Part shown: one piece after another, positions 1 to 48,970 of the stretch
How positions within the stretch are numbered: the first letter of the stretch is position 1
Layout of the letters: each line of letters starts with the position of its first letter
Source of the DNA: Deltaproteobacteria bacterium
GTDB taxonomy: Bacteria; Myxococcota_C; UBA6777
DNA length: 48,970 nt
Direction: 5' to 3'
NCBI GenBank assembly: GCA_002731275.1
Contig: PCBK01000166.1
Coordinates: 1 to 48,970, forward strand
The notes under the pieces: generated by a model
What the model was told of the DNA's origin: nothing
The model's input: only the letters and a program-made list of their open reading frames with translations
Database searches by the model: none
Translations under genes and position numbers: made by a program

Positions 1-1437
1 TTCCATCAGGACTCCATGAGCATCCAAACACCGAATCACCATGTCCTGTGAGGGTTTGAAGTTCCTTCCCCGAATCAGCATCCCAGATTTTCAGCGTCTT
101 GTCCCACGAAGCGGAGAGGATGTGCTTTCCATCTGGACTCCATGAGCATCCATTCACCCGATGACCATGCCCTGTGAGGGTTTGAAGTTCCTTCCCCGAA
201 TCAGCATCCCAGATTTTCAGCGTCTCGTCAAACGAAGCAGAGAGAATGCGCTTTCCATCAGGACTCCATGAGCATCCATTCACCCACCAACTGTGTCCTA
301 TGAGGGTTTGAAGTTCCTTCCCCGAATCAGCATCCCAGATTTTCAGCGTCTCGTCATCAGAAGCGGAGAGGATCCGCTTTCCATCAGGACTCCATGAGCA
401 TCCATTTACCCGATAACCATGCCCTGTGAGGGTTCGAAGTTCTTGGCCTGAGGCTACATCCCAGATTTTCAGCGTATTGTCCCACGAAGCAGAGAGAATG
501 TGTTTTCCATCAGGACTCCATGAGCATCCAAACACCGAATAACCATGTCCTGTGAGGGTTTGAAGTTCCTTCCCCGAATCAGCATCCCAGATTTTCAGCG
601 TATTGTCCCACGCAGCGGAGAGGATGCGCTTTCCATCAGGACTCCACGAGCATCCATTCACCCGATGACCATGCCCTGTGAGGGTTTGAAGTTCCTTCCC
701 CGAATCAGCATCCCAGATTTTCAGCGTCTCGTCCTCAGAAGCAGAGAGGATCCGCTTTCCATCAGGACTCCATGAGCATCCATTCACCCAACTACCATGT
801 CCTGTGAGGGTTCGAAGTTCTTGGCCTGAGGCTACATCCCAGATTTTCAGCGTATTGTCCCACGAAGCGGAGAGGATGCGCTTTCCATCAGGACTCCACA
901 AGCATCCACTCACCCGATTACCATGCCCCGTGAGGGTTTGAAGTTCTTGACCTGAGGCTACATCCCAGATTTTCAGCGTATTGTCACCAGAAGCAGAGAG
1001 AATGTGCTTTCCATCAGGACTCCATGAGCATCCAAACACCGAATCACCATGTCCTGTGAGGGTTTGAAGTTCCTTCCCCGAATCAGCATCCCAGATTTTC
1101 AGCGTATTGTCACCAGAAGCAGAGAGGATGAATCTTCCATCAGGACTCCACGAGCATCCAAGCACCGAATCACCATGTTCTGTGAGGGTTTGAAATTCCT
1201 TCCCCGAATCAGCATCCCAGATTTTCAGCGTCTCGTCATCAGAAGCAGAGAGGATCCGCTTTCCATCAGGACTCCATGAGCATCCATTTACCCAACTACT
1301 ATGCCCTGTGAGGGTTTGAAGTTCCTTCCCCGAATCAGCATCCCAGATTTTCAGCGTCTTGTCCCACGAAGCAGAAAGGACAAATTTTCCATCTGGACTC
1401 CATGAACATCCATTTACCGGACCATTGTGCCCTTGTT
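1..1437 (-). repeat. Twelve tandem 126-bp WD40-coding repeats
   Basis: The same core recurs at an exact 126-bp period, with the unit landmark at 3, 129, 255, 381, 507, 633, 759, 885, 1011, 1137, 1263 and 1389. Each unit codes for one 42-residue WD40 blade (CSWSPDGK..LSAS.D.TLKIWD). DNA identity between units is very high except at a few codons. Two linker subtypes alternate irregularly (DADSGKEL and DVASGQEL), which suggests unit shuffling by recombination. The array continues past the left edge. Confidence 0.95.
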
Positions 1438-4312
1438 TACGGAAGGATGGATGTAGAATCCCAGGTGTAGAGGAGTCCTGCAACCACACATCTCCAAAAG
1501 CCTCCTCTTTTTGTAAGGCGATTGGAGGCTCGCCACGGATCCACTCGGCATCCCACCATGCCTGCGAAGTCGTCTCCACGTCCGTCATATCACAATCACG
1601 CCATACACTTCCCACAAAGCTCGCCCCTTGAACACCAGCCTGAGAGGCACACACATTCTCCAACTCAGCACAGAACATATCGACATCTCGGAGATCCGCA
1701 CCTGTCAAATCCACGTTCTGCCATCGTGTGTGTCTGAGCTTCGCCCCCTTGAAGTTGGCACCTTGAAAGAAGAGACGTTGCTTCTCCGTGCCAAATCGCC
1801 AACGCTCAAGATCTTCACCAGGAAGGTCGATGTGTGTTGGTGATGGGGTTGGCATATCCTTTTCAAGCGCCCGCATCCAATATTTGAATGCCGCGAGACT
1901 CGCCTGTTCCTGATGTTTGGAGATGAGCTGCTCCATTGATGAACGCCACTTTGCCCCAGGATTGACCTCAAAGATCTGACCCAAGAAATCCAGGGTTTCA
2001 AGGCTTGGCATGGGAAGTTTCCAATCCTCCAAGCGTCCATCCACCAACGCCCGGTAAAGGTAGGAAGCCAAGAAATACTCCTGGATGGATGTGTGGGCAA
2101 AGCGAAAGTTGTGTTCGCTGTCATCGGGCCGAAGAACCATTGTCGCGGTGCGAAAATCCTCGGAGACCTTTTCGATATTTTGTGTGTAAAGCTGGGACAT
2201 CACTGTATGTGTACAAATATACAACTCCAGCCACTCATCGACCTTTTCCCAACGCCATTCCTTATCCCCACTGCGCCACATATCAGCGGCGATCGCTTCC
2301 ATGAGCTTCTTTTTGTGCTCCTTCCTGATCTGGTGCTTTCCAATATCCCGCGCCAAACAATCATTGATCATCTGCTCGTAAAGCGTGACCCCTCGAATCT
2401 CTTCCCCATTGGCCTTGCGCCGCTCCAATGCATGGATCTGTTTTCGAATGAGTTCCAAAAACAACGGTCGTTCAGCAAGACCACGGAGGTCGTGAACAGA
2501 GGCCAACAACTCCAAAACGTTATCGACGTGCTCTTCACCCAAGTGGCTCGCGAGATAGTCACGGATCTGTGTCTCTTGAAAGGGAAGAATGATTAGGGCG
2601 TAGTAATCAGCGGGTTTCACACCATCTCGAAGATCGCCTGTAAAGGTCGTGTTCATAGAGCGAATGGTTGGAAAGTAATGTGAACGACATGAGAGCAGAA
2701 TCCGACCAGGACGAGTCGAAGGGGCTCGCTTTTTATGCCTCTGCAAAGAGGTAACAGGGAGCACCTGCCAGAGCATACGAATCAATGCATTTCCTTGCGC
2801 TTCGTTGAGATGCACAAGTTTTTCATCGAGACCATCGAAGATGATCATCGCGCCTTCCTCTCTCACCAATCGAAGCACCTCCTTACCTGTAAACCCGGTC
2901 CCATCATGCTCCCACGTTCGCTCAACAAGTTCATCGAGAAAGGCTTCGAGGGTGGGAAGCGTCGGTTGTTTTGCGTTGTCGTTGATGCTGCTAATGTGCT
3001 TTCGAAGATCGAAGAAGATGGGAAGTGGTGTCTTGTCCTTCTCCTTAGGAGGAGCGCCTTCTCTCATCTTGAGCAGAGAACGGGTGAATTGCTTGAGTGT
3101 CGTCGTCTTTCCAATCCCAAACTCACCAAGCACAACCGCATAGTGTGGAGAAGTCGGATCGTGGGCCCATTTGTTGAGGAGTTCAAGTGCGCTGGGTGCG
3201 TCAGGCTGATGGATGATGTCCTTTGCGGGGTCCAACTCGCCATTTTCAAGTGAAGTGCAAAACCCAGGACTTGGTTGGAGATGTTTGATATCTTCGTGTT
3301 GTAACTTTTGGTGATACCAAAATTCCACCTTGTCTCTTGTGGACAGACAACGCAACGGTTTCTCTTGTGAAGACGCCTTGATGGCGAGATGCTTTTCGAT
3401 GATGTCATAAAGCCCGGATACGAACTCATCGTGTTTACTGGAACCACATTCAGTCCACGCGCGAGGAACGTCCTTGACCTCAATGCTGTAAAATTGCGCT
3501 CTCTCACGGAGTAGATGAGGAAGCTGTGTATGCTCGGTGATCCCCGAAAAAAGCACAGGAATGATCGGCTTACCAGGAAGCTTTGGTTGAGCAGCCTTCA
3601 GCTCATCCGAGCCGAGGAAGTTTAAACTCACCAAAAGCACGCAGATATGTGCATAGGATATATTTCTTTGGATCTCCTCCACACGGTCTTGTCCCGAGAG
3701 GATATCCTTGATACTCCACAGCTCAAACTTGTGATGTCTCGATGCATCGAGATGGGGCTTCAACTTCTTGATGAGCGTGTTGGCCTTTCTTTTATCACTC
3801 TCTGCGTGAAGAACACACATGAAACGGTTTTCACGAGGGTGATCGATATACGTTGTATCTCCAGGAACACCAGGACTCTCTTCAAACTTATCGGCTTCAT
3901 CGGGAAGAGAACTTGTGTCTTCAGTGAACTTCTCAACGCGGCGTTGGAGATCATCGGGGGCCATCACATGTAAAGCACGTGAACCATCCTCACGTTGGGT
4001 GTATTCGATGGAGACGTCGTGATCCTCCCCCGATCTATTGAAGCGAGAGACCATCGTACGAAGCGCCTTGTCCGCGTCTTCCTCGTTTTTATCAGGAAAG
4101 AGACGATGGGCACACTCCCGTCGATCGGCTGTGTAGTCAGGCTGTTGACCATCGGGCGTACTTTTTACCCGCTCCTGTATATTGGAGGCAATGACACCAA
4201 TTCGACGGACGTCCGCACCTGACAGTTCTTCATCGAGCTTCTCGACCCACTCCTGGATTTGCTCGGGGGATTGGGGCTTCTTCTTCACTTTTGACGATTT
4301 CTTCCTGGCCAT
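1..4312 (-). CDS. TIR-like/NACHT/pentapeptide/WD40 STAND NTPase, 3' end beyond window
   Basis: I translated the minus strand from the ATG at 4312; it stays open to the window edge (1437 codons). In order: a charged N-terminus and a possible winged-helix segment (about 35-135); a TIR-like domain (about 160-300; ICVLLVSLNFLGSDEL, IIPVLF); a NACHT NTPase with Walker A GEFGIGKTT (about 396-404) and Walker B IIFDGLDE (about 488); a helical stretch containing FAHTSIQEYFLASYL, typical of NACHT proteins; pentapeptide repeats (about 840-905; GANFKGAKL, VDLTGADLRDVDM); then at least twelve 42-residue WD40 repeats from about 964 to the edge. Known family role: STAND proteins sense a ligand with the C-terminal repeats, oligomerise through the NTPase and activate the N-terminal effector, often causing cell death in phage defence or self/non-self recognition. 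It starts 6 bp after the TIR gene at 4319-5137, with GGAAG/GGGG upstream, so the pair is an operon. The target is unknown, and it is uncertain whether this TIR is catalytic. Confidence 0.9.
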   Translation of the reverse strand, partial: MARKKSSKVKKKPQSPEQIQEWVEKLDEELSGADVRRIGVIASNIQERVKSTPDGQQPDYTADRRECAHRLFPDKNEEDADKALRTMVSRFNRSGEDHDVSIEYTQREDGSRALHVMAPDDLQRRVEKFTEDTSSLPDEADKFEESPGVPGDTTYIDHPRENRFMCVLHAESDKRKANTLIKKLKPHLDASRHHKFELWSIKDILSGQDRVEEIQRNISYAHICVLLVSLNFLGSDELKAAQPKLPGKPIIPVLFSGITEHTQLPHLLRERAQFYSIEVKDVPRAWTECGSSKHDEFVSGLYDIIEKHLAIKASSQEKPLRCLSTRDKVEFWYHQKLQHEDIKHLQPSPGFCTSLENGELDPAKDIIHQPDAPSALELLNKWAHDPTSPHYAVVLGEFGIGKTTTLKQFTRSLLKMREGAPPKEKDKTPLPIFFDLRKHISSINDNAKQPTLPTLEAFLDELVERTWEHDGTGFTGKEVLRLVREEGAMIIFDGLDEKLVHLNEAQGNALIRMLWQVLPVTSLQRHKKRAPSTRPGRILLSCRSHYFPTIRSMNTTFTGDLRDGVKPADYYALIILPFQETQIRDYLASHLGEEHVDNVLELLASVHDLRGLAERPLFLELIRKQIHALERRKANGEEIRGVTLYEQMINDCLARDIGKHQIRKEHKKKLMEAIAADMWRSGDKEWRWEKVDEWLELYICTHTVMSQLYTQNIEKVSEDFRTATMVLRPDDSEHNFRFAHTSIQEYFLASYLYRALVDGRLEDWKLPMPSLETLDFLGQIFEVNPGAKWRSSMEQLISKHQEQASLAAFKYWMRALEKDMPTPSPTHIDLPGEDLERWRFGTEKQRLFFQGANFKGAKLRHTRWQNVDLTGADLRDVDMFCAELENVCASQAGVQGASFVGSVWRDCDMTDVETTSQAWWDAEWIRGEPPIALQKEEAFGDVWLQDSSTPGILHPSFRKQGHNGPVNGCSWSPDGKFVLSASWDKTLKIWDADSGKELQTLTGHSSWVNGCSWSPDGKRILSASDDETLKIWDADSGKEFQTLTEHGDSVLGCSWSPDGRFILSASGDNTLKIWDADSGKELQTLTGHGDSVFGCSWSPDGKHILSASGDNTLKIWDVASGQELQTLTGHGNRVSGCLWSPDGKRILSASWDNTLKIWDVASGQELRTLTGHGSWVNGCSWSPDGKRILSASEDETLKIWDADSGKELQTLTGHGHRVNGCSWSPDGKRILSAAWDNTLKIWDADSGKELQTLTGHGYSVFGCSWSPDGKHILSASWDNTLKIWDVASGQELRTLTGHGYRVNGCSWSPDGKRILSASDDETLKIWDADSGKELQTLIGHSWWVNGCSWSPDGKRILSASFDETLKIWDADSGKELQTLTGHGHRVNGCSWSPDGKHILSASWDKTLKIWDADSGKELQTLTGHGDSVFGCSWSPDG

Positions 4313-4318
4313 CGGTTA

Positions 4319-5137
4319 TTACCCCACTTCCTTTTGAAGGCGTCTCTCAATTTGGTCATACAGTTCACGCACGAACTTCTCTTTATGCTGGGATGATGAG
4401 CATTCGGAGAATGCCTTTCTCTTCCCGTTATCTGTCTCCATCGAGAAGTATTGAAATTGATGAAGCCCCAAAGTCTCGGTGTGGATTGTGTATGGTTTCA
4501 AGAGGACAGGCAGGATGACCTTCTGACCATCCAACAGACGAGGAAGCTCCTCTTCTTTGATATACTTCCGCGTGAAAAATGCCGGTGACAAGAAGAGAAT
4601 CCCCGCTTTGCTGGCATTGATAGCGTCCTTGATCTCTTTATCCCAACCTTCACCAACGAGGATCACGCTGTCTCTCCACGCACCAAAATCAAACGTCTTT
4701 GAACCTTCAAAGTGGACCTCCAGCTCGCCCATCAGATTCTCCACAAGAGTTTTATCCTTGCGAGCGTATGAGATAAAGATCGGCAGATCGATTTTTGTGT
4801 CGGTTTCGGTGTGCATGGCGTTGTTCCTTTGTGGAGTGGGATGGTTTGTGAGCCCTCGAAGGCTCTCTTCAAAGACCTGACTTTCCTTTCTCGATGAAGA
4901 GAGGTGTTTTGCGTTTTGCAGCCAGATCTGGAGGGGATTTGTACCGTCGGTGAGTTCGTCGACGTCGTTCATATGGTTGAGATCGGTGAGCAATTGTGCG
5001 TTGGGGGTGCTTTGTGTTGGTAGTGAGCCCACGAACCCCCTAGAGATACCAGAGAGAAGGGCATTTCGATCCAACCCAGCCTCCAACGCAGTTCGTTGTA
5101 TCTTATGGATGTCTTCTTGTGTCAGACCTTGACCCAT
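4319..5137 (-). CDS. Effector-associated domain + TIR domain protein
   Basis: 272 residues. The start is the ATG at 5137, with AAGGAG six bases upstream. Residues 1-90 (GLDRNALLSGISRGFVGSLP ... DGTNPLQIWLQNA) resemble the small death-like effector-associated adaptor domains (EAD) of bacterial conflict systems; the exact subfamily is not certain. Residues 117-265 are a TIR domain: FISYARKD in the first strand, WDKEI in the helix that follows, and FLSPAFF followed by KEEEL, whose last Glu (E197) sits where catalytic TIR NADases carry theirs. Family knowledge: such TIRs cleave NAD+ or make signalling nucleotides, and EADs recruit effectors to partners by like-with-like contact. There is no signal peptide, so it is probably cytoplasmic. 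It is the first gene of a two-gene operon with the TIR-NACHT-WD40 gene; inference: effector or co-receptor for that sensor. Confidence 0.85.
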   Translation of the reverse strand: MGQGLTQEDIHKIQRTALEAGLDRNALLSGISRGFVGSLPTQSTPNAQLLTDLNHMNDVDELTDGTNPLQIWLQNAKHLSSSRKESQVFEESLRGLTNHPTPQRNNAMHTETDTKIDLPIFISYARKDKTLVENLMGELEVHFEGSKTFDFGAWRDSVILVGEGWDKEIKDAINASKAGILFLSPAFFTRKYIKEEELPRLLDGQKVILPVLLKPYTIHTETLGLHQFQYFSMETDNGKRKAFSECSSSQHKEKFVRELYDQIERRLQKEVG

Positions 5138-5344
5138 CTCATTCTCCTTTAGCATTAAAATGACGACCAAACAAAGATGATGAACACACACTGCATCCGT
5201 CACCGATAAAAGCTCTACGGACAGGATGATAGATCGGTTCATATTTCTTTGCAATTGTTTTTGCATTTTTTTGCAACGAACCAACAAAACAAAACTCAAA
5301 ACACTGTTTTCAAATACACATTCAAGCAAAACCAAAACAAATCC

Positions 5345-5599
5345 CCCACACAACACAAGAGATTGTGTGGGTAGGACTCTCTCTGTGCTTTGTCGTGTGG
5401 CGCTCGAAGAGCGCAAAACAGACGATGCGTGAGCATCGTGGGGTCTGGGGGCAACGACCCCAGGCGGGTGTGGGCAGTCAGCCCACGATGCCAAGCGGAG
5501 CGCGGCAGCAACAGGGGCAAGTTGTAGGGTTGAGTGGCAACTCAACCCAAAAGCGGCAGCAACAGGGGCAAGTTGTAGGGTTGAGTGGCCACTCAACCC
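5345..5599. repeat. Array of seven perfect stem-loops
   Basis: Consecutive perfect inverted repeats with different stems: 5345-5371 (CCCACACAA, 9 bp), 5400-5414 (GCGCTC, loop GAA), 5422-5439 (ACGATGC, loop GTGA), 5439-5462 (TGGGGTC), 5470-5486 (GTGGGC, loop AGTCA), 5527-5548 (GGGTTGAGT, loop GGCA) and 5578-5599 (GGGTTGAGTGG, no loop). Only the last two share a sequence. None is followed by a T-tract, so they are unlikely to be simple terminators. Confidence 0.8.
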
Positions 5600-5603
5600 A
5601 AGC
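5502..5603. repeat. 51-bp tandem direct repeat carrying a palindrome
   Basis: Two units, 5502-5552 and 5553-5603, both starting GCGGCAGCAACAGGGGCAAG and both containing the GGGTTGAGTGG..CTCAACCC palindrome. They differ at few positions: in the second, the loop change makes the palindrome perfect through its centre. Confidence 0.85.
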
Positions 5604-5819
5604 GCAACAGGTGAAGAAGCAACCCAAAAGCGCGTCAGTCAGGGGGGAGGTGGCAATGAGCCCGAGAAAAAGACATGCTTTTTGCGACCAAAGGTAGACA
5701 AATCAGTCGATTATCGCTAGCCTTGTACAAAGCTCGACATCCATTGGAAGCAAGAAAAAGCATGGACGCGATCTTGTATCGCCCTTGTCGTCCTATCCCC
5801 TATTTGAGGAGTGTGTTTT

Positions 5820-7229
5820 ATGTCATTTTTGAAGAAATCATCACTACTTGTATCGCTCTGTTTGGGTCTGTTTGTGTTCGGATCACTACAAGGAACAGGC
5901 TGCTCCAACAACAACACAAACAACAACAATGACGCCGGACAGACCGAAAAAGACATCACCAAAGACACCAACAACACGACCCCCGATAAGACGACAAATC
6001 CACCGGACAAGACGACAAATCCACCAGAAAAACCAGTCACACAAGATGAGACGACTCCCACAGAGAAGCCTCCGACGTCTTCGGTCACGTGGTACAAACA
6101 CGTCCAACCGATCATCCGCAAAAATTGCGAATCCTGTCACACAAAAGGTGGCGCAGGTCCATTCGCGCTGACCAATTACGAAGAGGTCAAAGCCAAAGGC
6201 AAAGCCGTCGAATGGTCAGTCAAAAACAGACGTATGCCCCCTTGGATGCCTGATGGCAAAGATTGTTACGAGCTCGAACACTCACGCCGCCTACCACAGG
6301 CACAGATCGACACCATCACACAATGGGTCGCAGGTGGCATGGTCAAAGGCGATCCCAAAGACGAAGTCCCCTACAATCCACCTGTCGATCAACTCGACTC
6401 TGTCGACTCAGAGGTCGGTATGCAGGACTCATACACCCCCTCTGGCAAGACGCCCGACGATTACCACTGCTTCCTGACACAAAAAGCCCTGAGCAAAGAA
6501 GAAGTGTTGACTGGATTCCGCTTCTTCCCTGGCGCCAAAAGTATGGTCCACCACGTCCTGATCTACAGCGTGGCCGGTAGCTACGCCCAACAACTTGAGA
6601 GCAGCAAAGGCAAACACTGGGCTTGTACAACAGGTGCGCTGTTCACCTCCGGCTCCGTATCCAAGTCCAAATTGATCGGTGTTTGGGTCCCTGGAACAGA
6701 TGTCATTCGCTTCCCAAAAGACACTGGGATGACAATGCAAGCAGGTGAACACATCGTGTTGGAGATGCACTACAACCTCAACGCCCTCAAAGGACCACTC
6801 CCCGACAAATCCAAGATCCAACTGCAATTTGCCAAGACACCTGTGAAACACCAACTGAAACTCGCGCTTCAGGTGCAGCTCGCGCTCTCCGTCCCAGCCA
6901 ACAGCACAAACCACGACGTCAACCACACCCTCAACGTACCCAACAAGATCAAAGTCTGGGGTTTCATGCCCCATATGCACAAGTTCGGCACCAAGTACAA
7001 GGTCATGCACCAAAAGTCCGATGGCAGCAAAAGTTGCCTCGTCGACATCTCACGCTGGGACTACAACTGGCAGCAGACCTACTTCTTTAAACAGCCGATC
7101 GAGATGGAACGTGGCGAAAAAACATTCATGACATGCACCTACGACAACCCCACGAGTAACCGGCTGCGCTGGGGCGATCGCACAGAAGACGAGATGTGCC
7201 TCAACTTCTACTTTGTCTCTGCCCCCTAA
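5820..7229 (+). CDS. Haem-c / copper type II monooxygenase-like lipoprotein
   Basis: 469 residues from the ATG at 5820, which lies 8 bases after GAGGAG. A GTG nine bases upstream overlaps that site and is not preferred. N-terminal signal with probable lipidation at C28 (GTGC), then a Thr/Pro/Asn-rich spacer with NPPDKTT repeats (about 29-88). A cytochrome-c-like domain follows: C103-x-x-C-H107, with M139 (RRMPPW) the likely axial ligand. The C-terminal half carries the copper ligand pattern of peptidylglycine-monooxygenase-type (PHM) enzymes: H244-H245 (MVHHVLIYS), H317 (EMHYN), H385-x-H387 (PHMH) and M459 (DEMC). Known chemistry of the superfamily is copper- and O2-dependent hydroxylation with two single-electron steps; the fused haem could supply electrons (inference). 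Located at the periplasmic face or cell surface. Substrate unknown. Followed by a promoter and the PQQ gene on the same strand. Confidence 0.85.
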   Translation: MSFLKKSSLLVSLCLGLFVFGSLQGTGCSNNNTNNNNDAGQTEKDITKDTNNTTPDKTTNPPDKTTNPPEKPVTQDETTPTEKPPTSSVTWYKHVQPIIRKNCESCHTKGGAGPFALTNYEEVKAKGKAVEWSVKNRRMPPWMPDGKDCYELEHSRRLPQAQIDTITQWVAGGMVKGDPKDEVPYNPPVDQLDSVDSEVGMQDSYTPSGKTPDDYHCFLTQKALSKEEVLTGFRFFPGAKSMVHHVLIYSVAGSYAQQLESSKGKHWACTTGALFTSGSVSKSKLIGVWVPGTDVIRFPKDTGMTMQAGEHIVLEMHYNLNALKGPLPDKSKIQLQFAKTPVKHQLKLALQVQLALSVPANSTNHDVNHTLNVPNKIKVWGFMPHMHKFGTKYKVMHQKSDGSKSCLVDISRWDYNWQQTYFFKQPIEMERGEKTFMTCTYDNPTSNRLRWGDRTEDEMCLNFYFVSAP

Positions 7230-7334
7230 GCTCACCAAACGAAGAAAGAACATGCCCCAAACATCCTCCCCTTCGTAGATACCGAACAACGCCCCCTGAC
7301 AGAGCACACCTCCACAAAAACGTTTTGTGTCCTA

Positions 7335-7364
7335 TTAAGACATTTGTGCGTGATATGGTATACT
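7335..7364 (+). promoter_or_regulatory. Candidate sigma70-type promoter of the PQQ gene
   Basis: TTAAGA (7335-7340) and TATACT (7359-7364), 18 bp apart, 56 bp before the ATG at 7421. Just upstream is a near-palindrome, CACAAAAACGTTTTGTG (about 7312-7330), which could be an operator or the end of the preceding transcript. Confidence 0.4.
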
Positions 7365-7420
7365 CCGCGAGTTATCCATTCAAATGATCTCAGTTGAACA
7401 GAAGAGAAAGGTGAGCCTTG

Positions 7421-10400
7421 ATGAGCCATAGAGAGTCCCCTTCTAGCCGCGCGTATGACGTAAATGGAATCCAACGAAAAGGCAAAATCCGTTGGCGCTT
7501 TCAGCTACCAGGCGAATTGGCCGGGCAGCCCCTCTACACAGGACAGTCCGTCTTCGCCACGACCATCGACGGCGCACTACACGCGATCGATCTCAAGAAG
7601 GGAAAAGCCAACTGGTCTTCAACACTCCCACAAGGCCACTACCACCCCGCAACACACGATAAAAACCACCTCTACCTCGGCAACCGCGACGGCGTCCTGT
7701 ACGCCATCAAGCAAAGCGACGGCAAAGAGAGTTGGCAACACACACTCTCCCACTTCATCACCACTGCCGCCCAATCTTACGGCGAATGGACACTTGTCGG
7801 TGACGCAAGCGGCCAATGGCACGCACTCGACAGCCAAAAAGGTGACGTCGAATGGTCCACATCCCTCCGCATCGTCGCAGACTACGCGCTCGTCGTCGGT
7901 CAACAACTCTACCTCGCCGATCGTGCAGGACAACTCTGCGCATTCGACCTCGAACAGATGAGCCTCCTGTGGCAAACCCGCCCCGGTAGCTCCCTCCTCG
8001 ACACACCAACCGCCACACAAGACCATCTCTACCTCGGCGATGTGATGGGACAATTGTTCTGTATCGACCGCCACAATGGACAGATCGTGTGGCGTACACA
8101 AGGTGAACAAGCCTTTCAAACCTCCCCCGCAGTCGGCCAAGCAACACTCTACGCGTGTAGCCTGAATGGTCGCATCTACGCGATCGATCGCGCCACAGGC
8201 AGCCATCTATGGCAATACCCCCTCAAACAACGTACCTTCTCGCCACTGACACTCAGCAAAGATGTCCTCTACGCGCACACACAAGACGGCAAACTCAGCG
8301 CTCTTGACGCCCAAGAAGGCAAAAAGCTGTGGCAGCTCGACACCGCAAAGACTGGTATCTCACGAAGCGCCCCCACACTCATCGATGAAGAGCTGTTCAT
8401 CTCAACATCTGAACACACCCTCCTCTCCATCGCCTCCAAAGAAAAAATCAGCTCGTACACAGCGCGCCCCAAACCGACACAAACGACGAGCACAAGCACC
8501 TCACACAGCTATCTCCCAGTGTCAGGACAGTACAACGCAGAGACGACCGGTGGACAGGCTCAATTTCGCGGCAGCAACGAGAGAAGAGGCGAGTACTACG
8601 GCGTCACAGAGCCTCGCAAGAAGCTGGGGGTCCGCTGGAAGGTCAAAACCACCGACTGGATCTACTCGACACCACTGATCGTCGACGATGTTGTCTATGC
8701 AGCAACCACAAACGGACACCTTCACGCGTTCAATTTGGAGACAGGGAAAGAGCTCTGGAAGTACAAAACCAAAGAACTCTTCACAAGCTCAGGAACAGTC
8801 GTTGGCGACGTCCTCTGTATCGGGAATTACGGGAAGAAGATGCTCGCCTTCGATCGACACACAGGTAGGGTGTTGTGGGAGAAAAAGGTCGGCAGCTACG
8901 TATACGCTTCCCCACTTATTTGTGATGGCGTCGTGTATTTCGGCGATTACGACAACAAATTCCACGCTATCTCGCTCAAAGATGGCAGCGATATATGGTC
9001 GTTCAAATCCAAAGGAAACTTCTTTAGCTCCCCAGCCCTCGCTGGTGATACAGTCTATTGTGGATGTGATGATAACCACATCTACGCCTGGGACCGCAAA
9101 AATGGAACGCTCAAGTGGTCCTTCAAGGCTGAAAAAGGCTTTTACGCGTCAGTCGCCCACTATCAAGGTGTCATTTACGGTAACAACCGCGATGGTAAAC
9201 TTTACGCACTCAACGCCGAAGACGGCAGCAAGTTGTGGTCCTTCTCCACAGGTAACTCCATCGACTCTTCCCCTGCTGTGACTGATGAACATGTTTACCT
9301 CGGTGTGCTCGACAACATGTGCCACGCTGTCGACCGCAAAACAGGCGAAAAAGTCTGGAGCTACAAAACAGCTGGTCGTATCGTCGCGAGCCCTGCCGTC
9401 GCAGGTGGCGTCGTGATGTTCGCCAGTGAAGATAACAAGCTCCACGTCCTCGATAGAATGTCAGGTGACAAGCTCTGGGATCATAGCTGTGGTGCCCCAT
9501 TCTTCGCCTCACCTGTCCCCCATAAAGGTGCCGTACTGTTCGGCAACAGAGACAATTACATCTACGTCCTCAACGTCGAAGGACCAGAGGTCCCCGCGCT
9601 GAAGCAGAAAAAGGCAGGCACCGCGACCGCCATCAACCAAGCAATATTCCGTGGTGGCTATGAACGACGAGGTGTCTATGTCGACGTCACAGAGCCCCGT
9701 GAGAAGCTGGATGTTCGTTGGAAGTTTAAGACAGATGACACGATCTATTCGACCCCCATCGCGCTCGACGACACCCTCTACTTCGCGAGCACCAATGGTG
9801 AATTACAAGCTTACGATCTGAACACCGAGAAGCGTTTGTGGCACTTCAAGACCAACGAATTGTTTACGAGCTCAGGCGCAATTGAAGGTGATATCCTGTG
9901 CATTGGGAACTACAACAAAAAAGTCTACGCCTTTGATCGACACACAGGCAAAGAGGTCTGGACCCAATCGCTCGGTGGCCACATCTACGCCTCCCCCATG
10001 ATCTACGATGGCGCTGTCTACGTCGGGTGTTATGACAAGAAATTCTACGCCCTCTCCCTCAAGGATGGTTCCGTGTTGTGGAGCGGCAAGGGCTCCGCGT
10101 CCTTCTTCTCATCACCGGCAGTCGCCGGCGATACAGTCTTTAGTGGCTGTGAAGATAAACACGTCTATGCGTGGAACAGACATGACGGGACACTACAGTG
10201 GAGCTTCAAAACGGGCTCTGGCTTGTACGCCTCTGTCGCTCACTACGACGGCATCATCTACTGTGGAGACAAAGGCGGATATATCTACGCCCTCGACGCC
10301 ACAACAGGCCAATGTTTGTGGAAAGAGCAGATCTCAAAGAGCGCTATCGAGTCCTCACCTGCCATCACCGAGGAACACATTTACGTCGGTGGTGTCGACA

Positions 10401-11770
10401 AAAATGTGTACGCACTCGATCGACAAAATGGAAAACAGGTCTGGTCACACAAGACCAAAGGCAAAGTCATCGCGAGCGCCGCTGTCGCAGGGAATGTTGT
10501 GTTGTTCGCGAGCGAAGACAAACACGTCTACGCCTTCGATCGCCTTGGCGGGGCTCTCTTGTGGAAGCACGCCTTTGGCAGTGAGTTCTTTGCCTCTCCA
10601 GTCCCCTACAAAGATCTCGTTGTCGCCGGCAACAGAGACAAGTATGTGTATGGTCTTGCGGTCAATGGTCCTCACGTCGAAGCGCCCCAAAGTGAGACAA
10701 CACAGGATACAGCGGACACAGTGCTCTTCCGTGGTGGTCTCACACGAGACGGCATCTTCACGGATGCCACAGAGCCCCGCGAGAAGTTGAACGTTCGCTG
10801 GCAATTCAAAGGGAAGGATGTCTTCTACGCCTCCCCACTTGTCGCAGATGACGTTGTATACGCGCTCTCAAACAAAAGTGGTCGAATCTACGCGATCGAC
10901 TTCAACACAGGTAAAGAGATTTGGAGTTTTGAGACAGACAGCAGCAGCAGAGCCTCTGCTGCTGTGAGCGAGGATGTCGTCTGTTTCGGCAATTATAGTC
11001 ACTACTTATACGTATTAGACCGACACAACGGCGACCTCAAACGGAAGCACCAGTTCCCCGGCTACTTTGAGGCCTCACCTCTTATCCACGAAGGTGTCAT
11101 CTACATCGGATGTTATGACAAACACTTTTACGCGATGGCACTCGAAGATGGGGCTCCCCTCTGGGAATACAAGGCAAAGGGCGGCTTTTATGCCTCGGCT
11201 GCGTTGTTTGAAGACACAGTGTACTGTGGCTCCCAAGACAACCACATGTACGCCTGGGATCGCAAAACAGGGAAACTCAAGTGGAAGTACAAAGGCAAAT
11301 CGAATCTGTACACCACGACATACCACAACGGCGCCATCTACACAGGCGACTCAAGTGGCAACATGTACGCCATCGACGCAGATAACGGCAAACTCAGATG
11401 GACCCGAAAACACAGCTGGTTTGTCGAATCCCCACAGGCCGTCACAGACGAACATATCTACGTCGGTGCGCCTGATGGTGAGTGCTTCGCGCTGGAGACC
11501 CTCACAGGTAAAAAAGCATGGGTTTACAAAGCCGGCAAACAAGCTGTTGGTGGACCAGCAGTCGTCGGAGATACCGTCCTGTTTACGAGCTCGGACAAAC
11601 ACCTCTATGCCTTCGACAGGATGTCCGGTCGTCTGCTATGGAAACACCAATGCAGCGGTGACATTGTAGGTAGCCCCATCCCTTACAAACAATCCGTTGT
11701 CGTAGCGGACTTCAATCACCACGTCTACGCCATCGACGTCAAAGGCCCGAAAAAAAAAGCCCTGAGCTAG
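7421..11770 (+). CDS. Giant PQQ-type beta-propeller protein (propellers 1-4)
   Basis: 1449 residues from the ATG at 7421, seven bases after AAAGGTG. Four beta-propellers made of PQQ-like blades (YA.D..TG...W patterns: IYAIDRATGSHLW, VYALDRQNGKQVW). Propeller 1 is about 20-340; propellers 2-4 each begin with a matching module (RG..ERRG...VTEPR.KL..RW at about 379, 742 and 1102), so they arose by internal duplication with a period near 360 residues. There is no signal peptide or membrane helix, unlike PQQ dehydrogenases and BamB, and the dehydrogenase active-site elements are not apparent, so a cytoplasmic scaffold or ligand-binding role is more likely than an enzyme. The frame ends with GPKKKALS and a TAG immediately after a run of nine A. 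A fifth matching propeller continues in the -1 frame (next entry), so this CDS is probably the 5' part of a longer gene. Confidence 0.88.
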   Translation: MSHRESPSSRAYDVNGIQRKGKIRWRFQLPGELAGQPLYTGQSVFATTIDGALHAIDLKKGKANWSSTLPQGHYHPATHDKNHLYLGNRDGVLYAIKQSDGKESWQHTLSHFITTAAQSYGEWTLVGDASGQWHALDSQKGDVEWSTSLRIVADYALVVGQQLYLADRAGQLCAFDLEQMSLLWQTRPGSSLLDTPTATQDHLYLGDVMGQLFCIDRHNGQIVWRTQGEQAFQTSPAVGQATLYACSLNGRIYAIDRATGSHLWQYPLKQRTFSPLTLSKDVLYAHTQDGKLSALDAQEGKKLWQLDTAKTGISRSAPTLIDEELFISTSEHTLLSIASKEKISSYTARPKPTQTTSTSTSHSYLPVSGQYNAETTGGQAQFRGSNERRGEYYGVTEPRKKLGVRWKVKTTDWIYSTPLIVDDVVYAATTNGHLHAFNLETGKELWKYKTKELFTSSGTVVGDVLCIGNYGKKMLAFDRHTGRVLWEKKVGSYVYASPLICDGVVYFGDYDNKFHAISLKDGSDIWSFKSKGNFFSSPALAGDTVYCGCDDNHIYAWDRKNGTLKWSFKAEKGFYASVAHYQGVIYGNNRDGKLYALNAEDGSKLWSFSTGNSIDSSPAVTDEHVYLGVLDNMCHAVDRKTGEKVWSYKTAGRIVASPAVAGGVVMFASEDNKLHVLDRMSGDKLWDHSCGAPFFASPVPHKGAVLFGNRDNYIYVLNVEGPEVPALKQKKAGTATAINQAIFRGGYERRGVYVDVTEPREKLDVRWKFKTDDTIYSTPIALDDTLYFASTNGELQAYDLNTEKRLWHFKTNELFTSSGAIEGDILCIGNYNKKVYAFDRHTGKEVWTQSLGGHIYASPMIYDGAVYVGCYDKKFYALSLKDGSVLWSGKGSASFFSSPAVAGDTVFSGCEDKHVYAWNRHDGTLQWSFKTGSGLYASVAHYDGIIYCGDKGGYIYALDATTGQCLWKEQISKSAIESSPAITEEHIYVGGVDKNVYALDRQNGKQVWSHKTKGKVIASAAVAGNVVLFASEDKHVYAFDRLGGALLWKHAFGSEFFASPVPYKDLVVAGNRDKYVYGLAVNGPHVEAPQSETTQDTADTVLFRGGLTRDGIFTDATEPREKLNVRWQFKGKDVFYASPLVADDVVYALSNKSGRIYAIDFNTGKEIWSFETDSSSRASAAVSEDVVCFGNYSHYLYVLDRHNGDLKRKHQFPGYFEASPLIHEGVIYIGCYDKHFYAMALEDGAPLWEYKAKGGFYASAALFEDTVYCGSQDNHMYAWDRKTGKLKWKYKGKSNLYTTTYHNGAIYTGDSSGNMYAIDADNGKLRWTRKHSWFVESPQAVTDEHIYVGAPDGECFALETLTGKKAWVYKAGKQAVGGPAVVGDTVLFTSSDKHLYAFDRMSGRLLWKHQCSGDIVGSPIPYKQSVVVADFNHHVYAIDVKGPKKKALS
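11750..11759 (+). other. A9-G slippery run at the end of PQQ propeller 4
   Basis: CCG AAA AAA AAA GCC in the frame of the upstream gene. The run contains A AAA AAA G, a sequence on which a -1 ribosomal shift is well known, and runs of nine A also promote RNA-polymerase slippage. A -1 shift here bypasses the TAG at 11768-11770 and enters an open frame coding for a fifth propeller. It could also be a sequencing or assembly length error, or a real disabling mutation. Confidence 0.6.
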
Positions 11771-12885
11771 AAGAATCATCCCCAACACAAACGCCCCCCC
11801 AAGAATCATCCCCCAATACCACCGAAGAAACCTCTGCATTTGTCCAACAGCCCTCATCAACCATCGACACACGCGCCCTGCAGCGTGGTATCTATAAGGG
11901 GACCACTCCACAAGAGAAACAATCGATTCGTTGGACCTTGGTGGTCAACGATACCATTGATGTATCACCTCTTGCAGCCGGTGCAATGGCTTATGTACAT
12001 AGCAAAAGTGGTCCCTTGCACGGTGTCGATATCGAGCTGAGCACGATGGAGTGGACGTACGACGTAGAGGGTGGCTTTGCCAACGCAGGTGCTCTGTCAG
12101 AAGACACTCTCTACATAGGCGATTACAACAAGCATATCTACGCCATCGACCGCCACAAAGGTAAACTCAAATGGAAGGTCGAGTTAGGTGGTAGTGTCGT
12201 CTCCACACCTGTCATCGACGGTGACATGCTGTTTTGTGGTGGCAAAGACCGATACTTCTATGCGCTCTCCACACAAGATGGTAGCGTCATCTGGAAACAA
12301 AAAGCCAATGGGATGTTCTTCGCGACACCAGCGGTCTCAGAGAAGTTTGTCTTCTGCAAGGCCAGCGATCGCAACCTCTACGCCTGGGTACGGAAAGACG
12401 GCACGTTACAGTGGAAGACATCACTGGAGAGCCGCGAACATGACAACGTCGTCTATCACGATGGTGTCATCTATATTGCGGACAACACGATGTTATACGC
12501 ACTCGATGCGGTCGACCACAACCGCAAATGGGTGAGACGTTTTAGCGCCAACATCTGCTCGGCACCTGCGGTGGATGACAACATGATTTATCTCGGATGT
12601 AGCAATGACTTCTGTTACGGGATCAACCGCAGCACCGGAGAGATAGAGTGGACCTGTATCCTCAGCGCCAAGGTCAAAGCGCGTCCCTCTGTGATCGGCG
12701 ACAAGGTCTTGCTGTCCTGTCTCGACAAAAATCTCTATGTAGTCGATAAAAAGAGCGGTGAGATGGGATGGTTTCACACATTCGATGCGTCCATGTCGAC
12801 CGCTGCCATCCCCCACAAAGATGTCATCCTGGTCACAAACAACAACCGACTTCAGGTGTTGCAGATTAGCGGCCCCAAAAAGTGA
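11755..12885 (+). CDS. PQQ-type propeller 5, in the -1 frame relative to the preceding gene
   Basis: The open frame starts inside the A run of the preceding gene and ends at the TGA at 12883-12885 (about 376 residues). A Ser/Pro/Thr/Gln linker (PELEESSPTQTPPQESS) is followed by a complete propeller that begins with the same module as the others (RGIYKGTTPQEKQSIRW at about 11884) and ends with ISGPKK, matching DVKGPKKK at the end of propeller 4. No ATG, GTG or TTG occurs in this frame before TTG at 11938 and GTG at 11941. Both lie inside the propeller's first blade and lack a ribosome site, so independent translation would give a broken fold. The spacing from propeller 4 (384 residues) fits the regular array. 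Interpretation: the fifth propeller of one gene, reached by -1 frameshift or transcript slippage, or separated by an indel. The alternative is a separate gene from TTG 11938. Confidence 0.75.
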   Translation, partial: KSPELEESSPTQTPPQESSPNTTEETSAFVQQPSSTIDTRALQRGIYKGTTPQEKQSIRWTLVVNDTIDVSPLAAGAMAYVHSKSGPLHGVDIELSTMEWTYDVEGGFANAGALSEDTLYIGDYNKHIYAIDRHKGKLKWKVELGGSVVSTPVIDGDMLFCGGKDRYFYALSTQDGSVIWKQKANGMFFATPAVSEKFVFCKASDRNLYAWVRKDGTLQWKTSLESREHDNVVYHDGVIYIADNTMLYALDAVDHNRKWVRRFSANICSAPAVDDNMIYLGCSNDFCYGINRSTGEIEWTCILSAKVKARPSVIGDKVLLSCLDKNLYVVDKKSGEMGWFHTFDASMSTAAIPHKDVILVTNNNRLQVLQISGPKK

Positions 12886-13097
12886 ATGGACTCATCCTCA
12901 AAAAAACACTCCTCTCCTGACAACCTCTCCGGTCATCACACCCTCTCCAAAAAACATGTAGGAAATCGAAGCGCTTCACAATTCCTCAACATCTTGTGTG
13001 TACTTTTCACAATGAGAAAGACGTTCACCTGTTGATGCTCCCCGTCAACAGGAAGAATGTTCTCTTCAAGACCCTCCAAAGTAAAAAGGAGCATGAG

Positions 13098-13967
13098 ATG
13101 TACAACAAATTCCTCATTCCAGCGTTGGCCATTTTTTCAGCCGCGATCCTCGCAGAGGTCGTGTGGGCATGGAAGAAAAAGAAGTCCGTATTTAACGTGA
13201 AAGAGACCGCATCCAACTTCTTTATCTTTGGTGTCTTGCAGCTCATCAAACCGCTCACGCTCGCATGGCAAGTGGGTGTCCTCGCCTTCTTCAGCCAGTT
13301 CCAGCTCTGGAAGATCCCAATGAACGTAGGGACGGTCTTACTCGCCGTCGTCTTCGTCGATCTTTTGTACTACGTCCAACACAGACTCTTACACGAGAAC
13401 CGTTTCTTATGGACACTCCACAACGTCCACCACTCCAGCCCCTGGATGAATCTCACGACCTCATTCAGGCTCAACTGGCTTGGGCCACTGGTCTCCCCCT
13501 TCTTTTACGTTCCTGCCATTTTGTTGGGATTCCAGCTCAAGGCGATCCTCGTGTTCTTCTTCTTGAATCTGGTCTTCCAATTCTTTTTGCACACAGAGTC
13601 GATCGATCGCATCCCCTTCCTCGAAGGCTGGCTCAATACGCCCTCAGCTCACCGCGTCCATCACGGATCAAACCCGCTCTATATCGATAAAAACTACGGT
13701 GGTATTTTGATGGTGTGGGATCGCATGTTTGGCACGTACCAGAAAGAAGAAGAGCCCGTCAAGTACGGTGTGACAACGGGTTTTATGGGACACAATCCAT
13801 TCAAGGTGGTGTTCTTGCCTATCATCCAATACTTCCGTGGGGATTACACCAGAGAGATCCAAAACATCCCAGAGGAACAACGTCCGAGCAAACCAATCAC
13901 AAAGACAACGCCCAAACGGACAAAAACACCGACAGGTCCACACAAACCACACCCCAGCCTGCCCTAA
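13098..13967 (+). CDS. Fatty acid hydroxylase / sterol desaturase family membrane protein
   Basis: 289 residues. The ATG at 13098 has AAGGAG six bases upstream; the frame is open further upstream but without a ribosome site. Hydrophobic helices (about 5-25, 40-66, 77-93, 128-165) surround the three histidine clusters that bind the di-iron centre: H95RLLH99, H108NVHH112 and H185RVHH189, followed by the family's NYGGILMVWDRMFGTY. Members hydroxylate or desaturate C-H bonds of lipids (sterols, sphingolipids, carotenoids, alkylglycerols) in the membrane; the substrate cannot be told from sequence. A Lys/Thr/Pro-rich tail (about 265-289) is probably cytoplasmic. It lies 212 bp downstream of the PQQ gene, so co-transcription is possible but not shown. 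Confidence 0.85.
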   Translation: MYNKFLIPALAIFSAAILAEVVWAWKKKKSVFNVKETASNFFIFGVLQLIKPLTLAWQVGVLAFFSQFQLWKIPMNVGTVLLAVVFVDLLYYVQHRLLHENRFLWTLHNVHHSSPWMNLTTSFRLNWLGPLVSPFFYVPAILLGFQLKAILVFFFLNLVFQFFLHTESIDRIPFLEGWLNTPSAHRVHHGSNPLYIDKNYGGILMVWDRMFGTYQKEEEPVKYGVTTGFMGHNPFKVVFLPIIQYFRGDYTREIQNIPEEQRPSKPITKTTPKRTKTPTGPHKPHPSLP

Positions 13968-14198
13968 CCCACTCCTCTCACACCACCTCCTTCTACTCTA
14001 CGTCCTCACAAGAAACAAAAATCACCAACATATCCGTACACTTTGAAAACATATCGGTCTTTTTTCGACAGAGCATGTGTGCTATTTCGTGGGGTCACAA
14101 GTAGATCAAGTACAACCTTTTGTAAGGCTACACTTATATAGAATGCACTATAGAGAAGAGAGCGCCTATAAAAAGATGCGCTCGTATGGAGGAGAGAG

Positions 14199-16652
14199 AT
14201 GCACTTCACCACCCAAAGAAGATGGACAGGGTCCCTCTTTTTCACCCTGTGTTTGTGGTTTCTATCGGCCACACCGGCACAGGCACAAGTCTGCGACTTC
14301 GAGAAACGCTGTGGTACAGCGTGCTGTCAACAAGGCGAGGTCTGTTATCTCGGGGCTTGTATCCAGGAGGGGACTTCGTGCACAGAGAATCAGGATTGCG
14401 CGAGCAAAGAGTTCTGTGAAGCGACCCTTAAGCGTTGTTTTCCATTGAGTCAGACCAATCTAACCTGTGAATACAAACCCCCCGTCGGAAAGTTTGCGCC
14501 CAAAATTGCGTGGGAATGGAGAGGTGGACAGATCCAGCCGCTCTCCAAAAATGTCATGATGACCCCTGTCGTGATGGCGCTTCAAGACACCAACAACGAC
14601 AACAAGATCGACGCCAAAGATGTCCCAACAGTCATCTTCATGTCCTTTGAGAAGGGGTTCACATACGCTGACCCCGGACACCTAAGAGCAGTGAGAGGTG
14701 ACAACGGCAAGCCGATCTTCACCAACACAACCAACACAGTGAACGCGCTTGGTTCTCTCGCAGTCGGCGACATCAACAACGATGGTAAACCAGAGATTGT
14801 CGCGCCACGATTCAGCGGCACAAGTGGCGATCCCGCCGGTGGGATGTTTGCGTTCAAAAATGACGGGACGTTGTTGTGGACCGCCAAAGACCAGGCAGGA
14901 AAGATCGTCCCAGTCCGTTCGGGTTGGGGAGGCGCATCTCTCGCAGACCTCGACGCAGATGGAAACCCAGAGGTCGTCGTCGGGAGCACTGTGATCAGGG
15001 GTTCTGATGGATTGGTTTTATGCCAGGGAAACAAAGGCAACGGCTCCCTCGCCAATGGCGCGATCACTTCGATCGTCGCGGATCTCGACAACGATGGAAA
15101 GCAGGAGATCGTCACAGGGAAGACAGCGTATCGTCATGACTGCACAGTCATGTGGGATCTGAACGAGACAGACGGTTTTCCAGCTGTCGCTGATATTACA
15201 AACGATGGAAAACCAGAGGTCGTCATCATCGCCCCAGGTGAGCTTCGTGTCCAGGAAGGCAAGACGGGAAAAGTCCTCATGCGGATCACCATCCCAAGTG
15301 TGAGCAAGGACGCGAGAAAGCGCAAGCGCAGCGGTCCTCCAACGATCGCAGACCTCAACGGCGACGGCATCCCCGACATCACAACCGCAGGTTTCCACGA
15401 ATACTACGTCTACACAACGGACGCCGCGCGCAAGAATCTCAAACTCCTGTGGAAGTTCCCTATCCAAGATCCCTCCTCAGGCTCGACAGGTTCTTCGATC
15501 TTTGACTTTGAGGGAGATGGAAAGGCAGAAGTCCTCTACAACGATGAGGTCTTCTTGCGCGCCTTTGACGGTAAAACAGGGAACGTCCTCTTCTCCGAAC
15601 AAAACCCCACAGGGACAGCGCTTGAGTACCCCATCGTCGTCGATGTCAACAACGATGGACGCTCCGAGATCGTCACGTGTTCCAACGACAACACCAAGAT
15701 CGCCATCCCAAATCAACCGACGCTCCGTGTATTCTCCGACTCTCTCGACAACTGGATCGGCACACGCAATGTCTGGAACCAACACCAGTACAACGTCACC
15801 AACATCTGTACAGGTGATAGCTTCTGTCCAGCAGGCAACACCTTTGGTCAGATCCCCAAGGTCCCTCTGCAAAACTGGAAGGTCAAAGGGCTCAATAACT
15901 TCCGTCAAAATGTCCAGCTCTCGACGAAAAACTTCCAGGCAGCGGACATCCTCACAGACAAGAAGAGCATCCAGGCCTTCATCGATGGTTGCAACGGTGA
16001 GCTGCGTATCTCCGCATGGGTCCGCAACCAGGGTGCCAAAGACATCCCCAAAGGTCTCCCCATCTCGATCTACGCCCAGGACACAGCGCAACGCACCTTC
16101 CTGACAACGCTTCAAACGACCAAACAGCTCGCGCCAGGTGAGGCTGAGTTCATCGAGTACAAGAAGACACTCCAGGCACCTTACCCACAATCGATTGTCA
16201 TCGCCGTCGACATCAACGACAAAAACGCCAGTACGCGGAACGAGTGTAACGAGACCAATAACACCGTCGTGTTTAGACTCCCAGCCATCTACTGTGGCGA
16301 GCCTCCCCCACAAGAACCTTCTGTCGAACCCTCGACGGAACCTTCGAGCGAACCCTCCGTTGAACCATCAACAGAGCCCGCAGCGGAGCCCACACAGCCC
16401 GATGAACCCACAAGCGGACCTGATAAAGCTGACGCATCGACACAAGCTGAGCCGACACCTGACGCTGCACCTGACACAACGACGATCAAAGACGGTGAGA
16501 TCGGCGAAAAGAATCCAAATACAGAAGAGCCTTCTAAACCTGCCCCAGGCTGTGGTTGTCAGGCATCGAGTCCATCTGTCCCATTGTCTGTGCTGTTTGG
16601 GTTCTTTGCGCTGTTCGGCCTCTTCATCAGACGTAAACGGACATCTGCTTAA
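14199..16652 (+). CDS. Secreted FG-GAP/VCBS propeller protein with CARDB domain and MYXO-CTERM-like anchor
   Basis: 817 residues. The ATG at 14199 follows GGAGGAG. Signal peptide about 1-31 (cleavage near AQAQ-VC), then a Cys-rich knot (CGTACCQQGEVC..CTENQDCASKEFC). Seven FG-GAP/VCBS calcium-loop repeats follow (DINNDGKPEIV, DLDADGNPEVV, DLDNDGKQEIV, DITNDGKPEVV, DLNGDGIPDIT, DFEGDGKAEVL, DVNNDGRSEIV), forming an integrin-like propeller. Next is a CARDB-like domain (ELRISAWVRNQGAKDIPKG to NETNNTVVF), a Glu/Pro/Ser-rich stalk with EPSVEPSTEP repeats, and a C-terminal GCGC, membrane helix and RRKR tail. The tail matches the MYXO-CTERM sorting signal. Likely displayed on the cell surface as an adhesin or binding protein. 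Its stop overlaps by 4 bp the stop of the convergent MopE-like gene. Confidence 0.9.
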   Translation: MHFTTQRRWTGSLFFTLCLWFLSATPAQAQVCDFEKRCGTACCQQGEVCYLGACIQEGTSCTENQDCASKEFCEATLKRCFPLSQTNLTCEYKPPVGKFAPKIAWEWRGGQIQPLSKNVMMTPVVMALQDTNNDNKIDAKDVPTVIFMSFEKGFTYADPGHLRAVRGDNGKPIFTNTTNTVNALGSLAVGDINNDGKPEIVAPRFSGTSGDPAGGMFAFKNDGTLLWTAKDQAGKIVPVRSGWGGASLADLDADGNPEVVVGSTVIRGSDGLVLCQGNKGNGSLANGAITSIVADLDNDGKQEIVTGKTAYRHDCTVMWDLNETDGFPAVADITNDGKPEVVIIAPGELRVQEGKTGKVLMRITIPSVSKDARKRKRSGPPTIADLNGDGIPDITTAGFHEYYVYTTDAARKNLKLLWKFPIQDPSSGSTGSSIFDFEGDGKAEVLYNDEVFLRAFDGKTGNVLFSEQNPTGTALEYPIVVDVNNDGRSEIVTCSNDNTKIAIPNQPTLRVFSDSLDNWIGTRNVWNQHQYNVTNICTGDSFCPAGNTFGQIPKVPLQNWKVKGLNNFRQNVQLSTKNFQAADILTDKKSIQAFIDGCNGELRISAWVRNQGAKDIPKGLPISIYAQDTAQRTFLTTLQTTKQLAPGEAEFIEYKKTLQAPYPQSIVIAVDINDKNASTRNECNETNNTVVFRLPAIYCGEPPPQEPSVEPSTEPSSEPSVEPSTEPAAEPTQPDEPTSGPDKADASTQAEPTPDAAPDTTTIKDGEIGEKNPNTEEPSKPAPGCGCQASSPSVPLSVLFGFFALFGLFIRRKRTSA

Positions 16653-17914
16653 CAACCATCATCGACCTGACCATCGCAGTCATCATCTTGTTTGTTCCCA
16701 CATATCTCCGCTTTGGGCTGCACTTCTCCGACACATGTTCCCCACTTACCAGCCGCACATGATTGTTTTCCAGCCGTACAAATCCCCAGCCCCAATGTCC
16801 CCGTTGGACCTTCATAACAGAAGCGCTCTTTGATGTCTTCGTCGACCTTGCCGTCACAATTGTCATCTTTTCCATTGCAGTCTTCGACGCCTGGAATGAT
16901 CTCGTTTTGACAGGCCAACCACGCGCCATCTTTGCACGTCTGTGTTCCGCTCTTGCACACCCCAACACACTTGTAGGTGCCATCTGATTGTTTTGTACAG
17001 CCCGATGTGCTGGTGTAACAGATACGACTGAGTGCCGCTCCAGTGTCAGGTTCATCGGTCTTTCCATCACAATCATCATCGAGCCCATTGCATTCCTCTT
17101 TGGCAGGCTCAGTCGCGTTCTCACACGTCGTGACGTAATACCCATCTGCGCCACAACGACGAATCCCTGCCTTACAGGTCCCTGTACACTCGAACGTCTT
17201 GCCCTTTTGCACACACCCCTGGCTGGCCTTGTAACAAGGCAAGGCATCCCCAGGCTGGCAACGAGTCTCACGACATCCCTCGATTCCCTCGTCCACTTGG
17301 CCATCACAATCATCGTCAATCACATTGCATGTCTCCGTCCCAGGCAGGACACTCCCCTGACAGGCTCCCCACGTCCCCTTCTCCGTACACTGCTGGCTGC
17401 CAGCTTTACACGGTCCTTTTCCCACGGTCCCGTCAGGTCCGGTGTAGCACTCTCTCGTCATCCCCGGTTTACAGACATCTGCACAATCACTGTCCGCGAG
17501 ATCAGTGAGCCCATCACAGTCGTTGTCCTCACCGTCCAGACAAAGCTCACCGCCTCTCTCCTCGGAGGTCTTGGGAGGCTTACAATCCCCCCACCGGAGA
17601 CCTTCGACGACGCCAGCGTCGAGACAAACTCGTAACCCCTGCTTACAGGCATCGATGTACTGTGAAGGCTGCAATGGACACACACCAAATTGTCCGGGTG
17701 TCTTACACGACTCCCGCTCGGACGCCTTACACACACCTTCTTCGCACGACCCGGCGTACAGAAGATTGTTGCACTCACATGGCTTTGTACACGCAAACCC
17801 ATTGGGATCTGCTGTATCATCGCTCATATCTCCCTCGCAGGGGGGACGAGATGCACACCCCACGACGGCCCCAAACAACACACAAAGAAACAACATACGA
17901 AGAGAGACGAACAT
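16649..17914 (-). CDS. MopE-like cysteine-rich putative lipoprotein
   Basis: 421 residues from the ATG at 17914 (GGGAG 8 bases upstream), which starts directly at a lipoprotein signal (MFVSLRMLFLCVLFGAVVGC, lipobox VVGC); longer starts upstream would bury it. The mature part is Cys-rich with repeats of the C-x3-DDDCDGxxDE type (CLDGEDNDCDGLTD, CNVIDDDCDGQVDE, CNGLDDDCDGKTDE, CNGKDDNCDGKVDE, and one at the C-terminus). These are separated by segments such as CYTGPDGTVGKGPCKAGSQ. The Asp clusters suggest calcium binding. Such repeats occur in surface proteins of Myxococcota and in the methanotroph MopE. Likely an outer-membrane-anchored surface protein with many disulfides. Related in style to the proteins at 21986-23779 and 44626-45627. 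Confidence 0.85.
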   Translation of the reverse strand: MFVSLRMLFLCVLFGAVVGCASRPPCEGDMSDDTADPNGFACTKPCECNNLLYAGSCEEGVCKASERESCKTPGQFGVCPLQPSQYIDACKQGLRVCLDAGVVEGLRWGDCKPPKTSEERGGELCLDGEDNDCDGLTDLADSDCADVCKPGMTRECYTGPDGTVGKGPCKAGSQQCTEKGTWGACQGSVLPGTETCNVIDDDCDGQVDEGIEGCRETRCQPGDALPCYKASQGCVQKGKTFECTGTCKAGIRRCGADGYYVTTCENATEPAKEECNGLDDDCDGKTDEPDTGAALSRICYTSTSGCTKQSDGTYKCVGVCKSGTQTCKDGAWLACQNEIIPGVEDCNGKDDNCDGKVDEDIKERFCYEGPTGTLGLGICTAGKQSCAAGKWGTCVGEVQPKAEICGNKQDDDCDGQVDDGC

Positions 17915-18068
17915 CAACCTTTCTCCCAATTCATCGAACATCAAAGCATACACAAGGTCCACAAATGCCCCCATCATACCGCAAAAGCACGTCATCGAAA
18001 AGATGAACCCCCTTCCCCAAATGAGTGCCCTTCTATTACCATACCCAAAACAAGCACAAGGAGCACAC

Positions 18069-18656
18069 ATGACAACGCCGACAATCAGGAACATCCAGTC
18101 ACTGAGAGACTACCTTTACAGACACCCCGCTCCCTCCTACCAACAACAACAGGCGCTGTTACACGAGTTGAGACAGTGGGCCAAAGAGGTCTCCTCCGAG
18201 GATGACCTGGCGTTTATCATCAGTTACATCCGAGCGCACGCCCCTGTCTACCTTGAATCACTCATCCATCACATGCGCCCAGAGACCTTCTCAGTGTCCG
18301 ACGAAGAGATCCAAGAAGAGCTCTTTGTGTATGCACCTGACGAGACAGCCTACCACCAAGAGTTTGTCGGGACGATCTGGCGAGAAGACATCGAAGGCAG
18401 CGATCCCGATCTCGTCTTTGTCCACTTCCTCGAAGATGGTACCTTTGAGTATAACTACGATCATCCCGATGAATTCGATGACCGACGACATCCCTGGTTC
18501 ATCAAGAATGGACAACTCTTCCTCAACTGGAACCAGGGGTTTTGTATCGACAGTTTTCCTCTGCCAGGAACACCAAGAGATGAATTGGTCGGGGTACAGA
18601 GTGTGAAGACGAAGATCATCTACTTCACGAAGATACGGGGATCACAGGAGGAATAA
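18069..18656 (+). CDS. Conserved-looking protein of unknown function
   Basis: 195 residues. The ATG at 18069 has AAGGAG five bases upstream; the long open frame before it lies over the promoter side of the divergent MopE-like gene and is not used. I do not recognise a family. The N-terminal half is helical and charged (SLRDYLYRHPAP, LLHELRQWAKEVSSEDDL); the C-terminal half looks beta-rich with aromatic residues (DLVFVHFLEDGTFEYNYDH, PWFIKNGQLFLNWNQ), as in small lipocalin-like or DUF-type sensor folds. There is no signal peptide or membrane helix, so it is cytoplasmic. It ends 26 bp before the convergent zinc-ribbon gene. Confidence 0.7.
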   Translation: MTTPTIRNIQSLRDYLYRHPAPSYQQQQALLHELRQWAKEVSSEDDLAFIISYIRAHAPVYLESLIHHMRPETFSVSDEEIQEELFVYAPDETAYHQEFVGTIWREDIEGSDPDLVFVHFLEDGTFEYNYDHPDEFDDRRHPWFIKNGQLFLNWNQGFCIDSFPLPGTPRDELVGVQSVKTKIIYFTKIRGSQEE

Positions 18657-18682
18657 GGGGCGGTATTGGGGAGGGTGAAGGT

Positions 18683-20326
18683 TCAGGGCTCTGTTCGCTT
18701 ACAGAACGTGTAGCATCTCGCTTTGGCACGTCGATATTTACGGTATCTTCGATAGATACGATAGCACTTTCTGCGACAATACTTTTTGCAGCGGTACAGA
18801 CATCGCCTACGTCTTCGCCCTCTTTTGCGCTTACAACGTCGACAACAAGAGACCTTTCTGGAGAAGGCACGGCAGGCTTTGTAACAACGTTTGCGTGCAT
18901 AACGACTTCTGAGCTTTCGACAAGAGCGATAGCAAGTCTTCTTCGAGAATGTCGGCGTCTCAGGACGACGTTCAGGAGGTTTTCGCGTCGCAGCCTTTAC
19001 TTTACGAGCGTCAGGTGTCGACGGTGTTGCGGATTTGGGGGCGGCCTGTTTTTGTGCTTCTTGTTTGATCACAGGAGGCTCTTTGGGCGGCATCACGTAG
19101 CGTTTGCTACATGAGCGATAGCAGCGAGAGCGGCGTTTCCGGTAGCGTCTTCGGCGATAGCGACGTCGACATCGACGGTAGCATCGCTTACGCCTGCGGT
19201 AATTGCGCTTGCGAACATGTGAGACCGTGCTGAGATACCCGGCTTTGGCGGCTTCTGTTTGGGGGGCAGCAAAATAGGCCCGTGAATACCGCACGAATGC
19301 CGCGATAAATTTGCGCTTCCTTTTGAGTTTGTCCGCTTCTTGAAGGAGTGGTTGGATGTAGGTGCTTTGTAGCTTTGTTTGCAGCGCACTCGCGCGTTTG
19401 GAGGCGAGTGTGTCAGGTGTGACCTTTCTCAGGAGGGCACCGACCTTCAAAAATGCTTTGTCTTCAAAAGCCTTCTCAGCCTTGCGAAAGAGCCCCATCG
19501 CGGTCTCTTCTTTGTCGAGCTTCGTGAGCTGTTGCTTGGCCTCGGCTTGCTGGCCTTCGTCTTTGGCGTAGTTGGAGACCTCTTTGAACAAAGAGCGGGC
19601 TTGTGTCCACTTTCGCTCTTCGAAGTAAGTGTTGGCCTTTGTGAGCATAACCTTGGCCTTCTCGACAGAGAGACCAGTCCGCTGCACAGCGCCGTTGATG
19701 TCGGCGTTATCAGACTTTCCATCAGGAAAAAACAGCATCGTGAGGATAAACAGACCAAACAGCACGAGGATCACACTCGTCCCCATCAACCAGGAAGGAA
19801 CACCACGTGGCTGGTATGCATCATCAGCGAAAGGATCGACGACTTGAAAGGGTTCCGCGTCGGAGAGTGGATCCGTCCAGTCGATCCCCCCAGCGTCGTT
19901 GGAGGGTGGATTGGGCTGCATATTCATCGGTGGCAGCCCTGGTTGCTGTGGCATGGGAAGAGGGAGCGGTTGCGAGCCTCCAGGAGGAACAGTGACGTGA
20001 TGTTGAGGTCGGTGTTCAGTCGTCTCCTCACCAGACAAGGCAATGTCGGCCTTTGGTGACACAAACTCGATTGTCGAACCAGGCGACTTGACAGAGAGGC
20101 TTCCATTAAAGGCAGCCTCAAACTCCGCGACGGAGGTAGAAGGCAGCGAGCCGTGTGAGCTTGTGCCTGGATGCGCTTGCGAAGGGTCTGGCATATTCCC
20201 TCCGTGCTCTGTCACATGATATGAGCTTGTCTGCTCATGCCCAGGTAGATGATGTTGGAACCCACAGTGGGGACAAAGAGCCGCCCCCTTAGGCATGACG
20301 TTACCACATTGATGACACAGATTCAC
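18683..20326 (-). CDS. Zinc-ribbon membrane protein with Arg/Tyr/Cys-rich C-terminus
   Basis: 547 residues if started at the GTG at 20326 (MNLCHQCGN), which puts the zinc ribbon at the extreme N-terminus as usual; the frame is open to a TTG at 20383. Order: zinc ribbon (CHQCG..CPHCG, residues 4-22); a Pro/Gln/Ser-rich region; one membrane helix (SWLMGTSVILVLFGLFIL, about 175-200); a TPR-like helical domain (AKVMLTKANTYFEERKW, AEKAFEDKAFLKVGALL); then two very basic blocks with CYRxC motifs (CYRRC, CYRSC, CYRSC, CYKAC, CCRRC, CYTFC) embedded in long Arg/Tyr/Lys runs, split by a Pro/Ala/Lys linker. If the ribbon is cytoplasmic, the basic tail would be periplasmic. I know no family with this tail. 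It could bind nucleic acid, lipopolysaccharide, peptidoglycan or metals. Confidence 0.75.
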   Translation of the reverse strand: MNLCHQCGNVMPKGAALCPHCGFQHHLPGHEQTSSYHVTEHGGNMPDPSQAHPGTSSHGSLPSTSVAEFEAAFNGSLSVKSPGSTIEFVSPKADIALSGEETTEHRPQHHVTVPPGGSQPLPLPMPQQPGLPPMNMQPNPPSNDAGGIDWTDPLSDAEPFQVVDPFADDAYQPRGVPSWLMGTSVILVLFGLFILTMLFFPDGKSDNADINGAVQRTGLSVEKAKVMLTKANTYFEERKWTQARSLFKEVSNYAKDEGQQAEAKQQLTKLDKEETAMGLFRKAEKAFEDKAFLKVGALLRKVTPDTLASKRASALQTKLQSTYIQPLLQEADKLKRKRKFIAAFVRYSRAYFAAPQTEAAKAGYLSTVSHVRKRNYRRRKRCYRRCRRRYRRRRYRKRRSRCYRSCSKRYVMPPKEPPVIKQEAQKQAAPKSATPSTPDARKVKAATRKPPERRPETPTFSKKTCYRSCRKLRSRYARKRCYKACRAFSRKVSCCRRCKRKRGRRRRRCLYRCKKYCRRKCYRIYRRYRKYRRAKARCYTFCKRTEP

Positions 20327-20482
20327 CGCGTTCGATGCTCCAGCAAAAATAGAGAGGATGAGGTCGCCTCCATGACAACCCAATCTTTTGAATCAAGACC
20401 GGCACAAGGCCTTTGCAGGCAAGGAGATACCACAATCCATTACAAACATCAAAAAGATTTTTTTTGAATTGTAATCTTTAAC

Positions 20483-20511
20483 TTTGCCTTTGGAATCGAG
20501 CGTGGTATGCT
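20483..20511 (+). promoter_or_regulatory. Candidate promoter of the Cys-rich lipoprotein gene
   Basis: TTTGCC (20483-20488) and TATGCT (20506-20511), exactly 17 bp apart, ending 95 bp before the ATG at 20607. Confidence 0.4.
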
Positions 20512-20606
20512 GGGAACTTCTATACAGGAACGAAGCAAAAAAGACCACCTTCACGGTGGTGAAAGCACCAACACACAGTTGATAGATGGATAAAAAGGAA
20601 AGAATC

Positions 20607-21839
20607 ATGCGCAAGAATGAAACCACCAATCGCTCCCGCGCCAAACTGATCGTTTGTATATCAGTGATAGGTGCGCTTTTGTCTCTGTGGATGGTTGAGG
20701 GCTGCTCCCCTGGTGTTCGCCCTGGCCAAGAAAAGACAATCACAGAAAATACGAACAACACAGATGGTGGTGTCACAGATAAGACGACAACCAATCCAGA
20801 TACAACGACGACACCTGATAAGACAACCACACCGGACAATCCCCCCGTCAAAGAAGAACCTCCCAAGGAGCCCAAGCCAGAGGAGCTGTGTTCCACACTC
20901 TTCACCTGTATCCAGCGTGACTGTAAGGCTCCAGCGACACGAGACTGTATCACAACTTGCGGTAATACACTCCAGGGCACCGGAAAGACCCATTGGCAAG
21001 CCCTCGACACCTGCCTGACCACCAACTGCGCGAGCTGTACGGATGGACAATGCCTGCAAAACTGCACGGCTGCCAACTGCGCCAAAGAGTGGTTGACCTG
21101 CGCGGCCAACGACGGAAATGGTCAAGAGACTTGTGAACAAATGAGCCAATGTGTCGATCAATGTCCATCTGGCGCAGAAGGCTGTAAAGCGTCTTGTATC
21201 CAAAAAGGAAACGCCGCTGCACACACGGAATACCAAGCGATCCTCACATGTCAGGGACAAACCAAACAAGGAAACGGTGGCGATGCCGAATACATCGCAT
21301 GCTACGAAAAGACCCTCGCGTGCGCCTGCCCCAACGACAAACCGGGCACAGGACAAAAAGTATGTAAAGACTACATCGGGTGTATCGGTGCTTGTACGGA
21401 CACAGACTCCTGCTGTATCGCCAAATGTCGCGCAGAGCTCGTCGCAGCAGATGTCGCCAAGGCCGACAAATTCACAACTTGTGTCGTCAAAAACTGCGAA
21501 GGACAGTGCCAACCCAACGACAAAGCCTGTAGCGACCAGTGTGTCCTTCAAAACTGTAACGACGACCTCGTCGCATGTTCTTGCCCTGGAGTCGGTCAAC
21601 CAGGCACAGGAAGTGGCAAATGTGGAGCGGGATTACAATGTGTCGACAAATGTGGTGATGACATCTGTTGTATCGCCACGTGTACCGCGAACATGTCCTC
21701 TTCTTCCTATAAAAAATTCGAAGAGGTCAGCAAATGTCTCCCCAAATGTGGATGCCAAAACAACGACAAGTCCTGCTTTGAGACATGCCTGACCCAAGGA
21801 AAGTGCAGCTCCGAAGCGCTCAAGTGCACACTCGGCTGA
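20607..21839 (+). CDS. Cysteine-rich putative lipoprotein of unknown function
   Basis: 410 residues. The ATG at 20607 has AAGGAA six bases upstream; an in-frame ATG at 20586 is less well placed. Lipoprotein signal ending in WMVEGC, then a Thr/Asn/Pro-rich spacer (DKTTTNPDTTTTPDKTTTPD) very like that of the copper-monooxygenase lipoprotein at 5820. The remainder holds about 40 Cys in imperfect modules of roughly 35-45 residues (LCSTLFTCIQRDCK..DCITTCG; CEQMSQCVDQCP; CKDYIGCIGACTDTDSCC). The modules look like helical pairs stapled by disulfides, each built from C-x3-C or C-x2-C couples. Surface-exposed, disulfide-rich; function unknown. It is followed on the same strand by another Cys-rich lipoprotein gene with its own promoter candidate. 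Confidence 0.8.
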   Translation: MRKNETTNRSRAKLIVCISVIGALLSLWMVEGCSPGVRPGQEKTITENTNNTDGGVTDKTTTNPDTTTTPDKTTTPDNPPVKEEPPKEPKPEELCSTLFTCIQRDCKAPATRDCITTCGNTLQGTGKTHWQALDTCLTTNCASCTDGQCLQNCTAANCAKEWLTCAANDGNGQETCEQMSQCVDQCPSGAEGCKASCIQKGNAAAHTEYQAILTCQGQTKQGNGGDAEYIACYEKTLACACPNDKPGTGQKVCKDYIGCIGACTDTDSCCIAKCRAELVAADVAKADKFTTCVVKNCEGQCQPNDKACSDQCVLQNCNDDLVACSCPGVGQPGTGSGKCGAGLQCVDKCGDDICCIATCTANMSSSSYKKFEEVSKCLPKCGCQNNDKSCFETCLTQGKCSSEALKCTLG

Positions 21840-21921
21840 GACCTTCTTCCTCCGACACCATCTCTTCTTTTGGACCTCCCCCAACACCATCTTCTAGGTC
21901 GCCATCACGACATAAGGCTCA

Positions 21922-21949
21922 TTGTCTTTTCTTACAGTGTGCGTATACT
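21922..21949 (+). promoter_or_regulatory. Candidate promoter of the 21986 gene
   Basis: TTGTCT (21922-21927) and TATACT (21944-21949) separated by 16 bp, 36 bp before the ATG at 21986. Confidence 0.4.
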
Positions 21950-21985
21950 TTGGGTGCATATTTGAATGATTCGAGAGGATGTACC

Positions 21986-23779
21986 ATGACCTTTGTCTTC
22001 ACTCCACCACAACAAACACACACGCCTGCCAGGAGAAAGGCGCGTCACACTGTGCTTTGGTGTTTTGGTTGGTTGTTTGTGAGTTTATTGTTGATTCCCT
22101 CAGCTTGTGTGAGACCAGAGCTTCAATGTATCGATGACACAGAGTGTCCAAAGAGCGCATTCCCCCGTTGTGTAGGTGGTATGTGTCGAGAGTGTCGTAC
22201 GAGCAGTGACTGTATCTTTGGCAACGGCTGTGACGCTTGGGGATACTGCTCCCTGCGCAAAGACGGTGGTGGTGTACCAGATATCAAGTGTATCGATGGC
22301 GAGAAAAAGACTTGCTACGAAGGGCCTTCTGGGACACAGGGCATTGGGACATGTCGAGCCGGTGTGAGGACCTGTGCAAGTGGTCGCTTTGGTCCATGTC
22401 TCGGCCAAATCCTTCCACAAGCCGAGACATGTGATACCAAAGACAACAATTGTAACGGTCTCAAAGACGAAAACATCGACAACTGCTGTGAAAACGGCAA
22501 GACGAGAGCTTGCGGTGAGGACACAGGGGAGTGTCAAAAAGGCACCCAAACTTGCGCTGGCGGCACGTGGGGACAATGTACCGGAGGTGTCGAGAAGAAA
22601 AAAGAGCTTTGCAACGACAAAGACGACGACTGTGATGGACAGATCGACGAGGACTTTCCCGGTAAAAATGACGCCTGCTCCAAAGAACAAAATGGCTGCA
22701 AAGTCAGTGGAATCTTCCACTGTCTGAAAGATGGTTCTAAACTCTTTTGTGATGCGCAATTTAGCTGCGCAGACCGCAACTGCGATGGACTCGCCTGTGA
22801 TGCCAACGGAAAACTCTGTCAGGGTGGTCGATGCACCTGCCCCAACAACAGCGGCGTAGAGGTCAACTGCACGGACGGCAAAGACAACGACTGTGACGGC
22901 AAAAAGGACTGTGAAGACGAAGACTGTCGCAACCAACCTTGTAACGACGGAGAGCTCTGCACCAAAGACGACGTCTGCACAGGAGGTGTCTGCAAAGGAC
23001 AGACGTTCACGTGCAAAAGCGACGCCTGCACACAAAGAAAATGTGACGGCAGCGCGTGCATCGAGATCGTCCAAAAAAACAAAGCTTGTGATGACAACAA
23101 CGACTGCACTTACGACGATGTATGCGACGATACAGGCGCTTGCAAAGGTAAAACCGTCACCTGTAAACCCGAAGAGGCATGTATCAAATACAAGTGCAAT
23201 GGCACAAACACCTGCGCGCCTGAGTTCAAAACGAGCACATGTGACGATCAAGACGACTGTACCCATACGGATGTATGCAGTAACGGGATCTGCAAAGGCA
23301 CCAAGATCGAATGCAAAGACGACACGTGTGGTACACGCAAGTGCAACGGGACAGCGACCTGTACGGTCACTCCGCGTAATGAAGGACAGTCCTGTGTCAA
23401 CAACCCCTGCGACACAAGTGTATGTCGTTCGGGCGCTTGTGTCGGCACAGGCTCCGTCGCCGATGGCACCTCGTGTGGGACGGGGATGGGTTGCTGTGGT
23501 GGTAAATGTGTCGACTACACGAGTGATAAGGCAAACTGCGGTGGGTGTGGGATCAAGTGCTCATCAGGGAACAATTGCCACAAACACACCTTTGGCACTG
23601 TCGTGACAGGTCTCTGTGATTGTCTTGCCACCGCAACGTGCAAAGCAAACGGGCAAGGATATACCTGCTGGAAATCCACCCTCGGAAGGGTCTATCGATG
23701 CCACTGTCACGAAAATTCAGATTGTGGTCCAGGCCAAACTTGTATCGATCAAACAGGTTACCACAACTACTGCAAGTAG
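21986..23779 (+). CDS. MopE-like, Cys-rich putative surface lipoprotein
   Basis: 597 residues. The ATG at 21986 has GAGAGGA six bases upstream; the frame is open through the preceding gene's end, but without a better start. A basic N-terminus and hydrophobic helix end in LLIPSAC, a slightly atypical lipobox. Cys-rich modules follow: a small knot (CIDDTECPKSAFPRC), MopE-type calcium-like motifs (CDTKDNNCNGLKDE, CNDKDDDCDGQIDE, CTDGKDNDCDGKKD), then a long run of modules of the type CTKDDVCTGGVCKG, CTYDDVCDDTGACKG and CTHTDVCSNGICKG, ending in GCCGGKCVDY..NCGGCG and a final C-rich knot. Probably a rigid, disulfide-rich outer surface protein of the kind common in Myxococcota. Ligand unknown. Confidence 0.85.
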   Translation: MTFVFTPPQQTHTPARRKARHTVLWCFGWLFVSLLLIPSACVRPELQCIDDTECPKSAFPRCVGGMCRECRTSSDCIFGNGCDAWGYCSLRKDGGGVPDIKCIDGEKKTCYEGPSGTQGIGTCRAGVRTCASGRFGPCLGQILPQAETCDTKDNNCNGLKDENIDNCCENGKTRACGEDTGECQKGTQTCAGGTWGQCTGGVEKKKELCNDKDDDCDGQIDEDFPGKNDACSKEQNGCKVSGIFHCLKDGSKLFCDAQFSCADRNCDGLACDANGKLCQGGRCTCPNNSGVEVNCTDGKDNDCDGKKDCEDEDCRNQPCNDGELCTKDDVCTGGVCKGQTFTCKSDACTQRKCDGSACIEIVQKNKACDDNNDCTYDDVCDDTGACKGKTVTCKPEEACIKYKCNGTNTCAPEFKTSTCDDQDDCTHTDVCSNGICKGTKIECKDDTCGTRKCNGTATCTVTPRNEGQSCVNNPCDTSVCRSGACVGTGSVADGTSCGTGMGCCGGKCVDYTSDKANCGGCGIKCSSGNNCHKHTFGTVVTGLCDCLATATCKANGQGYTCWKSTLGRVYRCHCHENSDCGPGQTCIDQTGYHNYCK

Positions 23780-24052
23780 AATCCTCCCCCCAACACGTGC
23801 CTCCCAACGACATCTTCTCTGGGCCTGTATCCCGACCAAGTTTCCCATTGGGATATGGCATCGTCTCACGACATCCAACATCTCTTCAAAAAATGCCTTG
23901 ACCCTGCCTATGACGACGGATATGTTCGCCTGAACCGAAACAGGTCTACAGACGTTATACAGGTCGGTAGCCAACAGAGAAGGCAGCCCACTTTGGGATA
24001 GAGCGTCCCAACACATGCCTGCCAGTAACCCTTTACCATCGGAGAAACATTG

Positions 24053-25435
24053 ATGAAAACCATGAAGCCGAGCATCCCCAAAGGCACCCGCGACTTTGGC
24101 CCAGAAGAGGTCAACAAACGCAACTATATCTTTGACACAGTCAAGAGCGTCTTTGTCCGGTATGGATTTCATCCCATCGAGACTCCTGCTATGGAGAACC
24201 TCACAACGCTCACAGGCAAATACGGTGAAGAAGGTGACCAGCTCCTGTTCAAAGTCCTCAACAACGGTGATTACCTGCGAAAGGCGGACAAAGACGCCCT
24301 CGCAGCGCTCGACTCAAGCCAACTAACCGCCTCGATCTCCAAACGAGGTCTTCGATACGATCTGACCGTCCCCTTCGCGCGGTTTGTCGTACAACACCAA
24401 AATGACCTGACGTTCCCATTTAAACGATACCAAATCCAACCTGTCTGGCGCGCTGATCGTCCCCAAAAAGGACGTTACCAAGAATTCTATCAGTGCGATG
24501 TCGATGTCATCGGCTCGGACTCGCTGCTCTACGAAGCTGAGCTTGTCCAGATCTACGACGAGGTCTTCAAGGCGCTTGGACTCAAAGTCAAGATCCGCCT
24601 CAACCACCGCAAAATCCTCGAAGGGCTCGCGGACATCTGCGGTATCTCCGATAAACTCACAGACCTCACCATCACAATCGATAAACTCGACAAATTCAAG
24701 AATGGTTGGCAAGGCGCTTGTGAAGAACTCAGTAAACGCGGTATCACCGAGGACAAACACGCACAAATCAAGCAAGTCCTCGACGTCACATCCCTCGACC
24801 AGCTCAAAGACCTCTACGCATCCTCCGAAGTGGGTCAGGCCGGACTCGCAGAGATGGAGAAGGTACACGCTTTCCTCGAAGGATACGACCTACACAACAC
24901 ACTCGCCTTTGACGTGACGCTCGCCCGAGGACTCAGCTACTACACAGGCTGTATCTTCGAAGTTGTAGTCGATACAGACGTCGAAGGGCAAGAGAAGGTG
25001 AAGATGGGAAGTATTGGAGGTGGCGGACGCTACGCGGACCTGACCGGGATCTTTGGTCTCAATGACATGTCAGGTGTCGGTGTATCCTTCGGCGCAGAGA
25101 GAATTTACGACGTGATGGAGGAGCTGTCCCTCTTCCCTGAAGAGACACGTAGCGCCATCCCCAAGATCTTGTTCCTGGCTTTCGACGAAGCGAGTCACAT
25201 GTTCGCCTTCAAACAGGTCACAGCGCTCAGACAAGCAGGTATCAGCGCAGACATCTACCCCGAACCCACGAAGTTCAAGAAGCAGATGAAGTACGCCAAC
25301 GCGCGTGGCTTTTCTCACATCGGTATTATCGGAGAAGACGAGCGAACTGCCGGGAAGATTACGCTCAAAAATATGCAGACGAGTGAGCAAACGTTGCTCT
25401 CACCAGAAGACCTGCTCAAACAACTACAAGACTAA
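24053..25435 (+). CDS. hisS: Histidine-tRNA ligase
   Basis: 460 residues. The ATG at 24053 has GGAG eight bases upstream. It charges tRNA-His with histidine. Class II motifs are present in order: PKGTRDFGPEE near the N-terminus, motif 2 around PVWRADRPQKGRYQEFYQCD, the histidine-specific ARGLSYYTG, and motif 3 around GVSFGAERIYD; an anticodon-binding alpha/beta domain covers about the last 95 residues. The sequence between motifs (KRGLRYDLTVPFARFVVQH, and the insertion LLFKVLNNGDYLRKADKDAL) resembles the form found in Bacteroidetes and eukaryotes more than the short E. coli form (from memory of the family, not from a search). Essential cytoplasmic enzyme. It stands alone on the plus strand and meets the convergent gene 7 bp downstream. 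Confidence 0.96.
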   Translation: MKTMKPSIPKGTRDFGPEEVNKRNYIFDTVKSVFVRYGFHPIETPAMENLTTLTGKYGEEGDQLLFKVLNNGDYLRKADKDALAALDSSQLTASISKRGLRYDLTVPFARFVVQHQNDLTFPFKRYQIQPVWRADRPQKGRYQEFYQCDVDVIGSDSLLYEAELVQIYDEVFKALGLKVKIRLNHRKILEGLADICGISDKLTDLTITIDKLDKFKNGWQGACEELSKRGITEDKHAQIKQVLDVTSLDQLKDLYASSEVGQAGLAEMEKVHAFLEGYDLHNTLAFDVTLARGLSYYTGCIFEVVVDTDVEGQEKVKMGSIGGGGRYADLTGIFGLNDMSGVGVSFGAERIYDVMEELSLFPEETRSAIPKILFLAFDEASHMFAFKQVTALRQAGISADIYPEPTKFKKQMKYANARGFSHIGIIGEDERTAGKITLKNMQTSEQTLLSPEDLLKQLQD

Positions 25436-25441
25436 GACATC

Positions 25442-26983
25442 CTAGCCTTCGGCATCTTCAGGGGAAGCAGGGGGGTGTGCGGGGGGATGTTCTTTCCAGC
25501 GGACTGCTGAGGGATCGAGGGAGCGCCCTGCGTCCTCTTCTGGATCTTTTTGCCCCTTGAGGGGTTTCAACTTGGGAGGCTCTTCCCACTTTCCACTTTT
25601 GATCACAGACTGACCAAGCGGTGTAAGTAAAGCCTTTGCGACACTGTCGAGTTTTTCGTTGGAAGTGAGCCACGTCGAAAGTTCACCGAGCATAGGCATG
25701 TCGTAGAGGGACAACCTCGCAGCAACCAACGGTGTCAGTGGTTCGTGTAACAACGCAAAAGGTTCCTTCTCCAACGCTCCTGAGCGCTGAAGTTGCAACA
25801 AGATCCTGTTCCCTTTGCTCAAAAACCATTGGTAGAAGAGCATCTCAGAGCCGTCCGCGAACGACTCAAGGATCTTGTCAGCCGTCCGACCGAGTAGGGA
25901 TTCACCTTTTTGCAAGAGGACATCTTTTGCGAAGGAGGAGACTTTCTGTTGGCTGTCATCGAGCATCTGCTTTCTTGCGAACAGATCGAGCATCCCCCAC
26001 ACCAGCTCTTGCTGGATCCCTGCTTGTTGATAGACATACACGAGCTGATCGACGATCGAGTCAAAGAAGTCATCATCCACGTACTCTTCGTTGGGATCGA
26101 TCTCCGAGAAGCGATGCAGGCAGGTGTAATCGAGATCGTACTGTGTCAACATCCTCAGGACAGCGACACCAGTGTCTTCGAGTCGGCTCTCCATCTCAAA
26201 GTGCAGCTCATCACCAAAGGTTTGGATCGCAGGCAGTGGCAACTCTTGCAAAAACTGAAGCCCCACAGAGAGCACGGACTCACCTGTCATCTGGCGAATC
26301 GCCTCGTGTCCAAGCTCCGGGCTAGACGTCCCACCAATACCATCTTCGATCGCCTGGATGAGGATCTTGAGTCGCTTGTCAGGGAAACCGTGAAGGCAAC
26401 GTACATCGAACTCGCGAAAGAAGTTCTCGCCAAGATTTTCGAGCATAAAACGCGCCCAGTCTGAGGGGTGGCGTTGGTCGTACTTTCCGCGGATCAGTCG
26501 CCCAATCTTGTGGACGTGTTTGTGTGTCAGGACGTGGTTGATCACGAAGCGACCGAGCGGGATAAAGAAGTCACGCCCCATACGCTGGATCACTTGTTGT
26601 GCAAGAGGCAGTGGATCGATGGCGAGGACTTGATCGAGGATGGACTCACCACACGCGAGCAACACAGCCTTCTTTGGAATGAAAGCGTAGTGCGCCATAC
26701 CGAGCTTTTGAAAACACTCTTCTGCGAGTGGGTCAAAGTCTGTGGGGTTCTTTTTGGCCTGTGGTTTTTGTCCCTTCTTAGGTGGACGACGTTCGGGGAT
26801 CTGCTCCAACAACGTAGCGGGATCGTTGACAAGCGTGATCAACGCGTTCGCACCTGTATGCACGTCTTTGAAGTCGTCTCTACGGATGCGCTCTTTACGT
26901 TGTCCCGTGAGACGTTGAAACCGCTCCTTTGAACGATCTCTCGCTTCGAAATCGTGTCCACCGTAATCTCTGTTGCTCAACAC
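25442..26983 (-). CDS. Uncharacterised alpha-helical protein
   Basis: 513 residues from the GTG at 26983 (AAAGGGG four bases upstream; a TTG directly after is the alternative). I recognise no family. The N-terminus is strongly charged (RDRSKERFQRLTGQRKERIRRDD), followed by a Lys/Pro linker (RRPPKKGQKPQAKK). The body is a helical domain of about 400 residues with regular Leu/Phe spacing, as in repeat solenoids (LGHEAIRQMTGESVLSVGLQFLQELP; acidic EEYVDDDFFDSIVDQLVYVYQQ). The last 45 residues are Pro/Lys/Asp-rich and disordered-looking. No signal peptide or membrane helix, so cytoplasmic. It may be transcribed after the MFS gene, 139 bp upstream. Confidence 0.7.
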   Translation of the reverse strand: MLSNRDYGGHDFEARDRSKERFQRLTGQRKERIRRDDFKDVHTGANALITLVNDPATLLEQIPERRPPKKGQKPQAKKNPTDFDPLAEECFQKLGMAHYAFIPKKAVLLACGESILDQVLAIDPLPLAQQVIQRMGRDFFIPLGRFVINHVLTHKHVHKIGRLIRGKYDQRHPSDWARFMLENLGENFFREFDVRCLHGFPDKRLKILIQAIEDGIGGTSSPELGHEAIRQMTGESVLSVGLQFLQELPLPAIQTFGDELHFEMESRLEDTGVAVLRMLTQYDLDYTCLHRFSEIDPNEEYVDDDFFDSIVDQLVYVYQQAGIQQELVWGMLDLFARKQMLDDSQQKVSSFAKDVLLQKGESLLGRTADKILESFADGSEMLFYQWFLSKGNRILLQLQRSGALEKEPFALLHEPLTPLVAARLSLYDMPMLGELSTWLTSNEKLDSVAKALLTPLGQSVIKSGKWEEPPKLKPLKGQKDPEEDAGRSLDPSAVRWKEHPPAHPPASPEDAEG

Positions 26984-27122
26984 CTATCCCCTTTGCGATC
27001 TGTGACCGCTTGATAAACCTCGCCAAGACCATGAGTTGTATCACAGGATTTGCTCTGGATTCAAGCACGAAAGGAGAGACAAAGTCGCCAAAAGCGCCGA
27101 ACGCTTTGCGCCGAGCACCCAC

Positions 27123-28406
27123 TCAAACAGGTTCCGAAGTCTGCGCCCAACCATAACGCCACCCGCGCAACGCCCAAAGAACGACAGGAATCAGCAAAGT
27201 GCCTCCAATACAAAACACAAGCTGCCTCAACGTCAGCCATTTTTGATCGAAGATCCATCCGTACACAAACGTGGAGAGACTGATCATGACAGTAAAGCTA
27301 GCTTGTTGTGCAGCAAACACACGACCACGCACGATCGACGGCAAGATCTGTTGAAGGCGCACTGTCGAGAAGACCCAGATCGTCGAGCCACCGAGATGGG
27401 CACAGATGATGATCAAACTCGCGATCCAAATGTTCGGCGCAAAGGGCAACAGGAAGTAAAAACAGGCACCACACAAAAAGCCCCACAGGATAGCTTTCTC
27501 CATGGCAGCGGGCTCACTATCAGACAGCCAACGGGAGAGAAACGGACCAAACCCTGTCCCAATCCCCCGCGCGACATACAAGATCGTCACCCCCAACACC
27601 GCGTTGCTCGCGAAGACGTACTTTTGTTCACCGAGCAGCGTGAGGATCAAGGTGATCGCGCCTGCGAGACACCAACCGCTCTTCACCAACATCAGGCTCA
27701 ACACCCTCGGTCGTTGCCAGACATACACGATCCCCTCTTTGATATCGAGCCAACCAAGCCAATCGAGGAGCGATGTGTGGTCTGCCGTCTGCTTTTTCTC
27801 CCAATCAGGCTCACGAAGACGCCACAAGAGCACGATCGCGATAAGATACGAAGCGATGTCCACCCACAAAGCTGGCTGCCAGCCGAGATAGGCTGTAAAC
27901 ACACCACCTGCCGCAGAACCCAACGTGAGCATCGCCGACCACGTCGCAGCGCCCACTGCGTTGGCTGCGGTCAACTCGTTCACAGAGACGACATCGGGCA
28001 ACATCGCGCTGCGTGCAGGCTCATAAAACGACGCCGCCGCTGATTGCATGATCACGAGCACATACAACACAGGGATACTCGGAAACCACACAAGAAACAG
28101 CATCCCAAGCACGATCAAGGCTCTGATACCGTTGCTCCAAATCATGATCGACTTACGCGAGAATCGATCCGCGATCACACCTGCGATCGGTGCGACTGAG
28201 ACTTGGGGGAGTGTCTTCAAAATTAAGATCCAACCAAAATCCCCTGCAGAGTTCCCTCCCATCGAACGAAGCAACGCCAGGATGGCGAGCATGTTGAACC
28301 AATCCCCAAATAAACTCACCAGACGTGCAAAATACAAAGAACGAAATTCACGATTCGAAAAGAGCTCGCGGTAGGTTACCGGGCGATAATCTTCATCCTC
28401 TTTCAT
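27123..28406 (-). CDS. MFS transporter, drug/siderophore-exporter-like
   Basis: 427 residues from the ATG at 28406. About twelve hydrophobic helices, with the MFS signature between helices 2 and 3 (GVIADRFSRKSIM) and a typical N-terminal helix carrying RLVSLFGDWFNMLAI. The type resembles the MFS_3 group (EntS- or macrolide-efflux-like exporters with 10-12 helices). It would move a small molecule out across the inner membrane using the proton gradient; substrate unknown. The start codon shares its A with the TGA stop of the upstream DUF2804 gene (TGATG), so the two are translationally coupled. Confidence 0.88.
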   Translation of the reverse strand: MKEDEDYRPVTYRELFSNREFRSLYFARLVSLFGDWFNMLAILALLRSMGGNSAGDFGWILILKTLPQVSVAPIAGVIADRFSRKSIMIWSNGIRALIVLGMLFLVWFPSIPVLYVLVIMQSAAASFYEPARSAMLPDVVSVNELTAANAVGAATWSAMLTLGSAAGGVFTAYLGWQPALWVDIASYLIAIVLLWRLREPDWEKKQTADHTSLLDWLGWLDIKEGIVYVWQRPRVLSLMLVKSGWCLAGAITLILTLLGEQKYVFASNAVLGVTILYVARGIGTGFGPFLSRWLSDSEPAAMEKAILWGFLCGACFYFLLPFAPNIWIASLIIICAHLGGSTIWVFSTVRLQQILPSIVRGRVFAAQQASFTVMISLSTFVYGWIFDQKWLTLRQLVFCIGGTLLIPVVLWALRGWRYGWAQTSEPV

Positions 28407-29449
28407 CAAACCCTCAAATAAAAATCTTCACACATACCAAAGAATTGCTCGATCTCATGGGTACGACCTTCGTCGTCCTTGATCCAGCCAGAGAATGTCC
28501 CATAAGGTCCACGATATCGACTCCTCAGAACAAGCGCTTGGACATCGACAAACCGAAAGACCTCCGGCTGAAAGGTCAATGACACACGGCCTTCTTCATC
28601 GTTGATCTGCCATGTCTCGGAGACTTTTGTCGAGACCCCCTCGAAACGCACAGGAGGCAAGAGGTGCAGCTTTCCGTCGACCCACAGGCCATTTTCGTTA
28701 TAAGCGCGCTGATCGCGTACTTGGTTGTTGGTCAGGTTGAAGCCGAGCAATGTCCCATCATCCCTGTAGCCACCAGCCGTCGCCCAGTACCACTTCATCA
28801 CATAGGGATAGTACCCCTTATGGATATCGACCAATCCGTACGCATCACCCGGTGCAAAAGACACCTCCTCATCTCCCACACGGAGCGTCCCTTTGGCCGT
28901 GGCGATACACTTATGAGAGTACAAGGCTCTCCCCTTGCCAAGGGGGAGGCAGACGATCATCGGCTCGTTCTTCTCTAACGGCTCAAAGCACGTAAATTGG
29001 CCTTTGACCGCAGGGAGCGTCTTGGTCGCAGCGATCGAAAAAGAGATATGATGTGCGCCTTCGTTGAGGTGGTTATGAATCTCGACGACAAACCCGCGAC
29101 CACGGTAAGAGGCTCTGTCATCCCATAGCTCACTTGGGAGCTTCATCGCCCCAGGTAGTACTTTGCGCTCATAAAACAGAGGTTCACCACGTCGACGGTC
29201 ATAAACGCAGACTTGTGCGAGCGCCAAGAGTTTGGCGTTAAACAGCGCGAGGCTGATGTAGATATCATCGTTGACGAGGGCAAAATGCTGCCACTCTTTC
29301 AATCGCATATTTCGTATCAAACGAGGGAAGACATCCGCATCAAGTGGATTGATACGTCGGAACGGTTGGCGGAAGGTTCCATAATGAAAGGAACCCTTTT
29401 CAACCAACGCGTCGGGTGTTTCCAACCAGGGACGGGTGAATGCAGTCAT
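28406..29449 (-). CDS. DUF2804 family protein
   Basis: 347 residues. The ATG at 29449 has GAGGAG five bases upstream. The sequence matches what I know of DUF2804: aromatic beta-rich segments, the KWYWATAGGYRDDGTLLGFN block, and HISFSIAATKT and GQFTCFEPLEKNEPM segments. The family is widespread but uncharacterised; its shape suggests a two-lobed beta-sandwich or lipocalin-like hydrophobic-ligand or carbohydrate-handling protein. There is no signal peptide. The stop codon overlaps the start of the MFS exporter gene by one base, which suggests a shared job (for example making or sensing what is exported), but this is inference. Confidence 0.8.
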   Translation of the reverse strand: MTAFTRPWLETPDALVEKGSFHYGTFRQPFRRINPLDADVFPRLIRNMRLKEWQHFALVNDDIYISLALFNAKLLALAQVCVYDRRRGEPLFYERKVLPGAMKLPSELWDDRASYRGRGFVVEIHNHLNEGAHHISFSIAATKTLPAVKGQFTCFEPLEKNEPMIVCLPLGKGRALYSHKCIATAKGTLRVGDEEVSFAPGDAYGLVDIHKGYYPYVMKWYWATAGGYRDDGTLLGFNLTNNQVRDQRAYNENGLWVDGKLHLLPPVRFEGVSTKVSETWQINDEEGRVSLTFQPEVFRFVDVQALVLRSRYRGPYGTFSGWIKDDEGRTHEIEQFFGMCEDFYLRV

Positions 29450-29609
29450 AACATCTCCTCTTGGTGTGTGCTTTGGCAAGCAGAGTAGAGGGCTGGTAGC
29501 TCATAGGCATGATAGGGATTTGAGAGGAAAGTCGAAAGGAATTTCGTAGGCACACGACAAGGAAAGACAAAAAGACCCTCCTCACACAACTCTCAAACAC
29601 AAAAGATGC

Positions 29610-30920
29610 TCAGGAACCAAAGAGCACCTGTTCGTACTCAAGTCGCCAGTGCCCCAGGACTTCTTGTGCGAGATGTTTGCGGATCTCTTGGAAGGTCAAC
29701 CAGACGTGCTCCATTTGTTCACGGATCATAGGCTGCTTGGAGGTCACAAAAGGTTCTAGTTCAGCGCAAGCGAACTTTGCCAGCTCATCGATCTGGTCGA
29801 GTAGCTCTTGGTGCACAGGTTGGAGCATCTGAAGGCGTTGCAGAGCAGGGACACCTTCGAGGATCGCGTTGGCGATGTCCTGGAGCTTTTGTCCAACCTC
29901 AAGCAAAAAGTCTTCATCGATGATCCAGCAAAGATCCTGGAGCTGTCCTTTGAGGACGTCGAGCAAGACCTCCATGATCAAAGGATCGTCGTCACCGAGC
30001 TTTCGCAAGGACATGGCTGACGCGCTCTTGACCTGCTCATCGGGGCTGTGCAGCTCACGCCGCAGCCCGTGTAACACGGAAGGCGCGTTGCAGCCAATCT
30101 CTCCGAGAGCATGCGCAGATTTTGTCTGTAACCAGGGGGGTTCACGTCGCAGAACACACAACAAACCAGGGATCGCTTCTTGCGCGTGCGTCCCCATACG
30201 CCCGAGAGAAGTGACTGCAGCTTCGCGGATCAAACGTCTAAACTCACGCCCAGGCGCGTTTTTTTTGGGAAAGATCTGAAAATCTTCGGAGAGATCTGGC
30301 AGAGAGACGGCTTTCTCGATGGCGTGAAAATGACGCAAAAATTTGGAGTCACGTCGCCTCGCAAAGACCGTCTGTAACTCCAACGCGTCGATCAACAGTG
30401 GGACCGCAGAACGTGCACGCTCACCAAAGTGTCCGAGCGCGATCGCCGCACAAACACGAAGCCCAACATAGGGAGATGTAGAGAGCCAATCACATAACAA
30501 TGGGACGATCTCTTGTGCGCGCACCCCAAAGTACCCAAGCGCGATCGCCGCGTATCCCCTCGCTTCGAGAGAGTCATCCAACCTCATACGCCGAAAGAGC
30601 ATCGAGACCACACGATCTTCGTCAAAGCGCAACCGACCCAACACCAACATCGCCTCAAAATGAAGCGGTGTCGCCCCACTCATCGAAACTTGTAAGAGGA
30701 TATCACAGATCTCATGACGTGCCTGCTCATCCTGCTGCGCGATCTCCCTCAAACGCGCGATCGCACGAATCTGCTCGTCTTTTGTTCGACACAAATCCCC
30801 TACGCAATGGAGAAGAGATCGATGTTCATACAACATGACACGCTCGCTCCCAGACGATGTCTGCGCTTGGACAAAAAAGAACACAGCAACAATCAGTTGC
30901 CCTCCTTCAATCCTATTCAT
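29610..30920 (-). CDS. HEAT-repeat protein
   Basis: Up to 436 residues from the ATG at 30920; an internal ATG at 30836 (MLYEHRSLLHCVG) starts directly at the repeat domain. Neither has a strong ribosome site, so the start is unsettled. The body is HEAT-type helical repeats (YAAIALGYFGVRAQEIVPLL, CAAIALGHFGERARSAVPLL, AAVTSLGRMGTHAQEAIPGL, KSAHALGEIG, SASAMSLRKLGDD). This makes a curved scaffold for protein-protein contacts, sometimes tied to phycobilin-lyase-like or regulatory roles. The C-terminal 110 residues are helical and may form a coiled coil. Residues 8-20 of the long form are hydrophobic (LIVAVFFFVQAQ) and could be a weak signal. Partner unknown. It diverges from the PG-binding paralog 1 gene. 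Confidence 0.75.
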   Translation of the reverse strand: MNRIEGGQLIVAVFFFVQAQTSSGSERVMLYEHRSLLHCVGDLCRTKDEQIRAIARLREIAQQDEQARHEICDILLQVSMSGATPLHFEAMLVLGRLRFDEDRVVSMLFRRMRLDDSLEARGYAAIALGYFGVRAQEIVPLLCDWLSTSPYVGLRVCAAIALGHFGERARSAVPLLIDALELQTVFARRRDSKFLRHFHAIEKAVSLPDLSEDFQIFPKKNAPGREFRRLIREAAVTSLGRMGTHAQEAIPGLLCVLRREPPWLQTKSAHALGEIGCNAPSVLHGLRRELHSPDEQVKSASAMSLRKLGDDDPLIMEVLLDVLKGQLQDLCWIIDEDFLLEVGQKLQDIANAILEGVPALQRLQMLQPVHQELLDQIDELAKFACAELEPFVTSKQPMIREQMEHVWLTFQEIRKHLAQEVLGHWRLEYEQVLFGS

Positions 30921-31269
30921 TTCAACAGTGTAGTCAACTCACACCACAAGAAGTTCCACTTTTTTCGGTTACTCCAACAAGCACGCCCGTCACCCCCCAA
31001 GCAGTGTAATAAAAATTAACACAAACAAAACAAGCACATAAAACACAAACATTTCAACAAAACACACACAACGTGATTTTATGACAATTTTTTAAATCTA
31101 TAAAATCAAACACTTGTGATTTTTTATTTCAAAAAGACGAAACTTATGTTAGGGTGTTGCCGAAACAAAGACACAGCGGTGAAACAACGCACCCAAAAGA
31201 GATCGACAGCGAATATGCTGTTGGGATAAAGAGTCCCACATATCCACTAATCGCAAATGAGGAAAGAAG
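30921..31269. promoter_or_regulatory. AT-rich divergent intergenic region with repeated TGATTTT half-sites
   Basis: 349 bp between the HEAT gene (minus) and PG-binding paralog 1 (plus). It holds an inverted repeat TGATTTTAT (31074-31082)/ATAAAATCA (31100-31108) and a third half-site TGATTTT (31117-31123) that pairs with the same right arm. TATGTT at 31145-31150 is a possible -10. No gene is seen. This could be a regulator-binding region for paralog 1. Confidence 0.35.
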
Positions 31270-32667
31270 ATGACAAATATCAACAGAACTGGACGTAGCA
31301 GTTGGTCAAATGTCCCCACTTCACCAAATGATGCACCTGCGGACAACAGCAACAACACCCCAGCTCCAGATTCATCATTTTCATCCAATAACGCTGGCTG
31401 GTCTCGTATGAGCCGCTCCTCCACAAATGTCGCGCCCCGCCTTCGTTCAGACGTCGCAAACGGTAAATTCATCCGCCGCGGCGAAAAGGGTGAGTGTGCA
31501 CGAGAGCTACAACAATTACTCGTACGCAATGGCATCAACGTCACAGTTGACGGAGACTTTGGTCCCGGAACAGAGAGAGCGTTGAAGCAATTTCAGGCCT
31601 CCAAAGGGATGCAAGCCGATGGTATTGTCGGCCCCAAGACCCTCGAAGCGCTGCTCGGCAACAACACAACGACGCCTGTTGACAACGGAAATAACGGCAC
31701 AACGACTCCTGTTGACAACGGAAATAACGGCACAAACGCAGCCAATTACCCAGCGCTTGCCTCCGCCCTCGATAACGGCAAGACGTTGCGCAGAGGCCAA
31801 AAAAGTGAAGCCATTCGCGAAATGCAAACGCTCTTGGGGATCACAGCAGATGGAGACTTTGGACCCGGGACGATGCGTGCTGTTCGCGCATTCCAAGCAG
31901 CAAATGGATTGACCGCAGACGGTATCGCCGGTCGTAACACGTTGCGCGCCCTTCTCGGTGGCGGTGGTAGCGTCAATAACAGCGATCCAGTCGATGTCGG
32001 CGACTTTGCACCAAGCAAAGGTCGTGCCGCAGGACGCTTCTCAACCAGCCGTTCTGCTCGTGAAGAACAAGCCATGGCCCTGTTGAAGGCCAACAACTAC
32101 ACACCACGTGAAGGCGAAGTCATCGCGATCCAAATCGACCAAGACCCACCTCCAGGGAGCGCCTCCGGCTCCGCAAAGTACAGCTACCTGCGCAAATACA
32201 CAGGTCAAACAGCGGTCTTCAAATACCAAAATGGTCGCCTCGTTGAGCAGCTCGAACCACAACGTTCAGCCTCTCACCCTGGTCAAAAATCCTCTGGACT
32301 CTCCCCTGACGTGACAGGTGACGGACGTGGTGACGTCGCACACCTGCCCGCAGGTATCTACAATTACTATACCCGCCCCAACTATCGCGGTCGCTTCAAC
32401 CCCACAAACGACTTCCAAGGGTATCGCGATAAAAACCAGGACGGCACGATCAGTGGCAGCGAGAAAGATCGCAAACACACCATCACCGCCATTCAGATCC
32501 ACAAAGGCAACAGCAGCAGCCCCTCCAGTATCGGCTGTCAAACCATGCCCCCCACAGATTACAACAAATTCAGCTCTGCTGTTCGTCGCGCGGCGAGCGG
32601 GCAAAGCAAATTCACCTACCTCCTCGTGCGTCGTCCCAACGACACATACGGTGAAAACGCAATCTAA
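31270..32667 (+). CDS. PG-binding / YkuD-like protein, paralog 1
   Basis: 465 residues. The ATG at 31270 is preceded by GAGGAAAG. N-terminus MTNINRTGRS (paralog 3 begins MTNIKRADRT), then a Ser/Asn-rich stretch. Two peptidoglycan-binding type 1 domains: about 65-128 (RRGEKGECARELQQLL..VDGDFGPGTERALKQFQ) and 165-230 (RRGQKSEAIREMQTLL..ADGDFGPGTMRAVRAFQ). The C-terminal domain (about 245-465) contains AIQIH, then SSIGCQTMPP, like the H...S-x-G-C active-site pattern of YkuD L,D-transpeptidases though without the full motif; an EF-hand-like loop DKNQDGTISGSE precedes the His. Known YkuD enzymes cross-link or cleave wall peptides through that Cys. There is no signal peptide, so export must use another route or lysis. 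Two more copies lie downstream. Confidence 0.8.
   Translation: MTNINRTGRSSWSNVPTSPNDAPADNSNNTPAPDSSFSSNNAGWSRMSRSSTNVAPRLRSDVANGKFIRRGEKGECARELQQLLVRNGINVTVDGDFGPGTERALKQFQASKGMQADGIVGPKTLEALLGNNTTTPVDNGNNGTTTPVDNGNNGTNAANYPALASALDNGKTLRRGQKSEAIREMQTLLGITADGDFGPGTMRAVRAFQAANGLTADGIAGRNTLRALLGGGGSVNNSDPVDVGDFAPSKGRAAGRFSTSRSAREEQAMALLKANNYTPREGEVIAIQIDQDPPPGSASGSAKYSYLRKYTGQTAVFKYQNGRLVEQLEPQRSASHPGQKSSGLSPDVTGDGRGDVAHLPAGIYNYYTRPNYRGRFNPTNDFQGYRDKNQDGTISGSEKDRKHTITAIQIHKGNSSSPSSIGCQTMPPTDYNKFSSAVRRAASGQSKFTYLLVRRPNDTYGENAI
31665..31730 (+). repeat. 33-bp tandem repeat in the inter-domain linker of paralog 1
   Basis: Units 31665-31697 and 31698-31730 differ at one base and code for the TTPVDNGNNG linker twice. 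Recent in-frame duplication between the two PG-binding domains. Confidence 0.85.
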
Positions 32668-32972
32668 TCCGAGCTGCTCGGAGAGATACATCTGGCTCCT
32701 TTTGTCAATCTACTCGATTGCACGAGTCAGCGACTTCACGGAAATATTAAAATAAAAACCCTCAGGGTCCACACGAATCTCCACATTGTCTCTTTCCCAA
32801 ACACGATGTGTTGTGCGACGCTGCAGGGTTTTTCTATATCTCCCCCCGAACTTTCCCATGCCTCCACCCGTACTCCCCACAACACAAGACACACCCATCA
32901 CAAAGAGGAAGTGTTTCCCGCCTGTCAAATGACTCGCCACGCTCCCCACCAGAGATGATAAAGGATCTGATC
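32668..32972. other. Intergenic region before the RNA-repair gene
   Basis: 305 bp. An open frame runs through it in phase with the RNA-repair gene but has no ribosome site or credible start. A minus-strand frame (32710-32949) is also open but unsupported. I see no terminator or clear promoter; AT-rich at 32735-32760. Confidence 0.4.
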
Positions 32973-35900
32973 ATGAGCAAGAAAACGCACACCAAGCTTC
33001 GCACCAGTCGAGAGGTTATCTACCAAATTATCTGGGATGAACGTCTCCACACACATGAATACTCCATCGAATATGAAGAGCGCTTCTCTGGCATGAGAGA
33101 GATCCCAGTCGTCGACTTTGAACCTGACGGCGAGATCCCCTGGCACCGGATCTGGCGGATCAAACAGGGGGGCACGATCGTGTGGGACCGCAAAGCACGT
33201 ATCGATAGGATAGGACAAAGCCAGCACAACACCCCCACACACTCCACAAAGTCCGTCACCAAGCCCCCAAAACGGCGGGTCTCAACCAAGACCAAACAAC
33301 ACACACCAGCACACCAAGCGCCCTTCCTACCACAGCCCACCTATCAATTTGACCCCATACACAAACAGTGGCAGCCCCTGTCTTCCACGGAGAGCCGCAC
33401 CAGCATCCCGGCGCCCTCCTCTCTGCGTATTGTCAGCTTCAACGTCTTGATGGACCCAGAAGCCTGTTACCACACCCCCACGCGGCAGCTCCACCTCTTC
33501 AACACTCTCAAAGAGGCACAAGCCGACATCATCGCGCTACAAGAAGTCACCCCGACATTCTTGCAAACGCTGCTCACACAAGAGTGGGTACGTGGACAAT
33601 ATTATTGTTCCGATGAACCGGAAGGAACACAGCTCACACCGTATGGACAGATCATCCTGAGCCGCTACCCCGTCGCGTTTGAGCGACAAGAATCCAACTC
33701 TCCCAAACGCATTCTTTGTGGTGAATGGCACACCAAAGAAGGAGCGATCGAGATTGCGGTCGTCCACCTCACGAGCAATCGCGCGAAGCAACCGGCCAAA
33801 AAGAGATACCTTCAACTCGATCATCTGCTCGAAGAACTCGAACGACACAGCGACGTCAAGACACGGATCATTCTGGGTGATTTCAACATCATGAGTGAGC
33901 AAAGTGACCCCGACAGCATCGAACGATTCATGCTCGAAGGCTACGAAGATGTCTGGCACACCCTGCATCCAAAAGACAGCGGTGAGACCTTCGATCCGAC
34001 GCGCAATGCGCTCGCAAAACAAACCAGTACAACAGGTCAAAAAGCACGATACGATCGTATCTACGTCAACAGCGAAGCCTATCATCCCCACACCTGCACA
34101 CGCCTCGGCATGGCTCCAATTCCACACAAAGAAAAGCTCTATTTATCCGATCACTATGGGCTCCTCTGTCAAATTGAGGCAAGCACAGAGACGAGCACGT
34201 CCTTCTCGGAGATCCCACCCACCCTCAAAACGGCGGTCGCGCTTATTCCACCAGAGTCCGTCTGGGAACCCATCCAGGCGCTGCGCGCGCAATACGACAG
34301 GCGCTTCACGCGCTGGATGCCTCATATCACTGTGTTCTTCCAATTTGTCCCAGAAGAACACTTTGACGACATCGCGCTCGCACTCCAACAACTCCTCGAA
34401 GAGACCGGTCCTTTCGAGATAATGTTCAAAGAATTTCGCAGCTTTCAGCACGCCAAACAACACACGATCTGGCTCCACCCAGAGATCCATCCACCCGATC
34501 GTCTCAAGGATTTTCACGCCGCGTTGCTCAAGATCTTCCCCCAATGTAAAGAGCGGATCGCAGGTCGTGAAGAGTGGCATCCACACCTCTCGATCGGACA
34601 GGTCAGCGCGAGTAAAGCCCCTGCTGTTCTGCGCGCACTTCAACAATCATGGCAACCTATCCACTGTACGATCGACACACTCAGCCTTATCCGACGGGAA
34701 AAAGACGCGCCTGCCTCCGTCCATACTCAACTTCCCCTTCAACCAACACCTTCGGGACACTCTTCGAAACATCAGGTGGTCAAGCTCCCACAAACATTAC
34801 AAGAGGTCCTTCAACAACACACCCTCTACACCACAGAAGACACGAGCAAACAGACACTGCTCGCCCAAACACATGCCTGTGTCGCGTCCTGGAATGAGCA
34901 ACACACAAGCACCCCTCTACAGGCTTACTCTATCGGTTCAACCGGCTTACAAGTCGCGCTACCACAGAGTGATGTTGATGTGTTGTTGTGTTGTTCGAAG
35001 CTCACAAAGCCCAAAGAGGTCTTTCAGGCGATAGGATCGGCATTGCGAGGGCATACACAAGAACTGGTCGAGCGCAGTGTTGTCGACGCCCAGATCCCCG
35101 TGTACAAAGCCTACTTCGAAGGAACAACACTCGACATTCAACTCGCTCATCTCCCACAGCAATGGCGTGAAACAGCCCCTGAGAGCTGGCGTACACTGGA
35201 TATCACAGCGCTGACACCTTCGCAGCGTTTGATGGTACAGAGCCTCATGGATCAACACACCCTACGAACCTATCTCGACGAACAAAACGCACGTCCGCTA
35301 CTTTACCTCCTCAAGGCATGGGCGCGCCGACATCAGCTCGACAAACAGGCGTGGGGAGGGATCGGCGGGATCGCCTGGGCGATCCTCGCCGTCGCCGCCC
35401 ACAGAGCATGTCAGCTCTCTCCAGAGATGCCACTCCTTCAGCAAGTAAAGAAGACGTTCGGCTGGCTCGCAGGTGACGCCCTCAAAGCAGGCATCTCACT
35501 CGAAGGTATCCCAGAAGAGACTTCATCAGCGATCGCGATCTGGACCCCCACAGCCCCCTACGTCAACAGCACACGACAGGTCACACACAACACCGCCAAA
35601 CAACTCAAAAGAGCCTTCACATCAGCTCACCAGATCGGAGAAAAGGAGAGCTCAGAGCAAAACTACTGGACCGCTCTGTTCACAGACCTCCCAACATTAC
35701 AAGGTGACATCACTGTCACGCTCACGCTCGACACAGCCTCAGCACTCGCACAACACAACACCATCGGTGCGCTCGAAAAACGCGCGCTCTCCTGGCTCAA
35801 TACGCTCGAAACAACTGCACACATCGAATGCCAATCCCTGCACTTCACCACTCACCCAATGTGGTCCGTACAGATGACGTTTATCAACACACATCCAAGC

Positions 35901-36008
35901 GAATCCATCGATACAAACGCGATCCAGGCTGCACTCGAAACACTTCAACAGGATCTCGACACTTCACTGGGCCAACAACCCCATACCACCTTCCACTACA
36001 CGTTTTAA
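32973..36008 (+). CDS. Four-domain predicted RNA-repair protein (MJ1316-EEP-2H-PAP fusion)
   Basis: 1011 residues from the ATG at 32973 (AAAGGA seven bases upstream). Four domains: residues 8-78 are an MJ1316/DUF504 RNA-end-recognition domain (IIWDERLHTHEYSIEYEERF, IPWHRIWRIKQGG, VWDR). 150-402 are an endonuclease/exonuclease/phosphatase (EEP) domain with N157, E191 (LQEV), D303/N305 (GDFN) and D393/H394 (SDHYG). 420-580 are a 2H (LigT-like) phosphoesterase with H451-x-T453 and H538-x-S540. 600-1011 are a nucleotidyltransferase with GS(655-656), D667-x-D669 and D721, plus AWGGIGGIAWAILAVAA, which matches the central region of eukaryotic-type poly(A) polymerases. All catalytic residues appear intact. 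Known chemistry: 2H domains open 2',3'-cyclic phosphates, EEP enzymes remove 3' nucleotides or phosphates, and nucleotidyltransferases re-add nucleotides. Inference: repairs RNA cut by ribotoxins. Similar domain combinations have been predicted in RNA-repair systems. Cytoplasmic. It lies between PG-binding paralogs 1 and 2. Confidence 0.88.
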   Translation: MSKKTHTKLRTSREVIYQIIWDERLHTHEYSIEYEERFSGMREIPVVDFEPDGEIPWHRIWRIKQGGTIVWDRKARIDRIGQSQHNTPTHSTKSVTKPPKRRVSTKTKQHTPAHQAPFLPQPTYQFDPIHKQWQPLSSTESRTSIPAPSSLRIVSFNVLMDPEACYHTPTRQLHLFNTLKEAQADIIALQEVTPTFLQTLLTQEWVRGQYYCSDEPEGTQLTPYGQIILSRYPVAFERQESNSPKRILCGEWHTKEGAIEIAVVHLTSNRAKQPAKKRYLQLDHLLEELERHSDVKTRIILGDFNIMSEQSDPDSIERFMLEGYEDVWHTLHPKDSGETFDPTRNALAKQTSTTGQKARYDRIYVNSEAYHPHTCTRLGMAPIPHKEKLYLSDHYGLLCQIEASTETSTSFSEIPPTLKTAVALIPPESVWEPIQALRAQYDRRFTRWMPHITVFFQFVPEEHFDDIALALQQLLEETGPFEIMFKEFRSFQHAKQHTIWLHPEIHPPDRLKDFHAALLKIFPQCKERIAGREEWHPHLSIGQVSASKAPAVLRALQQSWQPIHCTIDTLSLIRREKDAPASVHTQLPLQPTPSGHSSKHQVVKLPQTLQEVLQQHTLYTTEDTSKQTLLAQTHACVASWNEQHTSTPLQAYSIGSTGLQVALPQSDVDVLLCCSKLTKPKEVFQAIGSALRGHTQELVERSVVDAQIPVYKAYFEGTTLDIQLAHLPQQWRETAPESWRTLDITALTPSQRLMVQSLMDQHTLRTYLDEQNARPLLYLLKAWARRHQLDKQAWGGIGGIAWAILAVAAHRACQLSPEMPLLQQVKKTFGWLAGDALKAGISLEGIPEETSSAIAIWTPTAPYVNSTRQVTHNTAKQLKRAFTSAHQIGEKESSEQNYWTALFTDLPTLQGDITVTLTLDTASALAQHNTIGALEKRALSWLNTLETTAHIECQSLHFTTHPMWSVQMTFINTHPSESIDTNAIQAALETLQQDLDTSLGQQPHTTFHYTF

Positions 36009-36235
36009 GACGCTCTCCAAGCTCTACATCCCCTGGAATACAAGAGTTATTACAACTTTGGCCCCATCCTTCAAAAAAATGTGAGAAAAATCCAAAAAAA
36101 CAGGAAACATTACAGGAGAGCTGCCGAAGCTAAATATGTCTGAAAGATGATGACCTCATCGTTGATGACTTCAGCACGATTACAACGAAAGAAAATATAT
36201 AGAGACATACCACTTACGTCACACAGGAGGCAGTT

Positions 36236-37531
36236 ATGCGCCACGTAGACAGCACCGCAGATAGCCAGAGAGCTCTCGAAGCACAAAGAAGACAGGCTGA
36301 AGAAGCTCGCCGTGCGGCTGCAGCAGAAGCTGCAAAGGCTGCAAAAGAGGGACAGAAACCTGCTGCGGATAACAACAAGCCTCTCGACACAAACAACTTC
36401 ATTAAAGACCAGGCACAACCTGATGTCACCACAGCAGGTCCCAAAGCAGGTCAACAGCTCGCCAACCGCATCCACCAAAATGCGATCCTCAAACAAGGCA
36501 ACAACGGCCCCGAAGTACAAGAACTTCAGCAGCTGCTCAACCGCTCCGGCGCCAACCCTCCTCTCGAAACGGATGGAAAATTTGGTCCCAAAACAGAGCA
36601 GGCCCTGCGTCAATTTCAACAAACCTCCGGCATCAAAGTTGACGGCAAGTTTGGACCACAGAGCCTCGGTTCACTCGCCAAGACAACAGGCAGCGCGCAC
36701 ACCTCGACAGTGCCCAGCCAACTCAGCCCAGCAGGTCAGAACAAAATGACCCAGGCGCTCGGCAACCCAGCAGCCGCACCAACAAACCCAAGCGCACCAG
36801 CCGCAGATCCCAGCCAACCCGGCAGTGTCGACGCGACAAATGGTCCTACCGCGACAGGTAGCGACTTCGCCCCCGAAGCAGGCCGTGCAAATGGGACCTT
36901 CGCTGGCTCCAAAGCTGAACGCGAGCAACAAGCTGAAGAGCTCCTAAAAGCCAACGGTCAATGGCCACCCAAAGAAGGCGAAACCTACGCCATCCAAATC
37001 GATCAAGACCCACCTCCAGGGAACGCCTCCAGCAACGATAAATCACGTTACGTTCGTGCCTACACAGGCCAAACAGCGGTCTTCAAAGCGGTCAACGGTA
37101 AATTGGTCGAACAACAAGGTCCCCTCCGTTCCGCCGCACACCCTGGTCAAAAGTCCTCCGGCCTCTCCCCCGACGTCACAGGTGATGGACGTGGTGACGT
37201 CGCCAACCTGCCCGCAGGTGTTTACAAATACGGTACACAAACCAACTACCGCGGTCGCTTCAACCCCACGAGCAACTTCCAAGGGTATCGCGACCAAAAC
37301 CAGGACGGCACGATCAGCGGCAGCGAAAAAGATCGCAAGCACACCATCTCAGCCATCCAGATCCACGCGGGGAGCAGCAGCAAACCTTCGAGTATCGGTT
37401 GCCAGACACTGCCTCCCTCCGACTACAACAAGTTCCGCTCAGCGGTCCGTAACTCCGCAAGTGGAAACAGCACCTTTACTTACTTGCTCGTCCGTCGTCC
37501 AAACGACCGACATGGTGCAAACCCCATCTAG
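36236..37531 (+). CDS. PG-binding / YkuD-like protein, paralog 2
   Basis: 431 residues. The ATG at 36236 has AGGAGG five bases upstream. Residues 8-45 form an Ala/Glu/Arg/Lys-rich helix, probably a coiled coil, which the other copies lack (QRALEAQRRQAEEARRAAAA). One PG-binding domain (about 85-150; QGNNGPEVQELQQLLNRSG, VDGKFGPQSLGSL). An Ala/Pro linker leads to the C-terminal domain (about 205-431), which is nearly identical in its core to paralogs 1 and 3: DQDPPPGNAS, YTGQTAVF, SSGLSPDVTGDGRGDV, NYRGRFNPT, an EF-hand-like DQNQDGTISGSE, and IHAGSSSKPSSIGCQTLPP with the presumed His/Cys pair. No signal peptide. The next copy starts 82 bp downstream, so 2 and 3 are probably co-transcribed. Confidence 0.8.
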   Translation: MRHVDSTADSQRALEAQRRQAEEARRAAAAEAAKAAKEGQKPAADNNKPLDTNNFIKDQAQPDVTTAGPKAGQQLANRIHQNAILKQGNNGPEVQELQQLLNRSGANPPLETDGKFGPKTEQALRQFQQTSGIKVDGKFGPQSLGSLAKTTGSAHTSTVPSQLSPAGQNKMTQALGNPAAAPTNPSAPAADPSQPGSVDATNGPTATGSDFAPEAGRANGTFAGSKAEREQQAEELLKANGQWPPKEGETYAIQIDQDPPPGNASSNDKSRYVRAYTGQTAVFKAVNGKLVEQQGPLRSAAHPGQKSSGLSPDVTGDGRGDVANLPAGVYKYGTQTNYRGRFNPTSNFQGYRDQNQDGTISGSEKDRKHTISAIQIHAGSSSKPSSIGCQTLPPSDYNKFRSAVRNSASGNSTFTYLLVRRPNDRHGANPI

Positions 37532-37612
37532 TACACGAAGACAAAATATCCACTCCATGCGCTTTCATGGTGTGGCAACAAATACAAACGAAAAAACATA
37601 AAGGACACGAAG

Positions 37613-38758
37613 ATGACAAATATCAAACGCGCAGATCGTACAAGAACAGTCACCCCACCCAAGCCAGAGACACCAAAGACACCGGAACGTCAGGACAACA
37701 CGAGAACAGCCGATCGTAGCACCTTCGAAGCAGCGCGTGCCACAGGCACCAACACAGACGCACCCACCATCGGCGCTGGCCTGAGAGATCGCGCAGAGAA
37801 TGGTAACAGCCTCCGCATGGGCGCTTCTGGACAAGATGTCCGCGAAATGCAACAGCTGCTCAACCGCGCAAACCCAGACAATCAGATCACTGTCGACGGC
37901 CAATATGGTCCTCAAACACAGCGCGCTGTCCGCTCCTTCCAGGAAGCCAATGGCCTGTCCACTGACGGTATCGCTGGACGCAACACACTCGGCGCGCTGC
38001 TCTCTACAGCAGGTGTCGCCCAAACGCCCCAAACGCCTCAACAACCTGGCGCTGTCGATGGAACGAACGGGACAACCGCAGTAGGTGGCGAGTTCGCTCC
38101 TGAAGCAGGTCGCGCCAATGGGACCTTCGCTGGTACACAAGCACAACGCGAACAACAAGCAGAAGAGTTGTTGAGAGCCAACGGACAATGGCCCCCAAGA
38201 GAAGGCGAAACTTACGCAATTCAAATCGACCAGGACCCACCACCAGCGAGCGCTTCTGGTAACGATCGCTCCCGCTACCTGCGCTCCTACACAGGACAAA
38301 CAGCGGTCTTTCGTGCTGAAAATGGCCGCCTCGTCGAACAACAAGCGCCCCTTCGTTCAGCCGCACACCCCGGCCAAATGTCCTCCGGCCTCTCCCCCGA
38401 CGTGACTGGAGACGGACGTGGCGATGTCGCACACCTTCCTTCAGGTGTCTACGAATACGGCACACAAACCAACTATCGCGGACGTTTCAACCCCACAGGT
38501 GATTTCCAAGGATATCGCGACCAAAACCAGGACGGTACGATCAGCGGCAGCGAAAAAGACCGAAGACACCGCATCACAGCGATCCAGATCCACGCAGGGA
38601 GCAGCAGCCGCCCCTCCAGCATCGGTTGCCAAACCATGCCCCCCTCCGATTACAACCAATTCAGCTCAGCGGTTCGTAACTCCGCAAGTGGAAACAGCAC
38701 CTTCACTTACTTGCTCGTCCGTCGCCCCAACGAAGCACACGGCGCAAACCCCATCTAA
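37613..38758 (+). CDS. PG-binding / YkuD-like protein, paralog 3
   Basis: 381 residues. The ATG at 37613 has AAGGA seven bases upstream. The N-terminus begins MTNIKRADRTR and is basic, Thr/Pro-rich. One PG-binding domain (about 62-127; MGASGQDVREMQQLLNRA, VDGQYGPQTQRAVRSFQ, GIAGRNTLGALL) resembles the second PG-binding domain of paralog 1. The C-terminal domain (about 155-381) shares the family core, including the EF-hand-like DQNQDGTISGSE and IHAGSSSRPSSIGCQTMPP. No signal peptide. It sits directly after paralog 2 and ends in a possible bidirectional hairpin shared with the convergent gene. Confidence 0.8.
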   Translation: MTNIKRADRTRTVTPPKPETPKTPERQDNTRTADRSTFEAARATGTNTDAPTIGAGLRDRAENGNSLRMGASGQDVREMQQLLNRANPDNQITVDGQYGPQTQRAVRSFQEANGLSTDGIAGRNTLGALLSTAGVAQTPQTPQQPGAVDGTNGTTAVGGEFAPEAGRANGTFAGTQAQREQQAEELLRANGQWPPREGETYAIQIDQDPPPASASGNDRSRYLRSYTGQTAVFRAENGRLVEQQAPLRSAAHPGQMSSGLSPDVTGDGRGDVAHLPSGVYEYGTQTNYRGRFNPTGDFQGYRDQNQDGTISGSEKDRRHRITAIQIHAGSSSRPSSIGCQTMPPSDYNQFSSAVRNSASGNSTFTYLLVRRPNEAHGANPI

Positions 38759-38784
38759 TCCGCTCTTATCCCCCACTCTCTTCC

Positions 38785-38822
38785 TATCATCTCCCCAATC
38801 TATCTAGCCGGGGGGATGATAT
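38785..38822. terminator. Possible bidirectional stem-loop between convergent genes
   Basis: TATCATC-T-CCCC (38785-38796) pairs with GGGGGATGATA (38811-38821), leaving one bulged base and a loop that includes the stop of the minus-strand gene. There is no clear T-tract, so the terminator call is tentative. Confidence 0.3.
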
Positions 38823-39655
38823 GTCAGCTCGATCGCGAGCTGCGCCTTCTCCTGCCACTCTTCGTGCTCAATCTCCCCTACATCTAGACAATCGTGGGCT
38901 GTTTTCGGAAGCTCCGTGAGTGGTATCACAGGAATGATCCCTTCGCGCTCTCCGTCCCGCACCCATCGCCACAAAGGTGCCCCTTGCATGATATGATACC
39001 CCCACGATTCAAACCACAACAGACGATCGAGAAGCTGTGCAGGGGACATCGGACACTCTTCGTAAAAATCGGCGAGTTGTTGGAGGGCTTCGAGATTGGC
39101 CTCGACCTGTGAAGTGAACCAGTCGAGCATTTGTAGAAAGACTTCAGGTCCAGCCTGTGCGGTAGAGGCCGTTTTGGGACAGGGCACGATATCCAACGCG
39201 AACCAACAGGCTGCGTCATCCATCAATGGCACAACATCAGGACACAACATCGCCAGCACCTTGCTGATCCCAACGATGCCGTAATTGGGCGTCCACAACG
39301 TCTTGATCGCCTCTTCGACAGTGGCTCGCTCTTCTTGTGTCCGTGTACGCCACTGCGCCGTGTCTCCGCCGAGTATGTCGAGAAGGCGCTCCAAGGACGC
39401 AAGTGACGGGCCTTGTAACCATTGCTGAAATTGAGGGGAAGGCACCTTGTTGTTGACCATCCAGCTCCCAGAAGTCGCAGGTGGCAACAATGTCTGCAAA
39501 GAGACACCTGCGGCGTGAGCTTCTCGAAAAGCTCGAACGCTCCGATCAAAGATCGACGCGCCAGGTAATTGGCCACGGACGACGAGTTTATCCTCGCAAA
39601 ATCCACAATGCCATGTCGGATAGGACGTTCTCTTTAGGGTTAACGTCGTGCTCAT
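38804..39655 (-). CDS. Uncharacterised protein, faintly DUF6308-like
   Basis: 283 residues. The ATG at 39655 directly follows AGGAGGAGAG. A mixed alpha/beta, tryptophan-rich cytoplasmic protein with no signal peptide. The segment GISKVLAMLCPDVVPLMDDAA recalls the core of DUF6308 proteins (a helix ending in a Pro, then a conserved Asp), but the rest does not confirm that. The N-terminal 25 residues hold a lone CxxC (WHCGFCEDK), which could bind metal. The C-terminal part has HIMQGAPLWRWVRDGEREG. Function unknown. It shares its strand with the dehydrogenase gene 22 bp upstream and may be co-transcribed with it. Confidence 0.65.
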   Translation of the reverse strand: MSTTLTLKRTSYPTWHCGFCEDKLVVRGQLPGASIFDRSVRAFREAHAAGVSLQTLLPPATSGSWMVNNKVPSPQFQQWLQGPSLASLERLLDILGGDTAQWRTRTQEERATVEEAIKTLWTPNYGIVGISKVLAMLCPDVVPLMDDAACWFALDIVPCPKTASTAQAGPEVFLQMLDWFTSQVEANLEALQQLADFYEECPMSPAQLLDRLLWFESWGYHIMQGAPLWRWVRDGEREGIIPVIPLTELPKTAHDCLDVGEIEHEEWQEKAQLAIELTYHPPG

Positions 39656-39676
39656 CTCTCCTCCTCATCCAAAGCG

Positions 39677-40621
39677 CTACACACCGAGGTCGATCATCAC
39701 CTTGCCACGTGCTCTTTTGGTCTCGATATATCTGTGGGCTTCCTGACACTCTTCGAGAGAAAAGGTCCGGTCGATCACAGGCTTCAACTTCCCTTCCAAC
39801 ACCCACTCTCTCAACTGCAGCAGATCCCGGACGTTGCTCTTCACAACAACGAGGCGAGGTGACGGGAATCCCAAGCGAGCGATCCCTTCCTGAAAGAGAG
39901 TCCTCATCGAAGGAACTGTCGTCACATAACGAGAGGCGCTGGGGATCAAGCGCTGGACGTCTTTGTATGTCCTGTTGCCAAACACGTCGAAGAACGCGTG
40001 AAATGTCTGCCCAAGTGTCAAAATGTCGGTCTTCTTGTAATTGATGACCTCGTGTGCGCCGAGCTCCAAGACGTGCTTTTCGTTGCGATCACTGCAGATC
40101 GCGGTTACATGTGCGCCCATCAATCTCGCGATCTGGATCGCGACTGTCCCGACACCACCAGAAGCACCGTTAATACAGATCCGCTCACCTTCGCATAACT
40201 TGATACCATCGCGAAGTGCTTGCAGCGCCGTCAAACTCACAAGTGGAAGCGCCGCCGCCTCTTTCCACCCGAGTGATGCAGGTTTATGTACGAGCTCATC
40301 CGCCGAGACGGAGACAAACTCAGCACACGCACCACCAAACCAACCATTGCGCATCCCAAAGACGTGCTCACCTGCCCGAAAGTGTGTCACGCCCTTCGCG
40401 ACCCCAACGATCTCTCCTGCGACATCGTAACCTGATATCAACGGAAAAGAGGACTTTGTGAAGCGGGCAAATTTGCCCTTGCGCACCAGAATATCTTTGG
40501 GGTTCAGCGACGCTGCGTGTACTTTGATCAGCACCTCCCCCGCCGCAGTCTCAGGCGCAGGAAGATCCGCGAGCTTCAAAACATCAGCAGAACCGTAAGC
40601 ATTGTAGATGACGGCTTTCAA
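39677..40621 (-). CDS. Zinc-independent NAD(P)-dependent alcohol dehydrogenase / quinone oxidoreductase family
   Basis: 314 residues from the TTG at 40621 (MKAVIYNAYG), chosen because AGGAG lies seven bases upstream and the protein begins at the family's first strand; ATG-initiated longer forms add an unrelated head. The N-terminal GroES-like domain has AASLNPKDILVRKGKF and SGYDVAGEIVG; the Rossmann domain has INGASGGVGTVAIQIARL and GAHEVINYKKTD. The zinc-binding Cys cluster of classical alcohol dehydrogenases is absent, as in quinone oxidoreductases. It reduces quinones, enones or similar small carbonyls with NADPH. Cytoplasmic. It is divergent from the FKBP gene across a 144-bp region. Confidence 0.9.
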   Translation of the reverse strand: MKAVIYNAYGSADVLKLADLPAPETAAGEVLIKVHAASLNPKDILVRKGKFARFTKSSFPLISGYDVAGEIVGVAKGVTHFRAGEHVFGMRNGWFGGACAEFVSVSADELVHKPASLGWKEAAALPLVSLTALQALRDGIKLCEGERICINGASGGVGTVAIQIARLMGAHVTAICSDRNEKHVLELGAHEVINYKKTDILTLGQTFHAFFDVFGNRTYKDVQRLIPSASRYVTTVPSMRTLFQEGIARLGFPSPRLVVVKSNVRDLLQLREWVLEGKLKPVIDRTFSLEECQEAHRYIETKRARGKVMIDLGV

Positions 40622-40765
40622 TCGAACACTCCTATCCACTTTGGTTATCCAGAGAAAGTTTGAAGGGGTGTTGTACCGCAAAGAGTGGATGAGTACAATG
40701 CGTCCTCCATTTGAAGCGCAGAGATATATACTCACACCATACACATTATTTGAGAGAGGAAATCC

Positions 40766-41311
40766 ATGAACGAATCACTGCAAAGACTCATCATCATCAT
40801 CGCGATCATCGCAGCGGCAGCGTTTGGCTTGCGCTACTGGGGACAAACCCCCACATCGTCCAACAACGCCCCCTCCAGCAACACCTCCACAAACAGCGGT
40901 GGAGATAAGTATTCGGCCAAAGTCAGCGGAAAAGTCCAGGTCCAGACAACCCCCACAGGCCTTCAATATGTCGTCCACCAAAAAGGTATGGGCCCCAAAC
41001 CCACACGAGGACAGGCCGTCACAGTCCATTACACTGGCTGGTTATGGAAGGGAACGCAACCAAACGGTATGCCCATCAAAGGCAAAAAGTTCGACTCCTC
41101 CAGAGATCGCGGCAAAAAAGGTTTGTCCTTTCCCATCGGTGTCGGTCGGGTGATCAGAGGATGGGATGAAGGTGTCATGATGATGTCCAAAGGCGCACGT
41201 TACACGCTGATCATCCCAGCAAAACTCGGCTACGGCGCGAGAGGTGCAGGTCGCGACATCCCACCAAACGCCAAACTCGTCTTCGACGTCGAAGTCCTCA
41301 AGATCCAATAG
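40766..41311 (+). CDS. FKBP-type peptidyl-prolyl isomerase, membrane-anchored
   Basis: 181 residues. The ATG at 40766 has AGAGGA just upstream. An uncleaved membrane helix (residues 8-24, IIIIAIIAAAAFGL) is followed by a Ser/Thr/Asn-rich linker and an FKBP domain (about 65-181). Family motifs: TVHYTGWL, FDSSRDRG, FPIGVGRVIRGWDEG, KLGYGARG and IPPNAKLVFDVEVL. It catalyses cis-trans isomerisation of prolyl bonds, here on the periplasmic face where many of this genome's secreted proteins fold. The key aromatic pocket residues (Y, F, W, Y) appear present. Its stop is 12 bp from the convergent caspase gene. Confidence 0.93.
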   Translation: MNESLQRLIIIIAIIAAAAFGLRYWGQTPTSSNNAPSSNTSTNSGGDKYSAKVSGKVQVQTTPTGLQYVVHQKGMGPKPTRGQAVTVHYTGWLWKGTQPNGMPIKGKKFDSSRDRGKKGLSFPIGVGRVIRGWDEGVMMMSKGARYTLIIPAKLGYGARGAGRDIPPNAKLVFDVEVLKIQ

Positions 41312-41323
41312 CCACACACATAT

Positions 41324-43000
41324 TCACCAACGCCACCCTCCCCCCAGTGAGAAGGACGCCACACCACGCGCCACCCAATCCCCCCCAAGATCAAACAGCC
41401 TCACACCACCGTCGATATCCAGCCGCACAAACCACGTCGAAGTCAGGTGAAGCTGCCATTGGAGCATCCCACCCGCTTCATACATCATCGACAAGATCTG
41501 TTCATCCTTGTTGGGAGGTTGTTCGAGGGACTGTAAGAGAGGCGCAAAACGCAGCCGCGGCCCCAAAGACAACTCCCCCCAGCGGCCATGCCAAAGACGC
41601 CATCCCAACGAGACATCCACAGGTAAAATGTGCGCAGTGTACCCAAACGTCGACGACAACTGTGACGTCCCGTACTGATACGCGAGACGTATCCCCACAT
41701 GCATCGCGTCCCATCCTATCGACTCAAGAGGAAAACGGAAGGTCAACCCCACCCCCTGTGTCAACATACCTTGCGATAATTGCCCGACACCAAGCCTGTA
41801 ATGGACACCAAAAGAGAAGCCCTCTTGCTGCCCCTCGAAAGGCACCCATAGACCGGCCTCAGACGAAGACGTCGTCCCTCTGATGGTGCCCTTCTTCCAG
41901 TATGCAACACGACGCCCGATCATACGTAAACGCAGCTTTTGACCGCGTCTTAACGAGATCTTGGAGGAGAAGATCCCCCCCTTTCGTCTCCATTGTAAAA
42001 CATAACGCCCCGGTGACAAGGCGATCACACCAGCGCGGCCTTTACTCTTATTCAGCTCCGCGAGGAGTACACTCTTCGCTCGATCCCACACAAAGAAGTC
42101 CCCTGCGACACCTGCGCGCAACAACAACCATGAGCGTGGGCGTGAGAGTGACGTCAGGACCAACCGACCATACCCGGACAAGCTCTTGCGAAAGTGCGCT
42201 CGCTGTGGCCCATGGACCGACAAGATCGTCCGTTCAAGGGAGCGGAGATAGGCGTAGCGATAGATCTCTTCGAGTGTGACGTAGCCATCTCCATTGCGGT
42301 CTGCTGCGCCACGTAAGCCAGAGACGAGATAGTGGGTGAAGACACCGCCACGTAGCTCCGGGTCTTCGTGGGCGCTCTCCTTGGCACCTGTCGCTGAGAT
42401 CAGGACTTCTCCCTTGATCGTCGGTGAGATGTGGAGCATCGGGATCGGGAAGGTCTTGTTGCGATGACGCAAACCCTTCAGGGTCGTCAAGCGACCACTC
42501 TCACATGCGTCGATGATCGCCAACCGGACATCTGCGCCAGAAGCTCGCAAAAAAGAACGCAGTTCACGAAAAGAGAACGTCGAACGTCCGAGAAGTAGCT
42601 GGCCTTTTCGCGCATGTCCAGAGTAATACACGAGGAGCATGATGTTGTGTTGTGTGCCCCTCTTCTTGCGGATACGCTGGATACGTGTCTTGATCTTCTT
42701 CATGATCCGGCGCAACGCGATATCCGAGACACCTCTGGCCAGCCATATGTTGCGCTTTCTGGCACCTGACGCCTCAAGCAGCACATGCTTCATCTTACGA
42801 GCGTCAGATTCGGCAAATTGGAGCGCCTTGGTCCGCCGCCCCCCATCGTTGTTCCCGATCAACAAGGCGAGTGAAGTGGTCCGCACAGACGCAGCCGCCC
42901 ATACATCGCCTGCCCACAACAAGACGAACAGACACACAGACAACACAAAGAGGTGATTGTATCGACAACACCATGGTTTTCGAAGAGCGCCTTTTCTCAT
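41324..43000 (-). CDS. Secreted caspase-family protease with predicted beta-barrel tail
   Basis: 558 residues. The ATG at 43000 has AAGG seven bases upstream. Signal peptide about 1-36 (cleavage near VWAAAS). Caspase-like (peptidase C14) domain about 41-260: LALLIGNND first strand, catalytic H129 in YYSGHA and C166 in IIDACESGR. An EF-hand-like loop D234RNGDGYVTLEE245 follows, as in calcium-dependent metacaspases. A beta domain lies in the middle (PGRYVLQW). The last 180 residues alternate in the manner of an outer-membrane beta-barrel (GLTFRFPLESIGWD, VDVSLGWRLW, ELSLGPRLRF, ending SFSLGGGWRW with a C-terminal aromatic). So the protease would sit in the periplasm or on the surface, tethered to the outer membrane (inference). 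Last gene of the sigma/anti-sigma run, 31 bp after the anti-sigma gene. Confidence 0.82.
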   Translation of the reverse strand: MRKGALRKPWCCRYNHLFVLSVCLFVLLWAGDVWAAASVRTTSLALLIGNNDGGRRTKALQFAESDARKMKHVLLEASGARKRNIWLARGVSDIALRRIMKKIKTRIQRIRKKRGTQHNIMLLVYYSGHARKGQLLLGRSTFSFRELRSFLRASGADVRLAIIDACESGRLTTLKGLRHRNKTFPIPMLHISPTIKGEVLISATGAKESAHEDPELRGGVFTHYLVSGLRGAADRNGDGYVTLEEIYRYAYLRSLERTILSVHGPQRAHFRKSLSGYGRLVLTSLSRPRSWLLLRAGVAGDFFVWDRAKSVLLAELNKSKGRAGVIALSPGRYVLQWRRKGGIFSSKISLRRGQKLRLRMIGRRVAYWKKGTIRGTTSSSEAGLWVPFEGQQEGFSFGVHYRLGVGQLSQGMLTQGVGLTFRFPLESIGWDAMHVGIRLAYQYGTSQLSSTFGYTAHILPVDVSLGWRLWHGRWGELSLGPRLRFAPLLQSLEQPPNKDEQILSMMYEAGGMLQWQLHLTSTWFVRLDIDGGVRLFDLGGDWVARGVASFSLGGGWRW

Positions 43001-43031
43001 CCAACAACCTTACTTTACAAGACACACCATT

Positions 43032-43853
43032 CTACTCACGCTTCAGCACAAAATGAAGCAGGTACTCACAAAGTCGCTCGCCTTTTTTGTCTTTGGCCTC
43101 AGGTGAAACATGTGAATCCCTTGTGATCGCCTCCCCAGCACGCGGTAATACTTTGAGGAGCGTCTTCAGCGATCGAGCTCGCTTCGAGAAGCAGGCCCAC
43201 ACCATCTCATCTCCCTCAGCTTTGCCCTCGACCTCAAGGCTCCCAGAGAACCAATGCTCCTTCTCGGCCACCACACGAAGGCTGCGCGCATCACCATTCG
43301 AGGGGTACAAAGGCGTCCACTGGCCTTTTGGGTCGCGGTGTACGATATACAGGTAGCCAGCATACGCCCAACGGTATCCGATGCGCAAAAAGTCGCCCTC
43401 TCGAAAGCTCTCCTTCGAGCGCACATGAAGGATATGTTTGCCTCTCTTGCGAACGATCAATAAGGCCGGGTGAGGTGTGTCCCGGTCACTCTTGATCGCG
43501 AATCTCTTCACAGGCTTGCCTCCCACTGAAAAAAACTGTTTGTCCAACCCAAAAGAGACAAACAACAGGAGCCCACAGGCTGCCGCAGCAGCTCCCCACA
43601 CAGCAGGACGTTGTAGCCACTCCCACCAGCTCTGCCAGGGAGAGGCGGCCGGCCACTGTGGCAAGACGACCTCCGAGGCACGTGCGCTTGCCATTTCGAG
43701 CGCACGAAGATCCTCCTGACAGCGAGGACAAGACGCGATATGTCGCTTTGATTGTTCGTGTTCATCAGGAGACTCGCCACCAAAAAAGTGAAGGTCTAAC
43801 CGATACTCGGACAAACAGGCTTCTACTTGCATATTCTCTCTCTCATCGATCAT
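43032..43853 (-). CDS. zf-HC2 anti-sigma-like membrane protein with DUF4384-like domain
   Basis: 273 residues from the ATG at 43853 (AAAGG eight bases upstream; an ATG at 43832 after GAGAGAGA is nearly as good). The N-terminal zinc-binding anti-sigma domain has H38-x3-C42-x2-C45 (HIASCPRC). One membrane helix (about 85-102, WGAAAAACGLLLFVSFG) follows. The periplasmic domain (about 115-240) looks like DUF4384: FREGDFLRIGYRW, GYLYIVHRDPKG, PLYPSNGDARSL. Family knowledge: zf-HC2 proteins hold an ECF sigma factor inactive until an envelope signal. It probably binds the sigma factor at 44093-44629. It is separated from that gene by a 239-bp gap containing an inverted-repeat element, and followed by the caspase gene. 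Confidence 0.82.
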   Translation of the reverse strand: MIDERENMQVEACLSEYRLDLHFFGGESPDEHEQSKRHIASCPRCQEDLRALEMASARASEVVLPQWPAASPWQSWWEWLQRPAVWGAAAAACGLLLFVSFGLDKQFFSVGGKPVKRFAIKSDRDTPHPALLIVRKRGKHILHVRSKESFREGDFLRIGYRWAYAGYLYIVHRDPKGQWTPLYPSNGDARSLRVVAEKEHWFSGSLEVEGKAEGDEMVWACFSKRARSLKTLLKVLPRAGEAITRDSHVSPEAKDKKGERLCEYLLHFVLKRE

Positions 43854-43897
43854 TGGTCATACCTTTTGGACCAGCCCATCTAAGTCTGCTTCTTCTA

Positions 43898-44070
43898 GGC
43901 TGTCGGATGGAAAAAAGCGAAGACAAGAGGGCAGTGGATGGGGCCTCAGGCAAGGCATGAGGAGGAGGCATAGCATCGCTACGCCGACGACAAATAACAA
44001 AGCCTGTGGCTTCAGCAACAACCTTCTGTCTTCGTCTCATTTTCCGTATCCTTTTTTCCATCCGACAGCC
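43898..44070. mobile_element. MITE-like element with 20-bp perfect terminal inverted repeats
   Basis: The left end GGCTGTCGGATGGAAAAAAG (43898-43917) is the exact reverse complement of 44051-44070. The trinucleotide CTA flanks both ends (43895-43897 and 44071-44073), as a short target-site duplication would. Internal secondary pairing continues (CGAAGACA on the left, TGTCTTCG on the right). It contains no transposase; the short minus-strand frame inside it has no coding character. It lies between the sigma and anti-sigma genes. It could instead be a large regulatory hairpin. Confidence 0.55.
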
Positions 44071-44092
44071 CTATTCATAGATCGTTTATTCA

Positions 44093-44629
44093 TCATGACG
44101 CCTGCCACTTCTCTGCGCGTTCTTGAAAGCGCTTGAGTGTTGTCCGCACATGATCTCTGGAGACATCCATAACTTCTGCGATTTCGCTCTGTGTCAGACC
44201 GCTCACATAGCGATACACAACGACCTCGCGCATCGTCTCGGGGAGTTTTTCTAACATCGCCTGCACAGCGACTTTGGATTCCAGTTCACGATCTGTTAGA
44301 TTGGCTTCATAGCGCGCACATCCTTCTTCAATCATCGCGTCGACGTTTCGATTCCATCGTTTATTTTTATCAAGGAGCTTAAAGCAGTGAGTCGTGGTAA
44401 TCCTGTAGAGCCAGGGCAAGATATCTTTTGGTTCACCTCGATACTTTTCGATATTGCGGCAGATCGTCCAAAACACTTCTTGCATTGCGTCATCAGCCAG
44501 TGTCTCGTTCCTCAGCAGCTTCAAACATCGACGACGCAACACGACGTGATAGGTCCGGTAGACATCTTCGGTGCGTTTACGTGCCAGCGCTGACAACGAG
44601 AACGCCAGCAACACAAAGAACCACATCAT
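44093..44629 (-). CDS. ECF-type RNA polymerase sigma factor with an N-terminal membrane helix
   Basis: 178 residues from the ATG at 44629, which overlaps the stop of the upstream lipoprotein gene (ATGA) and has GGAGGGG seven bases upstream. Residues 2-16 are a hydrophobic helix (MWFFVLLAFSLSALA) followed by RKR, an arrangement for a membrane anchor with the rest in the cytoplasm. Sigma region 2 about 20-85 (LADDAMQEVFWTICRNI, ILPWLYRITTTHC); region 4 about 120-172 (LPETMREVVVYRYVSGLTQ, SEIAEVMDVSRDHVRTTLK). No other credible start removes the helix: the next ATG in frame is the adjacent one, then none before region 2. Known role: directs RNA polymerase to a stress or envelope regulon. Partner: the zf-HC2 protein downstream. 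Confidence 0.88.
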   Translation of the reverse strand: MMWFFVLLAFSLSALARKRTEDVYRTYHVVLRRRCLKLLRNETLADDAMQEVFWTICRNIEKYRGEPKDILPWLYRITTTHCFKLLDKNKRWNRNVDAMIEEGCARYEANLTDRELESKVAVQAMLEKLPETMREVVVYRYVSGLTQSEIAEVMDVSRDHVRTTLKRFQERAEKWQAS

Positions 44630-45627
44630 CGGCACACCCCTCCTAAAAAGCTGTCACTATCGGCTTGACACGTCGTCCCTGTCGGACAACCGGCAGTGTC
44701 GGGACGGCATCCTTTGGTACACCGCAATTGGGATTGACCATCGAGCACACAGACGAGCTGTTGTGTACCATCACAAAAGCGCTGTTTGTCCGTGAGACTA
44801 CAGGATTGTCCGGCCACACGATCGCCATATTGGGGTGGCGCCGTCGGCACACATAGAGAGTCGTTATAATCGGGGACCTTCGAACAAAATTGTCCGGGCG
44901 GACAAGGCGTTTTGCCAAAAAAGCAGTGGGCTTTGCAGACGCCCTGTCCATTCCCACGATCGAAGCAGCTTTCAGTCCCTCCACAGGTTGGATTGTTCTC
45001 TTTCCCTTTACTTGGGTCACAGGTCGTCAAACACATCGACTCGTGGCAGGTGAGTCCTTGTTTGCAGGGGCGTCCATCAATGCACCAATCACCGACATCA
45101 CATTCATCGATCGAACCGTCACAGTCGTTATCTTTGTTGTTCCCACAAATTCGAATATTCGCGGGTCGGACCTCTCCAAGGCATTCTCCCCAGCGTCCAT
45201 CTTCGCAGCTCTGTGTTCCATCCTGACAGCTCCCTTTCCCTCTAGACCAATCAGGCCCAGTGTAGCAAGCGCGGTGCTTACCATCTTCGCACGGTTCGGG
45301 GGATTCTTCGGGAGGCTGCTCAAAAATATAGGGTGTCTCTCGGAGCTGTTCACGCTCAGGGAGCCCTTCTGAGGCGTCTGTCCCCTCTTCTTTCCCCTCA
45401 ACAGGTAGCTCTGTCCTCTTCTCGCTGGGGCTCTCTGAGCGTTCAGCGAGCGCAAGACAGCGGTGTTGAGAGCAGATTTGTGCGTCAGTGCAATCAGCCT
45501 GTTGAAGGCACGTTCGTACGATCGGCCCACAGCGAAACCCTGAGAGTAACATCACACAAAGCCCAAGACATACGCTCAACCACATAGGGTGGGTGTATAT
45601 GTGTATTTGACAAAGAACTCTTTTCAC
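44626..45627 (-). CDS. MopE-like Cys-rich secreted protein, first gene of the sigma/caspase run
   Basis: 333 residues from the GTG at 45627 (GAGG six bases upstream; a second GTG directly before it is possible). N-terminal signal segment MWLSVCLGLCVMLLSGFRC, preceded by about 15 residues; the Cys context (GFRC) is a poor lipobox, so lipidation is uncertain. A Ser/Glu/Pro-rich acidic spacer (SESPSEKRTELPVEGKEEG) is followed by Cys-rich modules: CYTGPDWSRGKGSCQDG, the MopE-type CGNNKDNDCDGSIDECD, then several C-x-x-C knots (CSLTDKQRFCDG, CRPDTAGCPTGTTC). Surface or periplasmic. Its stop overlaps the sigma-factor start by 4 bp, so an envelope protein and the sigma factor are made together; it could be the stimulus sensor or simply the first product (inference). 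Confidence 0.82.
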   Translation of the reverse strand: MKRVLCQIHIYTHPMWLSVCLGLCVMLLSGFRCGPIVRTCLQQADCTDAQICSQHRCLALAERSESPSEKRTELPVEGKEEGTDASEGLPEREQLRETPYIFEQPPEESPEPCEDGKHRACYTGPDWSRGKGSCQDGTQSCEDGRWGECLGEVRPANIRICGNNKDNDCDGSIDECDVGDWCIDGRPCKQGLTCHESMCLTTCDPSKGKENNPTCGGTESCFDRGNGQGVCKAHCFFGKTPCPPGQFCSKVPDYNDSLCVPTAPPQYGDRVAGQSCSLTDKQRFCDGTQQLVCVLDGQSQLRCTKGCRPDTAGCPTGTTCQADSDSFLGGVCR

Positions 45628-45833
45628 CACAAACCTCTAGCAAGTACAAACCACAAACAGAACAAACAGCATAGCATGTTTGCGTCCTATGTGTGTGGAT
45701 CGATCGAGTGTGGGATTTTGGGGATTTTTTTTGTTTTTTGCGTTGGGACACGTTGTATGTCTCCCACCCACTCGGCATATTCGTCGTCTTGACACTCTCG
45801 CCTCGACAAGGGAAGGAATACAAAACCCCCTCC

Positions 45834-45851
45834 GTCGGCGATTTCGCCGAC
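45834..45851. repeat. Perfect 18-bp palindrome GTCGGCGA-TT-TCGCCGAC
   Basis: The 8-bp stem lies between two C-rich blocks and is followed about 25 bp later by a complementary-looking CAAGGGGAGGG. It resembles the extragenic palindromic units seen in many genomes. No T-tract follows. Confidence 0.6.
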
Positions 45852-46131
45852 ACCTCCCCCCCACATGACTTCGCCAGCAAGGGGAGGGATACACACCAAA
45901 CCATCTTTCATGGTATTTGTGTTCTGACACAAAGTCCAAGTGAATGATTCTCTTTTGGGGGTGAGCTTCTGCTTCAATGAGTGTGTTGGACAACGACTTT
46001 TGCATTTCCAACGTGACAACTCATAAACATGTGCACCGCTCTCCTCACCAAGCTGAGAACATCGATATTTCTCGCCAGAATCCAATATTGGGCGACTATC
46101 ATAGAATGGTGTGTGATAGAGTTCGATACCC

Positions 46132-46159
46132 TTGACAGATGCACTACTTTACATATGAT
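46132..46159 (+). promoter_or_regulatory. Near-consensus sigma70 promoter of the pentapeptide gene
   Basis: TTGACA (46132-46137), 16 bp spacer, TATGAT (46154-46159). The -10 box lies inside an inverted repeat ATATG..CATAT (46153-46168) that could be an operator. The ATG at 46288 is 129 bp after the -10, which leaves a long leader. Confidence 0.6.
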
Positions 46160-46287
46160 GCACCATATACCCTTGAGAAAAGAATTTTATTTGCGACTAG
46201 AGCTTATGGAAAAGCTCAAACGGAAAAGGCGATGGCTATAAAAGAAAATGCTTGGTGTGAGAAAAAGTTGGTTTGGCTTGATCGCAA

Positions 46288-47046
46288 ATGAAACTGAAAG
46301 TTTTCATACTTTTAATCACCTTATCTGTATTTTCAACACCTTGCCACAAAAACCCAAAAGGGTCCAAGGCTCAGTACTTTCCACTCAGCCAAGTTGTCAG
46401 AGACGTACGATGTTCAAAGAAACACTGCCTTGTTTTGTTTGGTGATAGAACCTGTTTCACCTCTAAGGCCTTTAAAGCGCAATTCTTACACACAATACAG
46501 GTTCCTTCCAACATACAAAAAATGTACTTGCCGATAGGACGCTTTCGCTTAAAAAGTTACGCAACCCCCATTTTGGTGTTGTTCAAAGAAAATAAACCTA
46601 TCGACATCCACATGGGTGTATTTTACGCAAAGGACAAAATTGGACTCACATTCAACCAAAAAATCGTCAACAACATTCTCGCAAGAAATGGTTTGCTCCC
46701 ACAAACAAATGTCAATCTCATCTGGAAAGATACAAAACGAAAACACATCGAGAAAGAGAAAAGAATGAGTCGTCGAAGCATCTCTTTTTCAGACATCCCA
46801 AATACAATCTTGAGAAACAAAGCGATGGATTTCATGATCATCTCAAGTGTAAACTTCGAAAACTCAGACTTTTCAAACGCATCGCTAAAAAGGACGATTT
46901 TTGCCCACGTCAATTTAAAAGGAGCACACATGGGGTCAGCTGACCTTACGGGCTCTATCTGGATCGACACAATTTGCCCCAATGGAAAAAACAGTAGACA
47001 GACAGGAGATACCTGCGTCCACCAAAACCCACACAATCACAAATGA
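46288..47046 (+). CDS. Secreted protein with C-terminal pentapeptide repeats
   Basis: 252 residues from the ATG at 46288, the first in-frame start after a TGA; the ribosome site is weak. A hydrophobic N-terminus (MKLKVFILLITLSVFSTPC) acts as a signal peptide, with C19 a possible but atypical lipidation site. The middle (about 30-140) is a mixed domain of unknown type (DVRCSKKHCLVLFGDRTC, TPILVLFKENKPIDIHMG) that recalls thioredoxin-like folds without a CxxC active site. Residues about 185-230 form pentapeptide repeats (VNFENSDFSNASLKRTIFAH, VNLKGAHMGSADL), ending in WIDTICPNGKNSRQTGDTC, a Cys-bounded end typical of secreted pentapeptide proteins. Base composition is markedly AT-rich against its neighbours, a sign of transfer. 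Function unknown. Confidence 0.75.
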   Translation: MKLKVFILLITLSVFSTPCHKNPKGSKAQYFPLSQVVRDVRCSKKHCLVLFGDRTCFTSKAFKAQFLHTIQVPSNIQKMYLPIGRFRLKSYATPILVLFKENKPIDIHMGVFYAKDKIGLTFNQKIVNNILARNGLLPQTNVNLIWKDTKRKHIEKEKRMSRRSISFSDIPNTILRNKAMDFMIISSVNFENSDFSNASLKRTIFAHVNLKGAHMGSADLTGSIWIDTICPNGKNSRQTGDTCVHQNPHNHK

Positions 47047-47201
47047 GCTTCACGCTCTCCTCCCCTGCCAAAAAGCAGTCCCTCTCTTGGATTGTACAGC
47101 CTCCATTCTTGATCAAGACGACGCCAAAGTAGAGTCAACACAACAGATGTGGTATACCATTACACAACACGACTTATCCATGAATTTGCAGGGAGAATTT
47201 T

Positions 47202-48731
47202 GTGAAGATCAATCGGTTATGGTTACCATTGCTTGTGTTCTTGGGTTTTCTGGCGGCGTCATTCTTTTCGGGAAACCTGGGTCTGACACAGAAAACCTTG
47301 GGAAACACAGAGCGCGTCTTTTTCTACGCGCTCCACATCGGTATCTGGCTTTCGGCCGCGTACCTCCTCAATCGCTTGCTACACATCTTCTTCTGGGACG
47401 GTGTCTTCACACGTTTCACAGGAGGTTCAACGCCCAAGCTGCTCAAAGACGTCGTAGGCTTTTTGTTCTACGTCATCGCGTTGACAGGTATCATTGGTGT
47501 CGTCTTCCAAAAGTCCGTCACAGGGATCTGGGCGACATCCGGTGCCGTCGGCTTGGTGCTCGGCTTTGCGCTACGTTCCATCATCCTCGATGTCTTTACG
47601 GGACTCGCTGTCGGTGTTGACCGCCCTTACTCCATCGGAGACTGGATTATGCTTCACGGCAAACGTCCATCCCTCCACATCATTGGACGTGTCGAAGAGA
47701 TCAACTGGCGGACAACACGCGTCGCGACCAAAGATGGCAACATCCTGATCGTCCCTAACAGCATCATGGGGCAGACGATGATCACCAACTTCATGATGCC
47801 CGCCTCCCATAATCGCCACGAGATCTTCTTTACACTCGACTTCTCCGTCCCACCAGAACGTGCAGAGAGGATCCTGCTCGCAGGGGCAAAAGCTGCATGT
47901 GGTAAAGGCACAAAGTCCCCCCTCGAATCCCCAGCCCCCAAAGTCCGCATTATCCGCACGACACACCTCGGCGTCGAATACCGCGTCCGCTACTGGCTGA
48001 TCCCCAAAGACATCTCTCCAGGCCGAGGACGCCATCAGATCACCAAGAGCATCCTCGAACACCTTCAACAAGCAGGACTCACACTCGCCTACCCCAAACA
48101 GGATATCTACCACGACGAGATGCCCAACAGACATCTCGACGCACGTTCCATCGAAGACCGCAAATCCCTACTCTCTCGTATAGACCTCTTCTCCAAACTG
48201 AATGACGAAGAACTACACTTTCTCGCCGAAAATATGGAGAGAGAGCTTGTCGACGAAGGCGCGAAACTGATCAAACGTAACGACGATGGGGACTCGATGT
48301 TCATCCTCGTCGAAGGTTTACTCGACATCTTCGCGGATATCGATGGAAGTGGCAAAGAGCGCAAAGTTGCACAGCTCAATCCTGGCTCCTTCCTCGGTGA
48401 GATGTCCCTGCTGACAGGTGAACCCCGCTCCGCTACAGTCATCACTTCGACTGAGTCGGTGCTCTACAAAATCACCAAGAAGCACATGGACACGCTGCTT
48501 CAAAAACGACCGGCGCTGCTTGACCTGCTCAGTCATACCATCGCAGAACGCCAACTACGAGAGACACACCTCAAAGATAACCAAGATACCGAAGCATTCG
48601 AACAGGAAGAATCCAATCTCGCCAACCAACTCGTCGGCAAGATGCGCTCATTCTTTGGCAATATCTTCGACAAAGTCACCAACTCCCGTAGCGACCTCCC
48701 CGCCGTAAACGACTCATCCGAACCCAAGTAA
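47202..48731 (+). CDS. Mechanosensitive channel (MscS family) with C-terminal cyclic-nucleotide-binding domain
   Basis: 509 residues from the GTG at 47202 (GGGAGA five bases upstream). About four membrane helices in the first 130 residues; the pore helix TM3 is GIWATSGAVGLVLGFALRSI, followed by the MscS beta-domain (GDWIMLHG, GRVEEINWRTTRVATKDGN, IVPNSIMGQTMITNF). After the alpha/beta domain comes a cyclic-nucleotide-binding domain (about 320-450) with the phosphate-binding signature GEMSLLTGEPRSATV; the Glu and Arg that bind cNMP are present. Known family role: tension-gated release of solutes on osmotic downshock; the CNBD variants may be gated or tuned by cAMP/cGMP. Inner membrane. The tail (about 455-509) is acidic and disordered-looking. 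Confidence 0.9.
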   Translation: MKINRLWLPLLVFLGFLAASFFSGNLGLTQKTLGNTERVFFYALHIGIWLSAAYLLNRLLHIFFWDGVFTRFTGGSTPKLLKDVVGFLFYVIALTGIIGVVFQKSVTGIWATSGAVGLVLGFALRSIILDVFTGLAVGVDRPYSIGDWIMLHGKRPSLHIIGRVEEINWRTTRVATKDGNILIVPNSIMGQTMITNFMMPASHNRHEIFFTLDFSVPPERAERILLAGAKAACGKGTKSPLESPAPKVRIIRTTHLGVEYRVRYWLIPKDISPGRGRHQITKSILEHLQQAGLTLAYPKQDIYHDEMPNRHLDARSIEDRKSLLSRIDLFSKLNDEELHFLAENMERELVDEGAKLIKRNDDGDSMFILVEGLLDIFADIDGSGKERKVAQLNPGSFLGEMSLLTGEPRSATVITSTESVLYKITKKHMDTLLQKRPALLDLLSHTIAERQLRETHLKDNQDTEAFEQEESNLANQLVGKMRSFFGNIFDKVTNSRSDLPAVNDSSEPK

Positions 48732-48970
48732 ATTTGCTCCGACATATGCGGGGGATACTTGAATGTTGATCCGGCGGATGTTGCACTTGTGTCTCCGCAA
48801 ACTCCCCTGATTCCACTCTACAATCCCCTTCTTGCAGGCGGATATAGCAAGCCATATCCTTAAATACTCTTCTACTCGCGAGCTTTCAGTGGGTTTTTTG
48901 CGTCTTCACTTGCAATCATCCGCCTCAACAAACTCTCCACCCTGAGCCTTCGGCTCTTCCCTCCTCTCAA
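48732..48970. other. Right-edge non-coding stretch
   Basis: 239 bp after the MscS gene. It contains a hairpin GGATATAGC-AA-GCCATATCC (about 48840-48859) with one mismatch and no T-tract, and an 8-bp palindrome CTCGCGAG. I see no gene start before the edge. Confidence 0.4.

Follow-up and report, generated by a model that had tools for sequence, protein, structure and literature searches.

A long bacterial gene is broken at a run of nine A residues (A9) between its fourth and fifth beta-propeller domains. The gene lies in the window, i.e., the whole stretch of 48,970 nucleotides that was analysed, which is one entire contig of a 10.75 Mb draft genome (200 contigs, estimated contamination 5.5%). 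The gene is new and the phenomenon is known: this is an ordinary, well-precedented frame break in an A run, situated at a domain boundary. A natural and recent change of the run length, with leaky slippage past the break, is favoured at roughly even confidence over an artefact and over a selected isoform system, both of which are less probable.

Anatomy of the split gene

The first open reading frame (ORF1) starts at an ATG preceded by a good Shine-Dalgarno sequence (AAAGGTGAG), which also precedes an alternative TTG start at 7418. Its product ends in KGPKKKALS. The A9 run stands in the context CCG-A9-GCC. Downstream, the −1 frame (ORF2) is open from stop to stop between 11674 and 12885, with 375 open codons. 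Translated from inside A9, it runs from ...KKSPELEESSP... to ...QISGPKK before the stop; the open stretch reads KKSPELEESSPTQTPPQESSPNTTEETS...QISGPKK. The features of the gene are as follows, in window positions.

7421–11770, + strand: ORF1, ATG to TAG, 1449 amino acids, with propellers P1 (N-terminal), P2, P3 and P4
7457–8455, + strand: P1, the most divergent propeller (propeller alignment)
8555–9592, + strand: P2 propeller
9635–10678, + strand: P3 propeller, predicted eight-bladed PQQ/BamB-like fold (alignment, AlphaFold)
10715–11755, + strand: P4 propeller, complete before the A run (propeller alignment)
11750–11758, + strand: A9 run with the in-frame heptamer A_AAA_AAA followed by G
11768–11770, + strand: TAG stop of the upstream frame
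11758–11865, + strand: linker in the −1 frame, SPELEESSPTQTPPQESSPNTTEETSAFVQQPSSTI (translation, coding potential)
11866–12885, + strand: P5, complete fifth propeller in the −1 frame, including the stop (translation, Pfam, alignment, model)

A first, sequence-only reading of this DNA had proposed that A9 joins two frames of a five-propeller PQQ-type protein, and this is borne out by the switch in coding potential, by a hexamer HMM and by alignment. ORF1 has a coding potential of 0.195 nats per codon (−0.25 and −0.37 in the other two frames) and ORF2 one of 0.164 (−0.33 and −0.37); the HMM places the switch at 11756/11761. With P4 complete on one side of the A run and P5 on the other, it is the linker that is interrupted. 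Run lengths of 3n + 1, i.e., 10 or 7 As, would put ORF1 and P5 in one frame. The 8 or 11 As given earlier as single-frame lengths are wrong because the frame is −1. A C7 run at 11794–11800, 36 bases 3′ of A9, leaves the frame unchanged, and a compensating change there was rejected since the −1 frame is already coding from the A run onward.

The products of both frames match the Pfam families PQQ_2 (E = 1.6e-183 for ORF1, 1.9e-41 for ORF2) and Beta-prop_ACSF4. P2 and P3 are 58% identical; P4 shares 43–44% identity with P2 and P3, P5 shares 33–36% with P2–P4, and P1 about 21% with each of the others. The AlphaFold model of P3 (pLDDT 91.8) is matched in Foldseek by BamB and by the designed eight-bladed propeller Cake8, with TM about 0.85. 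The PQQ_2 match, together with the modelled eight-bladed fold, shows a likeness to the PQQ-like propellers of the BamB type in both sequence and predicted fold. BamB is a single-propeller lipoprotein, whereas four or five propellers are in tandem in the chain described here; a literature search found no tandem PQQ-like propeller proteins. The earlier description of the −1 frame as a linker plus a complete fifth propeller also holds. P5 aligns end to end with P2–P4 with codon-sized gaps only, and its model is that of a complete propeller (pLDDT 91.9, pTM 0.89). The start module was said to be the same in P5; it is partly alike, but about five residues are missing, the remainder has diverged, and P1 has no such module at all.

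By eye, the protein shows no signal peptide, so that it is probably cytoplasmic, and it may act as a multi-propeller scaffold. The upstream neighbour encodes a copper type II monooxygenase-like protein and the downstream neighbours a fatty-acid hydroxylase-like protein and an FG-GAP protein (Pfam).

Several other features are found in the window. Judged by eye, a large protein encoded at 2–4312 (minus strand) combines a TIR-like part and a NACHT-like NTPase with pentapeptide-like repeats and numerous near-identical WD40 blades; it resembles TIR/NACHT/WD40 conflict proteins whose propellers have been freshly amplified. The contig breaks within its blade array. Adjoining it at 4319–5596 (minus strand) is a protein with an EAD5 (effector-associated) domain and a TIR domain (Pfam); as neighbours, the two are a possible conflict or defence pair. 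An RNA-repair-like fusion at 32808–36008 unites MJ1316, endonuclease/exonuclease/phosphatase, 2′-5′ RNA ligase-like and poly(A)-polymerase-like domains within a single polypeptide. A caspase-domain (Peptidase_C14) protein is encoded at 41324–43000 (minus strand), and the adjacent open reading frame, 43032–43853, has a weak match to DUF4384. Positions 48739–48970 belong to a dispersed, locally tandem repeat of about 230–260 bp that occurs in several dozen places at 84–93% identity, many of them at contig ends. It forms arrays of 2.5–3.3 copies with a 260-bp period (L177 in C59 and L179 in C184) and a looser array of four copies with a 254-bp period (L181 in C13); a search of Rfam gave no match.

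Frame breaks in the genome and starts of the second frame

About 1.9 Mb of the same genome was sampled, i.e., the window and 100 further stretches (1.84 Mb). The sample is centred on all 51 places where nine or more As are followed by G, and it also includes stretches picked regardless of A runs. Reading frames were traced with a hexamer model, and 1,166 coding segments were tested. The A9 junction ranks first and is the only clear frame switch without a start; the second-ranked candidate (L132) has an ordinary downstream ATG. Other flagged switches that were looked at elsewhere in the sample are mostly ordinary overlapping or adjacent genes. Two switches flagged at a C7 run (L136) and a C8 run (L120) were rejected as gene borders; the C8 run, which apart from A9 is the only run of at least 8 that was flagged, is at a gene start. 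A weak second candidate, near 3540 in L058, switches frame with no start close by, shows 5.6 nats before the first start and is ambiguous.

Long runs inside genes otherwise keep the frame. Thirty-nine of the 51 places are non-coding, seven are at gene edges and four are in frame within genes (three as A and one as T in the mRNA); the A9 described here alone changes the frame. All sense A8 runs within coding stretches (41/41) are in frame, as are about 17 further homopolymers of at least 8. With the four runs of A9 or longer, about 60 in-frame runs of this length inside genes compare with one A9 break. In L100, an A11 run (1046–1056) is found in frame within a 546-amino-acid open reading frame that is transposase-like by eye, and represents a candidate slippage site.

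These counts bear on whether the break is an artefact of sequencing, assembly or population consensus, whereby the gene is continuous in most cells and the consensus lacks one base of the run. Errors of this kind fall in homopolymers, the assembly is a draft of 200 contigs with an estimated contamination of 5.5%, and the controls are few: only four or five sense runs of A9 or longer are found inside genes in the sample, so that a miscall at this single A9 is statistically possible. On the other hand, some 60 runs of 8 or more are in frame, and the tested segments contain no further clear frame break. The contig ends on the left in near-identical WD40 blades and on the right in the 260-bp dispersed repeat. 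Breaks in such short repeats are typical of short-read assemblies, and A9 is rarely miscalled in short reads. Widespread indel errors from sequencing or assembly are therefore unlikely. An artefact confined to this site is also judged unlikely, and A9 would then be real in the cells.

The second frame might instead be a gene of its own, P5 being translated from an independent start or by a restart coupled to the upstream stop. ORF1 and the −1 frame do overlap, and the upstream stop is only 165 bases before the first start in that frame, TTG 11938. This start is followed by GTG 11941 and by the first ATG at 11986, and none of the three has a Shine-Dalgarno sequence at the proper distance. All are inside the closing strand or the first blade: strand E21–26 of the P5 model corresponds to 11926–11943, and initiation at TTG 11938 would cut this predicted strand. 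Moreover, the coding bias runs for 177 bases ahead of any start, the highest value among the 1,166 segments, and no promoter-like or terminator-like sites were found near the junction. The second frame thus needs the first. Independent initiation of P5, which the sequence-only reading had named as the finding that would refute it, was rejected, as there is no start before 11938 and none with a suitable Shine-Dalgarno sequence; the statement that no usable start precedes the first blade was correct. Two separate genes are very improbable.

Age of the break and slippage at A9

P5 has neither a stop codon nor an internal frameshift, retains a coding bias of 0.16 nats per codon and differs from P2–P4 by gaps of codon size only. 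Signs of a pseudogene or of decay are thus absent from the downstream part, which is compatible with a very recent break. Under simulated neutral decay, the chance that no stop arises is 68%, 15% and 3% at 1%, 5% and 10% divergence, respectively. The break is therefore recent, or it is read through. No orthologue with the junction was found in the other four genomes of the phylum, in 40 relatives or in broader genome contigs, and a homologue search returned generic propellers only (about 20–45% identity). With no orthologue to date the event, the term recent refers to the absence of decay. As a rule of thumb, frame breaks seen as singletons are most often indel mutations or errors (PMC3711429).

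Long A runs are avoided in the genes of this genome, as judged against synonymous shuffles in which every protein and its codon usage are preserved. In the non-targeted stretches, one run of A9 or longer is observed in genes where 36.4 ± 4.9 are expected, together with 24 A8 runs (60.5 expected) and 105 A7 runs (153 expected). Over the whole sample, runs of A9 or longer number four, with 58.6 ± 7.4 expected. This avoidance is consistent with A9 being slippery or hypermutable in this genome. Avoidance of A runs has been ascribed to transcript slippage and/or replication slippage, with a threshold of nine nucleotides in many bacteria (PMC1088944).

Transcriptional slippage is associated with a run of about nine or more As at a frame junction, and A9 is such a run. 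A reporter cassette with 9 As shows 40% frameshifting (PMC3711429), and the A9 of Thermus thermophilus dnaX shows about 50% by transcript slippage (PMC1088944). By analogy with these published cases, slippage of RNA polymerase at A9 is plausible, and a real A9 would very probably yield some five-propeller protein. The site also contains an in-phase X XXY YYZ heptamer of the dnaX type. The sequence-only reading had pointed to A AAA AAA G as a known −1 slippery site; the heptamer A_AAA_AAA (11752–11758) and the following G (11759) are in phase with the upstream frame, and ribosomal slippage on A_AAA_AAA_G is possible. However, no 3′ hairpin was found in a fold without pseudoknots (11759–11840, minimum free energy −1.0 kcal/mol, z +0.88). 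The sole upstream candidate for a Shine-Dalgarno-like stimulator, seen by eye, is a weak AAAGG at 11741–11745, six bases from the heptamer rather than the usual 10–14 or so. Searches of Rfam and for RNA structure at the junction found nothing. Classic, stimulated ribosomal frameshifting of the dnaX type is thus not supported. The earlier reading had not chosen among frameshift, slippage and fresh mutation; transcript slippage is plausible by analogy.

In the favoured explanation, a single ancestral gene would have encoded five PQQ-like (BamB-like), eight-bladed propellers in tandem, as one cytoplasmic protein. The A run in the linker that follows P4, which codes for lysines, would recently have changed its length by a natural mutation and so have placed P5 in the −1 frame, and the main product would now be the four-propeller protein ending in KGPKKKALS. 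ORF1 and the −1 frame are very probably on one shared transcript. Because of this and of the nine As at the junction, some of the mRNAs may gain or lose As through slippage of RNA polymerase, and −1 slippage of ribosomes on A_AAA_AAA may also occur. In these ways the five-propeller protein may still be produced as a minor form.

Alternatively, A9 may be kept by selection, with transcript slippage, alone or combined with −1 ribosomal slippage, setting a fixed ratio of four- to five-propeller protein, like tau and gamma of dnaX. The break is exactly between two complete domains, P5 is undecayed, the heptamer is in phase, and the genome otherwise purges A9 from its genes, which makes a retained long A run unusual. 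Yet an A run is to be expected in a lysine-rich linker in any case, no 3′ hairpin was found, and no well-placed Shine-Dalgarno stimulator is seen by eye. The junction is also a singleton with no conserved homologue found, and singletons are mostly indels or errors (PMC3711429). Programmed isoforms are therefore considered improbable. The sole hint of selection is that a genome that purges A9 keeps one exactly between two complete domains.

Relation to known frame breaks

The closest counterparts are A-run genes. Thermus thermophilus dnaX (tau/gamma) likewise has nine sense-strand As inside the coding sequence and potentially long and short products (PMC1088944). There, the 0 frame encodes the long product and slippage shortens it, whereas here the roles are reversed, the 0 frame giving the shorter protein, to which slippage would add a whole domain; the present candidate is known from the sequence of one genome. 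Disrupted open reading frames at 9A runs, including poly-A genes of Buchnera and Blochmannia, share an A-run indel that breaks the frame, which mRNA length heterogeneity would restore (Baranov 2005; PMC1088944, PMC5009743). Transcripts were measured in those AT-rich, reduced genomes, whereas the gene described here belongs to a large genome, with 52% GC in the window.

Disrupted beta-propeller genes are a documented class (PMC9218822, 2022), and they share with this gene the out-of-frame blades encoded directly 3′ of the stop. The reported genes break inside arrays of near-identical blades, whereas the present break is in the linker between complete, long-diverged propellers. The −1 programmed ribosomal frameshift of E. 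coli dnaX also uses an in-phase A heptamer, A_AAA_AAG as compared with A_AAA_AAA here; for this gene, no downstream hairpin was found and no Shine-Dalgarno stimulator is seen by eye at the usual spacing.

It is conceivable, though doubtful, that A9 represents a selected slippage switch that sets the ratio of four- to five-propeller scaffolds in a little-known phylum, the slipped product being the longer one by an entire folded domain. Avoidance of A9 in genes across the genome (1 observed, 36 expected) provides a clean background, against which the few remaining intragenic A9 runs stand out as candidates. Should A9 be real, gene callers will report as two unrelated proteins what may be two isoforms from one transcript, or forms between which a population may switch.

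Follow-up and report, generated by a model that had tools for sequence, protein, structure and literature searches.

Burroughs and Aravind (NAR, 2016) reportedly predicted systems for RNA repair that combine MJ1316, 2H and ligase modules. This domain vocabulary is common to the gene described here, which lies in a window (the whole stretch of DNA that was analysed) of 48,970 nucleotides from a deltaproteobacterium and encodes MJ1316, EEP (endonuclease/exonuclease/phosphatase), 2H phosphoesterase and poly(A) polymerase (PAP) domains in a single protein. By its domains, this fusion belongs with these predicted systems, and we do not claim priority for its architecture. A first-pass annotation of the DNA had likewise remarked that such domain sets were predicted before and that it knew of no biochemical study of the bacterial fusion, and we found no biochemical study of the four-domain fusion in the literature.

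Several described systems share parts of this repertoire. In the tRNA ligase pathway of fungi and plants (Trl1 and Tpt1), ligase, kinase and 2H cyclic phosphodiesterase are joined in one protein and Tpt1/KptA removes the 2′-phosphate. The system considered here resembles this pathway in its 2H, kinase and ligase activities and in KptA-type 2′-phosphate removal, but its 2H domain shares a protein with EEP and PAP, with ligase and kinase as proteins of their own. Eukaryotic canonical PAPs (1f5a, 2q66 and 4lt6) have the same succession of nucleotidyltransferase (NTase), central and RNA-binding domains, but identity is only ∼18%, the fusion is bacterial, and its PAP part is placed behind three RNA-end domains. 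The bacterial Pnkp1–Rnl–Hen1 complex performs end healing and ATP-dependent ligation of cut RNA (PMC4411300). Healing and ligation are common ground, and the window's genome also encodes, on another contig (C167), a complete Pnkp adjoined by a Hen1-like gene; however, no MJ1316, 2H, EEP or PAP component belongs to the complex, whose members are Pnkp1, Rnl and Hen1 alone. In the Deinococcus operon DRB0098–DRB0100, according to the accessible part of its description (PMC1997131), HD-Pnk is encoded together with a ligase-like and a macro-like protein, and ligation was not detected. HD-Pnk is thus co-operonic with a ligase-type protein, as in one gene pair of the window's genome and in the cyanobacterial genes upstream of the fusion discussed below, but the third member is macro-like and that part of the source describes no PAP–2H–EEP–MJ1316 protein. 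Most of the studied RNA repair systems heal and seal, and few include a polymerase.

Domains, catalytic residues and predicted structure

The coding sequence (32973–36008, forward strand, as for all features below) specifies 1011 amino acids and belongs to a frame that is open from 32955 and has zero internal stops up to 36008. A Shine–Dalgarno-like AAAGGA (32960–32965), read in the sequence, lies 7 nt 5′ of the ATG at 32973, and therefore this start, which is also that of the first-pass annotation, is the likely one. Residue numbers are those of P0001, which is counted from 32955 (1017 positions) and not from the ATG.

The MJ1316 domain (33000–33191, residues 16–79) matches PF04457 with E 9e-15 and 55.5 bits against a Pfam cut-off of 26.3 (E 2e-15 in the genome-wide profile search), and is a predicted reader of RNA 2′,3′-cyclic-phosphate ends. 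It is followed by the EEP domain (33417–34187, residues 155–411), in which Exo_endo_phos (PF03372) matches residues 160–400 (E 8e-16, 58.9 bits, cut-off 24.5), and by the 2H domain (34248–34706, residues 432–584), which 2_5_RNA_ligase2 (PF13563) matches over its whole length (E 2e-39, 135 bits, cut-off 27). The PAP part begins with a nucleotidyltransferase (palm) domain (34785–35174, residues 611–740) bearing the GS..DxD..D pattern; here PAP_NTase matches residues 611–734 with E 3.5e-5, slightly under the Pfam cut-off. The PAP central domain (35175–35690, residues 741–912) contains the segment AWGGIGGIAWAILAVAA and matches PAP_central (PF04928) at residues 783–910 with E 3e-11, over the curated cut-off. 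The last domain (35691–36005, residues 913–1017), whose sequence is poorly conserved among 62 homologues, is assigned as the PAP C-terminal RNA-binding domain from alignment of the model with yeast PAP. Profile search therefore recovers MJ1316, EEP, 2H and PAP in one protein, as had been read from the letters, and MJ1316, EEP, 2H and PAP_central all exceed the curated Pfam cut-offs. A profile made from the 62 sequences reaches further: among canonical eukaryotic PAPs it matches human PAP gamma with E 8.6e-68, extending to PAP gamma residue 455, and it matches TDP2 with E 4e-21 and the 2H protein YjcG (2d4g) with E 7e-7.

The AlphaFold model of the whole protein has a mean pLDDT of 86.7 and a pTM of 0.53, and on account of the latter the placement of the domains relative to each other is unsure. 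Superposition with VIA-align agrees with the PAP and EEP assignments. Residues 611–1017 align with residues 25–512 of yeast PAP, RNA-binding domain included, with Z 27.5 and rmsd 3.4 over 396 positions. For the EEP domain (residues 156–411) the nearest solved fold is TDP2 (Z 27.3, rmsd 2.3, 237 aligned), which is closer than Nocturnin (Z 23.4, rmsd 2.5, 232 aligned). The MJ1316 domain modelled alone has a pLDDT of 85.4, and no solved structure was found to resemble it in isolation (best Foldseek E 0.5; best VIA Z 3.4, rmsd 5.3, 72 aligned). From profiles and model, the PAP part has the whole fold of a canonical poly(A) polymerase of eukaryotic type, with NTase, central and RNA-binding domains. 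The earlier likening of AWGGIGGIAWAILAVAA to eukaryotic poly(A) polymerases agrees with its location in the central domain; the C-terminal RNA-binding domain had been left unseparated, and the PAP part is better divided into three domains. CID1-like enzymes, which have the same fold as PAP, add U.

Catalytic residues are retained throughout. In the EEP domain, SFNVL (161), LQEV (195), H271, GDFN (308), D367 and SDHYG (398) were read in the sequence, and the catalytic N, E, H, D, N, D and H are all present and invariant in the 62 homologues. The two histidines of the 2H motifs, HIT (457–459) and HLS (544–546), are also invariant; the first motif is HIT in the window protein and HxN in 45 of the 62 aligned sequences. 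The NTase motifs are GS (661), DVD (673) and D727. G661, S662, D673 and D675 do not vary, and the third aspartate, D727, is kept in 60 of the 62 sequences and replaced by E in the other 2. Only 51 of 1017 positions are invariant in this alignment (n = 62, the other members being 24–32% identical to the window protein), and the 14 tested textbook catalytic positions all belong to these 51 (P ∼1e-19), which upholds the claim of intact active sites. Homologues were retrieved by two sequence patterns, placed in MJ1316 and around the LQE of EEP, respectively. Since E197 is inside a search pattern, its invariance is partly selected; the other 13 catalytic positions, including the 2H and PAP sites, lie outside the patterns. 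Artefact or chance motif matches are ruled out by Pfam scores, residue invariance and folds.

Linkage to RNA ligase and kinase genes

Within the window, the fusion gene is flanked by paralogous peptidoglycan-binding-domain genes (31270–32667, 36236–37531 and 37613–38758). These neighbours are unrelated to repair, and no RNA ligase or kinase gene was found within the window, nor any non-coding RNA or tRNA. Recent foreign DNA is ruled out, as the G+C content of the fusion gene (0.53–0.55) is that of its surroundings.

In relatives, genes for sealing adjoin the fusion in several ways. In Actinomycetota, a gene encoding an RNA ligase (PF09414, E 3e-34) joined to a P-loop kinase (AAA_33, E 4e-21) stands immediately upstream, with both halves detected in 39 of 45 loci, the kinase half alone in 3 and neither in the other 3. 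The stop of this ligase–kinase gene abuts or overlaps the start of the MJ1316–EEP–2H–PAP gene. One deltaproteobacterial locus has the arrangement seen in Actinomycetota. In Cyanobacteria the gene order is ligase, HD-Pnk and then the fusion in 4 of 15 loci, and in four myxobacterial genomes of one genus a ligase–kinase pair is divergently adjacent to the fusion. Three such arrangements in as many phyla speak for a common function and not for shared neighbourhood descent alone.

Where linkage is missing, the kinase is often encoded in trans. Among 11 cyanobacterial genomes without linkage, HD-Pnk is full-length in 8 and split in 1 more, and it is present in both Polyangia and in the Cytophagales genome carrying the fusion, although these numbers are small. 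None of the 6 Myxococcaceae or Archangiaceae with the fusion has HD-Pnk, and they mostly have no linked ligase either, while HD-Pnk occurs in other Myxococcota without the fusion; pairing is therefore not obligate. In the family of the window's genome, full-length HD-Pnk is found in 4 of 4 genomes with the fusion and is missing from the 1 without it (small numbers), and in 3 of these 4 HD-Pnk adjoins a ligase that shares ∼60% identity with the actinobacterial operon ligase.

The window's own genome carries repair genes on separate contigs, so that its linkage of fusion, ligase and kinase is one of co-occurrence only. On C127 an HD-Pnk gene precedes an Rnl2 ligase gene. This kinase matches the structures 4jst and 4gp6 (deposited as ‘metallophosphoesterase’), which we take to be the Clostridium Pnkp kinase domain, and this ligase matches the trypanosome editing ligase among solved structures. 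A further ligase, on C4, shares 57% identity with the Mastigocoleus operon ligase across 258 residues. KptA is encoded on C60, and two genes of the class II PolyA_pol family lie on C114 and C37. The unlinked ligase and kinase would presumably be the partners of the fusion protein.

Proposed function and alternative explanations

Because the gene adjoins RNA ligase and RNA kinase genes in many relatives, the protein most likely readies broken RNA ends to be rejoined, and it is probably the 3′-end-healing arm of a bacterial RNA repair pathway based on a ligase. The repeated linkage in three phyla thus supports the role at broken RNA ends that the first-pass annotation had suggested. The same annotation called the protein a self-contained repair machine. 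It has no ligase or 5′-kinase, both of which relatives encode next door, and therefore it is not self-contained.

A possible sequence of reactions can be outlined. Bacterial 2H enzymes leave a 2′-phosphate, and Nocturnin is an EEP enzyme that removes the 2′-phosphate from NADP(H). The MJ1316 domain would hold a broken RNA ending in a 2′,3′-cyclic phosphate; MJ1316 has been reported to recognise such RNA ends and, in eukaryotes, to occur in fusions with RNA repair domains (PMC6514570). The 2H domain would open the cyclic phosphate, most likely giving a 2′-phosphate. In accordance with such an activity, where 2H domains are linked to RNA ligases, they process 2′,3′-cyclic ends for ligation (PMC5512222), and in relatives the 2H domain of the fusion is linked likewise. 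The EEP domain may then take off the remaining phosphate or trim damaged nucleotides, yielding a 3′-OH; by analogy with Nocturnin it could be a phosphatase/nuclease removing the 2′-phosphate. Since it is nearest to TDP2, which acts on 5′-tyrosyl DNA/RNA adducts, this role at the 3′ end is a guess, and EEP specificity is not readable from the fold match. The PAP module would extend the 3′-OH, perhaps replacing lost nucleotides. Finally, a separate 5′-OH kinase (HD-Pnk or the ligase–kinase fusion) and an ATP-dependent RNA ligase would seal the ends, after which KptA could clear a leftover 2′-phosphate at the junction. We infer each of these reaction steps, their order, and conflict-damaged RNA as the substrate.

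A bolder proposal, which we regard as possible though rather doubtful, is gap-filling RNA repair in bacteria, in which the protein first cleans the 3′ end, its PAP then restores the nucleotides that the break had cost, and the partner kinase and ligase seal the RNA last. If true, this would be excision, resynthesis and ligation of RNA and would place the canonical PAP fold in a setting other than mRNA. With its end reader, two phosphoesterases and canonical PAP, and its linkage to ligase and kinase genes in three phyla, the protein defines a testable pathway, in which the question is whether RNA is resynthesised before sealing.

The same domains might serve RNA quality control, in which broken 3′ ends are cleaned and tailed so that exonucleases destroy the fragment. 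The pairing of EEP with PAP is what a trim-and-tail enzyme would need, poly(A) tails in bacteria generally favour decay, and HD-Pnk was not detected in the Myxococcaceae carrying the fusion gene. However, the direct linkage to RNA ligase and 5′-kinase in three phyla points to sealing, and the window's genome already has its two class II PolyA_pol-family genes, so that we consider quality control unlikely. Repair of DNA ends appears improbable too. In this reading, DNA breaks would be cleaned by HD-Pnk and the TDP2-like EEP domain, with the PAP-like domain serving as a terminal transferase. It draws on TDP2 as the nearest EEP structure and on Deinococcus HD-Pnk, which is linked to radiation resistance in a title cited by PMC9146567 and shares a radiation-induced operon with a ligase (PMC1997131). 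But the 2′,3′-cyclic phosphate on which MJ1316 and 2H are expected to act is RNA-only, the linked ligases are of RNA_ligase and Rnl2 types, and the polymerase is PAP-like.

We give very little credence to a nucleotide-signal enzyme as in the animal 2-5A pathway, with the NTase making an oligonucleotide signal that EEP and 2H destroy. NTase, EEP and 2H are indeed the enzyme classes of OAS, PDE12 and AKAP7, and there is some weak similarity to CBASS cyclases (PADLOC-DB E 0.007; 32 bits for a homologue, against a cut-off of 200). Nevertheless, the profile matches the CD-NTase CdnC with E 1e-6 as compared with ∼1e-68 for canonical PAPs, a PAP RNA-binding domain is present, and the neighbours in relatives are ligase and kinase with no effector. 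With similarities that are all weak and no NCBIfam cyclase match for the fusion protein at E 0.001, identity as a CD-NTase is rejected, and so is membership in a known anti-phage defence family, as its only PADLOC-DB match is the weak one to that cyclase model. No convincing PADLOC-DB defence match was obtained for any of seven proteins, the best being a HEAT-type model on a HEAT-repeat protein (E 6.8e-6). The fusion is also absent from phage and viral collections: neither the protein nor the DNA matched any phage, and the sole viral-contig match covers EEP only, which rejects a phage or viral origin. The earlier suggestion that the enzyme counters ribotoxins or anticodon nucleases thus gained no support from defence genes or viral sequences.

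Distribution among bacteria

We return to 3′-end healing for ligation as the preferred reading of a fusion that is widespread in bacteria and not unique to the window. One scan of genome contigs gave at least 270 tblastn-confirmed relatives, and the 80 that were kept belong to Actinomycetota, Cyanobacteriota, Myxococcota and Bacteroidota. The fusion had first been thought remarkable in itself, but it is common. In a sample of 386 bacterial genomes, sampled as relatives, PF04928 and PF04457 are confined to the same 6, each time within one frame, so that PAP_central and MJ1316 are restricted to the fusion in this sample. Restriction of PAP_central to the fusion among these bacteria bears on the origin or destination of the eukaryotic poly(A) polymerase. 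Larger sets contain exceptions for MJ1316: a Streptomyces plasmid encodes an MJ1316–2H protein, and Myxococcus and a relative have short proteins with MJ1316 alone. In a quick LG+G4 tree the rows group by phylum; branches are long, including that of the window's row, and the tree was used for phylum grouping only and not for the exact place of the window. The Streptomyces and Nostoc homologues belong to cultured organisms.

Genomic position and other forms of the fusion

Three paralogous genes for proteins with a peptidoglycan-binding domain (31270-32667, 36236-37531 and 37613-38758), whose 3′ halves share 75-80% DNA identity, flank the four-domain gene. It is located between the first and second copies, as if it had been inserted into a tandem array of such genes. 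In one myxobacterial genome, the four-domain gene is itself duplicated in tandem, giving two copies (G188, contig C333, 3359-9778).

Partial forms also occur. Several genomes, of Myxococcus and a relative (L216-L220), encode MJ1316-only proteins of ~85 aa, which share 70-75% identity with the Myxococcus fusion at its N-terminus and lack the rest of it. A 293-aa frame (L019:4280-5158), carried by the Streptomyces exfoliatus plasmid NZ_CP108239.1, combines MJ1316 and 2H domains without EEP or PAP, and locus L020 contains a broken-looking remnant. The structure of the MJ1316 domain of the fusion was predicted confidently (model maf721e95df26), and comparison of this model with solved structures gave no clear match (best Foldseek E value, 0.5).

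Other RNA repair genes

Contig C167 of the window's genome encodes a complete bacterial Pnkp (kinase-phosphatase-ligase; L198:246-4426) with a Hen1-like methyltransferase gene immediately 5′ of it, and this pair is a second RNA repair system of the genome. A further ligase, on contig C3 (L113:6923-8449), has an RNA_ligase domain fused to a putative tRNA-binding domain.

In genome G164, HD-Pnk, a proposed kinase partner of the fusion, lies inside a 953-aa frame (L203:5358-8216), overlapped by a ligase with 56% identity to the C4 ligase of the window's genome. No Pfam family matched the first 600 residues of this frame, and so long an N-terminus may reflect spurious extension of the reading frame.

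A caspase-domain gene in the window

The window also encodes a caspase-domain protein (41324-43000), for which the EACC1-associated type matched weakly. Adjoining it on the same strand is a gene for a weakly matched DUF4384 protein (43032-43853).
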